The notes under the pieces were generated by a model. That model worked only from the letters and a program-made list of their open reading frames with translations, ran no database searches and had not been told where the DNA came from. Below, in pieces: positions 1 through 64,000 of a stretch of 64,000 nucleotides of DNA. Made by a program: the position numbers and the translations under genes. This stretch comes from Sialis fuliginosa (lineage: Eukaryota; Arthropoda; Insecta; Megaloptera; Sialidae), in contig OY540819.1 of the NCBI GenBank assembly GCA_961205875.1, forward strand, positions 3,536,501 to 3,600,500. Direction: 5' to 3'. The stretch's first letter is position 1, and the number at the start of each line of letters is the position of its first letter.

Positions 1-2
1 AT

Positions 3-3000
3 CCATTGGAAAATGCCACAGCACATCATACAGAAAAATATGAGTTGGTTCATTCTAAACCAGCTATCCCTGTCCTTCGAAGAGGGCAAAGTTTCAATGT
101 TTCTATCAGATTTATAAATCGAGCTTACGATCCTTCAATGGATATAGTTCGCATCATCTTCAGTTTAGGTAAAATAATTTTATAAGATTCTATTATTTTA
201 ATTATCATTTTAAAATATTTAGGTCCGATACCAAATACTGTCAAAGGTACAAAGGGAGTTGCAAGATTAACTGAAAAATGTATTTTAGAAAATTCAAAAT
301 GTTGGTCTTCTAAAATTCTAAGTAATGCAGATAATACTTTAATGGTTGAAGTAAGTATTTTTAAAATAAATTTTATAAAACTAAATAATATATAATTTTA
401 AAGATATTTTCTCCCGTCGATGCACCAATTGGAGCTTGGCAAGTTGAAGTAGAAACAAGTATATTAAATTCAAAATTACATCCACGATTATTTGACTACG
501 AATATGATGTGTTCATATTATTTAACCCATGGCAGAAAGGTAACTAAAACTCAAACATTCTAGTTCTTAATTATATTCAAAATAAATTATTTTTATTTGT
601 TTAGACGATACAGTATACATGCATGAACAAAAACTGTTAGATGAATACATTTTAACAGACGTCGGTAAAATTTGGGTAGGACCCCATGGATCCTGCCGTG
701 GTCGAGAATGGATATTTGGACAATTTGATGCAGTAGTTTTATACGGCACCATGTTTATGTTGGAACGAGCAAACATCTGTTGGTCAACGTAAATCTAACA
801 ATTATCTTTTATAATAGAACAAATGATCTATAAAAATATAAAATTTCAGTCGCGGTGACCCGGTCAGATTAACTCGTACTATATCTAAAATGGTAAATTC
901 TAACGATAGAGATGGAGGAGTGCTAACAGGGAAATGGAATGGGTGTTACGATGGGGAAACTGCCCCTGCTGCTTGGACTGGCTCTGTGCCTATATTAGAA
1001 CAATATCTTGAAACTGAACGACCAGTTCGTTATGGACAATGTTGGGTATTTGCCGGTGTTGTTACAACAAGTAAGTTATTTTACATTTGATAAGTGACAT
1101 GATTTTTGGGGCTCCGAAGAAACCCTAGTTTTCACTCAAAGCTAAATAGCTCGTAAACTATATAAGTTAGAAATTTGAAATTTTTACTGAACATGTAAAA
1201 TGACACCCTCTAGTAAAATATATACAAATTTATTGAATAAATAATTTTTCAGGGGGGGGGGGGGGGGGCAATAAGAAGCTAAAGCTAGGTAATATTTTTT
1301 TTTATACCAAGGCATGTGGCACGTTAAAATGTATAACCAAACAAGCGGAATTTAACCCTTTTTCTATTTTTTTTTTAAATCCAAATTGGTGCCTGTAGGG
1401 GGCTTTAATGCAAATCCAAAAAAAAAAAAAAAAAATTGTATACCAAGACGTGTGGCATGTCAAAATAAACATCTCAAATATTTTTATTTTTTTTCGAACT
1501 CAAAAATGGCGCCTGTAGGGGGCTAAAAGCAGTATTTTATTTTGCCCTCCCCCCTCTAACTCTGTAACTACCGGCTCAAAAAATCTGAAAAAAAATTGGT
1601 AACGAGATTTTTGTGGGACTATCAACGACAAATACTAAAGTCAACAATATAATTTTAAATTTTGGAATTATAGGAAGGGGCGTCATAGAATTTTTTATTT
1701 TGATATCTAGGTAAGTGGGGTGTCAAAATATAGATCTCAATTAGTAGAACTTGACACTTTTTTATAATTTTTTCTGACTCAAAAATGCACCTGTATGTGG
1801 CTCCAAACATTCCACGTAGTACGTACTTCGGAACCCTTATGGCATACACTCGTGTATGTCTTGTTCGAATTATTTAAAATAAATATTTGCAAAATAGAAA
1901 TTAATCATTTTAATCATTGCAGTCTGCCGTGCATTGGGTATACCATCTCGAGTTGTATCAAATGTTGTTTCTGCTCATGATGCGAACGCTTCGTTATCGA
2001 TCGATAGTTATTTTGATGAAGATAATGAAGACTTGGGGTTTGATCCATTTAATACAAACAGTGATAAAGATAGCATTTGGAATTATCATGTATGGAATGA
2101 TGTATGGATGGCTCGTCTGGATCTACCTAAAGGTTTGATATTTAACCCTTAACTGATATCGTAAATTTTACTATGGTAACTGGTATCGTGGAGTATTTAC
2201 GGCCCCCACTGAAGATAAGCTAGTTTCAATAATCAACTAGCTTTTATAACCATTATTTTACTGAATTATCTTCTACGAGAGATCCTAATAAAGTTTTGAA
2301 AAATAACTTTAGGAAAGTTTTTAACACAAATATGTTTCATTCTTATCTAATATGAACTAATTAAGTTAAAAAAATGTTTATATGCATCTAATTTAAAAAT
2401 CAACTGGTATAGTGGGGGCTGGCTGGCCCTTAACATGCACGTATCTCCATCCTTCAGGGTGTTAAAGCACCGAACGTCCGCCTTATATATTTTATTTAAT
2501 AGGGTATGGTGGATGGCAAGCTATAGATTCAACCCCACAAGAAACCAGTGATAGTTTTTATCAGTGTGGTCCTGCTTCCCTTGAAGCAATAAGACAAGGT
2601 GCTGTTGGTTTAAATTACGACGTTGCATTCATGTTGGCTACAGTCAATGCTGATTTAATACATTGGAAGGTAGACCCTAATTGTGATTTGGGATATTCCA
2701 AAATACGAAGTGATAAATACCAGTATGTATTTTTTTTAAATATATCAATATTCAAATCTTAATTAAAAATTATTATTTTCAATGTAGTATCGGAAAGATG
2801 ATTTTAACCAAACGACCGTATTTATATGATCCAAATGGAGACAGAGATCGTGAAGATATTACTCTTCAATATAAAGGGCAAGAAGGGACTAAAGCTGAAC
2901 GATTGGGACTTTATAACGGTGTAAGAGAAGTTGAACGCGCTAAACGGTAAAATTGTTTTTTGTGTAGCAATCCATGTAGGAAATGTCAGCCTTGATGATG

Positions 3001-5470
3001 GGCCCAATATTGGGATACCAGTGTTGCTTTTTCGATATTGGTCCCAGTTTAGGCCAACCTATTCTTTACATAAAGATTGGGCTAACTCTAGTACAACAAA
3101 CCTTGGTCGAGTCTTGAACAATGTTATCATTTGTATCTTGGCCTAGTGTTGGCTAACATTGGGGAAAGCCGTAGCCAACTCTGGCTAGAGCACTTAAAAT
3201 CCGGAAAAACGGTTCGATTGATCAATTTCAAAATTTACAGGACTGTTGGGGGTACAATAAGCTGTTAAATCACCTGGCAACATTAATCTTCCCATCAATA
3301 TTTGTAAAGTAGCGATAGATTTACTAAAAGACCATAAAAGGTCATTTTTTTGTACTTTTTCAAACTAATGGTGAGGGTAAAAAAAATGTTTTTTCTAGTA
3401 AAGTCATGAAATGGTCTTGTAGGAAATTTATTCAAGTTTTTAAAACTGCCCTTAAATTTACTGTTTAATCATTAGTTGCTGATATATTGAGCCCGCAGAT
3501 CCTTAAATTTTTTTTTTTTAATTTTAAAAATTTTGTGTCCCACTATTTCTTATGATTGCGCAATAACCGTAACTCAAAAAAAATTATGCTAAAAAATCTC
3601 AAAACTAGAAACTTGAAGCTTTAAAATGCTTTTTTATTTATTTCGACACGACCATTTTTCACAAAGATACAGCACTTCAAAAAACACCCAAAAAAAATGT
3701 TTAATTTCTTCTTCCTTTAATTGTTTGGATGAGTGTATGTATTTTATTTTCTGTTTTAGTTTTTATGCTGTACTTGACTACCATCAAAATGATGTGGACT
3801 TTGATTTGGTAGAATTAGAACGTATCAATCTAGGAGAAAGTTTCAGCCTGACAGTTAACATTAAAAACAAATCAAAGGAATTTCGTAATATCACAGTCGA
3901 ATTGTCTGCTGCAAGTATGTTTTATACAGGAGTCAAGGCGAATATTATTAAAAAAGCTTGTGGTAATTTTAAAATCAAACCAAACTACAGTACGTATTTT
4001 ATTTAAAAATTAAATTAACTTTTATTTAGCTCACTCAAAAAATGACCAAATTATTACTTGCATGTAAGACATATTTAAAAGGTTTTTCCAGAAAATTCCA
4101 TACAGCATCAAAATCAATTTTTCGTAAACACCTACCTCTGACAGTTTTTTCTCTTCCTGGTCAAATTATATATTACATTAAAATCATTTAGATAGATTCC
4201 CGGGAAAAAATTTCAGATCTGAAGTGATCTCGGTTGAACTTCATTTTGGAACAAATCAGATCTTTGTAGATAAATAAACTTTTGTCTACCTTAAATAACA
4301 AATTAATACACATATACTATATAGAAACCTTGTTTATAATTTAATCAATTAAAAAAAAATTGTACAGAAACGTATTGAATGATATTTGAGGCCCGTGTAT
4401 TAAATTAATAAATAAATTAACAACTCACCCCCTGTCACAGATGAAGGGTTGTAATTGGTCTCATTCGATCCAGCGGGAAAAATTTCGGGATACTAGGTGA
4501 ATTTTTCTTTGTTTCGCTACTTATGGTATTCATTATAGAAAATCGTAAATATCTCGACTCCTGTGCTAGATAGATGGTTGTTTTGCCCCCCACACTCCTA
4601 GTATCCCGAAGTATTTTTCCCGCTGGATCGAGTGAGACCAATTACAACCCATCATCTGTGACAGGGGGTGAGTTGTGAATTTATTTATTAATTTAATACA
4701 CGGGCCTCAAATATCATTCAATACGTTTCTGTATAATTTTTTTTTAAATTGATTAAATTATAAACAAGGTTTCTATATAGGTAGTATATGTGTATTTGTT
4801 ATTTAAGGTAGACAAAAGTTTATTTATTTACAAAGATCTGATTTGTTCCAAAATGAAGATCAACCGAGATCACTTCAGATCTGAAATTTTTTCCCGGGTT
4901 GGTTAACCAACTTTATTTTATAATACTTTTTATAGGCGATAAGTTAACAATGGTAGTAACAGCTGAAGAATATAGTGATAAATTAGTTGAATATTGCATT
5001 ATGAAATTATTTGCAATTGCAACTGTAATTGAAACTCGACAAACATGGACAGATGAAGATGACTTCCAAGTTCTTGGGCCATGTATTTCTATGAAGGTAA
5101 AGTATATATGATTTATTATTTAATTATATAAAATAAACAAAGCCTACTAATAGTAAACTGCTTATAAAAATTAAAGATGGTAGGTGAACCAATTGCTGGA
5201 GAACTTATAAAAGTAAAGATGCATTTTGTCAATCCATTGAAGAGTACATTAACCAATTGTAAATTTAATTTGGCTGGATCTGGAGTGGTTAAAAACCGTG
5301 TTATACCGTACAGGGATATTGAACCGAATGAAAATGTAGTTTGTTATGAAAAGTTTGCACCAATTGAAGCTGGAGAGAAAAAACTCGTTGCTACGTTTTG
5401 TTCTAAAGAGTTAGTCGGCATAACAGGCTCGATTAACATCAACGTAGGTGAAGCAGAAAACATATATTAA
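3..5470 (+). CDS. Transglutaminase (annulin/hemocyte type), 3' eleven exons, 5'-partial
   Basis: Protein-glutamine gamma-glutamyltransferase: a Ca2+-dependent enzyme making isopeptide crosslinks between Gln and Lys side chains; in arthropods the family acts in hemolymph clotting, cuticle and cell-matrix crosslinking. Exons read with GT/AG borders and a continuous frame: 3-168, 223-350, 404-539, 605-788, 850-1070, 1923-2132, 2503-2722, 2788-2946, 3760-3989, 4936-5096, 5177-5470. They sum to 2109 nt, i.e. 702 residues plus TAA. Residues 1-143 are the N-terminal beta-sandwich (incomplete), 144-474 the catalytic core, 475-702 the two C-terminal barrels. Catalytic Cys269 lies in YGQCWVF, His334 in NYHVWNDVW, Asp357 in [10 protein letters not shown]; the His-Asp spacing of 23 matches human TG2. 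Trp234 (GKW) matches TG2 Trp241. Asn397, Asp399, Glu454 and Glu459 match the TG2 Ca2+ site (Asn398, Asp400, Glu447, Glu452), so the enzyme should be active. The start, and any signal or lipid anchor that would locate the protein, is outside the window. Confidence 0.95.
1108..1836 (+). mobile_element. Unclassified dispersed repeat in transglutaminase intron 5 (family J, copy 1)
   Basis: The ends are inverted relatives: GGGCTCCGAAG at 1108 and CTTCGGAACCC at 1826-1836. Inside are three diverged units at about 1299-1401, 1439-1523 and 1704-1802. Each starts ATAYCnAGG/ATATCTAGG with a (T)GTGG core and ends near GCnCCTGTAnGnGGCT. A second copy with one unit lies at 59338-59610. It shows no coding capacity and sits entirely inside the intron. 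Confidence 0.6.
1252..1268 (+). repeat. 17-base poly-G run
   Basis: Seventeen consecutive G in an otherwise AT-rich intron, inside the family J repeat. A homopolymer like this can form a G-quadruplex in the sense pre-mRNA and is also a site where read length is error-prone. Confidence 0.9.
2947..3759 (+). other. Transglutaminase intron 8, repeat-like
   Basis: This 813-base intron starts GTAAAA and ends TTTTAG. Around 2990-3200 it holds self-similar text (variants of GGGCCCAATATTGGG, CCAGTTTAGGCCAACC, TTGGCCTAGTGTTGGC), which suggests an old dispersed repeat. No boundaries were found. Confidence 0.4.
4199..4898. mobile_element. Foldback (long-inverted-repeat) element in transglutaminase intron 9
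   Basis: Two near-perfect arms, 4199-4497 and 4597-4898, are separated by a ~100-base loop. Both ends carry CCCGGG followed inward by AAAAAATTTCAGATCTGAAG and its complement; the inner ends are CTAGTATCCCG-type sequences. Differences between arms are few point changes or short gaps, so it is young or under conversion. It has no coding sequence. A TSD is not clear to me. It lies inside the transcribed intron, so the primary transcript should form a ~300-bp hairpin. Confidence 0.85.
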
Positions 5471-5950
5471 AAAAAATGTATTTGCCAATTTATTTTCAGT
5501 AAAGATGTTCTAAATAGATTTTAATGTATTAGAATATAAGATACTGACAAAATTCAGATTTATTTGAATGTTTTTGTTGTCAAAACAATGTAGAATTTAA
5601 ATTGCAAATACATAATTTATAGTGACAAGGCGCATAAACATTTTTAATACTGCATAAAATTCAGTTTAGTAGATGAAGTAGATCAAAAATGTAAAAAACA
5701 TTATTTGTTTATATTGATTTCTATTGTTTTTTTATTCAAATGTTATTTTTGATTTAGGTCATGCATTATATTTTGTTTTTGTGTAATAATTGTAAACATT
5801 TATTTCATCTTAATTAAAATCTACATTAAAATATGTTTTTGGATTAAAATCATTAGTTCTTAATTTTGGAAATTATACATGCACATTTTCGGATAAACAT
5901 GTTATGACTGGTTGCCCTCAAATTCTAAATAAAAAGATGTGATTTATATT
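5471..5950 (+). other. Presumed 3' UTR of the transglutaminase gene
   Basis: AT-rich sequence directly after the TAA at 5468-5470, with no open frame or repeat match that I can see. The first canonical AATAAA comes at 5928-5933, giving a UTR of about 480 bases, a reasonable length. The end is inferred. Confidence 0.5.
5928..5933 (+). terminator. Candidate polyadenylation signal AATAAA
   Basis: Canonical hexamer about 460 bases after the stop codon and just before the first dispersed repeat (5971), so it is the best candidate for ending the transglutaminase transcript. No cleavage site can be proven from sequence. Confidence 0.4.
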
Positions 5951-5970
5951 ATCAAATATTTGTAATTTTT

Positions 5971-6601
5971 ACTTTCCTATACCATGTATGTATATGAAAT
6001 ATACATATAGTATAAGTATAGTGAAGCCGATTTTTTTTCGAAATCCGGATTTTGATGGAATTATCCATTTTGACCTTCCCTTAATCCATTCTGACTATTT
6101 TCGCCATGACGTCTGTGTGTCCGTCTGTCGGTCTGTCTGTAAGCGCTGTAACTTAAATACGACAAATCGTAGAAGGGTGAAATTTTATATTTAAGTTTAA
6201 TTTTTGTCTGGGAAGAAAACGTCCTATTTTTGAAAACGATCATTCAACCGGATACGGATGTTTACCTATGTCGATTTTTGAATTTTTCGAATTACTCTGA
6301 AACAGTGCGAAATAGAGAAAAATGGGCAAGTTAAAAATTGTAGGTAATTTCAATATCTATAATTTATGTTCTATTCATTTTTTCGAAAAAAAAAATTTAT
6401 TATAATTCAAATGGTTCATAACAGAGGAGAAATATCTGCCATGGGTGTCATGGGACTTTCTTATACGTATTACAGAAATTGAACAGTGTGTGTGTTTGCC
6501 ATATATTATTCATTTTGTTCTATCTTGTTAGTTTGTTAGAAATGTTTTAATAAACAAAGAATCACGTATACAATTCACTGTTAGGATTACGTATAAAAAG
6601 T
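5971..6601 (+). mobile_element. MITE-like repeat with TCTG tract (family 1, copy 1)
   Basis: The ends are inverted relatives: ACTTTCCTATACC at 5971 and GTATAAAAAGT at 6591-6601. It contains GTGAAGCCGATTTTTTTTCG near 6023 and a short TCTG/TCGG tract near 6118-6140. It aligns by eye, reverse-complemented, over most of its length with 10460-11207. No coding capacity. Confidence 0.7.
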
Positions 6602-8629
6602 CCCGTGGTTCCGATATTTTATAAATCATTTGACGACCAAAGAGGTCACTATTTATTTTGCAGTAAAATATTTTTGAATACCCTATCGATATTTATTATT
6701 TATTAAAATTCTTCACTGTGCAATCACTTACTTAGTAAATACTTTATTTATTTTATTAATTTAGCAGGTCCCTAGAACTAACATTTTTCGCCTAATGGTC
6801 AATCTGGCACGTATTCTTCTTCTTAAAAATATTTATATCGACATAGTCAATAAGAAAAAAATGTGCTTACATACATATATTATCAAATATAAAAGTTTAG
6901 AATGTCTTTGAAATATGTAGATATACTCCAGCATAACTTCAAGAGTCATCGTAATTCTAATTAATTCAAAATATGCTGTTCTCCTACATCAGGAATGCAG
7001 TCTGTATCTGCATCCACTTAAAATCTGCAAGGAATGCCTTTTAAAATACTATACTTTATGTCAAAACACATTACTAATGCGTATAAAAAAATAGACCAAA
7101 CATAAAAATTTTGTCGACCAACAGTTTTGTTTGTAGTGACAAATGTTTATTTACAATTTTTCGACGGATGGAGTACTTGTTTTATGAATTGAACTGAATT
7201 ATTTTCATAGCATGTCGTATGTAATGCACTGCAACATACATTTATTCTATGGATAACAAATGGATCCATGGAAAATATGAAGGCTGAATTTGATTAAGTT
7301 ATTACATATCATTTTGTAGAGAACTCGAGTATGAATTTATTTGCTCGAGTAGGTTTTTATTGAAATTGATTGTTCTTTAACATTGGTTACATTTATTTTA
7401 AACGTTGGTTATTTAAATTGACTTTTTGAAATAAAGTGTATACGTATATGATACATGATTCGACATATGAACATGACTTTTATTGATTTTAAATACAAAT
7501 TGTATTTTTTATTATTAGAACGTATAATTTAACAATGATGTATGGTTCAACTAAAAATTATGCTATTGTAATACCTAGCTAATAAGTTTATCAAAACGTG
7601 CTATGATAGGTTAATTAACAACTTCCGTTTGTAAGCAGCAAAAACATGCTTTTCTCGAAAATCATTGACTATAATGTCTAACGAAACTTTCATGAAAACC
7701 AGTGGAGAGGCGTGAAATTTTTAATAAGGGAATCATATTTTGTCAATTCTCCCCCTCCTATTAACAAAAAAAAACTAGTTATGAAACACTTTAAGTTAAA
7801 GCTTTTACTTTTTTAAATAAATTCTTATATATTTATATAGTAACTAAATGATGCTACGTGTTATTTTTTGTATTTTAGTCGATATTTGTATGACGAGTTG
7901 TTCTGAAGGAAATATCATAAAAAAATATCGAATTTTTGAATTTGTTAAAAGTATGTTTATTGTATAGAAAATGACGTGAAAAGTTGAAATTTGCAAACCG
8001 CAGGTCTGTATCTCAAACCGTTCTCGAAATATTATAGCCTCTCAAAGTTTTAGTTTTTTCAAATTTTTTGAGAAAAAAGGCCATAACTTTTGAACGCGTA
8101 GTCGGAATTGATTTTAGTTGAGGGATTTGAAATCAGCGTGTCAAAATATATATATAATGACATGTATAATACTTTAAAATCTAACACAAAATTTTTGCTC
8201 AAATTTCGATTTTTCGCGAATTTTTTTTTCGAGTTTTAAGCTATTATACATGTTATTATATAGAAATTCTCATATAAAAAATCCCATCGAAATCAGTTCA
8301 GTAATTTTCAAGATTACTCGAAAGAAAGAAATATAAAAAAACTGAATTCTGTTGCCTATATTGATTTAAAAAAATCCCCCTAGATAATTTATTTTCATGC
8401 ATCATTACAATGATTATAAAATCTATAAAATATTATAATTTATTAAATTTTATTTCATTTTATGTAGTCCAACAGTTGAGAAACGCTGGTTGTAAGCAAT
8501 ATATTTACACCAATATTACTTTACTAATGTAATATTATCATAATGTGAGTTAGTATAAACAGTTTGAGAACCGCTGAACGATACTCGATAGTTTCATTCC
8601 TGTCATCTTCGCGTTACAGTTTTTGTGAT
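6602..8629. other. AT-rich desert, no gene seen
   Basis: Nothing convincing. A CCAGTGGAGAGGCGTG sequence near 7700 and two GAGAACCGCTG-type sequences near 8474 and 8563 resemble hAT terminal sequence. I could not pair them into a bounded element. Confidence 0.4.
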
Positions 8630-8770
8630 AAGTTTTAGGTGAGCCGCCGCCGATCTGAAGCGGCGAGGTAGCTTTGTTCACAGTTGACAAGATAATATAT
8701 TAACGGTCTACATCTTAAAAACCGGTAGCACCAATTCGAACGGACAAAGTGACGTGGGCTGGTCAAGACA
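8630..8770. promoter_or_regulatory. CpG-richer island, candidate conserved element
   Basis: A GC-rich patch in AT-rich surroundings, with GAGCCGCCGCCGATC and GAAGCGGCGAGG. It is not shared with any other segment of the window and has no coding signature. The regulatory role is inferred only from composition. Confidence 0.3.
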
Positions 8771-9125
8771 GAAGTGTTTTTTGTATGATATATTACGTCG
8801 TATAGGACGTATTTCGTGTGCATAATTCATTACTCAATAAAAGTTTATGCGTTTTATAAGAGCTTTATGTGGATGCCTTGGAATGATATATTTTTTTTTA
8901 GTTTTGGTTTGTTGAAATGTTGTAGTTATTCTTTGAATAGGGATTGTTTGAACATATTTTGAGGTTTTTATGTAGTTATACTTCTTTTAAATGAGTCTAA
9001 GAGAAATTAGATTGTAAATTGTATTTTTTTTATAAAGTTGATAATAGAGTAACGAAATAAACGCAATTATTAATTATGTGCTTACTTTTTATACCTATGA
9101 AAACATTAAATAAAGAAGTAAATAT

Positions 9126-9612
9126 GGTACTGGCGCCAGTCTTGGCCCCTTTAAGAGAAAGATATTAATTTTTTTGGGATTGGTGGGCTTCTTTTTTGTA
9201 TTTCTCACGAACTCATGTTACTAATTACCAAATTCCGCAAATATAGTTTGGTTTTTTTAAATTATAACCTTTTATTTTGTTTATGTTTTTTCTCAGTAAT
9301 GGATAAAGTTAAATCAGTAATGGATACTTACTAATGATTACAAAATAACTAATAGTAAAATAAAGAATCGTACAATTTGAAAGAATGTAAATATATAATA
9401 ATAATAAAAACACAAATAATTAGTAAATATCCACCATTTTGACACCCGCATTGGCCGATTGTCATCAAATTTATTTGTTTTACAGTTAAGTGTCTATAGA
9501 TTATGATTCAGTAATATTAGTAATCAAATATCAACAAATATTTATAATTTAGTATATTTAATTAAACAAGAATTCAACACTGGGGTATGATCCAAGACTG
9601 GTGCTAATACCT
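9126..9612 (-). mobile_element. MITE, family A copy 1 (TIR AAGGTACTGGCACCAGT)
   Basis: Left end GGTACTGGCGCCAGTCTTGG, right end CCAAGACTGGTGCTAATACC, forming ~20-bp TIRs. The interior carries the family blocks GCCGATTGTCATCAAAT and TTTGCGAACTTTGG-like sequence. Four other copies are at 14143, 15653, 20377 and 54611. The termini continue into TA, which suits a TA target site, as in Tc1/mariner-type MITEs. No transposase. Confidence 0.85.
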
Positions 9613-10459
9613 TATACACATAGTAGTAAAAATCAATTTAGAAACATTCAAAACTGATATTTCTGTCAAAATCTCAATTTTGTAAATTTTACAATATATT
9701 TTTTAAGTTAAGAAAATAAACGTCTAATTGTTTTTAGATACGAGTATAAAAAATTGTATTGATTATACCGATTAGTAATTAATCCTTTATAAAGATAAAT
9801 CAATATTTCAATTTTTCATTTAATCATTTTATTATTTGAATAAACAATTATTGTATTTGTTAATGATACTAAAGTATTATCAATCATTATAATTTCGATT
9901 AAAAGTCATCAAAGTAAAAATATAATCAAGATTTATGAATAACCAAAGCGACGATATCTTTGGTAAAAAACTGAACAAAAACTCTCCTGTACAACATCCC
10001 TTTATGATATTTCATAAATCATCTGTATGAAAACTGACAATCACTTTTTATTTAATTTTCAATTAGGCTTGTCATCATCGGGCTCGTTATAAATGCTTTT
10101 TCACCTCGCATCAGGGTTGTCCATTATATAGATTGATTAATGCCTAGCTAATTCGTTGTACTCCCGCTTCAGGTCCATTCATATAGACCCCGCCTTAGTT
10201 TTAGCATTTATTTTAATACAGTAAGTTCTCAGCTATGGGACCAAAAATTCTCGGAATTAGAACTTTACCCTTACATCACAATACCAATCCAATAAAATGA
10301 GATGGAAATAGCTTTCTCTCTTTGCTGTTTTTGAGTTTATAGAGGAAAATAGTCGGAATGGATTCAGGGAAATTTAAAATAAATATTTCCATCAATATCT
10401 CAATCTAGAAATATGTCGCCATTACTATAATAGAAAATATCTGCCTTGGGAACCACGGG
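9613..10459. other. AT-rich spacer
   Basis: No gene, TIR pair or coding signature seen. A slightly GC-richer stretch at about 10075-10200 is unexplained. Confidence 0.4.
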
Positions 10460-11207
10460 ACTTTCTTATACCTAACCTAACCTAACCTAACAGTGAATTG
10501 TATACGTGATTCTTTGTTTATTAAAACATTTCTAACAAACTAACAAGAAAGAACAAAATGAATAATTTTATATTTATATAACAAGTGATTTTTTTAAACG
10601 TATTAACTGAAAACGGATGTTTACTCTTGTAAATTTTTGGATTTTGAATTATTTTTGAAATAAGAAAAAAATGTTTTAGATAAAAAATGTCGAGTATGTT
10701 ATTATCTATAATTTATTCCCCATACATTTTTTCTCTGTTATGAACCATTTGAATTATAATAAATTTTTTTTTTAAATTCGTTTTTACAAAAAAGTGAATA
10801 GAACATAAATTATAGATACAGATATTACTTACATTTTTTAACTTGACCATTTTTCTCTATTTGGCACTGTTTCAGAGTAATTCTAAAAATTAAAAAATCG
10901 ACGTAGGTAAACATCAGTATCCGGTTGAAGGATCGTTTTCAAAAATAGGACGTTTTCTTCCCAGCCAAAAATTAATCTTAAATATAAAATATCAGCCTTC
11001 TACGATTTGTCGTATTTGAGGTACAGCGCTTACAGACAGACAGACAGACAGACAAACGGACACACAGACATCATGGCGAAAATAGTCAGAATGGATTCAG
11101 GGAAGGTAAAAATAGATAATTCCGTCAAAATCCGGAGTTCGAAAAAAATCGGCTTCACTATACTTACTTATACTAATGTATATTTCATATACATGGTATA
11201 AGAAAGT
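10460..11207 (-). mobile_element. MITE-like repeat with TCTG tract (family 1, copy 2)
   Basis: The termini are perfect 12-bp inverted repeats, ACTTTCTTATAC at 10460-10471 and GTATAAGAAAGT at 11196-11207. It is the reverse complement of 5971-6601 over most of its length, including the CAGA-rich tract at 11034-11052 and GATTTTTTTCGAAC-type sequence near the right end. It differs by a (CCTAA)4 expansion next to the left TIR. Non-coding. Confidence 0.8.
10471..10490 (+). repeat. (CCTAA)4, insect telomere-type motif
   Basis: Four perfect CCTAA units (TTAGG on the other strand). The related repeat copy at 6585 has only one unit at the homologous place, so this is a local expansion inside a transposon, not a former telomere. 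Confidence 0.9.
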
Positions 11208-11219
11208 AAAAATGTTGTA

Positions 11220-11430
11220 GAGGTGGGGTTATATTAACGGACCTTATAATTTCATATCGTCCGACAGAATCAGTCGGTTTGAATGAAGCAACCGAGCCGG
11301 GATTCGGATGGGGCTGAAATTACTGAGATTGTTAATATGCAGAATTCATAATAAGAGTCCTGTATGACCGCCTTTGTGATTGGAACACGTCACTCGATGT
11401 TGATTTTGTATTTATGTCAGCTACGATGAA
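11220..11430. promoter_or_regulatory. CpG-richer island, candidate conserved element
   Basis: A unique segment richer in CpG than its surroundings (CCGACAGAATCAGTCGG dyad near 11259, CCGAGCCGGGATTCGG near 11291). Non-coding. Function inferred from composition only. Confidence 0.3.
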
Positions 11431-12370
11431 TTATTAAAAACGTAATTTCATTCTACATCAGACAGAAAAATTGAACGATTCTTGCTGTACCTATGATAAC
11501 AAAGAGAATATGTAAAGTTTGGAAATATATTATTTTGTGGTTAAATATGTATTATTTTTTATTTGATGTTTAGACCATTTATTCGAGTGAAAGCTAAACT
11601 ATATTCCGAAGATAAAAAAAATATTTTTTTTGGTGACATATAGACCTTTACAACTATTAATCATAGAAACTTCGGTATGGTTTTTAAATTATTTTTATAA
11701 TAATATATAATACATATAATAATATAAATATTGTTGAGATAACGACATCGTTCTCACATTTTTTCTTTCTTAATAGCCTGACGATGATTCTGTGAATCGA
11801 AAGCTTGCAATACTTTTTTCTTCAATAAATTTTTGACGTTTAGACAATTAATTTGTTATTATATAATATATATAATGATATTAAAAAATAGATATTTATT
11901 TTTCGAATCAATCATATGTAGGTACATAAAATTCTTAAGTAAGTGCGAGATTATTTAAAAAATGTTTCTAGAAGTAACCAGCAAAATAAATAAGAAATTT
12001 CGAATAGCTAAATATTTTTTTAAAGTATGGCCAGAATTCTTGAGTGGAAGAATGTTCTGCCATTATAGCATGTATAAAAACTAAAAATGGCTAAACCATA
12101 AATAACAGGAAAGCTGTACAAAGATAAAAACAAATATATTCTTTATCTAACATAATAGCAAACATTTCTATGTTACACCGCTGATGTTATCTCAAAAGCG
12201 AGAAAAAAAAATTAAACACATAAATTCTTCAAAGAAAAACTACACAACTAATATGATGTAAACGCATCCAAACCACATCCAACATGTGTAAACTCAGTGG
12301 CGTTACATTTTTTGAATAAAAAATAATTTTTATAACAAATTTAAATACACATTAAAATTACTGAACTAAC
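11431..12370. other. AT-rich spacer
   Basis: No gene, TIR pair or known repeat end seen. Confidence 0.4.
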
Positions 12371-12899
12371 ATGACGTCAGTAACAAAGTATCACTGAAAT
12401 TATGATTTTAAATAATGAAATAGGTTAAAAAGATTCTCAAAAATGTATTTATTTTTATATTAAAAGTGAGATTAATATAATTTTTGTTACAATAAAAACA
12501 CAAAATATAGTAATCCGCCATGTTTGATGAAACACCAATCAGAGTGAATGACGTCACGGCTAAGTAAACATCATTTTTGTTTCATTAATATCTGCACTGT
12601 TTATAAATTATTTTGTGATTTTAAATTATCAATTTGCTCAGTTTTGTGTTACCAAAACTAAAACCGAAAAACATTAGCAATGAAACATAGATTTATTATT
12701 GTTGACAAGGAGTGTTTACATAGGCGTGACGTCAAAAATACACCATGACACCTGCGAGCGTTTTGGCGTCAAATTCAAAATTAGTTTTAAAAGGGTCAAT
12801 TTTTGTGATTAAACCTTTATTTTCTGCAGAAATAAGTTTTTTTTGGAAATAGGAGACACGTAAGATCATCATAAAATAGTTTTTTTTAAATTAGACACC
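12371..12899 (-). mobile_element. Dispersed repeat with TGACGTCA motifs (family B, copy 1)
   Basis: Near-complete reverse complement of 47608-48133. In this copy it carries TGACGTCA around 12550 and 12727, with another TGACGTCA at 12372 in the edge region, plus ACCAATCAGAG at ~12534 (CCAAT type). Ends in the other copy read GATGATGCC...GGCATCAT, so short TIRs are likely. Non-coding. Confidence 0.75.
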
Positions 12900-13189
12900 A
12901 TGCTTATTAGTTTAATCTATATGAAAATTGAAATAAACATTAGGGTAGTTTTGCATGTATTAAGGAAAATTTAAAATTGTCTGTGCAATATAAATATTTT
13001 AGTCCATCATTTTGCAAAGAATATTTTTTTTAATTTTTGTTTGTTTGTTTATTCCGATTTGACATAAAAACTATGCTATTTTCTAATATACTGTATCAGA
13101 AATGGACATATAGATTTGTTAATTTTTATTTAATTTAATATCAAAAATTAATTAAACGACCCGCCACTGGGTGTTTGTATACGAGATGA

Positions 13190-13420
13190 TATAAAAACAT
13201 AGCTTGCATTTGCAATCAAAACAAAATTGATATCCTTGAGAGCGAATGGCGGTATCGGGAGCGTACGTCAATCACCCACTCTGGCACCCCACCACAAATG
13301 TCGACTCGTTAGGGCTTTGATGTGGTGCATTAAGAAATGCCCGCGGTCTCAAATGGCTATTTTTGTTGGCCTTTACCGATGACATGATCCAGCCAAAATG
13401 AGATTGATATAAGCAAACTG
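13190..13420. promoter_or_regulatory. CpG-richer island, candidate enhancer
   Basis: A unique segment with GAATGGCGGTATCGGGAGCG, CACCCCACCACAAATG and TGCCCGCGGTCTC. CCACCACAAA resembles a Runt-type site (TGTGGT on the minus strand). Not repeated in the window and without a coding signature. Confidence 0.35.
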
Positions 13421-13509
13421 TAAGATTTTAATGAAATCTAAGCCATTCCGGCCAACGTTTCGTAAAACATTAAATATCTATAAAACTCTTTAAAAAATAC
13501 GGAAATAAT

Positions 13510-14060
13510 ATACAGGGTGGGGCATTTAAAGTGCTACAGATTATTATCTCAGAACCATCGCATATTTGAAAAAAATGTTTTCACCAAAAAATGTTTGGTT
13601 CTGAGGGGGTAATAGAATTGTAATGTTTATTTGCTATTTTAACGTGGCCTTCATGGATATTTGAAGGTCAACATCATTTTTTTAAATAGGAACCTATAGT
13701 TTTTATTTAGTCATCTTATTCTATGTGAAAAAACACGAATCCTTTATTGACAACTTTTTTTTGAGCAATCTAAACTTTCCAAGATATCTATCAAAATAAT
13801 TTAGAGATTTTGAACATTCAAGATTTTTTTACTCAGAAATCATCAACTTTATAGAGAAAAAGTACAAAACACAAAAAATGTTTATTTTGGTCTAATGAAA
13901 GTTGGATAATTATTCTAGATTTTTTTTTAACATTTCTAATTTTTTTTTGTTTTTGCTAAAATAAAATAAATAGAAAAAGTTTAAAAAAGTTTTTTAAATT
14001 TTTTACATAATTCACTAAGCTTTAGAATAATTTATAATAATCTGAATTTTAATTAATATT
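13510..14060 (+). mobile_element. One-ended mariner-like repeat fragment
   Basis: It begins TACAGGGTGGGGCATTTAAA at 13512, a style typical of TA-inserting mariner-type ends. I found no matching inverted end downstream; the interior is AT-rich and non-coding. The right limit is a guess. Confidence 0.35.
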
Positions 14061-14142
14061 AACTAAACGTGATGGAATTTTCTGTTAAAAATATATGTTG
14101 TTGTTGACATGTAGAACTAAAAGAACCCTATATAAATTCAAT

Positions 14143-14998
14143 AAGGTAGTGACACCAGTTATGGCCGCTATAAGAGCAAGTTTTACTGTTTTTGTGATTG
14201 ACGGGCTTCTTTTTTGTAATTATCATGAACTCATGCTACTAATAAAATAAATAACTTTTTATTTAATCAATTTAATTACCAAAGTTCGCAAATATAGTTT
14301 TGTTTTTTAAATTATAGCCTTTTTTTTGTTTATGTTTTTTCTTCAGTAATGGATGTAGTAAAACCAGTAATGAACACGCAGTGATGGACACTTGCTAATG
14401 ATTACAAAATGGTAAGTACACAATTTTGACACCTATTGGCCGATTGTCATCAAATCACGCTGTAAGACAGTTAAATGTACCCTAAATAGATTAATATTCA
14501 GAAATGGTAGTAATCAAATATCAACAAATATTTCTAATTCAGTACATTTAATTAAAAAATAGCCATTACTGGAGGCATATATCCAAGTTTGGTAGGTCGT
14601 TTAAAAATTTGTTGCAGATAAAACCAAACCTAACTTGTCTCAGAAAATTATTGTTAGTTACATTCAAACTTAGATAATATTTTAGAATCAATAAAGAAAG
14701 CATCGTATTATTAAATATCTTTTATAAAAATAAATAAATCCCATTTAAAATTACTTTTTTAAAGTAACATAGTGGTCAATAAAGGTATATAACAAAGTTG
14801 TCTTCTATATAAAGAAAAATAGAAAATTTTAAGTGGGATTTATTTCTTTTTATAAAATATGTTTAATAATACGATGCTTTGTTTGTTCATCCCGAAATAT
14901 TATCTAAGTTTGAATGTAACTAACAATAATCAATGTTTTTTCTTCTGGGACAAGTTTATCTGCAACGTATTTTGAAATGACCCTGGTGCTAGTACCTT
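14143..14998 (-). mobile_element. MITE, family A copy 2, interrupted by a nested foldback element
   Basis: Ends AAGGTAGTGACACCAGTTAT and CTGGTGCTAGTACCTT match family A. The continuity of the family is broken at 14595-14982 by another element. Removing that insert leaves a copy of ~470 bp, close to the other copies. TA is present at both outer edges. Confidence 0.8.
14595..14982. mobile_element. Nested foldback MITE
   Basis: Inverted arms of ~165 bp at 14595-14757 and ~14830-14982. Outer ends are GGTCGTTTAAAAATTTGTTG and its relative ending ACGTATTTTGAAATGACC; both arms carry GTTGCAGATAAA, AAACTTAGATAAT and CATCGTATTATTAAA or their complements. TGGT flanks both sides and may be the target duplication. 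Non-coding. Confidence 0.8.
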
Positions 14999-15164
14999 AT
15001 ATGATTTTCATACTTCTCTTATAACCTAGCCAGTGCGAGTGTATCGAGTTTTGTGAAGGTATTCGATATAAGTAAACAGATGCAATTTTAATAATAATAT
15101 AACAGGACCAAAATACCTAATAAAACACATACAAACAATATGTTAATAATTCAGTCAAGCGTGC

Positions 15165-15410
15165 TATGACTGCGCTATATCCCCAGCGTTCTTGATTAGG
15201 TAAAAGCCGGAGACATTTAATATGCGGCCTGTGCGGCCAGCGAGTGACGGACAATAGCATCGGCCATCTTCCGCCGCTGTAACTCGCCACGCAACGTCGG
15301 AGATCGCTATCAAAAGCGTTCGCTGATTGACATTTGATATGGATGCGACAGCTGGTGACTTACGTCGACCTGCTGCGGCCTTTGTGATTGTTGCTGCAGT
15401 TGTTTATAAT
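15165..15410. promoter_or_regulatory. CpG-rich island with TGATTGACA motif
   Basis: One of the most CpG-rich stretches (GTGCGGCCAGCGAGTGACGG, GGCCATCTTCCGCCGCTG, CGCCACGCAACGTCGG). It holds TGATTGACA at 15324-15332, a PBC-class homeodomain motif, and GGCCATCTT at ~15262, similar to a Pho/YY1 core. Unique in the window. A cis-regulatory element is more likely than a gene: no sustained frame or splice-bounded exon is evident. Confidence 0.4.
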
Positions 15411-15652
15411 GATTTGGCGAATAAGGAGATGATTGTGGTGTTTGAGAGCTGCCGCTGATATATATATGGATGATAATTATCCGCATTCGGCTTAAGTCGA
15501 ACGTGCTGGCCGACTTTCAAAACGGTTAACTTATTTGTTTGGTTGTTGTTATGAATTGCCATATTATGAAAACAGGATGAGGGTATAATAGAAGAGATAC
15601 CAATAACAATGTAGTATAACAGCAAAAATTAGTCGAACGTTATTACGTAAAT

Positions 15653-16157
15653 AAGGCAATGGTATCAGTAATGGCTATTTTTAAATTAAATATACTGAAT
15701 TAGAAATATTTGTTGGTATTTGATTACTACCATTTCTTACAGCGTGATTTGATGACAATTGGCCAATAGGTGTCAAAATGGTGAACATTTAAACTAATTA
15801 TTAGTATAATTTATTTATTAATTATTATATTATCATAGCAACTGCTTTGCATTGTTCCAAATTTGATGATTCTTTATTTTATTTATTTATCATTTTGTAA
15901 TCATTAGCAAGTGTCCATCACTCATTATTGGTTTTACTTTATCCATTACTGGAGAAGAAGCATAAACAAAATAAAAGGTTATAATTTGAAAAACAAACTA
16001 TATTTGCGGACTTTGGAAATTAAATTGATTAAATAAAGAGTTATTTGTTTTATTAGTAACACGAGTTCATGAGAATTACAAAAAGATGCGTGTCAATCAC
16101 AAAAACTGTAAACTTTGTTTGTTTGTTTATAGCGGCCATAACTGGTGCCAGTACCTT
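15653..16157 (+). mobile_element. MITE, family A copy 3
   Basis: Left end AAGGCAATGGTATCAGTAAT (degraded), right end ACTGGTGCCAGTACCTT (intact). The interior blocks (GATTACTACCATTTCT, GATGACAATTGGCCAATAGG, GCGGACTTTGG) match the other copies. Orientation is opposite to copies 1 and 2. No coding capacity. Confidence 0.85.
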
Positions 16158-16564
16158 GTAACAAAAATCACGATTATCTCGATAATAACGAATTTTTTTA
16201 GGACTAAAATTAATTATTAAAAAAAATACTTAAATACGCAAGAAGTTAAACTAAATCAAAAATTATAATTAAATTAAATAAACTAACATACATACTTAAA
16301 AGTTTTTCAAAATAAGAAGATCGTTAAAAACAGTTAGTTTGATTTCTAAATAACTTAGTTCTGCAATACGAATGGACGAAAATATTTAGATACAAAGATA
16401 AAATGAATAAATTTAAATACCGTCTGATCCAGAATTTTAATTTGAATAATCTTGAAAACATCTGGAAATAACTACCGACTTTTCGTATTTGAATTTTAAA
16501 TATCAAAAAAATAAAATAAAAAATCGCAAATATCGTGGACTGGATTTCATGTAATTTAAAGAAT

Positions 16565-16690
16565 GTGTCTTGCAAATATAAATCTCCATCAGCGGTCTGT
16601 TGTATAAAAACATTTTGACAAAGATCAAGTGGTAGGCCGCAAAGTCTGTCGGGAATCAAATCATCTGTCAATCAGTTGCAGAAACTCGTT
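16565..16690. promoter_or_regulatory. Candidate enhancer with PBX/MEIS-type decamer
   Basis: CTGTCAATCA at 16665-16674 is the exact complement of TGATTGACAG, the composite PBC plus MEIS/Hth site. It is flanked by GTGGTAGGCCGC and ACAAAGATCAAG (TCF-like, weak). Composition is richer in GC than the flanks and the segment is not repeated. A single composite site can arise by chance, so this is a lead only. Confidence 0.4.
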
Positions 16691-17444
16691 CTTGCTGCAT
16701 TGGTTTTTGTTTTTGTACGTTTGTTTTTCCACAATACGTGGAGTTTCGGATGTGCATAATGTTTTTGTATTCTATCATTGTTTATATTAAGCTTATCTCA
16801 AAATAACGTGATACGATACAAAGAAAAATAAACAGATAGTATTTTGTTTCATATTTCATTTATATCAAATATCCTACATTATTATTATATCGCGTTGATT
16901 TGAAAAATCTTTTTAGACCCCTTACACATTAGCGAACACCCCCGTTCCCTTCATCTGTCGTCAATCATTTTCGTTCAGAATTGTTTCAATTCCGTATTCA
17001 ACAATTGTATTTTACAATAGCATGCCTTGCGATTTAGCTAAAAGCCCTGAGAGAACTTCAATGAGGCCCGGGTTAAACATCATTTTGGGGAACCATATCC
17101 GTCCGTTTCAGGAGTGTAAGGAAATTTCTAATAAATTAAATTTAGTTTGAACTCGTATCATGTAAGATAATATAAATTATAAATATTTATGTAAAATATA
17201 AATTATTTTCGGGGCCCCTGAAGCCTAAAGGCCCGGGCCATATGACCCTCCAAGCCCCCCCCTCTATTTTGGCCTGAAATATGCTTTATTTTGTCAGGGG
17301 GTCGCTAAAAATATTGTTATGTGATAAAAGGATCGCAGGTAGTAAAATTATGTTTTAGTTCACTTTTGATACAATTCCTATAAAACTTTTTTATTAAACT
17401 TTTTTTAACACAAAAGCAGTATATTATGTATAAAACCGTAGATT
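16691..17444. other. Spacer with possible old repeat
   Basis: Mostly AT-rich. A GC-rich patch at 17210-17270 (GGGGCCCCTGAAGCC, GGCCCGGGCC) followed by GGGGGTCGC looks like degenerate transposon sequence; no boundaries found. Confidence 0.35.
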
Positions 17445-17700
17445 GACACCAACGTAAATAGAGTTGTACCCATGCGGTATTCATTTATCTTTCTCTTATA
17501 CATCTAATCATTTCTCTCTCACGTATAACCGACGTAAAGTGACTTGTACGCATTCGTTATTCATCCATCTTTCTCTTATATAATACATCTCACTCACGCA
17601 TATACCACAGCCTCCTTAGTGTGTCATATTAAAATCTGTCGAGGTCATTTTTATTCATTAGTCACGTTAAAGAAGTTTCACTTCAAAAATTGTCGAGTGT
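17445..17700 (+). repeat. Dispersed repeat with internal tandem duplication (family K, copy 1)
   Basis: Two ~75-bp sub-units follow one another (ACCAACGTAAAT...TTCATTTATC and ACCGACGTAAAG...TTCATCCATC). They are followed by AAATCTGTCGAGGTCATTT and AAGTTTCACTTCAAAAAT. The same order occurs at 34151-34401. After it, 17860-17960 has CTAGGTCAAACGGTTCAG and a GATAGACAAACAGACAC tail, which resembles a retroelement 3' region. The class is not determined. Confidence 0.7.
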
Positions 17701-18015
17701 AAGTCAAACTTCGCGTACTACTAGCAGTGTCCATAAATTCAAAATGTTTTCATATTTAAATTTATTCAGAATTATAACCCATTTTCTCCCTCAGAAAACA
17801 CCAAAAACTTGAAAATTTATTTTTATAGCTTAGGTCTATTATTGGTCCACTATTTACTATAACAATATCAAATCTCAGCTTTCTAGGTCAAACGGTTCAG
17901 TAGCTAGAAGGCTGTGACTCTGTGATAGACAAACAGACACAGTTCTGTTTTTCTGATTTTGGTACCAAAAAGTAAAAATCTTTGCAAACTTTATTTTACA
18001 GTCCATGGTAGAGCT

Positions 18016-18423
18016 GGGCGCGTGACCCGACAACTCACAACCCTTTTATTATTCCTAAACGGTGAGAGATATTAAAAAAATTACTCCACTAATTTAGATC
18101 TATCATTTGACATCCCCAACAACAATTAAAAAAATTGATGAAAAAAAAATTATTTATAATTTTAATTGATATCTTAAATAGTTCGAATAGATTTTTAAAT
18201 AATATCTAAATATAGGTGTCCTAAAAGTCACAACTAGCTTGTTAAAATAGATTTTATTTTAAATATTGAAATTTGTTAATAACTTTTTTTAATTGTATAA
18301 ACAATTGATTAAACGATTGGAGTAATTTTTGCTTCAACATTTTTTTAATATCACTTATATACCATTTAGGAATAATAAAATAATTACACTGTGCGTGAGT
18401 CGTGAGTCGTGAGTCACGCGCCC
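18016..18423. mobile_element. Small inverted-repeat element with GGGCGCGTGAC ends
   Basis: Left GGGCGCGTGACCC at 18016 and right GTCACGCGCCC ending 18423 are inverted. CTAAACGG/CCATTTAG-type sequences continue the symmetry inside. The right end has a GTGAGTC triplication (18396-18414). ATGGT occurs just outside both ends, but the exact junction on the left is uncertain. Confidence 0.6.
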
Positions 18424-18534
18424 ATGGTTTTGATCCAACATAGCTTTAGTTTATTGTTAGCCAAATCCCAGAATAACCAACAATTTATACAGTAGAAACA
18501 AATAAACCGAACAGAGTATATAGCCCACAGACCA

Positions 18535-18790
18535 TAAAAACGTGGCGCGCAAAAGCTTCCCGGTGTAAAGGGCGACGTGGGAGATTTAACATCGGCGTGT
18601 CGGGAGTACGATAACTCGGCTCGGACATCATCGGGATTTGTGGCTCCTGGGGCACTCGTTACGTCAGCCCGGTTACGATCTCTGACCGCCGCCGCGCAAA
18701 TTGAATGACGCGAAAAAGATTTCCACTCGTGTGTAGTATATGCTGCTGCTTATAACAGCTCGTGTGGGTGGGGGAGGGGTTATATGAGCT
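18535..18790. promoter_or_regulatory. CpG-rich island, candidate regulatory element
   Basis: A dense CpG stretch (ACGTGGCGCGCAAAAGC, AACATCGGCGTGTCGGG, CGCCGCCGCGCAAATTGAAT), unique in the window, between two repeats. No sustained reading frame. It could be a distal promoter or enhancer. Confidence 0.4.
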
Positions 18791-19000
18791 GGTGCGCTTT
18801 TAGTTTAATGTTTTTTAAGATTTAAGGTTTGGTTTTATGCGATACAAAAACCGTATTTTCTATTTTATTGTTATTTCAACTAAATTGTTGATTTATTGTT
18901 TTTCTTTCGGATTGAAAAACTATATCGTAGTTTTCATTAGGTTCAATTCTCGTTTACAGTTCTGTTATATTGTAATTTAAATAAATCAAATATATGTATT

Positions 19001-19320
19001 GCTTCCCCGCAATATCGAAGATACGAGAAGCTTTGTGATCATTTTAGAATAAGACAAAAAAATTGTTCTTCGATTTTAAAATTTTAAACTGATCTTTCCG
19101 TTTCAGGTCAAGCAAAACACTGTCTGTCTGTCTATCTGTCCGTCCGTCTGTCTGTCTGTGTGTGTGCTGTTCCCTGAATCCTTGTCATACGCATAACTCA
19201 TGAATCACTGAACCGATATTAATGAAACTTGGTTGGATGGTTGAGTCTGGTTTGAGGACGGTCCCATTTCAATATCATCAAAATCTTGTGTCAGGGGGAG
19301 GGGTGACATACGTTTTTTGG
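19001..19320 (+). mobile_element. Dispersed repeat with TCTG tract (family L, copy 1)
   Basis: It starts GCTTCCCCGCAATATCGAAG, which with GATACGAGAAGC forms a short hairpin. It continues through a TCTG-rich tract at 19121-19159, then CCTGAATCCTTGTCA and CTGAACCGATATTAATGAAA. Related, same-strand copies lie at 29386 and 48431. The class is unknown. No TIRs seen. Confidence 0.75.
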
Positions 19321-20376
19321 AAGAAAAAATAAGAATAAAATTAAGTACAGAAATGTGCAATAAAAAAAACAATTGTAAGCATTCAATTATAAAAAAATCG
19401 CTTACTAAACCAATTAATTAATTCTAGTGAATAAACGTTTGCTAATTAAAATAAATGCTATCACGTAATTATTAAAAAAATATATAATAAAAAAACTTGT
19501 TTGACGATTGATACTGAACTAATTTAAGTCTCAAGAATCTGAACAGACATACCTACTAGAAATATATTAAGCAATTTTAAATAAAACATTATTTTTCTTC
19601 ATTCACGTTTAAAACATTTACTAGAAAATCTAACATTTATTATTATTAAAATAATTGACCAATTGTTTATTAAGTAAAGTTAAGTAAAAGCTATTACTCG
19701 ATTTTTTTTCACATCTTCCATTGTCTTCAAAATCATTTGTCTAACGATAAGATCTTTATGACCATCTGTATTCACTACTTATTTTTAAACTTAAAAAATT
19801 GCATGCGTGTAATAGGTAATTGCGTGCAAAATGACATTAAAATTGTTATTGTTCGTTTTGAAATTAAAATGAGTACGGCGTACAATAAGTTCTTTAAATG
19901 GTATTTCCGTCTGAATACATGAGAATCTTACATATCCACATTTATTACAATAATATATTGCGATGTCAGTTCGAATGTAAATACCATGTTTAATTGCTTC
20001 AACATGGTTGTTGTTTGCAGCTTTTTCACTACGGAAAATGTTAATGGCGGCCACTTTTATATGGTTATAAAGAATAAAGTCATTATGTGCATTTTATAAT
20101 TGCTTCGTATTAAGTTATAAGTGGAATTGCATGCGTGCATTTTCTTATGTTTTATATTATGTGGTTTAGTAAGTATTTAAGTTTTGTTCCGCAATTTATA
20201 AATTTTTTTAATAATTAATGTACACCTTATTGTTGAGAAATTTTACTCGAAAACCTATCTTTAAAATATTGACTTTTCATAGATCAAGTTTCTACATTTT
20301 TTTATGTACGACATCTACCATTGATTTTTGAAGTATCTAATCTTCTATATCTGAAGGTTTTATATTAAATAAAAAT
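19321..20376. other. AT-rich spacer
   Basis: No gene, TIR pair or regulatory cluster seen; short open frames here have no recognisable domain. Confidence 0.4.
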
Positions 20377-20899
20377 AAGGTACTGGCACCAGTCTTGGAT
20401 ATGATCCCAGTCATGGGTATTTTTAAATTAAATGTACTGAATTAGAAATATTTGTTGATATTTGATTACTACCATTTCTGAATATTAATCTATGTAAATT
20501 TAACTGTCTTACAGCGTGAATTGATGACAATCGGCCAATAGGTGTCAGAATGGTGGACTAATTATTAGTATAATTTTTTTATTAATTATTATATTATCAT
20601 AGCAACTGCTTTACATTGTTTCAAATTTGACGATTCTTTCTTTTATATCTTTTGTATCATAGTACTTATCATTAGCAAGTGTATATTCCTACGTGCTCAT
20701 TACTAGTTTTACTTTATCCATTACTGGAGAAAAAACATAAACAAAATAAAAGGCTATAATTAAAAAAAAAACTATATTTGCGGAATTTGGTAATTAAATT
20801 GATTAAATAAAGAGTTAGTTATTTTATTAGTGACATGAGTTCATGAGAATTACAAAAACAGTACACCTTGTTCTTATAGCGGCCATAACTGGTGCCAGT
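20377..20899 (+). mobile_element. MITE, family A copy 4
   Basis: Left end AAGGTACTGGCACCAGTCTT is intact; the right end GGCCATAACTGGTGCCAGTT is slightly truncated. Internal blocks match copy 5 closely (GATGACAATCGGCCAATAGG, TGACGATTCTTTC). Non-coding. Confidence 0.85.
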
Positions 20900-21359
20900 T
20901 ATGTATGAAAAACAATTCTTATCTTATTACTGAAGAAAACGTTAGATTGGACTGTGTCACATTCTAAAAATGAAAGAAAGAAAAAATAAGTAAATTTATC
21001 CTTAGTATTTATAGAATATTTTTATTCTTTTTTATGACTATTTAAATTCGATTTACAATAATTACGTATTTGAGGAAATAAAAACAAAAAGGAATTATTA
21101 GGAAAAATGATGCGGAATCTATGATTTAAATTCACCCTTAAGTATTACATAACAGAACGTTATCTACTGACCTATTTACAGGAACAAACTGTTAAAAGAG
21201 TTCCGCAAAAACCTAAATATTTTCAAATGTATGCGTTTTGTTCTGATTGCTTAAATGAACGTCTTATTTTACGAACAAAAATTACGAGAATATTCGAATA
21301 CACAAATACGTTCTCTATCAGCCAAATTAACTAACTCATCATATATGAGTCCAACATAT

Positions 21360-21600
21360 GATTTGCAACAGCAGGGCACGCATATGTGCGCCATGTTGTG
21401 ACGTCACATACATAGGCCGGCCCATTGACCCGCTAACTCCGCCTCTGCGCAGACCCATCTTTATAGACAGAGACGGCAATGCTTCTTAAGTGGCGAAGCA
21501 CATCAATGTTTATGCACGTCTGTCTCTGTGACTTTGTGACGCAAGGGGTGTCAAAATTATAACAGTGGCACGTGGAGGCCCTGACCATTCAGAAGTCAAT
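21360..21600. promoter_or_regulatory. GC-rich segment with TGACGTCA
   Basis: It contains GCGCCATGTTGTGACGTCAC near 21391, GGCCGGCCCATTGACCCGC and CTCCGCCTCTGCGCAGACC. AGACAGAGACGG and CGTCTGTCTCTGTG face each other across ~60 bases. It may be a CRE-bearing regulatory element or part of a transposon; I cannot decide. Confidence 0.35.
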
Positions 21601-21710
21601 GCGATTGGTTAAACGAGCAAGATATTGATGTTATTGTAGATAAATGAATATATTTCTGCGTGATCAGATTGTGATCATACTACTTTTGGTGAAAATAATT
21701 TTATAAATCT

Positions 21711-22097
21711 ATAGTCTATTTCATTTAAGATTGCAGTGGACGGAAATTAGACGGTATGATTCGCACAGGTACTATTATTGCACTAGGCTAGCTCACAGAA
21801 TAAGTAAGAAGCGATACTCCATGTTAAACTGGCAATTGTTTTGAGTTTTATAAATATTAAATATATATTTTTTAATATCCTAATATCGATAATATAATAC
21901 ATATTTTTAGAATAACTAATCTGACAATTTGAATTAAATTGCATTTGTTTTCAAGGCAACATGAATTAGTAGATGTATTGCGTCAGTGAAAAACTTGTGT
22001 TATTGTTAATCTACCTGGCGTTTTGTCCAATCAGGAGCGCGTATTTTGCTTCCTATGTTAGCTATAGTTGCAATCTTAAATGAAACAGACTATATGA
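21711..22097. mobile_element. MITE with TAGTCTATTTCATTTAAGAT ends
   Basis: Left TIR TAGTCTATTTCATTTAAGAT with TTGCA following; right TIR TTGCAATCTTAAATGAAACA then GACTA. TA flanks both ends. A truncated relative lies at about 46430-46565 (shared AATAACTAATCTGACAATTT and ACATGAATTAGTAGA). Non-coding. Confidence 0.8.
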
Positions 22098-22440
22098 TTT
22101 TTTGATATCTGTAGGTTTTTAGATTTCATACAAAAGTAATGATTTATTAAATAAAACACTTTAATTTTTTATTGATGTTCAATTTCAAGCAACGAATAGC
22201 AAAATAGTGACATTCTTTGAAAGATGCAAATGCAGTTTTTCGTCAATAAATGTAAAAAAATAAAAAGGTAAATAAATAACACAAAATTCAAATTGAAATA
22301 TTATAATAATAAATAAACCACAATATATGTATAATGTATATGTATATAATAATATACATATCTTAATTATTTCAAAGAATTCCAAAATGAGCATTTAATC
22401 AATTTTAATAAGATCACATCTATGAAAATAAAACTTAAGT

Positions 22441-22640
22441 CATTTACTGTGGTTACGACCCAAAAGGCAATAAATAAAAAATGTTAATCAAAAACGGCAT
22501 TATTTGTGCAGATGGCCGTAAAATAAAAATGAGTTTTTCTACGGGCGAATTTGTGGTTATTTTGTTGTCACCCAAAAACAGTGCGGTCTGTAACACGCAT
22601 TAAAAATGAAAAGTAGTTAAACTGCGACCACAAAATAACC
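22441..22640. promoter_or_regulatory. Candidate enhancer: four Runt/RUNX-type sites
   Basis: TGTGGTT at 22448-22454, TGTGGTT at 22552-22558, TGCGGTC at 22582-22588, and GACCACA (TGTGGTC on minus) at 22626-22632 all fit the RUNX consensus TGYGGTY within ~185 bases. Homeodomain-like TAATTGG and ACGGCATTATTTG sequences lie nearby to 22740. Not repeated elsewhere in the window. Motif matching is by eye. Confidence 0.45.
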
Positions 22641-22740
22641 GAACGCGTCAACAGAACTCGGTATATTGTTATAAAAAATGTAATGCTAAAACCGAAAATG
22701 TAATTGGCCATAATAAACCGTGTAATTCGAAAAAGTGTGC

Positions 22741-23590
22741 ACTAAACGGGGAATATTTTTAATACCCACTTCACAGAAATACTAAAAATAGAGATTATGT
22801 GGTGTGCTTCATTTCATAAGCGTTAAAGTCTATTTATCTTCTGTAGATTAAAGATTATGGTAAAAAGATATTATGTTACATAAAAAATAATTGAATACAA
22901 CTGTACTACAACTGATTAAAAAAATATTTTGATGGCAACCATTGTAAATATAAATTAACAATAAGAATTTAACATATACATTTTACACCCTACTCCAAAT
23001 ATGAAAAAAGGAAACAGTTGTCTTACCTCCAATTTTATCAAATTTTGTTATATTTGGTAATACTCCAAATGTGAGAAAATGTGCAGAGTAAAAAATTGTA
23101 CAGAACGTTGGGGTCTACTCTTTGAGCTACAAGATGTTTAAAAAGGTCTCTCAAATAAAGATTATCTCATAACTTCCAAAGTAACTTAATTAGAGTAACA
23201 ACAATGAGTCAGTTTCATAGGTAATTAACTAACGTATGTATCAGTATTAGCGTTATTGCTAGCCGTGTTTCAAGTTCAGAGTTATTGCTCATCAAAGTCA
23301 AAAAATATATTTATTTTTTTGAACATTTTTATGATAATCACATTTTTCTCCAAAAATATCTACAATATGTGGTATTTTTATCATTATTTTGGTGTGTCAT
23401 AATGTTACCTACAAATTTTGAACCTGGGTCTTACAGTTTTCCAGTTATAAATTTATCTAAATTTATCCCCAAAGTGACTATTTTGCAACCTACCCTATTA
23501 AATGAAACAAATAAATAATACAAAATATTGGTACTAGCCATATAAATCTCCAAATAGACCAATCAGAACCCAGTACTTACTATTTAACAG
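22741..23590. other. AT-rich spacer
   Basis: No gene or bounded repeat seen. A TACTCCAAATRTGA sequence occurs twice (22991 and 23062), a short local repeat. Confidence 0.4.
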
Positions 23591-23689
23591 ATATGTACCA
23601 AGCTGTCAACACAAACAAACTGATGGTAACGTAGATAGAAGAAATCGGGTAATAATCTATCTGACCACGAAACTGTATTATTCTACCAT

Positions 23690-24000
23690 ATTGTCAACAT
23701 GGCCGAGCATTCGAGCAACAGTTACAATCATTGTTTGATTGGACTGCACGTGTTAATTGTACATCCCTGCGACACACGTCAAACAGTAATTCCTGTGTGA
23801 GTTTTTCAAATGATCTGTCTCGGCTGGTAACAGCGGGGAGGCCTCTCTCAAAGACCTCGCCGCTTGAGTTATGTACACAGCCGGCGAGAGCTGTTGAGTG
23901 GCACCGAACAACCGCCGCTCTAATAAATCGGCCAAATCAGAAGCTACTGATTATTTATCTCGCCAGTGGTGGCGTGTCATTAAATACAACACATACTGTG
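23690..24000. promoter_or_regulatory. CpG-rich island, candidate regulatory element
   Basis: Contains a CACGTG E-box (in ACTGCACGTGTTAATTG, near 23746), GGTAACAGCGGGGAGGCC and CGAACAACCGCCGCTC. Both strands have short open frames through it, but none has a recognisable domain. Unique in the window. Confidence 0.35.
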
Positions 24001-24051
24001 TGAAAGTTACATCTCTGGTATAATTCACAAGTCCTTAAGAATGAAGATAGT

Positions 24052-24802
24052 AAAGGACCCCGCTGTTTTTGATAGGGAAATGGCTTTCAGTCAATCTCTT
24101 TGAAACTAACTGGAAAATATTCTCTAAATCATCCCGATTAAAAGTCTCAATGGTCGCAACCGCCTAAGTTCCCGAGGTCTCGCGCAAAAAGCTGTTTTGT
24201 ACCTAATACTGCAATAAAAAAATCGATATAGGACAGGATTTCCCAAGTTCAATATTTAATTTATTATAACAAATGGAAGAAAACTTCAAATACAAAAGTT
24301 GTCAGGCTAGACAAGCAGCATATTTTTAAAATAGTTACATTTATATAAGGTGTCCCATAAGTGTGTTACAAATCAAAGTTATATTTTTATGACAACTAAT
24401 TTTCTATTGTTTTTATTTTACAATTTAATATTTTTAATAATATCGCTAGTAGCTGGCGCTGACAGCACTACACATACCTTAACATGTTTTATAAAAACTT
24501 TATTATAATCCATAAAACAATTTGCTATAGAACTTGCAAACTTTAACAACATAATAATCTAAAAATTAAATAAACAAAACGATACATAAAAATTAATTTC
24601 TTTGTTCAAAATGTCCTGTACTATATCGATTTTTTTTTATTGCATTATTAGGTATAAAACAGCTCTTTGCGCGATACCTCGGTAACTTCGGCGGTTGCGA
24701 CCATTGAAACATTTAATCGGGATGATTTAGAGAATATTTTCCAGTTGATTTCAAAGAGATTGACTGAAAGCCATTTCCCTATCAAAAACTGCGGGGTCCT
24801 TT
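24052..24802. mobile_element. Non-autonomous element with ~185-bp terminal inverted repeats
   Basis: Left arm 24052-24236 starts AAAGGACCCCGC, right arm 24612-24802 ends GCGGGGTCCTTT. Long matching stretches include ATAGGGAAATGGCTTTCAGT and GATTTAGAGAATATTTTCC or their complements. The interior (24237-24611) is AT-rich; a TAAGGTGTCCCATAAGTGTG sequence at 24348 resembles a mariner-type end. TSD not evident. Confidence 0.8.
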
Positions 24803-25315
24803 CATTGATTGATGCAGTTATCTAGCGTGAATAACTATCTCACTTTTCAGATAGTGCTCTGTTGACCAAACTGTAAGATATCGTTCTTGAAACCGGGCAT
24901 CAATCTGCGATTTTTTTTATTTTTAATACACCGAAAGAGAATCTCTAATATACCTACACCCCTGCTAACACCAAGCTGATTTTTTAAACATTTTAATTAC
25001 ACAATTTTGAATGAGAAAATTAAATATTCTACGAAAAAAAAAATGCAACTGGAACATGTCATGTGTTATTTTTTTATATTGTTTTTACTATCGGTTTTGT
25101 TAAATATAAGTAAATCTTTATCACTAATAATAAGTTAATTATACAACCTAAAATATTAACTTGACGAAAAAATGTTATCTAAAATGTTTTTATCAATTTT
25201 TGGCACATTCTTAATTTTTGTCATTAATATCAAATACTAAGCTTTATAATCTTGTAAAAAATCAAATTTCTAACTCATTTCAATAACAAGACTGCCTCAT
25301 TGATCATTAAAACCT

Positions 25316-25602
25316 ATAGGGTACTTCCCATTAACCTAGAATCTTGAAATTTGGCACTAATGAAGGTCTCATAGTACAAGTAAAGGAAAAAATCCAAAAA
25401 TCATTAATTTCTAATTCTATGTGGAATTATTACGTGACAAACTTAATTTTGCAGTTTCATTCATACAGCGTCAACGTAAAGACGCCTATACACAAAGACG
25501 TCTTGGCAATCAGGTCCATTGTCTACATAACTAACTATTGTCAATAATTGAATTTTATATAACGGTACGGAACCTTAAGGGCGTGAGATTTACTCGCACT
25601 TG
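25316..25602 (+). mobile_element. Copy of a widespread insect repeat
   Basis: It starts ATAGGGTACTTCCCATTAAC followed by CTAGAATCTTGAAATTTGGC, and ends ACGGTACGGAACCTTAAGGG then a CGCACTTG end. From memory this pattern is common in insect (especially lepidopteran) genomes; I could not check. A possible related end is at 32718. Confidence 0.55.
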
Positions 25603-25612
25603 TTCGTTATGA

Positions 25613-26377
25613 AGAGCATTTCTTATTTAAAAATTAATTTAGGAAAATCACATTACAAAATGAGGCTTTTGCATTTTTTCAAGAGTCCTGAAGAAGCCAA
25701 GTTTCAATTAATGTACTTTATTAAATTTTTAAACATTTAAAAATTTACGAATCGTCGAGTCTAAAAAGACCGAGTATTCCCAAACCCTACTTTCAGCTCA
25801 AATAGAATAAAATAAATAAAAAAAAATTTTTTTTTTCTAAATCAATATTTAATTATATCCACAATAAAACCGCCACTGTACCACATAAAAAACACTCACC
25901 CAACCACATAATTACAAATACAATATCCATATAAATACTTGCAGATCGATAACTATCACATAGAACCTGTTAATCACCTCTCTAGACATTCTACAAGATG
26001 CCATTTATATATACGAATACACAAACTCCTGCAAATATTGACTTACTTAACATTTTATGATCTATTGGTTATATTAAGATGTCTGCAAATGATAAATACC
26101 GACGAGTTAATGTTTATTTCATATCGTGTACCTTATTTTGTATTGGTGTCAATATGTGTTTCTTCAAACTGCTTAGCATTTATATATACGAGCTTGCTAA
26201 CCAACAGTTATAAAATAATATAAATGATAATATGCTGATAATGTATCAAGATAATACCCGAGGAATGTCTTCATGTATGAAAATTGTTTATGGTCAATGG
26301 TTCTTAAATAATTTAGTATTCATTACCTGCTAATTATATTTTATTCGTTGTCAGATTTGTAATTATCGTTTAACTTC
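25613..26377. other. AT-rich spacer
   Basis: No gene or bounded element seen; a 94-codon open frame in the AT-rich sequence has no domain features. Confidence 0.35.
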
Positions 26378-26385
26378 TTGTACAG

Positions 26386-27328
26386 TAGGGTGGAGTGAAA
26401 ATTTTTTTTTTTCGAATCTTCAAAACGCTATATGCGCAAAATTTGCATTTGTATATATATACTTAAAACACCTACCGAAGGAATTTGTAATTGGATATCA
26501 TCCTGAGGTTCCTAAATGATTTTATTTATTAGAAAAAAACATAAACTTTTGGGCATTATATCTCGGTAAAGGGGCAAGATATTTGAATGCGCAATAATTT
26601 AAATTAAAGAGACATTCAGTACCTTTAAAATGATATATAACAGTCAAACATTTATTATAGTTAATTGTTTGAAAAATGCCTTTAAAAAAATATTATTTTT
26701 ATAAAAAAAATCAGCATCATTTAAAAAATAATGATTAACTATAAAAAAAATGTATAGTTACATATTATTTTAAAGATTGCACTGGATTGCTCTTTAATTT
26801 AAATTATTGCGCATTCAAATATCTTTCTCCGTTACCGAGATATTATGCTCTAAATTCTGTTAATTTAATGAACTTAGAGTGTTACATATATCTCGGTAAC
26901 GGAAAAAGATATTTGAATGCGCAATAATTTAAATTAAAGAGCAATCCAGTGTCTTTAAAATAATATGTAACTGTAAATTTTTTTTATAGTTAATCATTAT
27001 TTTTTAAATGATGTTTATTTTTTTGTTTTTTTATAAAAATAATATTTTTTTAAGGGCATTTTTCAAACGATAAACCATAATAAATGTTTAACTGTTATAT
27101 ATCATTTTTCTCTTTAATTTAAATTATTGCGCATTCAAATATCTTACCCCGTTACCGAGATATAATGCCCAAAAGTTTATGTTTTTTCTAATAAAGAAAA
27201 TCATTTAGGAACCTCAGAATGATATCCAATCACAAATTCCTTCAGTAGGTGTTTTAAGGATATACAAATGCAAATTTTGCGCATATAGCGTTTTGAAGAT
27301 TCGAAAAAAAAATTTTCACTCCACCCTA
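26386..27328. mobile_element. Giant palindromic element, TAGGGTGGAG ends, 8-bp TSD
   Basis: The termini are TAGGGTGGAGTGAAAATTTT and its complement, flanked by TTGTACAG at both 26378-26385 and 27329-27336, an exact 8-bp TSD. The whole 943 bp folds around ~26865. Each arm contains two opposed copies of a block with ATATCTCGGTAACGG and ATTTGAATGCGCAATAATTT, giving four copies in all. It has no reading frame. The 8-bp TSD fits hAT, P or MULE-type transposition; the family is undetermined. Confidence 0.9.
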
Positions 27329-27336
27329 TTGTACAG

Positions 27337-29385
27337 TCCTTATAAAAAATTATAGGACCAAATAAATTAGATTTTTTGTGAAATGTCTTCAAATTTGCAA
27401 TAAAGTGTAGGTATAGGTCTATTTTACTGTCTTGTTATAATTTTTTTATCAAAATTTTAAACAATATTTTAAGAAAAAAATCTATGTTGACATAGCTACC
27501 TTAAGACGATTATCTTTTACATTCCTTGTAAAAATGTTATTCTTATTGCTTACGGAATACAAATTTCTACTATTCATAAGATACAAGACTGGCTTAAAGA
27601 CGAGACGATAATTTTGACTTATAAAGTGTCTCGGTTTTAAGAAACTGTTGACAATTAGTATTTCCTTATCATTCTAAGTTCGTTGATCATTGTATGATAC
27701 AATATAAACAATATTTATCATTAGAAGAGCCCTGAAGATGTCCACTGCAATGTGTGACGAAACGATGGCCGATAACACGACCAAACCAACGCATCTTACA
27801 CCCAGAAGCCAAAATTCATATTGCACATATTCTAATAGCACATATTCCAAATTAAATGAAACGTTTTTATTTATTTTTTATTTAAATTACTTAACTATGT
27901 GTATGTTATGTTATACTATATGACCATAACAAATTTTAGCATTGAAAAATCCGGCTTTTCATTATAAATGTATTCTTGTTAACACTTTTACAATAACAAA
28001 TTACACGTCATGTTTATTTTGATTTAAAAATCGTACATACAATAACATCTTGCAACATTTTATGTAAATTTATTCAAAGATATTCAATTTAATTGACTCT
28101 ACAAAATAATATTTTGGGTAATATATTTGACTGATATGCTAATCATGTTTTTATTTATATTTTACATATTGTGTGTATTCAGTGTTTTAAAATTTAATGC
28201 AATTATAATATGTTTTAATTGTCTATTAATAATTAACAAATTTCTATAATTGCTTTATTGACAAGTCGAGGTTAACGTTATGATTTGAATATAACATCAT
28301 GATAATTATAAATGGATTTTAAATGGTATATAAATATTATGTCTTATTTATGCGAAATAGATAATGGCTTTTTGATTGAAAAGGTAGCTAGAATTAATTT
28401 TCTTCATTGATTTAATTCAGCCTTTACCGGTGTTTGTATTTCAGAATTCATCTATCTACATAATTTAATGTATTTTTAGTAATTTGTTTATTTTTACACA
28501 AATAATCATTTTTAATAATTTTTGAAAATATCACTGACCGGCATTTTTTTACGAACCAATACTGAGATGCGAGTCACATTATGATAATCTGGCGTGCATA
28601 TAGTTTAACAATTATTAAAAAATTTAAATACAAGCATTTGTATTATAGTATACTAAATTTTTGCTGGTGGAGTATTTTTTTTGTATTTTAAAACAGTTTC
28701 GAAAAAACTAGAGCATGAATATTAATTATTGGAAGGCCAAAAGGACGTGGCATACAATCAGAAGTCAAAATTCACTTCAGGATTACCACGGAAGCGTCAA
28801 AATTTCCAATCTAGACTGATTTTAAAATATTGATACCAATATGCCAACTTTTTACTTTATTTAATTAATTTTTTTTAATAATTATTTATATATTTTTAAA
28901 TATTGTATTTTGAACGGAACAAAAATAAGTGCCTACATTAGAAAAATTAATTTCAATTCCATTTTCGATTAGCTCTCCCCCTAAAATATAGTTGATACAT
29001 TATCATATAAACTGATAATTTGCGATTATATATATTTTTTAATTCAGATAAATAGGTAGGTAGAAAGTTTTTTGAATTTTGTGACATAAAGCGTTTGTAC
29101 ATTTTCGAGTGACAGTATTTTTAATTCATTTTTTATTTGGATATGATGAGCTTCATTTGTAAAGTGTCCATGTTTACAGCAATCATTCAAATCATTACAA
29201 AACATTGAAAAAAGTTAAAATTACACCGGAGGGAATTCAATGTTTGTAAATCATAAATCATACAAAGTAATTATGTGAGAGCTAATTAACATTAAAGTTA
29301 TTGCCTCTGAGTTATGTACTAGTAACAGAAATCAGGATATGAATTATTACTGACATTAGAAAATAGTTTTTTTTAAAACAATATT
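27337..29385. other. Two-kilobase AT-rich desert
   Basis: I see no gene, TIR pair or CpG-rich island. A retroelement-like phrase (CCTGAAGATGTCC...GACGAAACG) at 27731-27762 is too short to call. Confidence 0.4.
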
Positions 29386-29775
29386 GCTTCCTCGCAATAT
29401 CGAAGATACGAGAAGCTTTGTGATCGTTTTAGAATGAGACAAAAAATGTTCTCCGATTTCAAAATTTTAAATTGATAATTTCGTTTCAGATCAAGACAAA
29501 TACTTTTCGTTCCCTGTCTGTCTGTTTGTCCCCTGAATCCTTGTCACACGCATAACTCATACACCACTGAACCGATATTAATGTAACTTGTTGGATGGTC
29601 CCATTTCAAAATCATCCTGTGTAAGAGGGAGGGGTGACATCCCAAAATATTAATTTTTTCAAGATATTTTAAGAACGACACATGTAACGTGAAAATTTTA
29701 TAGAATCTTTTTTGTAAAGCGTTCAATTTTCTAAAATATAGGTCAACAACGTTTGTTGTAAAATATTCCCTTACA
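29386..29775 (+). mobile_element. Dispersed repeat with TCTG tract (family L, copy 2)
   Basis: Starts GCTTCCTCGCAATATCGAAG and continues with GATCGTTTTAGAATGAGACA, a short TCTG tract, CCTGAATCCTTGTCACACGC and CAAGATATTTTAAGAACGAC. Longer than copy 1 and collinear with copy 3 to AAATATTCCC. Non-coding. Confidence 0.75.
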
Positions 29776-31109
29776 AAGATTTATCTCACTTTGCTTTAAA
29801 AAATCGTTTTTTGTCTTTTTAAATTGATATTTACTTTGACATATTAAATGTCATTTTGATGTTTGTATAAATTGTCAAAAAATTAAAAATATACGAAAAA
29901 ATAATCAGTTGCTTTTTAAGAAAAAAACTATTTTTTTAGTAAAATTGTATAAAAATTAAATGGTTAACCAATCTGAAAACTTTATCGGTTTTTATTTAAA
30001 TTGTTCAATTATTAACTACCTTTGGTGAATTTAGTACGAGGAAGCACTGTGAATTTACTTGGCAGATGTTGTTTTTTGCTTTTTGTTTAGAAATAAGACA
30101 AAGATTTGACGAAATAGTTTATATTTTTTTGTTGTAAATTCTGAGACAGTCATTTATAATATCGAGGCGAGAAAGTTTTACTTCCATGTTCCAAAGGAAA
30201 TGGAAGTATTGTAATACCATCGAAAAATCGTGTCCGATAAAATGACAAATTCTGATTGTACTAACTTCAAAACGTAAAGAAAAGTTAATTTCCGCATGGC
30301 GGCTGTGCTTGTGGCTGTGTGCCTGTGCGGATGTAGAATTTTCTTTCGTTCACGATAACTACTGTAAAAATGCACCGATCTGAATTATTTTTGGGGAAAA
30401 TGTTTGTCTCAGTGAGTACTCCAGACCTATTGATTTTGGTGCTAATCGGATCAGGGGTTTTGGAAATATTCGAAATTTTGTAATTTTTTTCGTCTAAAAA
30501 GTGAACATTGCGAGTATTATCTCACTAATTTTGATAAGATTTGGTACATTTGCAGTTTAATTGAATCTAAGGGACATTTATTATTTGTACGTGCCCAAAC
30601 AGCCATTAAAGGGGTGAAAAACACTTAAAATTTGAATTTTAAATACTAATTAATACGTCATTAATTCATGTTTAGTTGTTCTACGAATGTGTATTATGTT
30701 TTTGACATTATATATTTATATACAAATGGCAATAACTGCTGTAACCGTCGTAAGTATATATGTTTTTTATGTATTACGAAATTTATATTCATAGTAGTAG
30801 ATTATATTGATAAAATATTTTTCAAAAAATTTATATTTAAAAATTATTTAAAAAGATAGAAAGAAGTCATGTATGGTTCTCCATACCGATATTTAGTTTG
30901 GTGTGAAGCCATAATTTTATATGTAGATAAATCAGCCTCGATTTCTGATTGATTATAGTAGTCAAGTTTTACTCACAACCGTATTTTCTGAATTTATCAA
31001 TCAATATTATTAAATATACTTCATACCGATTCGGCTACAAATAGCGACTCTTACTGGAGTATTTCTAACAAATACACATACTAATTGTAAGTACATTTGC
31101 AGGCCACGT
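29776..31109. other. AT-rich spacer
   Basis: No gene or bounded repeat. A patch at 30290-30340 (GGCGGCTGTGCTTGTGGC) is richer in GC but has no further signal. Confidence 0.35.
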
Positions 31110-31290
31110 TTGACGTCCTCTGTAATAAATAAATTTTCATGCAATAAATCAGTAGCTCCGTCGCTCGCACATAATTTTCCCGAATCACCGTGCCGAGGAA
31201 TGCCGAGCGCTGGTTTCTGATTTACCGGCACGGTCGGGACCCGTTGTTGACCTGTCTTGTCCCGCTGACCTGACATCAACTATCCCAAAG
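31110..31290. promoter_or_regulatory. CpG-richer island
   Basis: Contains GCTCCGTCGCTCGCACATAA, CACCGTGCCGAGGAATGCCG and GGCACGGTCGGGACCCG, unique in the window. The minus strand is open here (31010-31279, 89 codons) without any recognised domain, so an unrecognised exon remains possible. Confidence 0.3.
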
Positions 31291-32717
31291 CTAGGATTGT
31301 TCACATTTTACCTTTTACTTTTTCTTCGGAGAATTCAATGTTGAATTTTCTTTATTTATCTGCATTATCGGGATACTTTCTGTGGAAGGGGGATTTATTA
31401 TTCATATTAATTTAAGGTTTCTGCAGTGATCTGATTTAATACTATTAAAATCTAAGGACTAGTGAGTAGAGATATTTTAAAATTAAGCATTTTACTTATA
31501 ACAGTTTTCTCATTTCATTCATTTGTAACTGGTAGATAATAAGTAATAATATTTAAGGGGAAGCAGGGTAAGATAACGAATATTTTCTTAGAAATATGAT
31601 TTTGAATTTTGGGAATTCCAATATTTCTATGTATTTTTCACGAGAGATTTTTCAATAAGTTGATATGATAATACTAAAATAAAGCTGTTGCAGCAATTTT
31701 TTTTTCAATATTACAATTTTTATATTTCCTGGAAAATTAGCAGATACAGAAGTTCGATAGTTTGTAAAAGAGTCATACCTTATTATAGTAAAAAACTGGA
31801 AAAACCGGAGAAACTGTGGTTTCTTAGTCACTAAATTAAAAATATAAACCTTAACCACACAATAAAACATGTCGAGTAACATTATTTCATTGTGGTTATG
31901 GTGTATAATTTTAGTTTTTTTTTTTGTTTAGTGTATATAGTAAAATTATCAACCCCACATTTCCATGGGATATCTAGCCCATGCTTACCCCGTCATGCTT
32001 TTGTAATTTTTGTAAGTTGACAAATTGAGTTAATTGACTTTTTTTGTCATTTATAATAATGATATAATTCTAATTATATGTCTATAAATAAGTCGAACGT
32101 GGTGAAAAAGGGTTTAAAAAAACACGATTATTATAATTACAATAATTATTTTTCCTGCCTACATATTAAAATATAATATTTCTTATTGTCAAGTAAATGT
32201 TTAGATAAACATCGTATAACAAATAATTAAAACTGATAATATAAGTTGAACTCCGACAACCATCAAATAATAATATTTGTATGTATCTTTTACCCGCGTA
32301 TTTGCCACTAATTACTAATTATTATTTATCATGTACAATATACACACAAATAAATGAGCTATGATATGAAAGGTGCTTCATTAATTATATATTATTTATA
32401 TAACTATCTATGTTTTATATAATTAAAAGCAAATATGAACATACGGGTTAAAAGTAAACAGGATTTCCGTTGTTAATCATACTGTACATGAAATACTACA
32501 TGTTTTATTTAAAAATAGATAAAGATAAAATAAAATGTATAGAAATTAATAATTAGGCGCTAAAGAGTAGAGCTGATGGTGTGCAATAATAAGGATATCA
32601 TTATCCATTTTCTCTAATTATCTGTAAAATGTAAACACCATTGATAAATTGCATACCTTATATTATAATTACACGTTATTACATACATTATTAAATGCAT
32701 ATGCTTTACAAAACAAA
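31291..32717. other. AT-rich spacer
   Basis: No gene, TIR pair or motif cluster seen. Confidence 0.4.
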
Positions 32718-33235
32718 ACGGCCAAGTGCGTGTTGGGCACGCACATGATAGGATTCCGATTTGTAAAAAAAAATTATTTCAAAAATTTTAATAAACTATT
32801 TTTGCTACAGTGTTCGATATAATTTTTGAATTGATAGTTTAGAAATTAAAGGGGGTGGGGTGCTCTGATAACGACATTTAAAAGCATATAATTCGTGACT
32901 GAAGGGTTAAACTCAATAACATTTTTGGTTGTATTTTAGGAGACCTATTTAAAATACTCAATGAGGTAAGTGAAAAAAAAAAATAAGTTCACTTTTCAGT
33001 CTATGGGAAGGGGGTTCAAAAATGTTTTGACAATGTTCGCTGTAATTTTCATAGAAAGTACTTATTAAAAATTAAATTCTCGAATTTTTAAGATTTTTTA
33101 TATGGGTAGTTTAGAAAATAGAGGGGATGGACGCTAATAATGACTCTGAATGCAAATATATCGTGACTGAAGGGTTTTATAACATTTTTTGTTGCATTTT
33201 AAGAGACCTATCTAAAGACACCTCACTTAATGGAT
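32718..33235 (+). repeat. Repeat with a 272-bp diverged tandem duplication
   Basis: It begins ACGGCCAAGTGCGTGTTGGG, the complement-like partner of the 25602 end. The segment starting at TAGTTTAGAAA near 32835 recurs at 33107, with shared landmarks (CGTGACTGAAGGGTT, AGAGACCTAT/GGAGACCTAT). Non-coding. Confidence 0.6.
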
Positions 33236-33514
33236 TAACTGAACATTTTTTTAAATATAATTTTCAATCAGAATCACAGAACGTATTGCCAACTTAAGAA
33301 TAGTAAAAATGATGGTTTCTGAATAAACCAAATTGTCTGTGACAGCTTTTTTATGATTTTGCAATGTCGAATTTGTACTTCTTTGATTGTACGTGTTGTT
33401 AAAATATCAAAATACGAAAACAAGAATAAATACAGGAATTTTTTGTAATTGATTATCTATTAAAAAATGTATAACATTTGTAACAAACAACAGACAAAAA
33501 CTATGGTTATGACT

Positions 33515-33573
33515 TATCAAATACAAATCCCCTAACCATAAAATTTTTATGGTTAGGGGATTTGTATTTGATA
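33515..33573. repeat. Perfect 59-bp palindrome
   Basis: Two 29-base arms (33515-33543, 33545-33573) are exact complements around a single base. The core is CCCTAACCATAAAA/TTTTATGGTTAGGG. A 12-base direct repeat, GTATAACATTTG, lies at 33469-33480 and 33575-33586, bracketing it. Confidence 0.95.
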
Positions 33574-33589
33574 GGTATAACATTTGAAT

Positions 33590-33970
33590 ATATCCCCCGG
33601 GTGACGTCAATTACAGCGCCAACGCTGATTGGTCAAGGAGCTATTGCGACTACCTTGTCTTTATATACCTTGGTATCTATCGACCTTCTTGGTTTTTCTC
33701 TACATCATATAAGTTTAAGACATGTTGTGCTAGTACTTTATATCTAGTCCGGTTCTGTACGTATATGTATGTATATGTTCATGCACAGATAAACATTGTT
33801 ACATCAATAACCATTCACACGAGATCACGTGAGCGTTGACAAAGCAATGCCAACAGCTTGTTGATCATCTTCGATCAATGAAAACCGCCTCCACCACCAC
33901 CCAGCATCATTCAACAACTACCAAAGCTCAGACAGCTTAATCCAGGACGGGTTCAAGGTATTTTATAGTC
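33590..33970. promoter_or_regulatory. Candidate regulatory segment with TGACGTCA, CCAAT and E-box motifs
   Basis: TGACGTCA at 33602-33609, CTGATTGGTC (inverted CCAAT) at ~33626, and a TATATA about 30 bases on: an arrangement resembling a promoter. ATCACGTGAG at ~33823 has a CACGTG E-box, followed by GATCATCTTCGATCAATG. It is richer in GC than the flanks and unique in the window. It might instead be LTR sequence. No transcript can be proven. Confidence 0.35.
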
Positions 33971-34150
33971 CCGGATTGAGGTTTTTGAATAAGAATATAA
34001 AAAAGTGGTGTATGCTTCACCCAAATGCACTTATAAACTTATTTTGTTTTTATTAACCATGAGAATTAAATAAATAAATTAATCGATAATTAAATTGATA
34101 ATCAAACGTATTATTTTAAAACAAAAAACGTATACAAAACACGTAGCTAA

Positions 34151-34401
34151 ACACCAACGTAAATTAACTTGTCGCCTTCTTTCATCTTTATTTTAGACAT
34201 TTACTTATCCCTCTCTCTCACGCATAACCGACGTAAAGTGACTTGTACGAATGCGCTATTCATCCATCTTTCTCTTATACATCTACTCACGCATTTGCAC
34301 ACTCTCTTTAGCGTTTCATCTTTAAAACGTTTCGATTATTAAAATCTGTCGAGGTCATTTCAATTCAATTAGTCTCGCTTCAGTAGTTTCACTTCAAAAA
34401 T
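34151..34401 (+). repeat. Dispersed repeat with internal tandem duplication (family K, copy 2)
   Basis: Collinear with 17445-17700: ACACCAACGTAAATTAACTT, ACCGACGTAAAGTGACTTG, CTGTCGAGGTCATTT and GTAGTTTCACTTCAAAAAT occur in the same order and strand. Confidence 0.7.
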
Positions 34402-34705
34402 AATTTATACTTATATTTCGTATAGATAGGTAAAAATGCATAAATGTATGTATAAATAAATATAATTGCAATTGTAATTACTAATTAGAAGTAACTAGGA
34501 TACTTCGTATTTTTTTAAATTTCTTAATAAAAACCGTATACAGATATGTAATAAATACTATAGCAATAGATAAAACTTTCAGGAATTTGGAAACAATAGA
34601 CTGACTAAAAGGTTATTAAAAGAAAGTCAAAGTTATGGTTACAGAGTAATAAAATGCTTTTAACGTTATCAAGAAATAGATAAAAATGTTTTAAAAAAAG
34701 AATAA

Positions 34706-35292
34706 GGCCCTCCGCACACGGTGCGACTGTTTTGCAACGAGACTCGCAAACCAGTTGCGGAAGCGACTATTTTAGAACTGGTTTGCAATCGATTTATATC
34801 CTCGCTCCGCACACGAGCTCGACTGAATCTTGATCAGTCGACAGTTTTATGGGAATTGTCGTGATAAAAAAACGCGATTTTTTAAAAGTTTTTAAGTTTT
34901 TTTGACTTTTGGCAACATGTCAAACATTCTTGAATACCTAGAAAGGTTATAATTGTATAGAACTTCATGTTTTTCTACCTCCTCGACGAATTTAATGTTT
35001 ATTAACTGATCATTCATTCTGAATGAACAAACTAAGTAGGTAATTATTAATAGGAATAATAATAATTTTAATTATAAGATAAAATATCATGCAACCACGC
35101 AACTGAAACTAATATTCGACCTGCAAGCACAGTTGTACGAAACCAGTTGGAAACTGATTGCAAATCAGTTTTGTTTCAGTCGTACCGTGTGCGGAGGACC
35201 ATTACGTTACACGTGCAAAGTCACCAAACGGTTGCTTGCTCAACTGGTTTGCGATTCTTGTTGCAAAACGGTTGCTCCGTGTGCGGAGAGCC
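34706..35292. mobile_element. PIF/Harbinger-type MITE, TAA target duplication
   Basis: Left end GGCCCTCCGCACACGGTGCG and right end ending CCGTGTGCGGAGAGCC form ~65-bp imperfect TIRs with GTTTTGCAAC and CGCAAACCAGTTG inside. TAA precedes the left end (34703-34705) and follows the right end (35293-35295). A 3-bp TAA duplication and GGCC-type ends fit PIF/Harbinger. 587 bp, no transposase. Confidence 0.88.
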
Positions 35293-35599
35293 TAATCCTT
35301 TCATTTAGGCAAATAAGATTGATTTAAAATCGTCAATGTCCATGGTTCATCAATCGCTGTAGAGTCATATAATGAAGAAGAAATATTAACCCTTTAAAAC
35401 TAATGCGACTAAAGCTGAGCGTTTACTAAAATATTGTGACGATTAGTATATTATAAAATCTGATTTTTATTACCATGTTATTTTCGTGGGCGCACCTGAC
35501 CTAAAAGTTTTCTGCAGTTCCAAAAATGAAAACTGCAGTTGTAAAAGCTAATTTATGTAGTTGAAAAATCGCAAGTAGAAAGAAAAATAAATATTTAGT

Positions 35600-35910
35600 G
35601 GTTCTTAAACTGTTTTAGGTGACGGTACCCAAATATAAAATTTTTCGGTTCTCTAGTACGCTTATCGATTTTTTTCGATCAAGAATCTAAAATCTAGGAT
35701 TACTTCGATTTAGTGTATTACATTAGAAACTTTTACATAAAAAATCGTCAAATAAAACTGTTCATACGAATATTTTAGTTTTTTATAAAAGTAACCTAAT
35801 CCTGCTCTGCTAGTATCAAGCAGCACTAGGACGACTCGATAGCGCTGGTGACGTAAAAGGGGGTCGCAAACCGTTCAAGTTGGGGGGAAGGGGGTACAAA
35901 ACGATTCTCA
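35600..35910 (+). mobile_element. hAT-like relic
   Basis: Left TAGTGGTTCTTAAACTGTTT followed by GGTGACGGTACCC is typical of hAT ends; the right part has GGGGGTCGCAAACCGTTC. The two ends do not pair cleanly and no TSD is visible. Confidence 0.4.
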
Positions 35911-38846
35911 TCCACTGAGAAATGATTGATCGCGCACATTCATCATCGTTACTTCCTTCTCTGACACTCTTTCAAACTCTTACTTTGTATAATCACCTAC
36001 GCTTTCTCTACGAAAACTTTAAATGCCAGCGTGATACGATATATACACACATAATTTATGACTTTTATCATAATTATCTTATTTATGTATAATTTTTTTT
36101 TATTATTACATTATACGTGTTTTGTGTTCTTTTTTTACCAGGTACGTAATTGTGTTATTTTTATTACCTTACTGTTTTATTGTATAATGAAGTGATTAAT
36201 TATTGTGTATTGTAGAACTTCTGAAAGTCGAATCTCAATGTTAATAATACATTCTATATTTCAGGTATTGGAGACATTAATTTAGTATGAATGTATTTAT
36301 TACAATTACATTTAACTTAATTTGAACTTTAGAATTTTTGACAATACAGTTATTCGATCGTTAAAGTAATATATAGATAAAAGTTTAAAATTTTTATATG
36401 TTATTTATAGATATCTCATATATTTTACTAATTTAAAAAAATAATATTGAACGTATGATTTTTGAGTAATTGGGTATTAAAAATAGAGTTTTTAATACAC
36501 GATAATTGAGAGAACTGACCGGAAGTGCTCTATACAGAGAAGATTATTCGAAACTTCAACCCTTTTAAATACTATAAAAATTATAAAAGTAGTTTCAGAA
36601 CCAGGTTTATTTAAAGTAATGAAAAACTAGAAATACAAGATATAGTCTATATACTGCGATTGACAAATTACATTCAATTTTTTACTTTTAATTATTAACA
36701 AAGTAGATGTATTCCGCATATAAATTAAAAACTATATTTTTCAAAAATACTGAAAAAATATGGATAGTTCACAAGTAAAGGGCTGCTATGTCAATAACCA
36801 TAATTTAAACTTTAGATTTTTTGACATTAATTAGTAAATAAGTTTTCATGTTTGAAACTAGTCATTTCAATTACTAACTATCAAAAATAAAATTGAAGGT
36901 ATTAATACTAGAGTTATAATAAAATAGAAATTATTATTATATTAATTATAATATCACCTATAATTTTTTCTTGATATGCGCCTGACCTAATTATTCAATA
37001 TAAATTGTTTGTTTAATTACATCTATAAATACCACAACTTCATATTGATTTAATTTTTATAAATTTTTATTAAAAATTCTATGACCTAATTATTAATATC
37101 ATCTTATTGTTGGTCTTAGGTTTTCGACGATACGATCTTAATACGTCCCTGTATGCCACGTCGCTGGAGGTATGTATATGTGTATGGACATCTGTCGAAT
37201 TCATTGTATAATTACCTGACATTTAGATAGGTATAGGTGAAATAAATGTTTAGATAATTGATGTCGTATACATTAACAGAACCTCGTGTTATTGTATAAT
37301 TTAGCTGTCAAGATATACCCAGTCACTGATTTATTGTAAATATACCTACACTTCGTTAAGTGCATTTAAAAAAATAACTTGTTTTTCTTTAAATAAAATA
37401 CCATTTTTTTTTTATTAAACCTTCTTCATTAATTATAATCAATAATTTAAAGTTTTATAGCTACTGTAAATGATAGTGGAATTAGCATTTTGAAAATTTA
37501 TATCTATATAAATATTAATGTTTCTTTTATTGCTTATTTATATATGAAATTAAATTATAATTTATTAATTGTATCTATCAACTTTCAAGGATATAAATTT
37601 TTTAAATTGATTTAATTTGCAAATTCTGATAATAAAATTCTTGGTTATAGTTTTGTTTATATGAAATTATGATGTTTGTGATATTGAATTTTAACTTTTT
37701 ATATCCCATATTTTCTACATTTTATTTAACTTGAATAACAAAGGACACCTTCGAGAGGAAATTATTAACTATCTAAAAGTAGCACCGCAGGTGTTCTAGA
37801 TAGCAACCCCAAAGTTTAAATGTTTTCGAATAGAGTTATATATCATTACCCCTATCCCGACCCAAAAAAAATCAAACTATTTTCGAAAACGTGATAGACA
37901 AATTTTGGAGTTTAGTATTTTTTATCAAGAGTTTGTGTAACGCTCATGAAAATTAACAAAATTTCCTATTAAAGACCTGTATAGGAACTTTTATACATAA
38001 TCGCCCCGACTTTAGAATCCTTTTACATCCGCCCCTAGATTACGCGGGATACAAAAGCTAGTTTATTATTAATTCTATTTAAATAGGTACCTAAGAATGA
38101 TTTCGAAAATGAATAGATAGAAAGTAAACTTTGAATTATTTTAAAAAATCATCAATCAGTCATTAAACTGTTAACTTTGTATACATTTATATGATGTTTG
38201 TATTTAATATTTAATGTATGATACACTACATATTTTATATTGTTCATACTTGTATATGCTATGGCGTTAACTATGTAAAAACAATATATTACAATGTAAA
38301 AAATATTGTTATAACTTGTATATACAGAAAGTTGCAATGTAAACAGGAAATAAATAACAACTGTTATTTATTTGCTTTCTTTATACTCTTGTACATGTCA
38401 ACGTTTCTGTAATTATTGTAAATTATTGATTTATATGAAACATACATACATACATATGTGTTTTATTTTTATAATAATGTATAATTATATATGATATACA
38501 ATATATTTAAATTGAATTTATGTGACATTTGAAAATAGATTTATTGAACATAATATTACATTAGGTTGTATTTTCTATCATATGTTATACATACATATTT
38601 ATTGTTAAAAAGATAAAAAAATTTAAAAGTTTTCTATCATGAATTTCAACTTCAATTTCCTTTCTTTTTAAACCTCCGGGCATGTGAAGGGGAATGTAGA
38701 TATATTAAAAGGGGATCTCATAGAAGAAATTAGATTTAAATTGCATTTTTTTATAGTAGGTAGGTTGGTACTTACTTTTTGAGTTTTGAAATACATATAT
38801 AAATTCAGAATTAAATACTATGAATGAATATAAACATGTACCTTTA
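35911..38846. other. Nearly 3 kb of AT-rich sequence without a gene
   Basis: No gene, TIR pair or coding remnant. A slightly CpG-richer patch lies at about 37125-37180. Confidence 0.4.
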
Positions 38847-38848
38847 TA

Positions 38849-40201
38849 CAGGGTGTCCAAGATAAGCGTGAATTCATGGTGCTTTAATAAACCGTAAACA
38901 AACAAAAACAAAAAAAATAAAGTCATTTAAAGAATTTCCGAATTTTCAGATTTTTGGGTATACCATACCACCTAAACCAATTGGCACTGAGTAGATTCTC
39001 TAGCGGAAAGTCGCAGAACTAACTTATAATAGATAAAAATACGAATATACACACAACTTATCGTTTTGTTCATAATTTTTTTCATGTTTTATAAACAAAC
39101 AAATTGTGCAGTAAATTACGATAATTGAAGTGTTAAGTTGGATATGAATAATGATAAAAAAAAGGAAACACTTACTGCTGTCAACATTCCACATTTAAAA
39201 CACTGTTCACCCTTGCGAAGAGGTCTTATAGTATTTTTCACTACTCCGTAGATGTCTAATAATTAGAGATTGGAAAAATAGTGTTATTTTAAATGAAATA
39301 GTTACTATATAGTTGATTTTTTTTCTGTAAAATAGTTGGCAAATAGTTTTTTTTAATCAAAATAGTTGTGAAATAGTTACAAATTTTTTTACAATAATAT
39401 TTTTTTTCTCAATTTAATCAATAAATTAATGAAATTTTCGAGGAAAACATGTTACGGTCGATTCTAGATAGATTTTAGAACAAAAAAAAAACTAAACAAA
39501 TAAATGTGTAAAAACACAACATAAATATCTATTAAAAAATATCTGTATAATAGACAAAATGTATTTATAAAAATAAATAAAACTAAAAAAATCTACAAAG
39601 AATTGTATGAATAAAACTCAAACTTATTAGGAAATCACAAGAAATATATTTTATGTTTATTATCTATAAACATGTATAATATTTTTTATTTCTTTGAAAA
39701 AAATCAATATTAATAATTAGAATTATTTCAAACTTTGTCTTTATGACTTTTTTTCAATACAAAATTTTTAACATTGGATAAAAAAGGCAAATAGTTTAAA
39801 AATGGTTGAAAAGATAAAATAGTTGCAAATAGTTGGTTTCAAATTGGGTTTAATCAAACCAGTTTTCTGAAATCGATGAAGATATGTAATAAAAATTACA
39901 ATAGTTGCATTTTTCGCAATAGTTGAAAAACTATTTTTCCAATCTCTATACTAATAATTAAATCCTAGTAGAATTTTTTTAAAGAATAAAAAATTGCAAT
40001 GAACTCGCTCTGTTTATCACACAGCTAATGTCATGCGTTAGTTCCGCAAACAGCCACTAGGGAAATTATCTCGTTACTAATAAAATTATTAATATTTTTT
40101 GACCACCGATTTCTTACAAATAATTCATCTCATTTAACCGAATCTGTATCTCTTACCGTTTAGGAAATCTCAATGCATACACGCTTAGTTTAGACACCCT
40201 G
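38849..40201. mobile_element. TA-flanked mariner-type MITE split by a second element
   Basis: Left CAGGGTGTCCAAGATAAGCG after TA (38847-38848), right GCTTAGTTTAGACACCCTG before TA (40202-40203). These ~24-bp TIRs with TA target fit Tc1/mariner-type MITEs. The unit is interrupted at 39264-39950; without the insert and its duplicated site it would be ~660 bp. Non-coding. Confidence 0.82.
39264..39950. mobile_element. hAT-like MITE nested in the TA-flanked element, 8-bp TSD
   Basis: Left TAGAGATTGGAAAAATAGT, right ACTATTTTTCCAATCTCTATA. CTAATAAT occurs immediately outside at 39256-39263 and 39951-39958, an exact 8-bp duplication. The interior is full of TAGTTGNNAAATAGTT variants. 8-bp TSD and this style of TIR fit hAT. 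Non-coding. Confidence 0.85.
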
Positions 40202-40239
40202 TATACCATTGTTACATATTATATATATACACACTCATA

Positions 40240-40440
40240 GACAGGTTCAGAAGAGCGCGTAGAACAAAGTAATGACTTTTCCGGTCCACGTGATTGATTG
40301 AATGCGGAGCCGCGGTTTGTCACGTGATCAATCAGGACCGACATTGATTAATTATTGGACGTTCAACATCTTCAACACCCCCGGCCGCACACACAAACAA
40401 TAATAATAACGGTTTGTGGGGCCGCTGTGTTTAAATACTA
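40240..40440. promoter_or_regulatory. Candidate enhancer: paired CACGTG and TGATTGAT motifs in a dyad
   Basis: CGGTCC and GGACCG bound a ~60-base block (40282-40341). Inside are CACGTG at 40287-40292 followed by TGATTGAT, and CACGTG at 40321-40326 followed by TCAATCA. GGCCGCACACACAAAC follows. The block is unique and CpG-richer than its surroundings. bHLH and PBC/Hox-type occupancy is inferred from motif shape only. Confidence 0.4.
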
Positions 40441-40879
40441 CAAAAGTCAAATCAAAATCATAACTGTTTTTTTATTAATTTTTATTTTTTAATAATTAAT
40501 ATACTTCAATAAATATTGTTTGGTACGTGATTTTGAAACGTCTATTGCGTACTTATAAGCTTTTATTTAAGTTAGAAGTAAATCTCAATCTAACATAAAA
40601 ATTTATCTTTACAGTTAAAATATTTGGGAAATTTTGAACATAATTTTTTTTTAGGTAATACAATTTTTGTTTGTTTGTTCCGTGAAAACTAATAAACCGA
40701 TTTTCGTAAGACTTTCACTGTAGAAAACCTAAAACCTTAGAACTTGTGTATGATAATTTATAGCAGATATCGCGGAAAATTTGTAACTGATAATAAATTA
40801 CTACATGTAAAAGTCTTTGGCCTGACATACAGATGGTGAGATAAAAAACATTCTTACGCTTCCCATAGAGTACCAACCT

Positions 40880-41330
40880 TTACTAGAATACTGTCAAAAT
40901 TTCATGACATTTCATGTACTCTTGTTCAAGTTACAGCCTTCGAAGTGACGCTAATTTTGTTACTTTTTTAATCATGGAAAAAAATGATTAAACATTGTTT
41001 TTTGATGGGGAAAAATACCATCCTAACAAAGAAATAGATAAAGTGTTACGGCACATCTGCCCCAACTAATTCAACCGTAAAATATTGGTTTGCTGAGTTT
41101 CGTCGTGAATTACGAGCACAAATGAGGCAGTTACTCCAGAAAATATAGAAAAATTCGTGAAATATGAAAATGTTATCTATGTTTTTTGATTTCAAAATAT
41201 TCACGGTCGAAGCCACAACGAAATTCTATAGTAATAAATAAAAATATTTCTACCTATCACAGATAAAGAAGTCACATTTTTGTCGAGGAAAAATGGTATA
41301 ATGTAGTATACACTAGTTAATTACGACTGA
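40880..41330 (+). pseudogene. Mariner transposase N-terminal relic
   Basis: At 41050-41112 the frame reads GTSAPTNSTVKYWFAEFRRE, the helix-turn-helix part of mariner transposases. At 41124-41162, in another frame, it reads EAVTPENIEK, the next conserved block of the same protein. The segment between them is deleted, and upstream the frame is broken after an ATG at 40975. The C-terminal catalytic D,D(34)D half is absent. It is dead and cannot encode an active enzyme. No TIRs located. Confidence 0.75.
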
Positions 41331-41389
41331 ATTTGCTAATTAACATTTGATGAAGTGCCGGGGAAGATTTACAAAGAGAGAAATATCCC

Positions 41390-41730
41390 CTCCCACTCTA
41401 CACACATACGAATAACGTGCGAAGTCGGCGGGTGTGTGTGTGTTAAAAAATCGTAAAAGCGAGTATGTATGTGTGTGTGTGTTTTTTTGCAGGGTTATTC
41501 ATGTGCCCTGAGGGAAACAGGAATAATGAACATAGGGGCGTATCCTGACGATGCACGTTCTCTTTTTTCGCCCTTATTGTCTTTCACCCGTGGGCGACAT
41601 AATTTCCGTTTTATAACCAGCCTGTGCAGTTGGTCTTGTGTGATTAATGTGCAGGATTCCATTAGGCGATGATGTTTTGTTTGTTGTACGCCGGGGGGAG
41701 GGGGTGAGTCACCGCAACGTTCTCTTGTAG
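41390..41730 (+). other. GC-richer segment with exon-like borders
   Basis: GT/TATG microsatellites end in TTTTTTTGCAG at 41485-41495, a good splice acceptor. ~200 bases of GC-richer sequence follow, then GGGGTGAGT at 41701-41709, a good donor. The frame through it (MNIGAYPDDARSLF and on) meets a stop before the donor, so a coding exon is unlikely; a non-coding exon or regulatory element is possible. Confidence 0.3.
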
Positions 41731-41959
41731 AGTGTCTGTACGTTAGTAGAGTAGATTTTTTCTTTTTTTTTAGTGAATGGGTTTTAAATGGGTTGATGGT
41801 GAAAATTTTGAAGCTGATGCGATGTGGAGAGAGTACTTGGATTTTTATAAATGTTTGAACCGTATTTTTACGTTAATAACGTCTAGTGTTTCAGGCTAGA
41901 TACTGACAATGAGTGGACATTTAAAAAACTTGATGCAATGCGCAGAAATCAGTTTTGCG

Positions 41960-42698
41960 CATAGACATAGAGAATGGACCACGCATCTGACTTGAACACA
42001 GAGCCGTGTCAAAAGAAAGAGATAGAAACAGGTTTGGAATATATGTACTTGTCCTTTTTTAAACAGGAGTGTAACTATTTCATTCTTAGTCCCGAATATT
42101 AAAAATATTCATAGATATTATCATATATTAATCTACTGTTGATTAATATATGATATTATTTTACTATATATGTATATAAAGAGGTTAAAATAATTAACGT
42201 TATAAAAAAATTTTTTTAAAAAAAGAAACATTTATTGATTTCTAAATAATATAAGTTTCGAATTTTTTTAACCAATTTTAATATTTTGTTCTAATATCAA
42301 AAAAAATATTTAAAATTTTGTTAAGTAAATCTTGTATGTGCTCTTTGTAAGTGTAGCAATCCACCTCATCATTTTGTAGCAACTACATGGGAATTGATTT
42401 AAAACTATTTTTTATTAATATATATTTAATATTTTTGGTAGCAAAAATGTTATTTTCCCGGAATATCCGTTCATAATTTTTCAAATTTTCTATCAGATCA
42501 AACACAAAAATCACAAGATAGATATACAAAAATATATCGGACAGAAATACTACCCTGAACTATAGTAAGCTACCAATCAGGATCTTAGAAAAAGATATAG
42601 ATATATTCCAAACTACACTGCATCTCTCTCTCACTTTTTGAACAGTTGTTACACCATTGTGTTAATACAGAATTTACTGTCCATTCTCTATGTCTATG
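41960..42698. mobile_element. Non-autonomous transposon, perfect 20-bp TIRs, 8-bp TSD
   Basis: CATAGACATAGAGAATGGAC at 41960-41979 and its exact complement at 42679-42698 are flanked by GTTTTGCG at 41952-41959 and 42699-42706. The 739-bp interior is AT-rich and non-coding. The 8-bp duplication suits a hAT-type element, but the terminal sequence is not one I recognise. Confidence 0.92.
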
Positions 42699-43136
42699 GT
42701 TTTGCGCAATAGTGTAGATTTAAAAGTATATCTCGACACTCAGAGCAGCTACCACGCGGGTTTTGGTTTTAAATTATAGATCTCGATTAGATCTACGAGG
42801 TACAAGTCAAAATTAAAACATTTAACCAGTTTTAATGAGTGATGTTATAAAAAAAAAAACAAACAACAAAAAATTAAATTTTGTATTTCCACGATTGCGT
42901 TTGTACATAATTATTAATTGAATTGAAAAAAATAAGAGCATGTATGAATATATTCTCTACGACGAAATGTTTTTAATTTTTTGATTAAAGTTTTTAAATT
43001 GGATAAAAAAATAAAAAGTAAATTTCGTATTTCTACGATTTTGTTTGTAAATATTAATTAATTAATTGTTTTTATATTCGTACAAATCATAAGAAATAAC
43101 TATATTATATGGTTATATATTTCTTTATTTAGACTA

Positions 43137-43469
43137 ATGTCCGGTATCATAAAGGACCTAACAAATTTGTTAGCTAGGAAGCACTTTTAACTGAGATATC
43201 AAACTTATATGGCAGTTCTTTTGGAGTTTGTTGATGACTTTAACAAGTTTCGCGCACGCGTTGTAGGTAAATACAAACGGTATTAAAACAGCGGTGATGT
43301 TATGAAAATTATTTTGTACAGTCAAAGATGCAACTGTGTTACAATTAGTTGAAGTGTCACTGCTCTAAATTCCATAACTAATCCATAGATACTAGTACAG
43401 AATTAATACTCCATTTGAATGTAATTGCTAGCTAGCAAATTTTGTTAGGTCCTTTATAATACCGGACAT
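43137..43469. mobile_element. MITE with ATGTCCGGTATTATAAAGGA ends (family I, copy 1)
   Basis: TIRs ATGTCCGGTATCATAAAGGA and TCCTTTATAATACCGGACAT, each continuing into a CTAGC-rich self-complementary part. 333 bp, related to 61604-61925 along its whole length. TA lies outside the left end. Confidence 0.88.
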
Positions 43470-44566
43470 AAGTTTACGATAACAAACGTCTGAAGTTTTA
43501 TTTATTTAACCCCACTTCCACGTATTCACGTAAATCCCTCGATACAGTCACACCTATTTTTTATGTATATAGGTAATATTAGCTGTGAAGAAATGATAAT
43601 ATAATATATCCTCTGCAAAAATAAAAGCTGCATTTTTGGCTTAACACAGAATATGCTCACATTATTTTCTTGAAGAGAAATGGAATTTATACGTATTATA
43701 CTATACAAATAATATGAATACAGCTATAGGGAGAGGGAAGTCTTCACTGTGTCTGTCAGGGCAGGATAAAACAAACAATTCGATGATTTGATGAAGTTCC
43801 GGGATCCAACCGGATAACAACTGATATAGTTAATTATATTTACATAAGAATTGTTTTAGTTTCCTGATTTTTAAGGATAGATATGACATTATTCGATTGA
43901 TTATTTGCCCTACAAAAACCAAATGACCATTACCAAACTTAAATATTGACTACCAACAAACACGTTCGCGGACGTTGAACAAATTGAAACATTCTATCAC
44001 GAGACAATACAAAACCCCGTGATGTTTTAACTCACATAATCAGTGAGCGCTGTTAAAAAATTTCCAATTACAAGTGCCATTTTTCATTTCCAGCCAATTT
44101 AACACAATAGGATACTTGAATAGAAAATCAATGTTTACAAATAAATAAAATAAATTTCACGTACAACGAGGGGTTGAATGAGACAGTGGCGTGGGAAATT
44201 AATTAATGGAGTTTTTGATTGAATATTCATGGTATTTTTTCAGAGAGACGCATATTAAATATTATAACTATATAATACAGTATTTTTTAACTCGGTATTT
44301 CACAACTAGCAAGTCTTATGAAAGTTTAAACAGAAAAAAACGACTGTGTATTTTGGTAAAATATTTTTCTCGACAAAAATATTAATAGCTTTAAGTTTTT
44401 ATCCTCCATGAAATTGGCAACTTTCTTAGCGTTGTAGCATTGGGTTAAGTCATATATAATTATATAAAAATAAAATCATCCAATTCTCTAAATCGATCAA
44501 GAGTTTTAGCTACTCGAATAATTTGATCACTTACTGTAGTTAAAGTGAATTTTGTTACTTTGGGTT
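43470..44566. other. AT-rich spacer
   Basis: No gene, bounded repeat or motif cluster seen. Confidence 0.4.
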
Positions 44567-44570
44567 TTAA

Positions 44571-45545
44571 CCCTCAAACTGCACACTAGTGCGAATTCGC
44601 ACCTTTAAAATTTTCCAATTACGCGTACTCGTTACTCAGGTGACCAACAGTCTTTCCCCCACCGTAATAATTCCTTCTACAGTAAAAGCTCTCAACCAGC
44701 GCTATTTACAAGAATAATGCTGTGTTTACTTCCAAGGAAAACGCTTGGAAAACCAGGAGAGGTGCGAATTAGCACTAGTGTGTAGTTTAAAGTCGCAAAA
44801 CAGTGTACAACTTTTTTCTCGAAATTTTTTTATTGTCATCTCGTGTGATTTCAAGAGTCGGTAAGTAATCTTATCTTGATCTAAACATTTTCTTATGTGT
44901 TTATTATACTTTTTTGATGTTTTTCATAGTAAATCAAGTAAAATGGCCAAGAGTCGGCGGTATAATTTGCGTTCAACGCAGAGTATGTAATTATTATTAT
45001 ATAATTTTTTCTAACTGTCGATTATTTGGAATAAGTATAGTTTTCTACATTAATATATATAAATAAAGGTCTTTTTTCAATCACAACAAAGCTTTACTTA
45101 TAAATTATTAATTTCTGCAAATTCCTTACCCAATAAATGCTAAGATTGTAACAACGGAAAAATGTGAAAATTATGTAAATTTCAAAGTAATAGGAAAAAT
45201 AGTAACTGTTGAATTGTCTCAATAAAAAATTTTTTTCTTAAAAATATAGTATCCTAATCACGGAATGCGAGTGAGACAATGTCAAAATTGTTGAAATTAA
45301 AAAAAAATGATCAATTTGTTTAAAATCATTTTTTATAAAAAATGTAATTTGCATAAATAAATAAACTTTTTCTATGAAGTTGAGCAATTGCATTTAATTC
45401 CTTGGAAAATTTCCAATAAAAAACACTACTATTTAGTTGGAATATTGATAAAACTCAGTTAGATATATCACATTGAAATTTTCAAATCCCGATTCGCACT
45501 AGTGTGCAGTTTAAGGTGGCCTAACTGAAGTGTGCAGTTTGAGGG
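44571..45545 (+). mobile_element. piggyBac-type non-autonomous element, TTAA flanks
   Basis: CCCTCAAACTGCACAC at 44571 and GTGTGCAGTTTGAGGG ending 45545 form the outer TIR. TTAA lies immediately outside both (44567-44570, 45546-45549), the signature of piggyBac insertion. An inner inverted motif CTGCACACTAGTGCGAATTC recurs near both ends. The interior keeps a splice-like leader (donor 44861, acceptor 44928-44929) and an ATG at 44943 with 13 codons (MAKSRRYNLRSTQ) up to another donor at 44983. No transposase domain follows, so it looks internally deleted. Confidence 0.88.
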
Positions 45546-45589
45546 TTAAATGTCGATAATTACAAGACATGCACCTTTTTGCCCGGAGC

Positions 45590-45700
45590 GTCAGCACCAC
45601 TGTGCCGCCACTGTGCTTCGCATCTGTTGACAGTCGGGCAAATCGTTAGTGACACTAATGTTGTACATGACATGTCACGTTACAGATTAAGCCGTCTGAT
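45590..45700. promoter_or_regulatory. Short GC-richer segment
   Basis: Contains TTTGCCCGGAGCGTCAGCAC and ACAGTCGGGCAAATCG. GCCCG(G) and CGGGC face each other ~60 bases apart. Not repeated. Role unknown. Confidence 0.25.
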
Positions 45701-46429
45701 AACGGATTTAATAGAACATATTTAACATGCGCATTTATAATTAATTTATAAAACAGTGAGGTTCATATTACTTACTTTCAAAATTAGTAATATGACCTCG
45801 TTTGATATTAATTACCCTTGGGAAGTTTCAATATTAATTATATACAAATGGGTGTATAATTAGCACTGACTGCAACGTGATGAATATTGTTATATTAACA
45901 GTTGGTTGGACTAGCTCCTTAAAATGTATAAATATACCCAATGGCTGCCAGTACTCAATTTGTCTAATGTTAATGTTATTTACGCATAATTTAGAAAAAC
46001 TTATAAGTGTTGCTGTGTTCATTTAATTCAAAATCAAAATAGGACATCTAATTAAATATGTAACACTTACCAAATTTGCATAATAATTTTAATTGCGGAA
46101 ATTGATAATGTATAATTAAATTTGTTCACATATATGTTACTAATTTTACTAATTGTAAGTATAATTTTGCAAGCTTTGAAGCTACTACGATGATCTTGAG
46201 CTAAACCTTGTAAGAATATGTGTTTATCTGAAGCCGAATCAAATACATCGTTAAACAAACCGTGGGTTCGACCCTTGAGGTTCACACAACCAACTTCCCA
46301 ACATAGTATGACTATAATAAATATTTGAATACTGATTATTTATTGCTTCCATATAGTTTATGTGAATATTTTTTTTAATATGTTGGTATATAAAAATTTT
46401 AATGCAATTTGTCAGAAATAAAACCCATC

Positions 46430-46565
46430 TTTGTATTATGTATATTAGTTTTCTAATATCCTAATTATGTCATTAATACAATACACATTTTTAGAATAAC
46501 TAATCTGACAATTTAAATTTAATTGCATTTGTTTCCAAGACAACATGAATTAGTAGACGTAGGTA
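46430..46565. mobile_element. Truncated relative of the 21711-22097 MITE
   Basis: Shares AATAACTAATCTGACAATTT, AATTGCATTTGTTT and ACATGAATTAGTAGA in the same order and strand as 21905-21975. The TIRs are missing. Confidence 0.7.
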
Positions 46566-47279
46566 TTTATATAAAATTAAAATTTTGAGGGTGGTTTTCA
46601 CCACTTTAATAGTTGTTTAGGCACGTATAACAAAAAAAATACTGAAATACATGTTTCATTATTTGTATTGTATCAAAAGTAAATCCGACCAAAAAAATAT
46701 GTTTACACCTTTTTTTCTCTTTAGGGGTCAAATTTCGAAAAATCTTTTCTTTCATATCAAATTCACGTTAAGACGCTTCGATTACCACCTCAACGAAGTC
46801 AATAGCATTTTTTATTTTCGAGATTTCGTACGTACATGAACATTTATACATCTTTCTGAAAACAGTGTAAATATACTATAGTAACTTTGAAACATAAAAA
46901 TATGTTGACATTTTTGATTTTCGGACCGATTACAATAACTTCCTAATGGGAAGTTAATAAAGCAATTACTCAATCGATATTTGTTCTTGGTGAACTTAAA
47001 AACGGAAAAATATGAGTACAAAATACAAAGTAATTTAGCAGGAAATTATGAAATTACTTATGTGTCTACAAGTATTGAGGCTTCCGCGGTGATCTTGGCT
47101 TCTGATCCATACTTACGTGTCTGTTTTCATAAAAATAAAAGTCCTTAACTTTGTACTATAGGGTAAAGTTAGTATGTAGGCTCTATATTGTAGTTCAGCC
47201 AAGTCTAATGAAGTCACATACATATTTTATTTGCAGTGTATTTATAGTGTACTAGTGTATGATTGCGATAAATCAAGAA
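46566..47279. other. AT-rich spacer
   Basis: No gene or bounded repeat seen. Confidence 0.4.
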
Positions 47280-47500
47280 GGCCGAGAGTACATATAATGA
47301 AGCGACCCAGAGGGCAGACGGCTATTATGGTTCTAGTTGACCCGACAGCACCGGATAGCTGTGAATAGATGGTATTGCTCCCTGGGGAGCGCAACTCGGG
47401 ATACACCGGGACCGATAACAATCTGTCGCCGGATATCAAACACTTCTTTCGTGATTGTGTGGTGTGTTGTGTTTGGGGAAGTTGACCTCTATTGTAAATA
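47280..47500. promoter_or_regulatory. CpG-richer island, candidate conserved element
   Basis: GAAGCGACCCAGAGGGCAGACG, the palindrome CTCCCTGGGGAG near 47377, and CACCGGGACCGATAAC and TCGCCGGATATC follow one another. Both strands are open across part of it without a recognised domain. Unique in the window. Confidence 0.35.
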
Positions 47501-47607
47501 CAGTAGAACACTGATTTATCTGTCATAATCGAGAACGAGAAAGTGTAGAATTATAAGCTAGTACTAAAACTTTATACTTTTTTGATTAATTCAATATTTG
47601 ATAATAG

Positions 47608-48133
47608 GATGATGCCTAATTTTTAAAAACTATTTTATGATGATCTTACGTGTCTCTTATTTCCAAAAAAATGCATATTTCTGCAGAAAATAAAGGTTTA
47701 ATCACAAAAATTAACCCTTTTAAAACTAATTTTTAATTTGACACCAAAACGCTCGCAGGTAACATCGCGCATTTTTGACGTCACGCTTATGTAAACACTC
47801 TTTGTCAACTATAATAAATCATTGTTCCATTGCTAATGTTTCTCGGTTTTACTTTTGGTAACACAAAACTGAGCAAATTGATAATTTAAAATCACAAAAT
47901 AATTTATAAACAGTGCAGATATTAATGAAACAAAAATGACGTTTACGTAGCCGTGACGTCATCCACTCTGATTGGTGTTTTATCAAACATGGCGGATTGC
48001 TGTATTTTGCGTTTTTATTTTAACAAAAATCATATTAATCTCGCTTTTAATTAAAAATAAATACATTTTTAGAATCTTTTTAACTTCTTTCATTATTTAA
48101 AATCATAATTTCAGTGATTACTGGCATCATGCC
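47608..48133 (+). mobile_element. Dispersed repeat with TGACGTCA motifs (family B, copy 2)
   Basis: Reverse complement of 12371-12899 over its length. Ends GATGATGCCTAAT and TTACTGGCATCAT suggest short TIRs. Contains TTTTGACGTCACGC near 47774 and CCGTGACGTCATCC near 47951. Non-coding. Confidence 0.78.
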
Positions 48134-48430
48134 TATTCTTCATATATCAAACACAAAAATCTTGTCTTGAATTATTATATACATATATACATCTTAGAAA
48201 GGATATTTTGAAAAAACGGTGTTACTTACTGCTATTTCAAATGGAACGCCCAATTGAAAAACAAGTAATATTTAAGTTAAATAAATGCTGCTTTTAAATC
48301 CATTGATTTATATATTATTGAGAAATCTTCAGGTAAAAAAATGGCCCATATAAAAATAATCAATAATGGTTTGGGGGTCTCAAACGTGGACGTCTGTAAA
48401 AAACTTAAAAAAATTACAGTAAAATTGTAG

Positions 48431-48775
48431 GCTTAAGATACGAGAAACTTTATGATCGTTTTAAAATGAGACAACATTTTTTTAGGTCAAGACAAACATT
48501 TTTCGTTTCGTGTCTTTTTGTCTGTGTGTCTACCCCTTGAATCCTTGTCACACACATAACTTATGAACCACTGAACGGATATTAATGAAACTTGGTTTGA
48601 TGGTTGATTCTAACTTGAGGTAAGGGGGAAGGTTACATCCCAAAATACTTATTTTTTCATTCAAGATATCTCAAGAACGACACATGTTACGTAAAAATTT
48701 TATACAATCTTTTTTTAGAGCATTCAATTTCCTATGCTATAGATTTACAACGTTTGATGTAAAATATTCCCTTTA
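48431..48775 (+). mobile_element. Dispersed repeat with TCTG remnant (family L, copy 3)
   Basis: Collinear with 29386-29775 (GAAACTTTATGATCGTTTTA, CCTTGAATCCTTGTCACACA, CAAGATATCTCAAGAACGAC, AAATATTCCC). It ends just before the target duplication of the palindromic element at 48790. Confidence 0.72.
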
Positions 48776-48789
48776 AAATATATATGTAT

Positions 48790-49914
48790 TAGGGTGCTTT
48801 TTTTTGCGACTATTTTTTTTTCACTCCCACCTCAAAATTTTCTTGGAAATACCTCAAAAAAAACTCCCTGAAAATTTTGAGCCCTTAATATTAATATTAA
48901 GTACTCGCTTTCAGCGTTTAAAGATTTCCCATTGAAAATACACGTAAACTTGAACTTTTTTTTTTTACTTTTTATAGCTCAGAGGCATTTTATCCTATTT
49001 GAACGTTTGAAAAACCAAATTACGCAGAATTAAATATTCTATAAAAGTATTTATTGCAACGAAACTGTAACTTACAAGGGTGAGACAGTACAGGTGATTA
49101 AAGTCAAATTTTTCATGAATTTCTTGTTTTTTCATTGTTATTTCATAAATGGCTGAAAATACAGAAAAAGTTTAAATAAAAAAGTTGTAGCAAATTCAAT
49201 TTTCTTCAAAAAAGATCCTGAGCATCAAATCTCTATTATTGATATTTTTCAAGATAATAAGCTTCTTGTTTTTTATGATTTACGATTTTCATGAACATAA
49301 AGAACATCTATTTGAGGTTATTTACCTCTTCTTTTCTTCTTGACTTTGAAAAAGTAGATAATAACTTTTAAAAAAAATTGTTTTTAATAATTAGAGTCGC
49401 GAATTCATGAAAATCGTAAATCATAAAAAACAAAAAGCTTATTATCTTGAAAAATATCAATAATAGAGATTTGATGCTCAGGATCTTTTTTGAAGAAAAT
49501 TGAATTTGCTACAACTTTTTTATTTAAACTTTTTCTGTATTTTCAGCCATTTATGAAATAACAATGAAAAAACAAGAAATTCATGAAAAATTTGACTTTA
49601 ATCACCTGTACTGTCTCACCCTTGTAAGTTACAGTTTCGTTGCAATAAATACTTTTATAGAACATTTAATTCTGCGTAATTTGGTTTTTCAAACGTTCAA
49701 ATAGGATAAAATGCCTCTGAGCTATAAAAAGTAAAAAAAAAAAAGTTCAAGTTTACGTGTATTTTCAATGGGAAATCTTTAAACGCTGAAAGCGAGTACT
49801 TAATATTAATATTAAGGGCTCAAATTTTCAGGGAGTTTTTTTTTAGGTATTTCCAAGAAAATTTTGAGGTGGGAGTGAAAAAAAAAAAATAGTCGCAAAA
49901 AAAAAAGCACCCTA
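48790..49914. mobile_element. Giant hairpin element, TAGGGTGC ends, 8-bp TSD
   Basis: Arms 48790-49295 and 49404-49914 are almost identical over ~505 bases around a 108-base loop. Termini TAGGGTGC and GCACCCTA are flanked by ATATGTAT at 48782-48789 and 49915-49922, an exact 8-bp duplication. No coding frame. The end and the TSD length match 26386-27328, although the interiors differ. Confidence 0.92.
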
Positions 49915-49922
49915 ATATGTAT

Positions 49923-51219
49923 ATTCAAAACACGATTGAAATTCAGAAAATGAGGTAATAAATATTATATAAACATGCATTCATACAAAATAGAATAACT
50001 TCCCATTCTCCAAATCTATATCAGGTATATAAAATATGCATTGTCACGAATATGATAAAATAGTTCAAAGCTGATGTGTTTGTGCATATTTATGTGCGAC
50101 AGTTTAAACAAAATATCGAATTATCGAAAACTATATATTACACATAATTGTTTATAGATATGCATATGACAGTTGTTCAAATCTGACTCTATAAAATATT
50201 CTGTACAATGTTCAAACGAATTGTGAATAGTAAATTTAATTCTGTGTTTTAGTAACTCAATATATTTTACAAATAAGTCATAAAACAATTATAGTATCAT
50301 TTATTTGTTTATTTTATTAGTCAATATACTTTTAGAATTAGAATACAATAACTCAGAACTCACAAAAAACAAATTGTTAAAACAAACTTTAAAAAAATTA
50401 TAAGGTAGAAGCGTAGGTACTAATAATTATAATTAAAGGTAAATTATTTTTCCGGAGTTTCATTTTCATCAACAGTAAAACTGCCATTAATTATTTTTTT
50501 TATAAGAAAATAAAAATTTTAAATATATTTTAATACGAACTTGTCGTAAATCAATTAATTATCATAGAGCCTAAACTAATTCGAGAGATTAAACATTCTA
50601 ACAGTAAAAGTTTCATTAAAATCGGTTCAAATGATTTTGTACTAAGTCGATAGACAAAATTTTCAAGAATTATCAAAACTGATTATACTTCCTGTAAAAC
50701 GACAAACTCAAAAAATGTGTTTCCATTGTATTTACCAACAAAACGACTACAGATGTTAATATGCACTACACCTACATACATATATTATATATGTATATGC
50801 AAAGGTTAAGGCTTCTATTTCTTTGAGCATCCTTTCTAGTAAAAAGTACAGGCGTTAATTTTTTTTTGGATGGGGGAAGGGTGTGGCATTAAAATAAATG
50901 AAACGAATACCCCCGCTTCTTTCATCTTTGAAATAATTCATGATAAATCGTTTGATAACAAAAAACTATTGAATAGAAAAAAAGTGTTCACAACGAAAAA
51001 AAAAGTTTTTGTAAAGTGTGAAGAACAGGACTCATTTGGAACAAGGTGGATCCCCAAGAAACCCCGTCCTTAACAACATAAATTTCAGAAATTTATCCGA
51101 AAGAATCCGTCCGAAGAATTGAGCCCGATATAAAATATAGCACAGATGTCAACAGTACAAATGTAACTCATTAAAGCACTCTACGTTATTCAATGAACAA
51201 ACATACACACACGGGCAGA
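49923..51219. other. AT-rich spacer
   Basis: No bounded repeat or gene. A 67-codon open frame at 50870-51073 has no domain features and is most likely chance. Confidence 0.35.
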
Positions 51220-51600
51220 ATTTGACAAGGCGAGTTAATCCTGTAGCCCCAGCGTAGTCCAGTAGCTGCGCACACAAAGGTTGTCCCGCCCATGGTAATT
51301 TATTATCCCGATATGAAACGCTGTCACTGTATATTTTAATACCGTATGTTTTATGATTGTAATAAATATCTCGATAGACGATCTTTTAAATTATAACTCT
51401 GATAGATATTTGCCCACTCAACTATGTGGGGAGGAGTCGGGCCGGGTAATTTATGGCGCCATTTATCACAGCAGTGTTCTCTCTGCACACCCTTCCCGTT
51501 GTCGATGTTAACTGCGCGCCCGATTCCATCTGTACGCTAGTGTCGATATCGTCTTGTAGAAGAATTGGGAGCAAATGCTTAATACAAATCGTATCGATAC
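51220..51600. promoter_or_regulatory. Two CpG-richer patches, candidate enhancer
   Basis: 51230-51300 (CCAGTAGCTGCGCACAC, TTGTCCCGCCCATGG) and 51425-51560 (GGAGTCGGGCCGGGTAATTT, ATGGCGCCATTTATCACAGC, AACTGCGCGCCCGATTCC). ATTTATGG/CCATTTAT resembles Cad/Abd-B-type homeodomain sites. Unique in the window. The role is inferred. Confidence 0.35.
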
Positions 51601-51806
51601 TGTGTGATTCAGTGTGTACTTTTAACATGAGAATTTATTAACATTCCTAGACTAATCATGTTAATATGTAAATCTGTACGCTTTGTGCAATATATAGCAA
51701 GAAAAATGTTTGAGTCTTCAATTTTGTTCTACTTTTACAAAGTGATGTACTTGATCCCCCAAAAATACCTCAGGCAAATTTGTCAAATATACATAATATA
51801 CATATA

Positions 51807-52195
51807 TGCCCGTTTGCACCGTGTTAGTTAAGTCTGACTTAAATTTAAGTCAATCTTAAGACAACGATTTTAGTTGCGCCGTTCTGCACAATTTCTTAAG
51901 TCTATCGTAAATCTAAGTCCTTGCTAGCGAGGTCTTAAGTCAAACTTAATGTAAGGAACCACATTTCTCTTTTGAAATTATGTTCCTTTGTTTTGAATTT
52001 CGACTAAAATATGTGTTTGACAGATGCGTTTTTGAAAAATCAGCCTTTTTGTGTAAGTGTTGTCATGATTAACGGTTTTATAGCTAAGCATGTTGGCTTG
52101 AGAGACGGTGCAAACGAAACAAAACTTAAGCTTTGCTCAGACTTAATCCAGACTTAGCTAAGTCTGACTTAAGTTTAATACGGTGCAAACGGGCA
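51807..52195. mobile_element. MITE with TGCCCGTTTGCACCGT ends
   Basis: Left TGCCCGTTTGCACCGT, right ACGGTGCAAACGGGCA. Inside, TAAGTCTGACTTAA repeats in both arms and near the middle. 389 bp, no coding. TSD not clear. Confidence 0.82.
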
Positions 52196-52772
52196 ATCGA
52201 GTTCCGAAATTAATATATAGAATACATTTTTCGAAAGTATTTTTCCAAAATGATTGAAAAGCATATCTTCGCATTTTTAAAACTGGGGTGGTCATTTTAG
52301 AGATAATAGTTTTCATTTTGATTAGAATTTGTGTTTGTTTGTAATACAATTTCTAAATAAGACTTTTTAAAAACGTATTTAGTGGAGAGGTCTCATGAAT
52401 TAGACGGTTTTCAAAGGGCATTTACGATAAGACCACAAGTACAAATATATATTTTTTTCAAAATAACGATCATACTCTTGACAGTACCTTTTAGGCATCA
52501 TTCAATATATTCAGCATTGAAAGTAAAAAAAACTCAATAAGCTAGGCGATACCTATGAAAAATTCTGACTGGATTTTTGCCATATAATGTTTTTTTAAAT
52601 ATCATGAAGTTTCCTTCCTCCACCGAAGTTGGCGTGACTTCCGTGCGAGAAGGGACAAAAACATTTTTTCGTGGAAAATATGGAATCAAATCAGCATTAT
52701 TTCTTAATTTTTATAATTTTACCGATTGGTTGCCTAGTCTAGCCTACAAGCTGTTTTTCGATGTTACATATA
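52196..52772. other. AT-rich spacer
   Basis: No gene or bounded element; an 82-codon open frame running into the Helitron end is not supported. Confidence 0.35.
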
Positions 52773-53633
52773 TCCTTAATATATATAAAGCTCAACGTCT
52801 CTCTGTCTGTCTGTCTGTCCGTTAGTTACCTTATCACTCGAGAACCACTTATCGAATTTACGTTTTTTAATTCATAGGTACATTCTCTGGCCAGGTTATA
52901 GGCTATATTTTGGTACGTTAGGTAACATAACAACCAAGCAGTGACGATAATAGTAAATCAAGTCGGAAAAAATTTTGCCGTCGGCGCGCTGTTTTGCAAT
53001 ACGCTGCCTAAACCGTTCAATATAGAACAAAATAATGTATTGAAGAATTGTGTAGAATCAAAAGTTCTACAATAAAGTCCGCGATACCATATGTCTAACT
53101 TTTATATTTAAGCCACAATGACTGCTTTTATGTTACAAAGAAAACATAAAATATTTGGGTTCTGTTTACGTGGACTTATGACATGCAAAACATTAATCCT
53201 TATCGAAATAAATGATTTCATCGTCATAAGTACTTAATGTAGATATAATTTGCCCTTTACAGCATCCAATTTGGTCGTATAGTTTAGAAAATATCGAATT
53301 ATATGTTATACGGGAAAATATTATTCGTGCGAGCGATGGTGACCCGTGTATGGCGATGGAACGTACCAACTAGAAGCGCAGGGCAGAGGGAAGGGAACAG
53401 GCCGGTATTCTTTTGATTGTCAATTGTTTATTTTGTTTTCAATAATTAACTTTTTTTAAATAGAACAAAAATTATTTTTACTTTTTGTTCTGATTCGCTT
53501 AGTAGGTAGGTAATTTAAGTGTTGTTTGGTTTTTATTACAATAATAACTAATCGTGTTTGTATTTAATTCAACTATATATTTTTTAAATCCCAAACAATA
53601 ATTCCGTAGTCCACGCGAGCGAAGCCGTGCTAG
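52773..53633 (+). mobile_element. Non-autonomous Helitron
   Basis: The 5' end is TCCTTAATATATATAAAGC after an A (52772), followed by a TCTG-rich tract, the usual look of insect Helitron 5' ends. The 3' end has a short hairpin (CCACGCGAGCGAAGCCGTG) and terminates CTAG at 53630-53633, before a T (53634). Helitrons insert between A and T and end CTRR after a hairpin, with no TIR or TSD, and all of this is met. 861 bp, no Rep/helicase coding. Confidence 0.85.
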
Positions 53634-53756
53634 TATATATTATAATTGTTAATTAGTACAGTATTGGTAGATTTTGTGATGCGAATTGATGACGTAAATT
53701 ATATATACATATACATAACATGCAAATTAATCTCCTTGAATAAAAAAGTACGAAAC

Positions 53757-53785
53757 TCACAAAAAGTTGAGAACCACTGATGAAT
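53757..53785 (-). mobile_element. hAT-type terminal fragment
   Basis: On the minus strand this reads CAGTGGTTCTCAACTTTTTG, a typical hAT end. No partner end found in the vicinity. Confidence 0.4.
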
Positions 53786-54009
53786 CCATCCATAATAATG
53801 ATAATAATTATAATAACACGACACGATACTTGATGGTATATATTGTTTATTTCGTTACATTGTTCTAAAGTATGATTTGTTAGGTCCTACCGGCTGGCGA
53901 GATTGTATCTGGCAGTATATGAAAGGTAGACCATTAATCAAATATCCGAGGCGGCTAAGTTGAAAGAAGAAGAAGAAGACATTAGTACACGGCGAATGGG
54001 GTCAGCGCG

Positions 54010-54215
54010 ATGTTGAGCACGGTGTTGTAAAATTGGGTGCGAGTTTTAATTAACATCTCACAGTGGACTAAAGTAGGTATCGGTTTTAATTAAACTTTCA
54101 CGGTGTAGTAACAAAAGCATTCGGTATAATTAAATTCTCACGGTGTTAAGAAGTAGACAACAGTGTGACTATCCTTTCACGATGTTCTAAAGTAGGCATC
54201 CGTTTAATTAAATTG
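54010..54215 (+). repeat. ~40-bp degenerate minisatellite with TTAATTAA and CACGGTGT
   Basis: Units start near 54043, 54083, 54124, 54163 and 54202 (spacing 39-41), with a partial unit before. Typical unit text: G(T)TTTAATTAA, then CTCACGGTGT or TTTCACGATGT, then TAAAGTAGGCATC-like ends. Individual units differ at many positions, so the array is old. Confidence 0.7.
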
Positions 54216-54610
54216 TATTTGTGGGATGGTGTTGAATCTGTAGAAGATTAAATGCGACAAAAGACAGTCGTGTGTTATTAAATACTAGGCGATTAGTTTA
54301 ATTAACTTGGTGATTTGCAGGTCCTGTTAGGACCAACTGGGTAAATACCGACCAAAATATAAAATACATTTCTATTCATTGCAAATTAGAGCTTAATATA
54401 TCGAGGTTCTTTAAAGAAACTTGTCTAAAAGTACACTATAAAGATTTTTTGCTAGGCATAACCATAGGAACTGACTTAATTGTATCCATGGAGGTCATTA
54501 GAGGTGTAATTTTCATAATCTGTGATAGTTGATTCCGGAGTAGAACTGGGCGTACATTTTTCGAATCACGCGAGAGTATGTGATTTTCTTTATTAATTTT
54601 TTATCTTTAA

Positions 54611-55138
54611 TCAGTAATGGTTATATTTAAATTAAAATTACTGAAATTTGTTGATATTTGATTACTACCATTTCTCAATATTAATCTATATACATTTAAC
54701 TATCTTACAGCGTGATTTGATGACAATCGGCCCATAGGTGTCAAAATGGTGGATATTTGAACTAATTATTAGTATAATTTATTTATTAATTATTATATTA
54801 TAGCAACTGCTTTACATTGTTTCAAATTTGACGATTCTTTCTTTTATATCTTTTGTGTCGTAGTACTTATCATTTTGTAATTATTAGCAAGTGTCCATCT
54901 CTGCGTGCTCATTACTGTTTTACTTTACCCATTGCTGAAGAAATAACATAAACCAAATAAAAGGCAATACTTTAAAAAACAAACTATATTTGCGGACTTT
55001 GGTGATTAAATTGATTAAATTAAGAAGTGCTTGTTTTATTAGTAACATGAGTTCATGACAATTACAAAAAAGAAGCCCGTCAATTACAAAAACAGTAAAC
55101 CTGGCTCTTATAGCGGCCATAACTGGTGCCAGTACCTT
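54611..55138 (+). mobile_element. MITE, family A copy 5
   Basis: The right end ACTGGTGCCAGTACCTT is intact; the left end is degraded to TCAGTAATGG. Internal blocks GATTACTACCATTTCT, GATGACAATCGGCCCATAGG and TTTGCGGACTTTGG are as in copies 3 and 4. Non-coding. Confidence 0.82.
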
Positions 55139-55793
55139 ATGTATTGATTAACATAATGTTTACTTTCGCGACCAACAGATAAAAAAATAAAAATCTCTGA
55201 GTACATTTATTATAAACATCATCAAATCTTAATTACCATCAAAATATTTCAGCATATCAAAAAAAAAAAAAACCATTAAGTATATATAAGTGAGAAATTA
55301 TGTTTCTAGTTTTTACTGAAATGACAAAGGCAATATCTCAGAGCAAACACAAAAATAATATTTATCACCTCCACACCTGGCCTGCTATAAATTCACGTAA
55401 TGAAAAATTAAATTTATGAGCCTTGAAGATTTTAGTGCCAATTAAACTAGTTTTGCTAAATCTGATTACGGAAGAGGATGCATTTAATGATAATTATTTT
55501 TAATGGCCATTTTTATGGAAATTATTCATACATATGAACTCATTATACCCACATATTATTACGCGTGTATTCTATATTTGTCAGTAATTACACATCTGTG
55601 TAATGTTTATTAATAGAATATATACACATTTTAATTAATGATATTATTATACATAGTCTTGTAATATAAAATAAAGATTGTTATTTATATTTTAATTGCG
55701 AATTTAAATAATACACTATCATTAAAGATAACTTTTATGTAGGTGTCTAGTACCTACATTCTGAATGAATATTTAAATCTCTTTTTAAAGAAA
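55139..55793. other. AT-rich spacer
   Basis: No gene, repeat boundary or motif cluster seen. Confidence 0.4.
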
Positions 55794-56050
55794 TCGATCC
55801 AGACTATCGAGCCAGCCTTAGACCGGTCTCGATCTAGTCTCGCTCCAATCAAATCTTATGATATTTACATTAACGAGCCACTCTCGGGACGGTCTCGATA
55901 CGATCCATACCAGGTTCGATCACACTCCAGTAAAATATTCTTTGCACTATGCTGTATCGGAGCGAGATTGGACGGAGACCTGACCGATACCTATATAATT
56001 ATTTGATTGGAGCGAGACCGGATCGAGACCGGCTCTATAGTCTGGATCGA
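55794..56050. mobile_element. GC-richer MITE with TCGATCCAGACTAT ends
   Basis: Left TCGATCCAGACTAT then GAGCC, right GGCTC then ATAGTCTGGATCGA. GGTCTCGATCTAGTCTCGC and TGGAGCGAGACCGG also match across the middle, so almost the whole 257 bp is an imperfect inverted repeat. TSD not visible. Confidence 0.82.
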
Positions 56051-59000
56051 CCCTAAACGAGTGAAAATGCAGCCAACATAGGTATGAACGGATGATTCAA
56101 ATAAGCCTGCGTTTGTGCCTGTTTCGGGTGCGTATATATTTGTTTTAAGTTTTAAGTACATAATTGGTAATATTTGATAGTTATATATTTTTTGTACTCA
56201 CCTATACTTCAAACGAAGCGTATCAAAATTAAAAGACTGCTCCAGATTGATAACTGAAAAAAATAAGAACATATCATAAGTGGTCATTATTCGAACAAAA
56301 TCACAATAAATATTATTATATTAATATTTAAACCGTTATTTCTGAAAGTGGTATAAATCAAATAAAAAAATATTTATGTTTAACTTCTGTTACAAATATA
56401 TTGAATTCTTAGACAGTCGATACTAGTCGATAGTAATTTTCTGTTAAATGGAATACAAAACCTTAAAAATCCCGAAACTCTAGTATGTAAACTTTTAGCT
56501 CATATTTTTATTTTTTAGATTTTTTTATTACCTATACCAAACAAATATTAACAATGTAAACTATTATTTCTTTATTAAAATAATTATACATATATTTTTA
56601 CACATACTCAATTTTAAACAGCAGAACAAATTAGTTTAAATCAAATACAAAAGAGTCATAACCGAATTTATCATATCTTTATATTATTATATTTAAATAA
56701 ATTGGCCATTACTGTTTCAGTATCTAGCATAAATAATTAATAATTATTTATTGTGTTCAATAAAATATGCTGCTAGAATAATAATAATAATTTCAATAGC
56801 AGTAACAGCTGTCAATTTAAATAATATTTATATACAAACGTTAAATAATTAACTAGAAATGTACAGATAGGTACCCCGGCCGTATATTGTGATAGCAGTT
56901 TATGTACAAGCTGATCATAAAACTGCAAATAACGATTTTATATTTTAATTTATTGGATATTTTACATGCACATAGTAACAATAGCTTGTGTGTATGACAT
57001 ATGTGTGATTGTTTTAACAATACAGTATATAAATAAACATATAATAGTAAAATAAATATAAATTATATTCATCATAAATTATATTTGTAATTTTTTTTAA
57101 ATATTGAGAAATTTTCTACTCTGTATACGATTGTTGTATTAAATGGTTAAAAACTGCATCTTTTTGAGTATATTTTTATTTATTTAATTTAACTTATCTT
57201 TCGATTTCTCTACTAGGATCTCATAGATCACATAATATGTTTTTTAATAATAAAATTTTTTAAAAATAATACATATTTTAACAAATATCTCCCACCCCCA
57301 TAAATTTAATTTATTTACCCTCTGCCAATATCGTTGTGAATACTAATTTGATTAAATTGATAACAATTTGAGTTACAGTAAAAACTCATTGTCATTTTGG
57401 GGCCTATTAGACTCCAGTGTCAAAACATTTTCTGACATTTTTTTTAAACGAAACAAATTTTTGTTGTGTTTATATTTTAATATTTAGTGGAAATCATAAA
57501 TGAAAATTTTCGCATTTGTATTATTTTTTTATTTAAAAAACGCAAGGAATTTATTTTTAAGAATATTTTGTTATTTTTTATAAATACAATTTTAACTTCT
57601 CGAGAAATCCAGCATGAATTTCCTATTCCCCGAAAAAATGGAGAAAAAAAACTGGTTCTTAAACCATTACGCATTGCAGAACCTAAACCGAAATTTTTAT
57701 TTCAAATTAGCTTCGAATCTCTAATAATTACAAATAAATATTTGGAACACTCTTTTCAAAAAATTATAATTATTCTTTTGGGACCACTCTGTACACAAGT
57801 TGTGACTGATTCCATTTACAATGTGCAAAAATCAATAAACAACACTTATCGACAGATAAATTAATTATATCGTATTACTGTAGGGAGTAATTTATTCAGT
57901 GCCCAAAGCCGTTCCTTCTCGACTGGAGCTGTGTATGGCAGCGTTGTTAACATCATTGTCGAGGATCATTTGTTATTTATAATAAAATTTTATGTTTATA
58001 TATAGATATTGTACGCATATACATTATACATATATACACATGCCATGTATTTATTTTTAATTGCAAACTAATCGTTAAAATATAATGTAAATAACTGTTG
58101 TAAAATGACAAATAAAAATATTTAAAGGGAACAAATTAAATGCGCACTATTTTAAATAAAATGAGAAATAGTGAAGCAATTATAAAATAAACAATATTAA
58201 ACAGTATTTTTTGTGTTCTAGCAATAATTAATATAAACTAGCGTTAAAAAATACTTTTTGTTCATAAAAGAAAATAAAATTGCACCTTAAAATGGCTAAA
58301 TGAGTATTAGGTTGGTGAGATTTGTACTAAATGAGCAATATCATGAATTTATATTATATTTTATAAATCGTTGATATTCTAATAAAATACAAGTTAACTG
58401 TCCTTGGTTAGGGCAATATACTGGGGCGAAATCGAGTTGATTATAGTTTTGGGTTGGTTATTTTTTGTTAGGTTAGGTTAGGTTTGTCATCAAGACCGAG
58501 AAAACTATCGTTTCTCTAAAAAACTAGAGAAATTAAAACTCATTTTCATATAAATTAATTGAAATTAAAACTGGTTAAAATCTGTGTAATACGGTTTCAA
58601 AATTATGGCAGTTAAGTACATAAGTATTAAAATCAACACGACAGTTACACGTAAAGTTTTGGTACCGCTGGTCATGAGCACGTCACAGTATCAGTAAGCA
58701 TAACATTTTATTGACCATTTCTGTAATAATTGGCGTTCGCAAAACTGGTTCTTGCGTTCCCAACAACTTTATAGTGTATAATAACAAGGCTTGCGCTATC
58801 TGAAACATTGCCATACTATTATATACCCACTTTTCTTTATCCATCAATCATTTTTATTATCCATAATTAATACGTAGCTATGCTTAGGCAGCTTACCATT
58901 AAATAATTAAATTGTTATTATGCAAAATAATTCAAAACCTAATTAACAGGTTTTCTAACAGCTTGTTACAGTCACAAGGTTCTATAAATTATAGACGTTG

Positions 59001-59337
59001 TGTTTCCATTTTTGTACAGTAAATAAGTTTAAAATATTGTGTATGTAATTTGCATCGATGTTTTTATGTAATGTTGCCGGATTGGGGAAATTGTATATTG
59101 TAGTAGTGATTTATTACTAGCGGAATTTGGACAACTTGCTATGAATGAGTGCATAGAAATTGTTGATTTGTGTCGGATTGTAGTAATATGAATCTTATTT
59201 ATTTAGATTTTGATATAATGTAGTTTATTAGTGCATATGGCATATATATATAAAATTTTAAGGTTTATTCATCAAATTAAAAAAAGGGAATATGGATTAT
59301 TAAAAAGCACAATTAATTTTGACTCTATCTATTTTTT
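56051..59337. other. Long AT-rich desert
   Basis: No gene that I can support. (TTAGG)3 at 58468-58482 is a very short telomere-type tract. A small GC-richer patch lies at 57895-57965. The 125-codon open frame at 57487-57864 has no recognisable domain. Confidence 0.4.
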
Positions 59338-59610
59338 AGGGTTCCGAAGAAACACTATTTACCCATTAAGGACCAAACGAACAATTTTTTTTGTCAATCT
59401 TTGAGCTCCAAACTCATTAAGAATAACGGAAGTAATATAAATAGAAGTAATGTATTTGACTACGGGACGACATAGATTTTTTTATTTTTATATCTAGACG
59501 AGTGGGGTTATCAAAATGCAGATCTCAATTACTAGAATATGACACTATTTTTATTTTTTAACTAAAAAATGCACTTGTAAATAGCTCTAAATAGTCCACG
59601 TCGGAACTCT
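59338..59610 (+). mobile_element. Dispersed repeat family J, copy 2
   Basis: Starts GGGTTCCGAAGAAAC and ends TCGGAACTCT; contains one unit (ATATCTAGACGAGTGGGGTT... GCACTTG) matching those in transglutaminase intron 5. Shorter than copy 1 because only one unit is present. Confidence 0.65.
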
Positions 59611-60599
59611 TATGGCAAACACCCGTGTATGTCTTGACCGAATTTTTTATACATACGATAAATTATACCTATAAAAAATCGATATTTTTATTAACTTACT
59701 TGTTGCTTCCATTGACAAACTATATCTTGTTATAGAATGAAAAATATTTAAATCATACTGACATATGAAGGGATAATTGAAAGATTGTTAAAAGTATTAC
59801 ATTAGTGTCATTTTTTAGAAACATATACAAAAAATATTACCTAAATTTAACCATATGTTAAGACCTCTATATGTTATAATAATAGTATTGTAATTTGTAA
59901 GCAATTCATTCCCGAGGAATTTATATATCCGTTACAACAAAATATTTCCACCGAGGAAGTAATTATTTCTTATAACGTATGTCTTAATTATGGATAAAAT
60001 ATTTAGTAGAACTCCATAAAAAAGTATAAGAACCGCTTCATTAGACAACAAACATTTCCTTTATAAAGCAATTTTACAAATGGGGCTAATAAGATAACAT
60101 TAGATATTAATTTTTATAGTTCTGTTAAAACTGGTATTAGACGTGGCTTGATATATTTCTGTATGTAAATTAACTACATACAAACATAAGACATGTTTGT
60201 GTTTGTTGTTTTGTTATTTATTGTTTACATTGGTGTTTATGTGATTAATATACCATACAGTATGATTTCAAAGTCCTTATACATCAAGAAAGATGTGTGT
60301 TTAATACAAGATGATAATAATATTGTATTTTATTATTTAATATTTCGATTTGCTTTTTCATTTTATAAGCTCTTGGAATCTTTACTAGTACAATGACTAA
60401 ACAAAACTAAAATAGCACATTGTATCTAGACATAGCCTACATTTTAATAAATATATTAGTACTGATTGTATTTTATTTATATATATGATATCTACCTACA
60501 TATGATATTTATTTGTAACCATACAAAAAGCAATCGGCACTAAAAACAAATAAAACCTATAAATTTACCCACGTATTAATCAAAGTAGGTTAGGTTCAG
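59611..60599. other. AT-rich spacer
   Basis: No gene or repeat boundary seen. Confidence 0.4.
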
Positions 60600-60790
60600 A
60601 AACAATTACCGATCGACGAGATACGATCTAATGATTTGATGTGTACACACATTTATCAAAGGTGCAACAATAAATTGTGTAAAGTTAATTTAAGAGATCT
60701 AGGTGGTGTTGGGGCAACAGATTCACCAACATCGTCTTTTGTTAATTACCGGATCTGACACAGAGCTGTGAATGTTCAGGCGCGTATTAA
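60600..60790. promoter_or_regulatory. Weakly CpG-richer segment
   Basis: Contains ACCGATCGACGAGATACGAT, ATCAAAGGTGC (TCF-like) and TAATTACCGGATC. Unique in the window. GTGTTCAGGCGCGTA recurs ~110 bases apart (60774 and 60888), a short local duplication. Confidence 0.28.
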
Positions 60791-61603
60791 GGGACTGTTT
60801 AAAAAAGGATAATACAAAAATAAAAAGTGCAAAAAATTTACTTTGAAAGGGTAAAATAGTTTTTGGTATGTTATTTCGAGATGTGAGTGTTCAGGCGCGT
60901 AATTTGGAAATATTTAAGGCTGATGCAGTCAGGAAGATGTTTTTTTTGTATTAATTAAGTAATATCATTCACTTTGTGTCAGTTGTGAAATTTATAAACT
61001 CAAAACGAAATTTTATTGCATGTTTATTTTTCGAAATATTTTTATTTAACAGTAATCTTCAGATGACCTATCAATAGATTATAATTTATTGACTAAGTTT
61101 CAGTTATGACGTTATAGCCATAATAATTTAAATTAAATACAAAAATTTTCAGCGTTTAATAGATAGACTGGGAGATAGGAACGTTAGAGGGCACAGAATT
61201 TTTTCATAAAAATTTCGATTTTGTCATTGATATCAAGGTCTATCTGGCAAATCCCGACCGTATATAAAAAAAACTGTTTAACATACAAAAAAATGTTTGA
61301 AACAAAAGTTGTTGGGAATTATCCCTTTTATAATATTGATATTAATCATCTTAGTCATGGAGCCCACCGGAAAGGAGATTTTATGAAAAACCCGTTTTTT
61401 CAACTCTTAATAGAAATAACAAAATACTATGGTCTCCGACGTTTCTATCTCTTAGACCAACAAATAATCAAAAACTAATTTGATTAAATATGATTTCTAA
61501 AGAATACCATCGCAAATTGCACTTTAAAATATTATAATGTTTTTGTCGAAACGTTAAATCTAGTGAAGTAATCCCAAAGATCATGACAGATATAAATTAA
61601 CTA

Positions 61604-61925
61604 ATGTCCGGTATTATAAAGGACCTAGAAAATTTGCTAGCTAGCAAGCACTTTCAAGTGAGATTTCAAACTTATATGACAGTTTTTTTGGAGTTTGTTG
61701 AAGACTTTGACAAGTTTCGCGCACGCGTTGTAGGTAAATACCAACGGTATGATATTATGAAAATTATTTTGTACGGTGAAAGATGCCAACTGTGTTACAA
61801 TTAATTGAAGTTTCACTGCTCTAAATTCCATAACTAATCCATAGATACTAGTACAGAATTAATACCCCATTTGAATGAAATTGCTAGCTAGCAAATTTTG
61901 CTAGCTCCTTTATAATACCGGACAT
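61604..61925. mobile_element. MITE with ATGTCCGGTATTATAAAGGA ends (family I, copy 2)
   Basis: TIRs ATGTCCGGTATTATAAAGGA and TCCTTTATAATACCGGACAT, with TA on both outer sides. Homologous to 43137-43469 throughout. The 66-codon frame starting at the TIR ATG is broken in the other copy, so it is not a gene. Confidence 0.9.
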
Positions 61926-62063
61926 TACTGTCTTTTCTTTTTGGAAATTTAAAATCAGTAAGATGTGGTTTACTGCCTTTGTACTCTGTAAAACAGAAGT
62001 ACTGTTTTAATTATTTAAATAGTTTTTTGTCAGAGATAAACGCAGTAATGCAGAATAAAAAAG

Positions 62064-62114
62064 TATTATAAAGGAGCTAGCAAAATTTGCTAGCTCCTTT
62101 ATAATACCGGACAT
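62064..62114. mobile_element. Collapsed remnant of family I: perfect 43-bp palindrome plus end
   Basis: Arms 62064-62084 and 62086-62106 are exact complements (TATTATAAAGGAGCTAGC core), followed by CCGGACAT, the family I terminus. This equals two family ends joined with the interior lost. Confidence 0.85.
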
Positions 62115-63639
62115 AAAAGATTGTTCAAATATATAAGATACGCTACTGACAGAATCCAAAGAAAGAGAGAAGTGAGAATGCAAACGCTCCCCGTATATGT
62201 AAATTAGGTGTAATATATTATTACGCTGTCAGCATAATATAAGCATAAGTAATGAGAATAAGAATAATAGGCAGCCATTCGGACACTTGGTTTATTTTAC
62301 CTAATGTTCCAATTAACAGCGCCTCCGTGTGTCTGTCTGTATGTAGTATGTAGATTGTAGATACATATACATATATGTAGGGGTACCTGTCCTAAAATTA
62401 CCCAACAGTTCTATAACTTATACAATTATTAATAAAAATATTACTCCCTCTGTTCCAATTTTCATTCAACGTAAATAATTATTGAAAATAAATTATGTTG
62501 TTAATTAAACACATTTTTTATATAATTTATATTTCTCTTGAATTATTGATTTTTTCTAGTCAAAAACAGTAATAACATCAAATCGGAATAGTATTTCGGA
62601 ACAAAAGGAGTAATTAATATAAAAAAATCTTACACTGAGAAAATTTTATATGCATGGTCTTTATACAATACTACCAGAAACATGATTTTATACTTCCTCT
62701 AGGAATAATGATGTTGCTTCTTTATTTTGTTTCTGATAATATAGCTTTGAGAGACATATCATATTATATCTCTGCTGTAGTTGTATTCACGCTGTATTTG
62801 TGTAACGCGTGCAATTCACAGTGTCCTTGATGTGAAAGTTGTCTAACAATCTTTTATTAATTAAGGTTATAAAGATTTGGATGGTTTTGTTATAAATAAA
62901 TTAAAAAATGGAAATTTAATGAATACGTTGAAGTATTCACAAATAAGTAGATTTTTTATGATTTTACTTTTTGCTAGAACATTTCTAACGAACGTTAATG
63001 AAATTTTAAATAACATAACCTATCATGTCAATTAGTTATATGTTTCATAATTATTCTATGACTATCTTCATGTTAAACTAATATGGTTACGTTAGTTATA
63101 AAATTATATCTCCTACAGTCACAATCAACTTATTATATGTATTCATATAGTGATTGTAGACAGAACATACGACTGGGGTGAAAGTAGTCATATCATATGA
63201 CTCTAATAACCTCAGTTTTTTTCAGTGTATACTATTTAGTTAGGTGCAGATTCATTGATGCAAAATTTTTGTTTCTTTTGGATGTTTTTCCTTCTTGATT
63301 GTGACAAACAAAAATGTAGTTTGTAATTGAAATAATGTGAAACTGTGACAACTTGAAACATAACTAAAGTGTTTCTTTTGTGGACATAAAATGTTATATT
63401 TGTTATTAGCGTGAGTTCTGTCAATTTCTTCTTCTTCTTTATTTGTTGACGTGTTAGAGCCAGTAATTTTCTTCTTCAAATTTGGAAACAATACAACATT
63501 TATCATTATTCCTTCAGTGGATCAATTCCTAGGTACTATGAAATGGCATAAACAATAAAAAAATAAACGTTTTGATTTCTGTTGATTTTTTGGTAATTCT
63601 TATTCTGGAAGTTAGAAACAAAGAGTATGTCATTTTCGG
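62115..63639. other. AT-rich spacer
   Basis: No gene or bounded repeat seen. Overlapping minus-strand open frames at 63236-63506 have low complexity and no domain. Confidence 0.35.
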
Positions 63640-63840
63640 ACAGAGTTCCCTTATGTGTGTGTGCGTGAGTGTGCTGGGCCACTCTCTCGCGGCTTCTTCT
63701 TCTTCTACCGAATGTTGTTTATGATGTTGGAACACGGTTGTTATTGTATCTGCTGCCGCCGTCGCTCAGTTATTATTTATCGTCTTCGGGGGCCTGTGGG
63801 TGTTGCAAGAGATTAAATACAAGACCCGGACTTATTAAAG
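63640..63840. promoter_or_regulatory. GC-richer patch near the window end
   Basis: Contains GCCACTCTCTCGCGGC, TGCTGCCGCCGTCGCTCAG and TCGTCTTCGGGGGCCTGTGG, with no repeat in the window. It may be a distal element or an unrecognised exon; the window ends too soon to tell. Confidence 0.28.
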
Positions 63841-64000
63841 AGTAAAATGTATTTGTTCATTATTATACCTTATATTACTCAATTGTCTCGTTTTATAAAT
63901 CTTCCAGGTATTGTTAAGGTAATAATACAAATTATTTTTTTACAGAACATTGCAGTTATAAGCAGGGCTTCGAACCATTATTTTTTTCGTTTCGGTTTTC

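Follow-up and report, generated by a model that had tools for sequence, protein, structure and literature searches.

Among the systems closest to the locus described here are the MITE-like families of Anopheles gambiae, noncoding elements of which six of 32 clusters are palindromic, with lengths of 430 to 1678 nt; in that account, the inverted ends of the 32 clusters measure 18 to 204 nt and no known element is related to them (PMC3212995). MITEs are recognized as noncoding elements with numerous near-identical copies that carry inverted ends and target duplications, and hAT elements are described as having short inverted ends of 5 to 27 bp (PMC3517528). In Drosophila willistoni, the hAT MITEs Mar and Vege are nonautonomous and AT rich, with inverted ends of 11 to 12 bp and 8-bp duplications, for which Mar shows the Buster-type consensus nnnTAnnn (PMC3517528), while Hermes makes 8-bp duplications with a preference for nTnnnnAn (PMC10368747). 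Tetris, Tm1, and Galileo have a middle flanked by inverted arms that are long or composite and contain internal repeats, and they belong to the Mutator or P superfamilies (PMC4079207, PMC3169594, PMC4168063). Their duplications are 8 to 10 bp in Tetris (PMC4079207), 9 bp in Tm1 (PMC3169594), and 7 to 8 bp in Galileo, a member of the P superfamily with GTATTAC as its duplication in D. willistoni (PMC4168063). Foldback elements are described as mostly Mutator, with exceptions, and in two of three complete Tetris copies the repeats group by element, which was read as possible homogenization (PMC4079207); Foldback (FB) elements themselves have long composite arms with tandem repeats (PMC3169594). 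In the housefly, the male-determining locus M-V and its dispersed look-alikes are palindromes with inverted ends and direct duplications at several genomic places, M-V having 9-bp duplications, a 3046-bp spacer, and genes of its own (PMC11252125). Finally, gene conversion between arms is well known from the large palindromes of sex chromosomes, whose two arms it keeps alike (PMC3723533, PMC8981503).

The element that we analyzed, a 1125-bp palindrome of Sialis fuliginosa, resembles the palindromic families of Anopheles gambiae in being a noncoding palindrome of an insect genome but differs from them, as far as they are described, in its arms of ~506 bp, in exact 8-bp duplications of the hAT pattern, and in allowing a test of arm correction (PMC3212995). 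With Mar and Vege it shares its nonautonomous, AT-rich nature and 8-bp duplications, although their inverted ends are far shorter and the duplications of the Sialis family follow nTnnnnAn instead of the Mar consensus (PMC3517528). Its long arms around a middle recall Tetris, Tm1, and Galileo, yet it has no tandem array, and unlike M-V it carries no genes and has 8-bp duplications and a short loop (PMC11252125). Compared with sex-chromosome palindromes, its arms are small (~0.5 kb), and it is a dispersed transposon with many replicate copies (PMC3723533, PMC8981503). Our search of the literature, by the titles and opening lines of abstracts listed outside subscription journals and repeat databases, met no hAT family with comparably long arms, and we claim no priority. 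The element is ordinary in kind, a real and young copy from a family of mobile palindromes, in which the test for arm-to-arm correction is unusually clear. Taken together, it is very probably a young nonautonomous palindromic (foldback-like) DNA transposon that is moved by a hAT-type transposase and whose two arms undergo mutual correction within single elements. The dispersed copies, exact ends, duplications, two empty sites, youth, and lack of coding capacity behind this reading are observed, and its statistical part is that the two arms of single copies share a derived base at a frequency well beyond that of independent mutation.

Structure of the palindromic element

The window, that is, the whole stretch of DNA analyzed, comprises 64,000 nt of Sialis fuliginosa (GCA_961205875.1, OY540819.1, positions 3,536,501 to 3,600,500; G000:C11:3536501-3600500 in our genome labels), and the genome searched was the assembly of 392,097,322 bases in 20 contigs. 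A preliminary description of the locus had reported a 1125-bp hairpin with an exact flanking duplication, arms of ~505 bp, and a 108-base loop; its coordinates and ends proved exact, and the arms measure 506 and 511 bp. The palindrome lies at window positions 48790 to 49914 and ends exactly in TAGGGTGC and GCACCCTA. As delimited by alignment of the arms and of the family, the left arm (506 bp, 48790 to 49295, plus strand) starts with TAGGGTGC and is followed by the 108-nt loop (49296 to 49403) and by the right arm (511 bp, 49404 to 49914, minus strand), an inverted copy of the left arm that terminates in GCACCCTA. The target site duplication ATATGTAT, which fits nTnnnnAn, stands at 48782 to 48789 on the left and at 49915 to 49922 on the right. 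The aligned arms span 512 columns, 502 of them identical, with 3 mismatches and 7 gap columns, every gap falling in A/T runs. When the 64 kb were compared with themselves, the element was the highest-scoring inverted match, ending ~10 bp or less from the element boundaries. Its longest reading frame has at most 58 amino acids, so that it has no coding capacity, and no tandem array of the kind described for FB arms was reported within 48790 to 49914.

We also scanned the window for exact 8-bp duplications outside exact 10-bp inverted ends spaced 60 to 5000 bp apart. This yielded six matches, three of them with self-complementary duplications and one (41960 to 42698) with other ends; TAGGGTG ends were found only at 48790 to 49914 and at 26386 to 27328. 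The latter is a second palindromic element of 943 bp with the ends TAGGGTGGAG and CTCCACCCTA, delimited by the scan and by comparison with the first element. It is nearly loop-free, has TAGGGTGG ends, and is flanked by exact 8-bp duplications, TTGTACAG, at 26378 to 26385 and 27329 to 27336, again of the form nTnnnnAn. The two palindromes share their design and the TAGGGTG end; beyond TAGGGTG, their similarity did not rise above shuffled controls (scores of 31 and 29 versus a mean of 29.7 and a maximum of 43, n = 200). The arms of the second palindrome contain further internal inverted and direct repeats.

A dispersed family with target duplications and empty sites

Searching the genome with the left arm returned at least 81 matching stretches, with the best 40 of 205 candidates scored. 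An end pattern with 23 specified bases matched exactly at 178 places genome-wide (86 forward and 92 reverse), which would correspond to some 90 elements or more, whereas the control gave 0 and 0. Among the 100 listed of these 178 ends, 74 form 37 pairs spaced 922 to 1131 bp apart and 26 are unpaired, 9 of which come from copies already in the first set; the other 17 mark further members of the family, in which the second end is mutated (including in its run length), truncated, or deleted. In total, 57 copies were examined: a first set of 39 from the best-scoring 40 of 205 candidates, the 17 loci at unpaired ends, and the window copy. Since the first set was drawn from the best-scoring matches, it is biased towards copies resembling the window copy. 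Four of its 39 copies (L019, L023, L032, and L040) have one arm truncated or interrupted, and a fifth (L034) has an internal deletion; with these five dropped, the first arm set comprised 35 copies, and the second comprised 48, with L084, L088, L094, and L100 also dropped.

TAGGG/CCCTA ends are present in the window copy and in most fetched copies that retain both ends, the exceptions being L025, L092, and L097, in which an end base is changed, and L096, which has CGCCCTA. The loop matched well in 54 of the 56 fetched copies. Of the two others, L086 (G000:C1:42668240-42669510) has a different, longer loop and arms that reach further than in the window copy, which may represent an older structure, and L100 (539 bp) has lost its middle and loop to an internal deletion while retaining an exact duplication, which is not counted among the 48 copies scored below. 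Among the further incomplete copies, L088 consists of the left arm and loop only, and in L084 and L094 the outer part of the left arm is missing. Outside this genome, one exact 21-mer had no match in viral contigs and one 25-mer none in prokaryote genome contigs, and blastn gave no match in phages. Noncoding, with 178 ends and exact duplications in 35 of 48 copies, the family has the features of MITEs, and at 1.1 kb it is longer than most MITEs.

An exact 8-bp duplication flanks 35 of the 48 copies from both sets that retain both ends, a group slightly different from the 48-copy arm set in that it includes L034 and excludes L089. Position 2 is T in 34 of these 35 duplications, position 7 is A in 32, and both hold (nTnnnnAn) in 31. 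For the first set including the window copy, the figures are 26 exact duplications among 36 both-ended copies and nTnnnnAn in 24 of the 26 (binomial P of 1.4e-19 on flank composition), and the flanks are unrelated to one another apart from one 23-bp match. The 13 copies without an exact score are L086, whose locus ends too early to be scored; L097, whose first base is changed and whose duplication was exact in a separate scoring; L013, L015, and L034, with one mismatch each; and eight others.

Two clean empty sites were found in uninterrupted relatives of the host repeats: one for L093 (target ATGTAGGT; relative at window positions 5966 to 6042, 95%) and one for L099 (target ATGATAAT; relative at positions 2827 to 2958 of L076, 87%). 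We did not count a second relative of the L093 site (window 11131 to 11212), which is missing four bases at the target, or a candidate for L025 (66%), which has a gap at the junction. For the window copy no empty site was found; its left flank is an interspersed repeat whose similarity breaks off at 48785, and its right flank lacks the continuation of that repeat. This repeat (48459 to 48785) also occurs at 29465 to 29784, partly at 18997 to 19257, and in L080, and its similarity ends four bases outside the element, within the target duplication.

The family copies with duplications and empty sites are ordinary cut-and-paste insertions, which bears out the proposal of a mobile insertion made in the preliminary description. 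The hairpin at 48790 to 49914 is confirmed as a real, recently inserted copy of a dispersed mobile family that has no gene of its own and numbers many near-identical copies. A chance origin is ruled out because the dispersed copies have duplications of their own.

Age and correction between the arms

The near-identity of the arms had been ascribed initially to recent insertion or ongoing arm correction, and arm identity alone cannot tell a young palindrome from a corrected one. Recent insertion is supported by the distances: the 35 full first-set copies have a mean substitution distance of 0.54% to their consensus, and the window copy is 0.45% from it, with its arms 0.59% apart. Insect mutation rates lie near 3e-9 per site and generation, which puts the age of the family very roughly at one to two million generations. 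Ongoing correction was borne out for the family, as detailed below, but not for the window copy, which outside two common polymorphic sites has no symmetric base and three one-armed derived bases; youth alone therefore explains its near-identical arms.

A family of many copies reveals correction directly, through bases that both arms of a single copy have and that all other copies lack. In the consensus, the arms are perfect inverted copies of each other except for one C/T polymorphism and one run length, and across 48 copies the arms diverge by 0.73% on average within copies versus 1.01% between copies. Leaving out the two common sites (76 and 220), we counted 21 derived bases that a copy has in its left and right arms alike, whereas independent mutation predicts 0.142. 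When arms were shuffled among copies, the mean was 0.74 and the maximum 4, with none of 2000 shuffles reaching 21. The 35 first-set copies gave the same picture (15 symmetric bases versus 0.086 expected; shuffled mean 0.37, maximum 3, 0 of 2000 reaching 15), and so did these 35 copies with the two common sites included (32 versus a shuffled mean of 9.7 and a maximum of 17 in 1000 shuffles). At least one symmetric base occurs in 18 of the 48 copies, and 12 symmetric variants are private, each found in a single copy and absent from all other arms. Because derived bases shared by both arms far exceed independent mutation, correction between the arms of single elements is supported at the level of the family. 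The test itself covers correction after insertion and correction in a parent element alike, and read polishing that mixes the arms could likewise yield symmetric bases.

A two-state model fitted to 21 symmetric and 158 asymmetric of 24,029 cells puts correction at ~118 times mutation (bootstrap 72 to 184), or 133 times without two copies that have clustered changes; the model is simple and the rate rough, but it can be tested with further copies and reads. A stronger reading is possible, and we hold it tentatively: the ~500-bp arms of a hAT-mobilized foldback family may correct each other in place at ~100 times the mutation rate per site, so that the hairpin would be actively maintained. If so, the dispersed copies would provide natural replicates for studying how palindromes are converted in an insect-like nuclear genome. 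Counting against such strong correction, 158 asymmetric cells persist across the 48 copies, the homopolymer lengths of the two arms have no clear link within copies (four runs, smallest P of 0.079), and a gradient of correction towards the loop was not significant (Mann-Whitney P of 0.33 to 0.40; inner versus outer halves, Fisher P of 0.065).

Instead of arising by correction after insertion in single copies, the symmetric bases might mark subfamilies derived from several perfectly palindromic masters. The two common sites would fit this, their states being shared by many copies: site 76 has 14 CC, 18 TT, 11 C left/T right, 2 of the reverse, and 3 other among the 48 copies, and site 220 has 33 GG, 11 AA, and 4 other. 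Moreover, with 57 copies examined, variants that appear private may occur in further copies. However, the 12 private symmetric variants were each found in no other arm, and a perfectly palindromic variant master would itself require arm-to-arm copying. We therefore judge descent from several masters rather unlikely, and prefer correction between the arms of one element, whether within the inserted copy or earlier, in the lineage that led to it. Such correction would occur when the palindrome folds or when its arms pair during repair. The states at site 76 look like those of a mixed master with correction going either way.

Superfamily and source of the transposase

The type of enzyme that moves the family is inferred from the length and pattern of the duplications and from the ends. 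The element would be cut and pasted by its TAGGGTGC ends through a hAT-type transposase supplied from elsewhere in the genome, and insertion would generate duplications of 8 bp in which the second base is T and the seventh is A. The 8-bp duplications (35 of 48 exact, with two clean empty sites) are those of hAT elements, the nTnnnnAn pattern (31 of 35) is that of Hermes, and the TAGGG/CCCTA ends follow the hAT end rule, YARNG. Since the arms, at ~506 bp, are atypical of hAT elements with their short inverted ends, we call the family hAT-like in movement and do not assign it to hAT.

Mobilization of the same kind of element by a P, Mutator-type, or Merlin transposase is improbable by comparison. 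These transposase families, Merlin included, make duplications of ~8 bp, as would be needed here. Known foldback-like elements lend this alternative some weight, as the long-armed Tetris, Tm1, and Galileo are filed under Mutator or P (PMC4079207, PMC3169594, PMC4168063) and long arms are atypical for hAT (PMC3517528). The duplications, however, fit the Hermes pattern in 31 of 35 cases (PMC10368747) and not the GTATTAC of D. willistoni Galileo (PMC4168063), they are 8 bp long versus 9 in Tm1 (PMC3169594), and the TAGGG ends agree with the hAT rule. Movement by a hAT-type enzyme thus remains the preferred reading, and it suggests that hAT-type target duplications may accompany a foldback-like architecture.

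The genome does hold hAT genes, with 150 scored matches (the best 150 of 613 candidates) to the hAT dimerization domain PF05699; at some of these loci the frames have 602 to 641 amino acids, and at one 1144. The preliminary description had called for a search for a transposase gene carrying the same ends, and none was found among 100 of the 178 ends and 36 of the 150 scored hAT matches. No transposase-bearing element with TAGGGTGCTTTTTTTT ends was seen, as no pair among the 100 listed ends is spaced more than 1131 bp apart. The 36 hAT-domain loci compared, some of them overlapping, have no DNA similarity to the window element at an E value of 0.01; the sole match in this comparison, 32 bp long, linked L079 with the second palindrome. 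Within 30 hAT-domain loci extended by 1.5 kb on each side, TAGGGTG or CACCCTA occurs in L053, L060, L072, and L077, but at none of them do such ends form a pair with an exact duplication.

Several observations concern the hAT loci themselves. At L082, a 2705-bp hAT element (1274 to 3978) with TAGTGTCCGACCGA ends and an exact nTnnnnAn duplication, ATTATGAT, surrounds the hAT domain. At L079, a 1224-bp element (133 to 1356) with TAGGGTTTGCAATC ends and an exact duplication, GTCACGAG, adjoins the hAT domain without enclosing it and is another candidate nonautonomous hAT-like element. A hAT-domain family is spread over many contigs with many equal-scoring matches, most of which have one TAA inside a 113-amino-acid frame, and G000:C14:6029937-6038200 contains five hAT-domain matches in ~8 kb, all in a single orientation.

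Unlikely alternatives: selected hairpin or assembly artifact

Hairpin siRNA loci are recognized by 21- to 22-nt RNAs from their arms. The preliminary description had proposed the element as a strong candidate source of hairpin-derived siRNA. The RNA of the element is predicted to fold into a near-complete hairpin (-800.5 kcal/mol), and if it were transcribed through, it would form a near-perfect duplex of ~505 bp. That selection maintains it as a functional hairpin locus for siRNA production is nevertheless very unlikely, as it is one of many interchangeable dispersed copies; the window has no Rfam match at the gathering score, and no Pfam domain was found in 10 of the 17 reading frames listed at 40 to 60 kb. 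That an assembler produced the second arm from one real arm, the objection raised in the preliminary description, can practically be dismissed: nothing was found in its favor, and although the single locus alone could not exclude it, the palindrome stops at the element boundary with an exact duplication there, its arms differ at 3 sites and in 7 gap columns, and the many dispersed copies, with their duplications and the two empty sites of other copies, are ordinary cut-and-paste insertions and therefore refute it at the level of the family.

Other features of the window

Inverted-repeat pairs also occur at 4199 to 4898 (arms of ~300 bp, 94%) and at 24052 to 24802 (arms of ~190 bp, 93%). Positions 12390 to 12909 and 47602 to 48118 hold inverted copies of an interspersed repeat of ~520 bp that are 92% alike, and the repeat is also present in L052. 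Pointing to an insect genome are CCTAA repeats, the insect telomere motif, from about position 10,471, and an exon for a transglutaminase C-terminal domain (PF00927) at 3617 to 4006.
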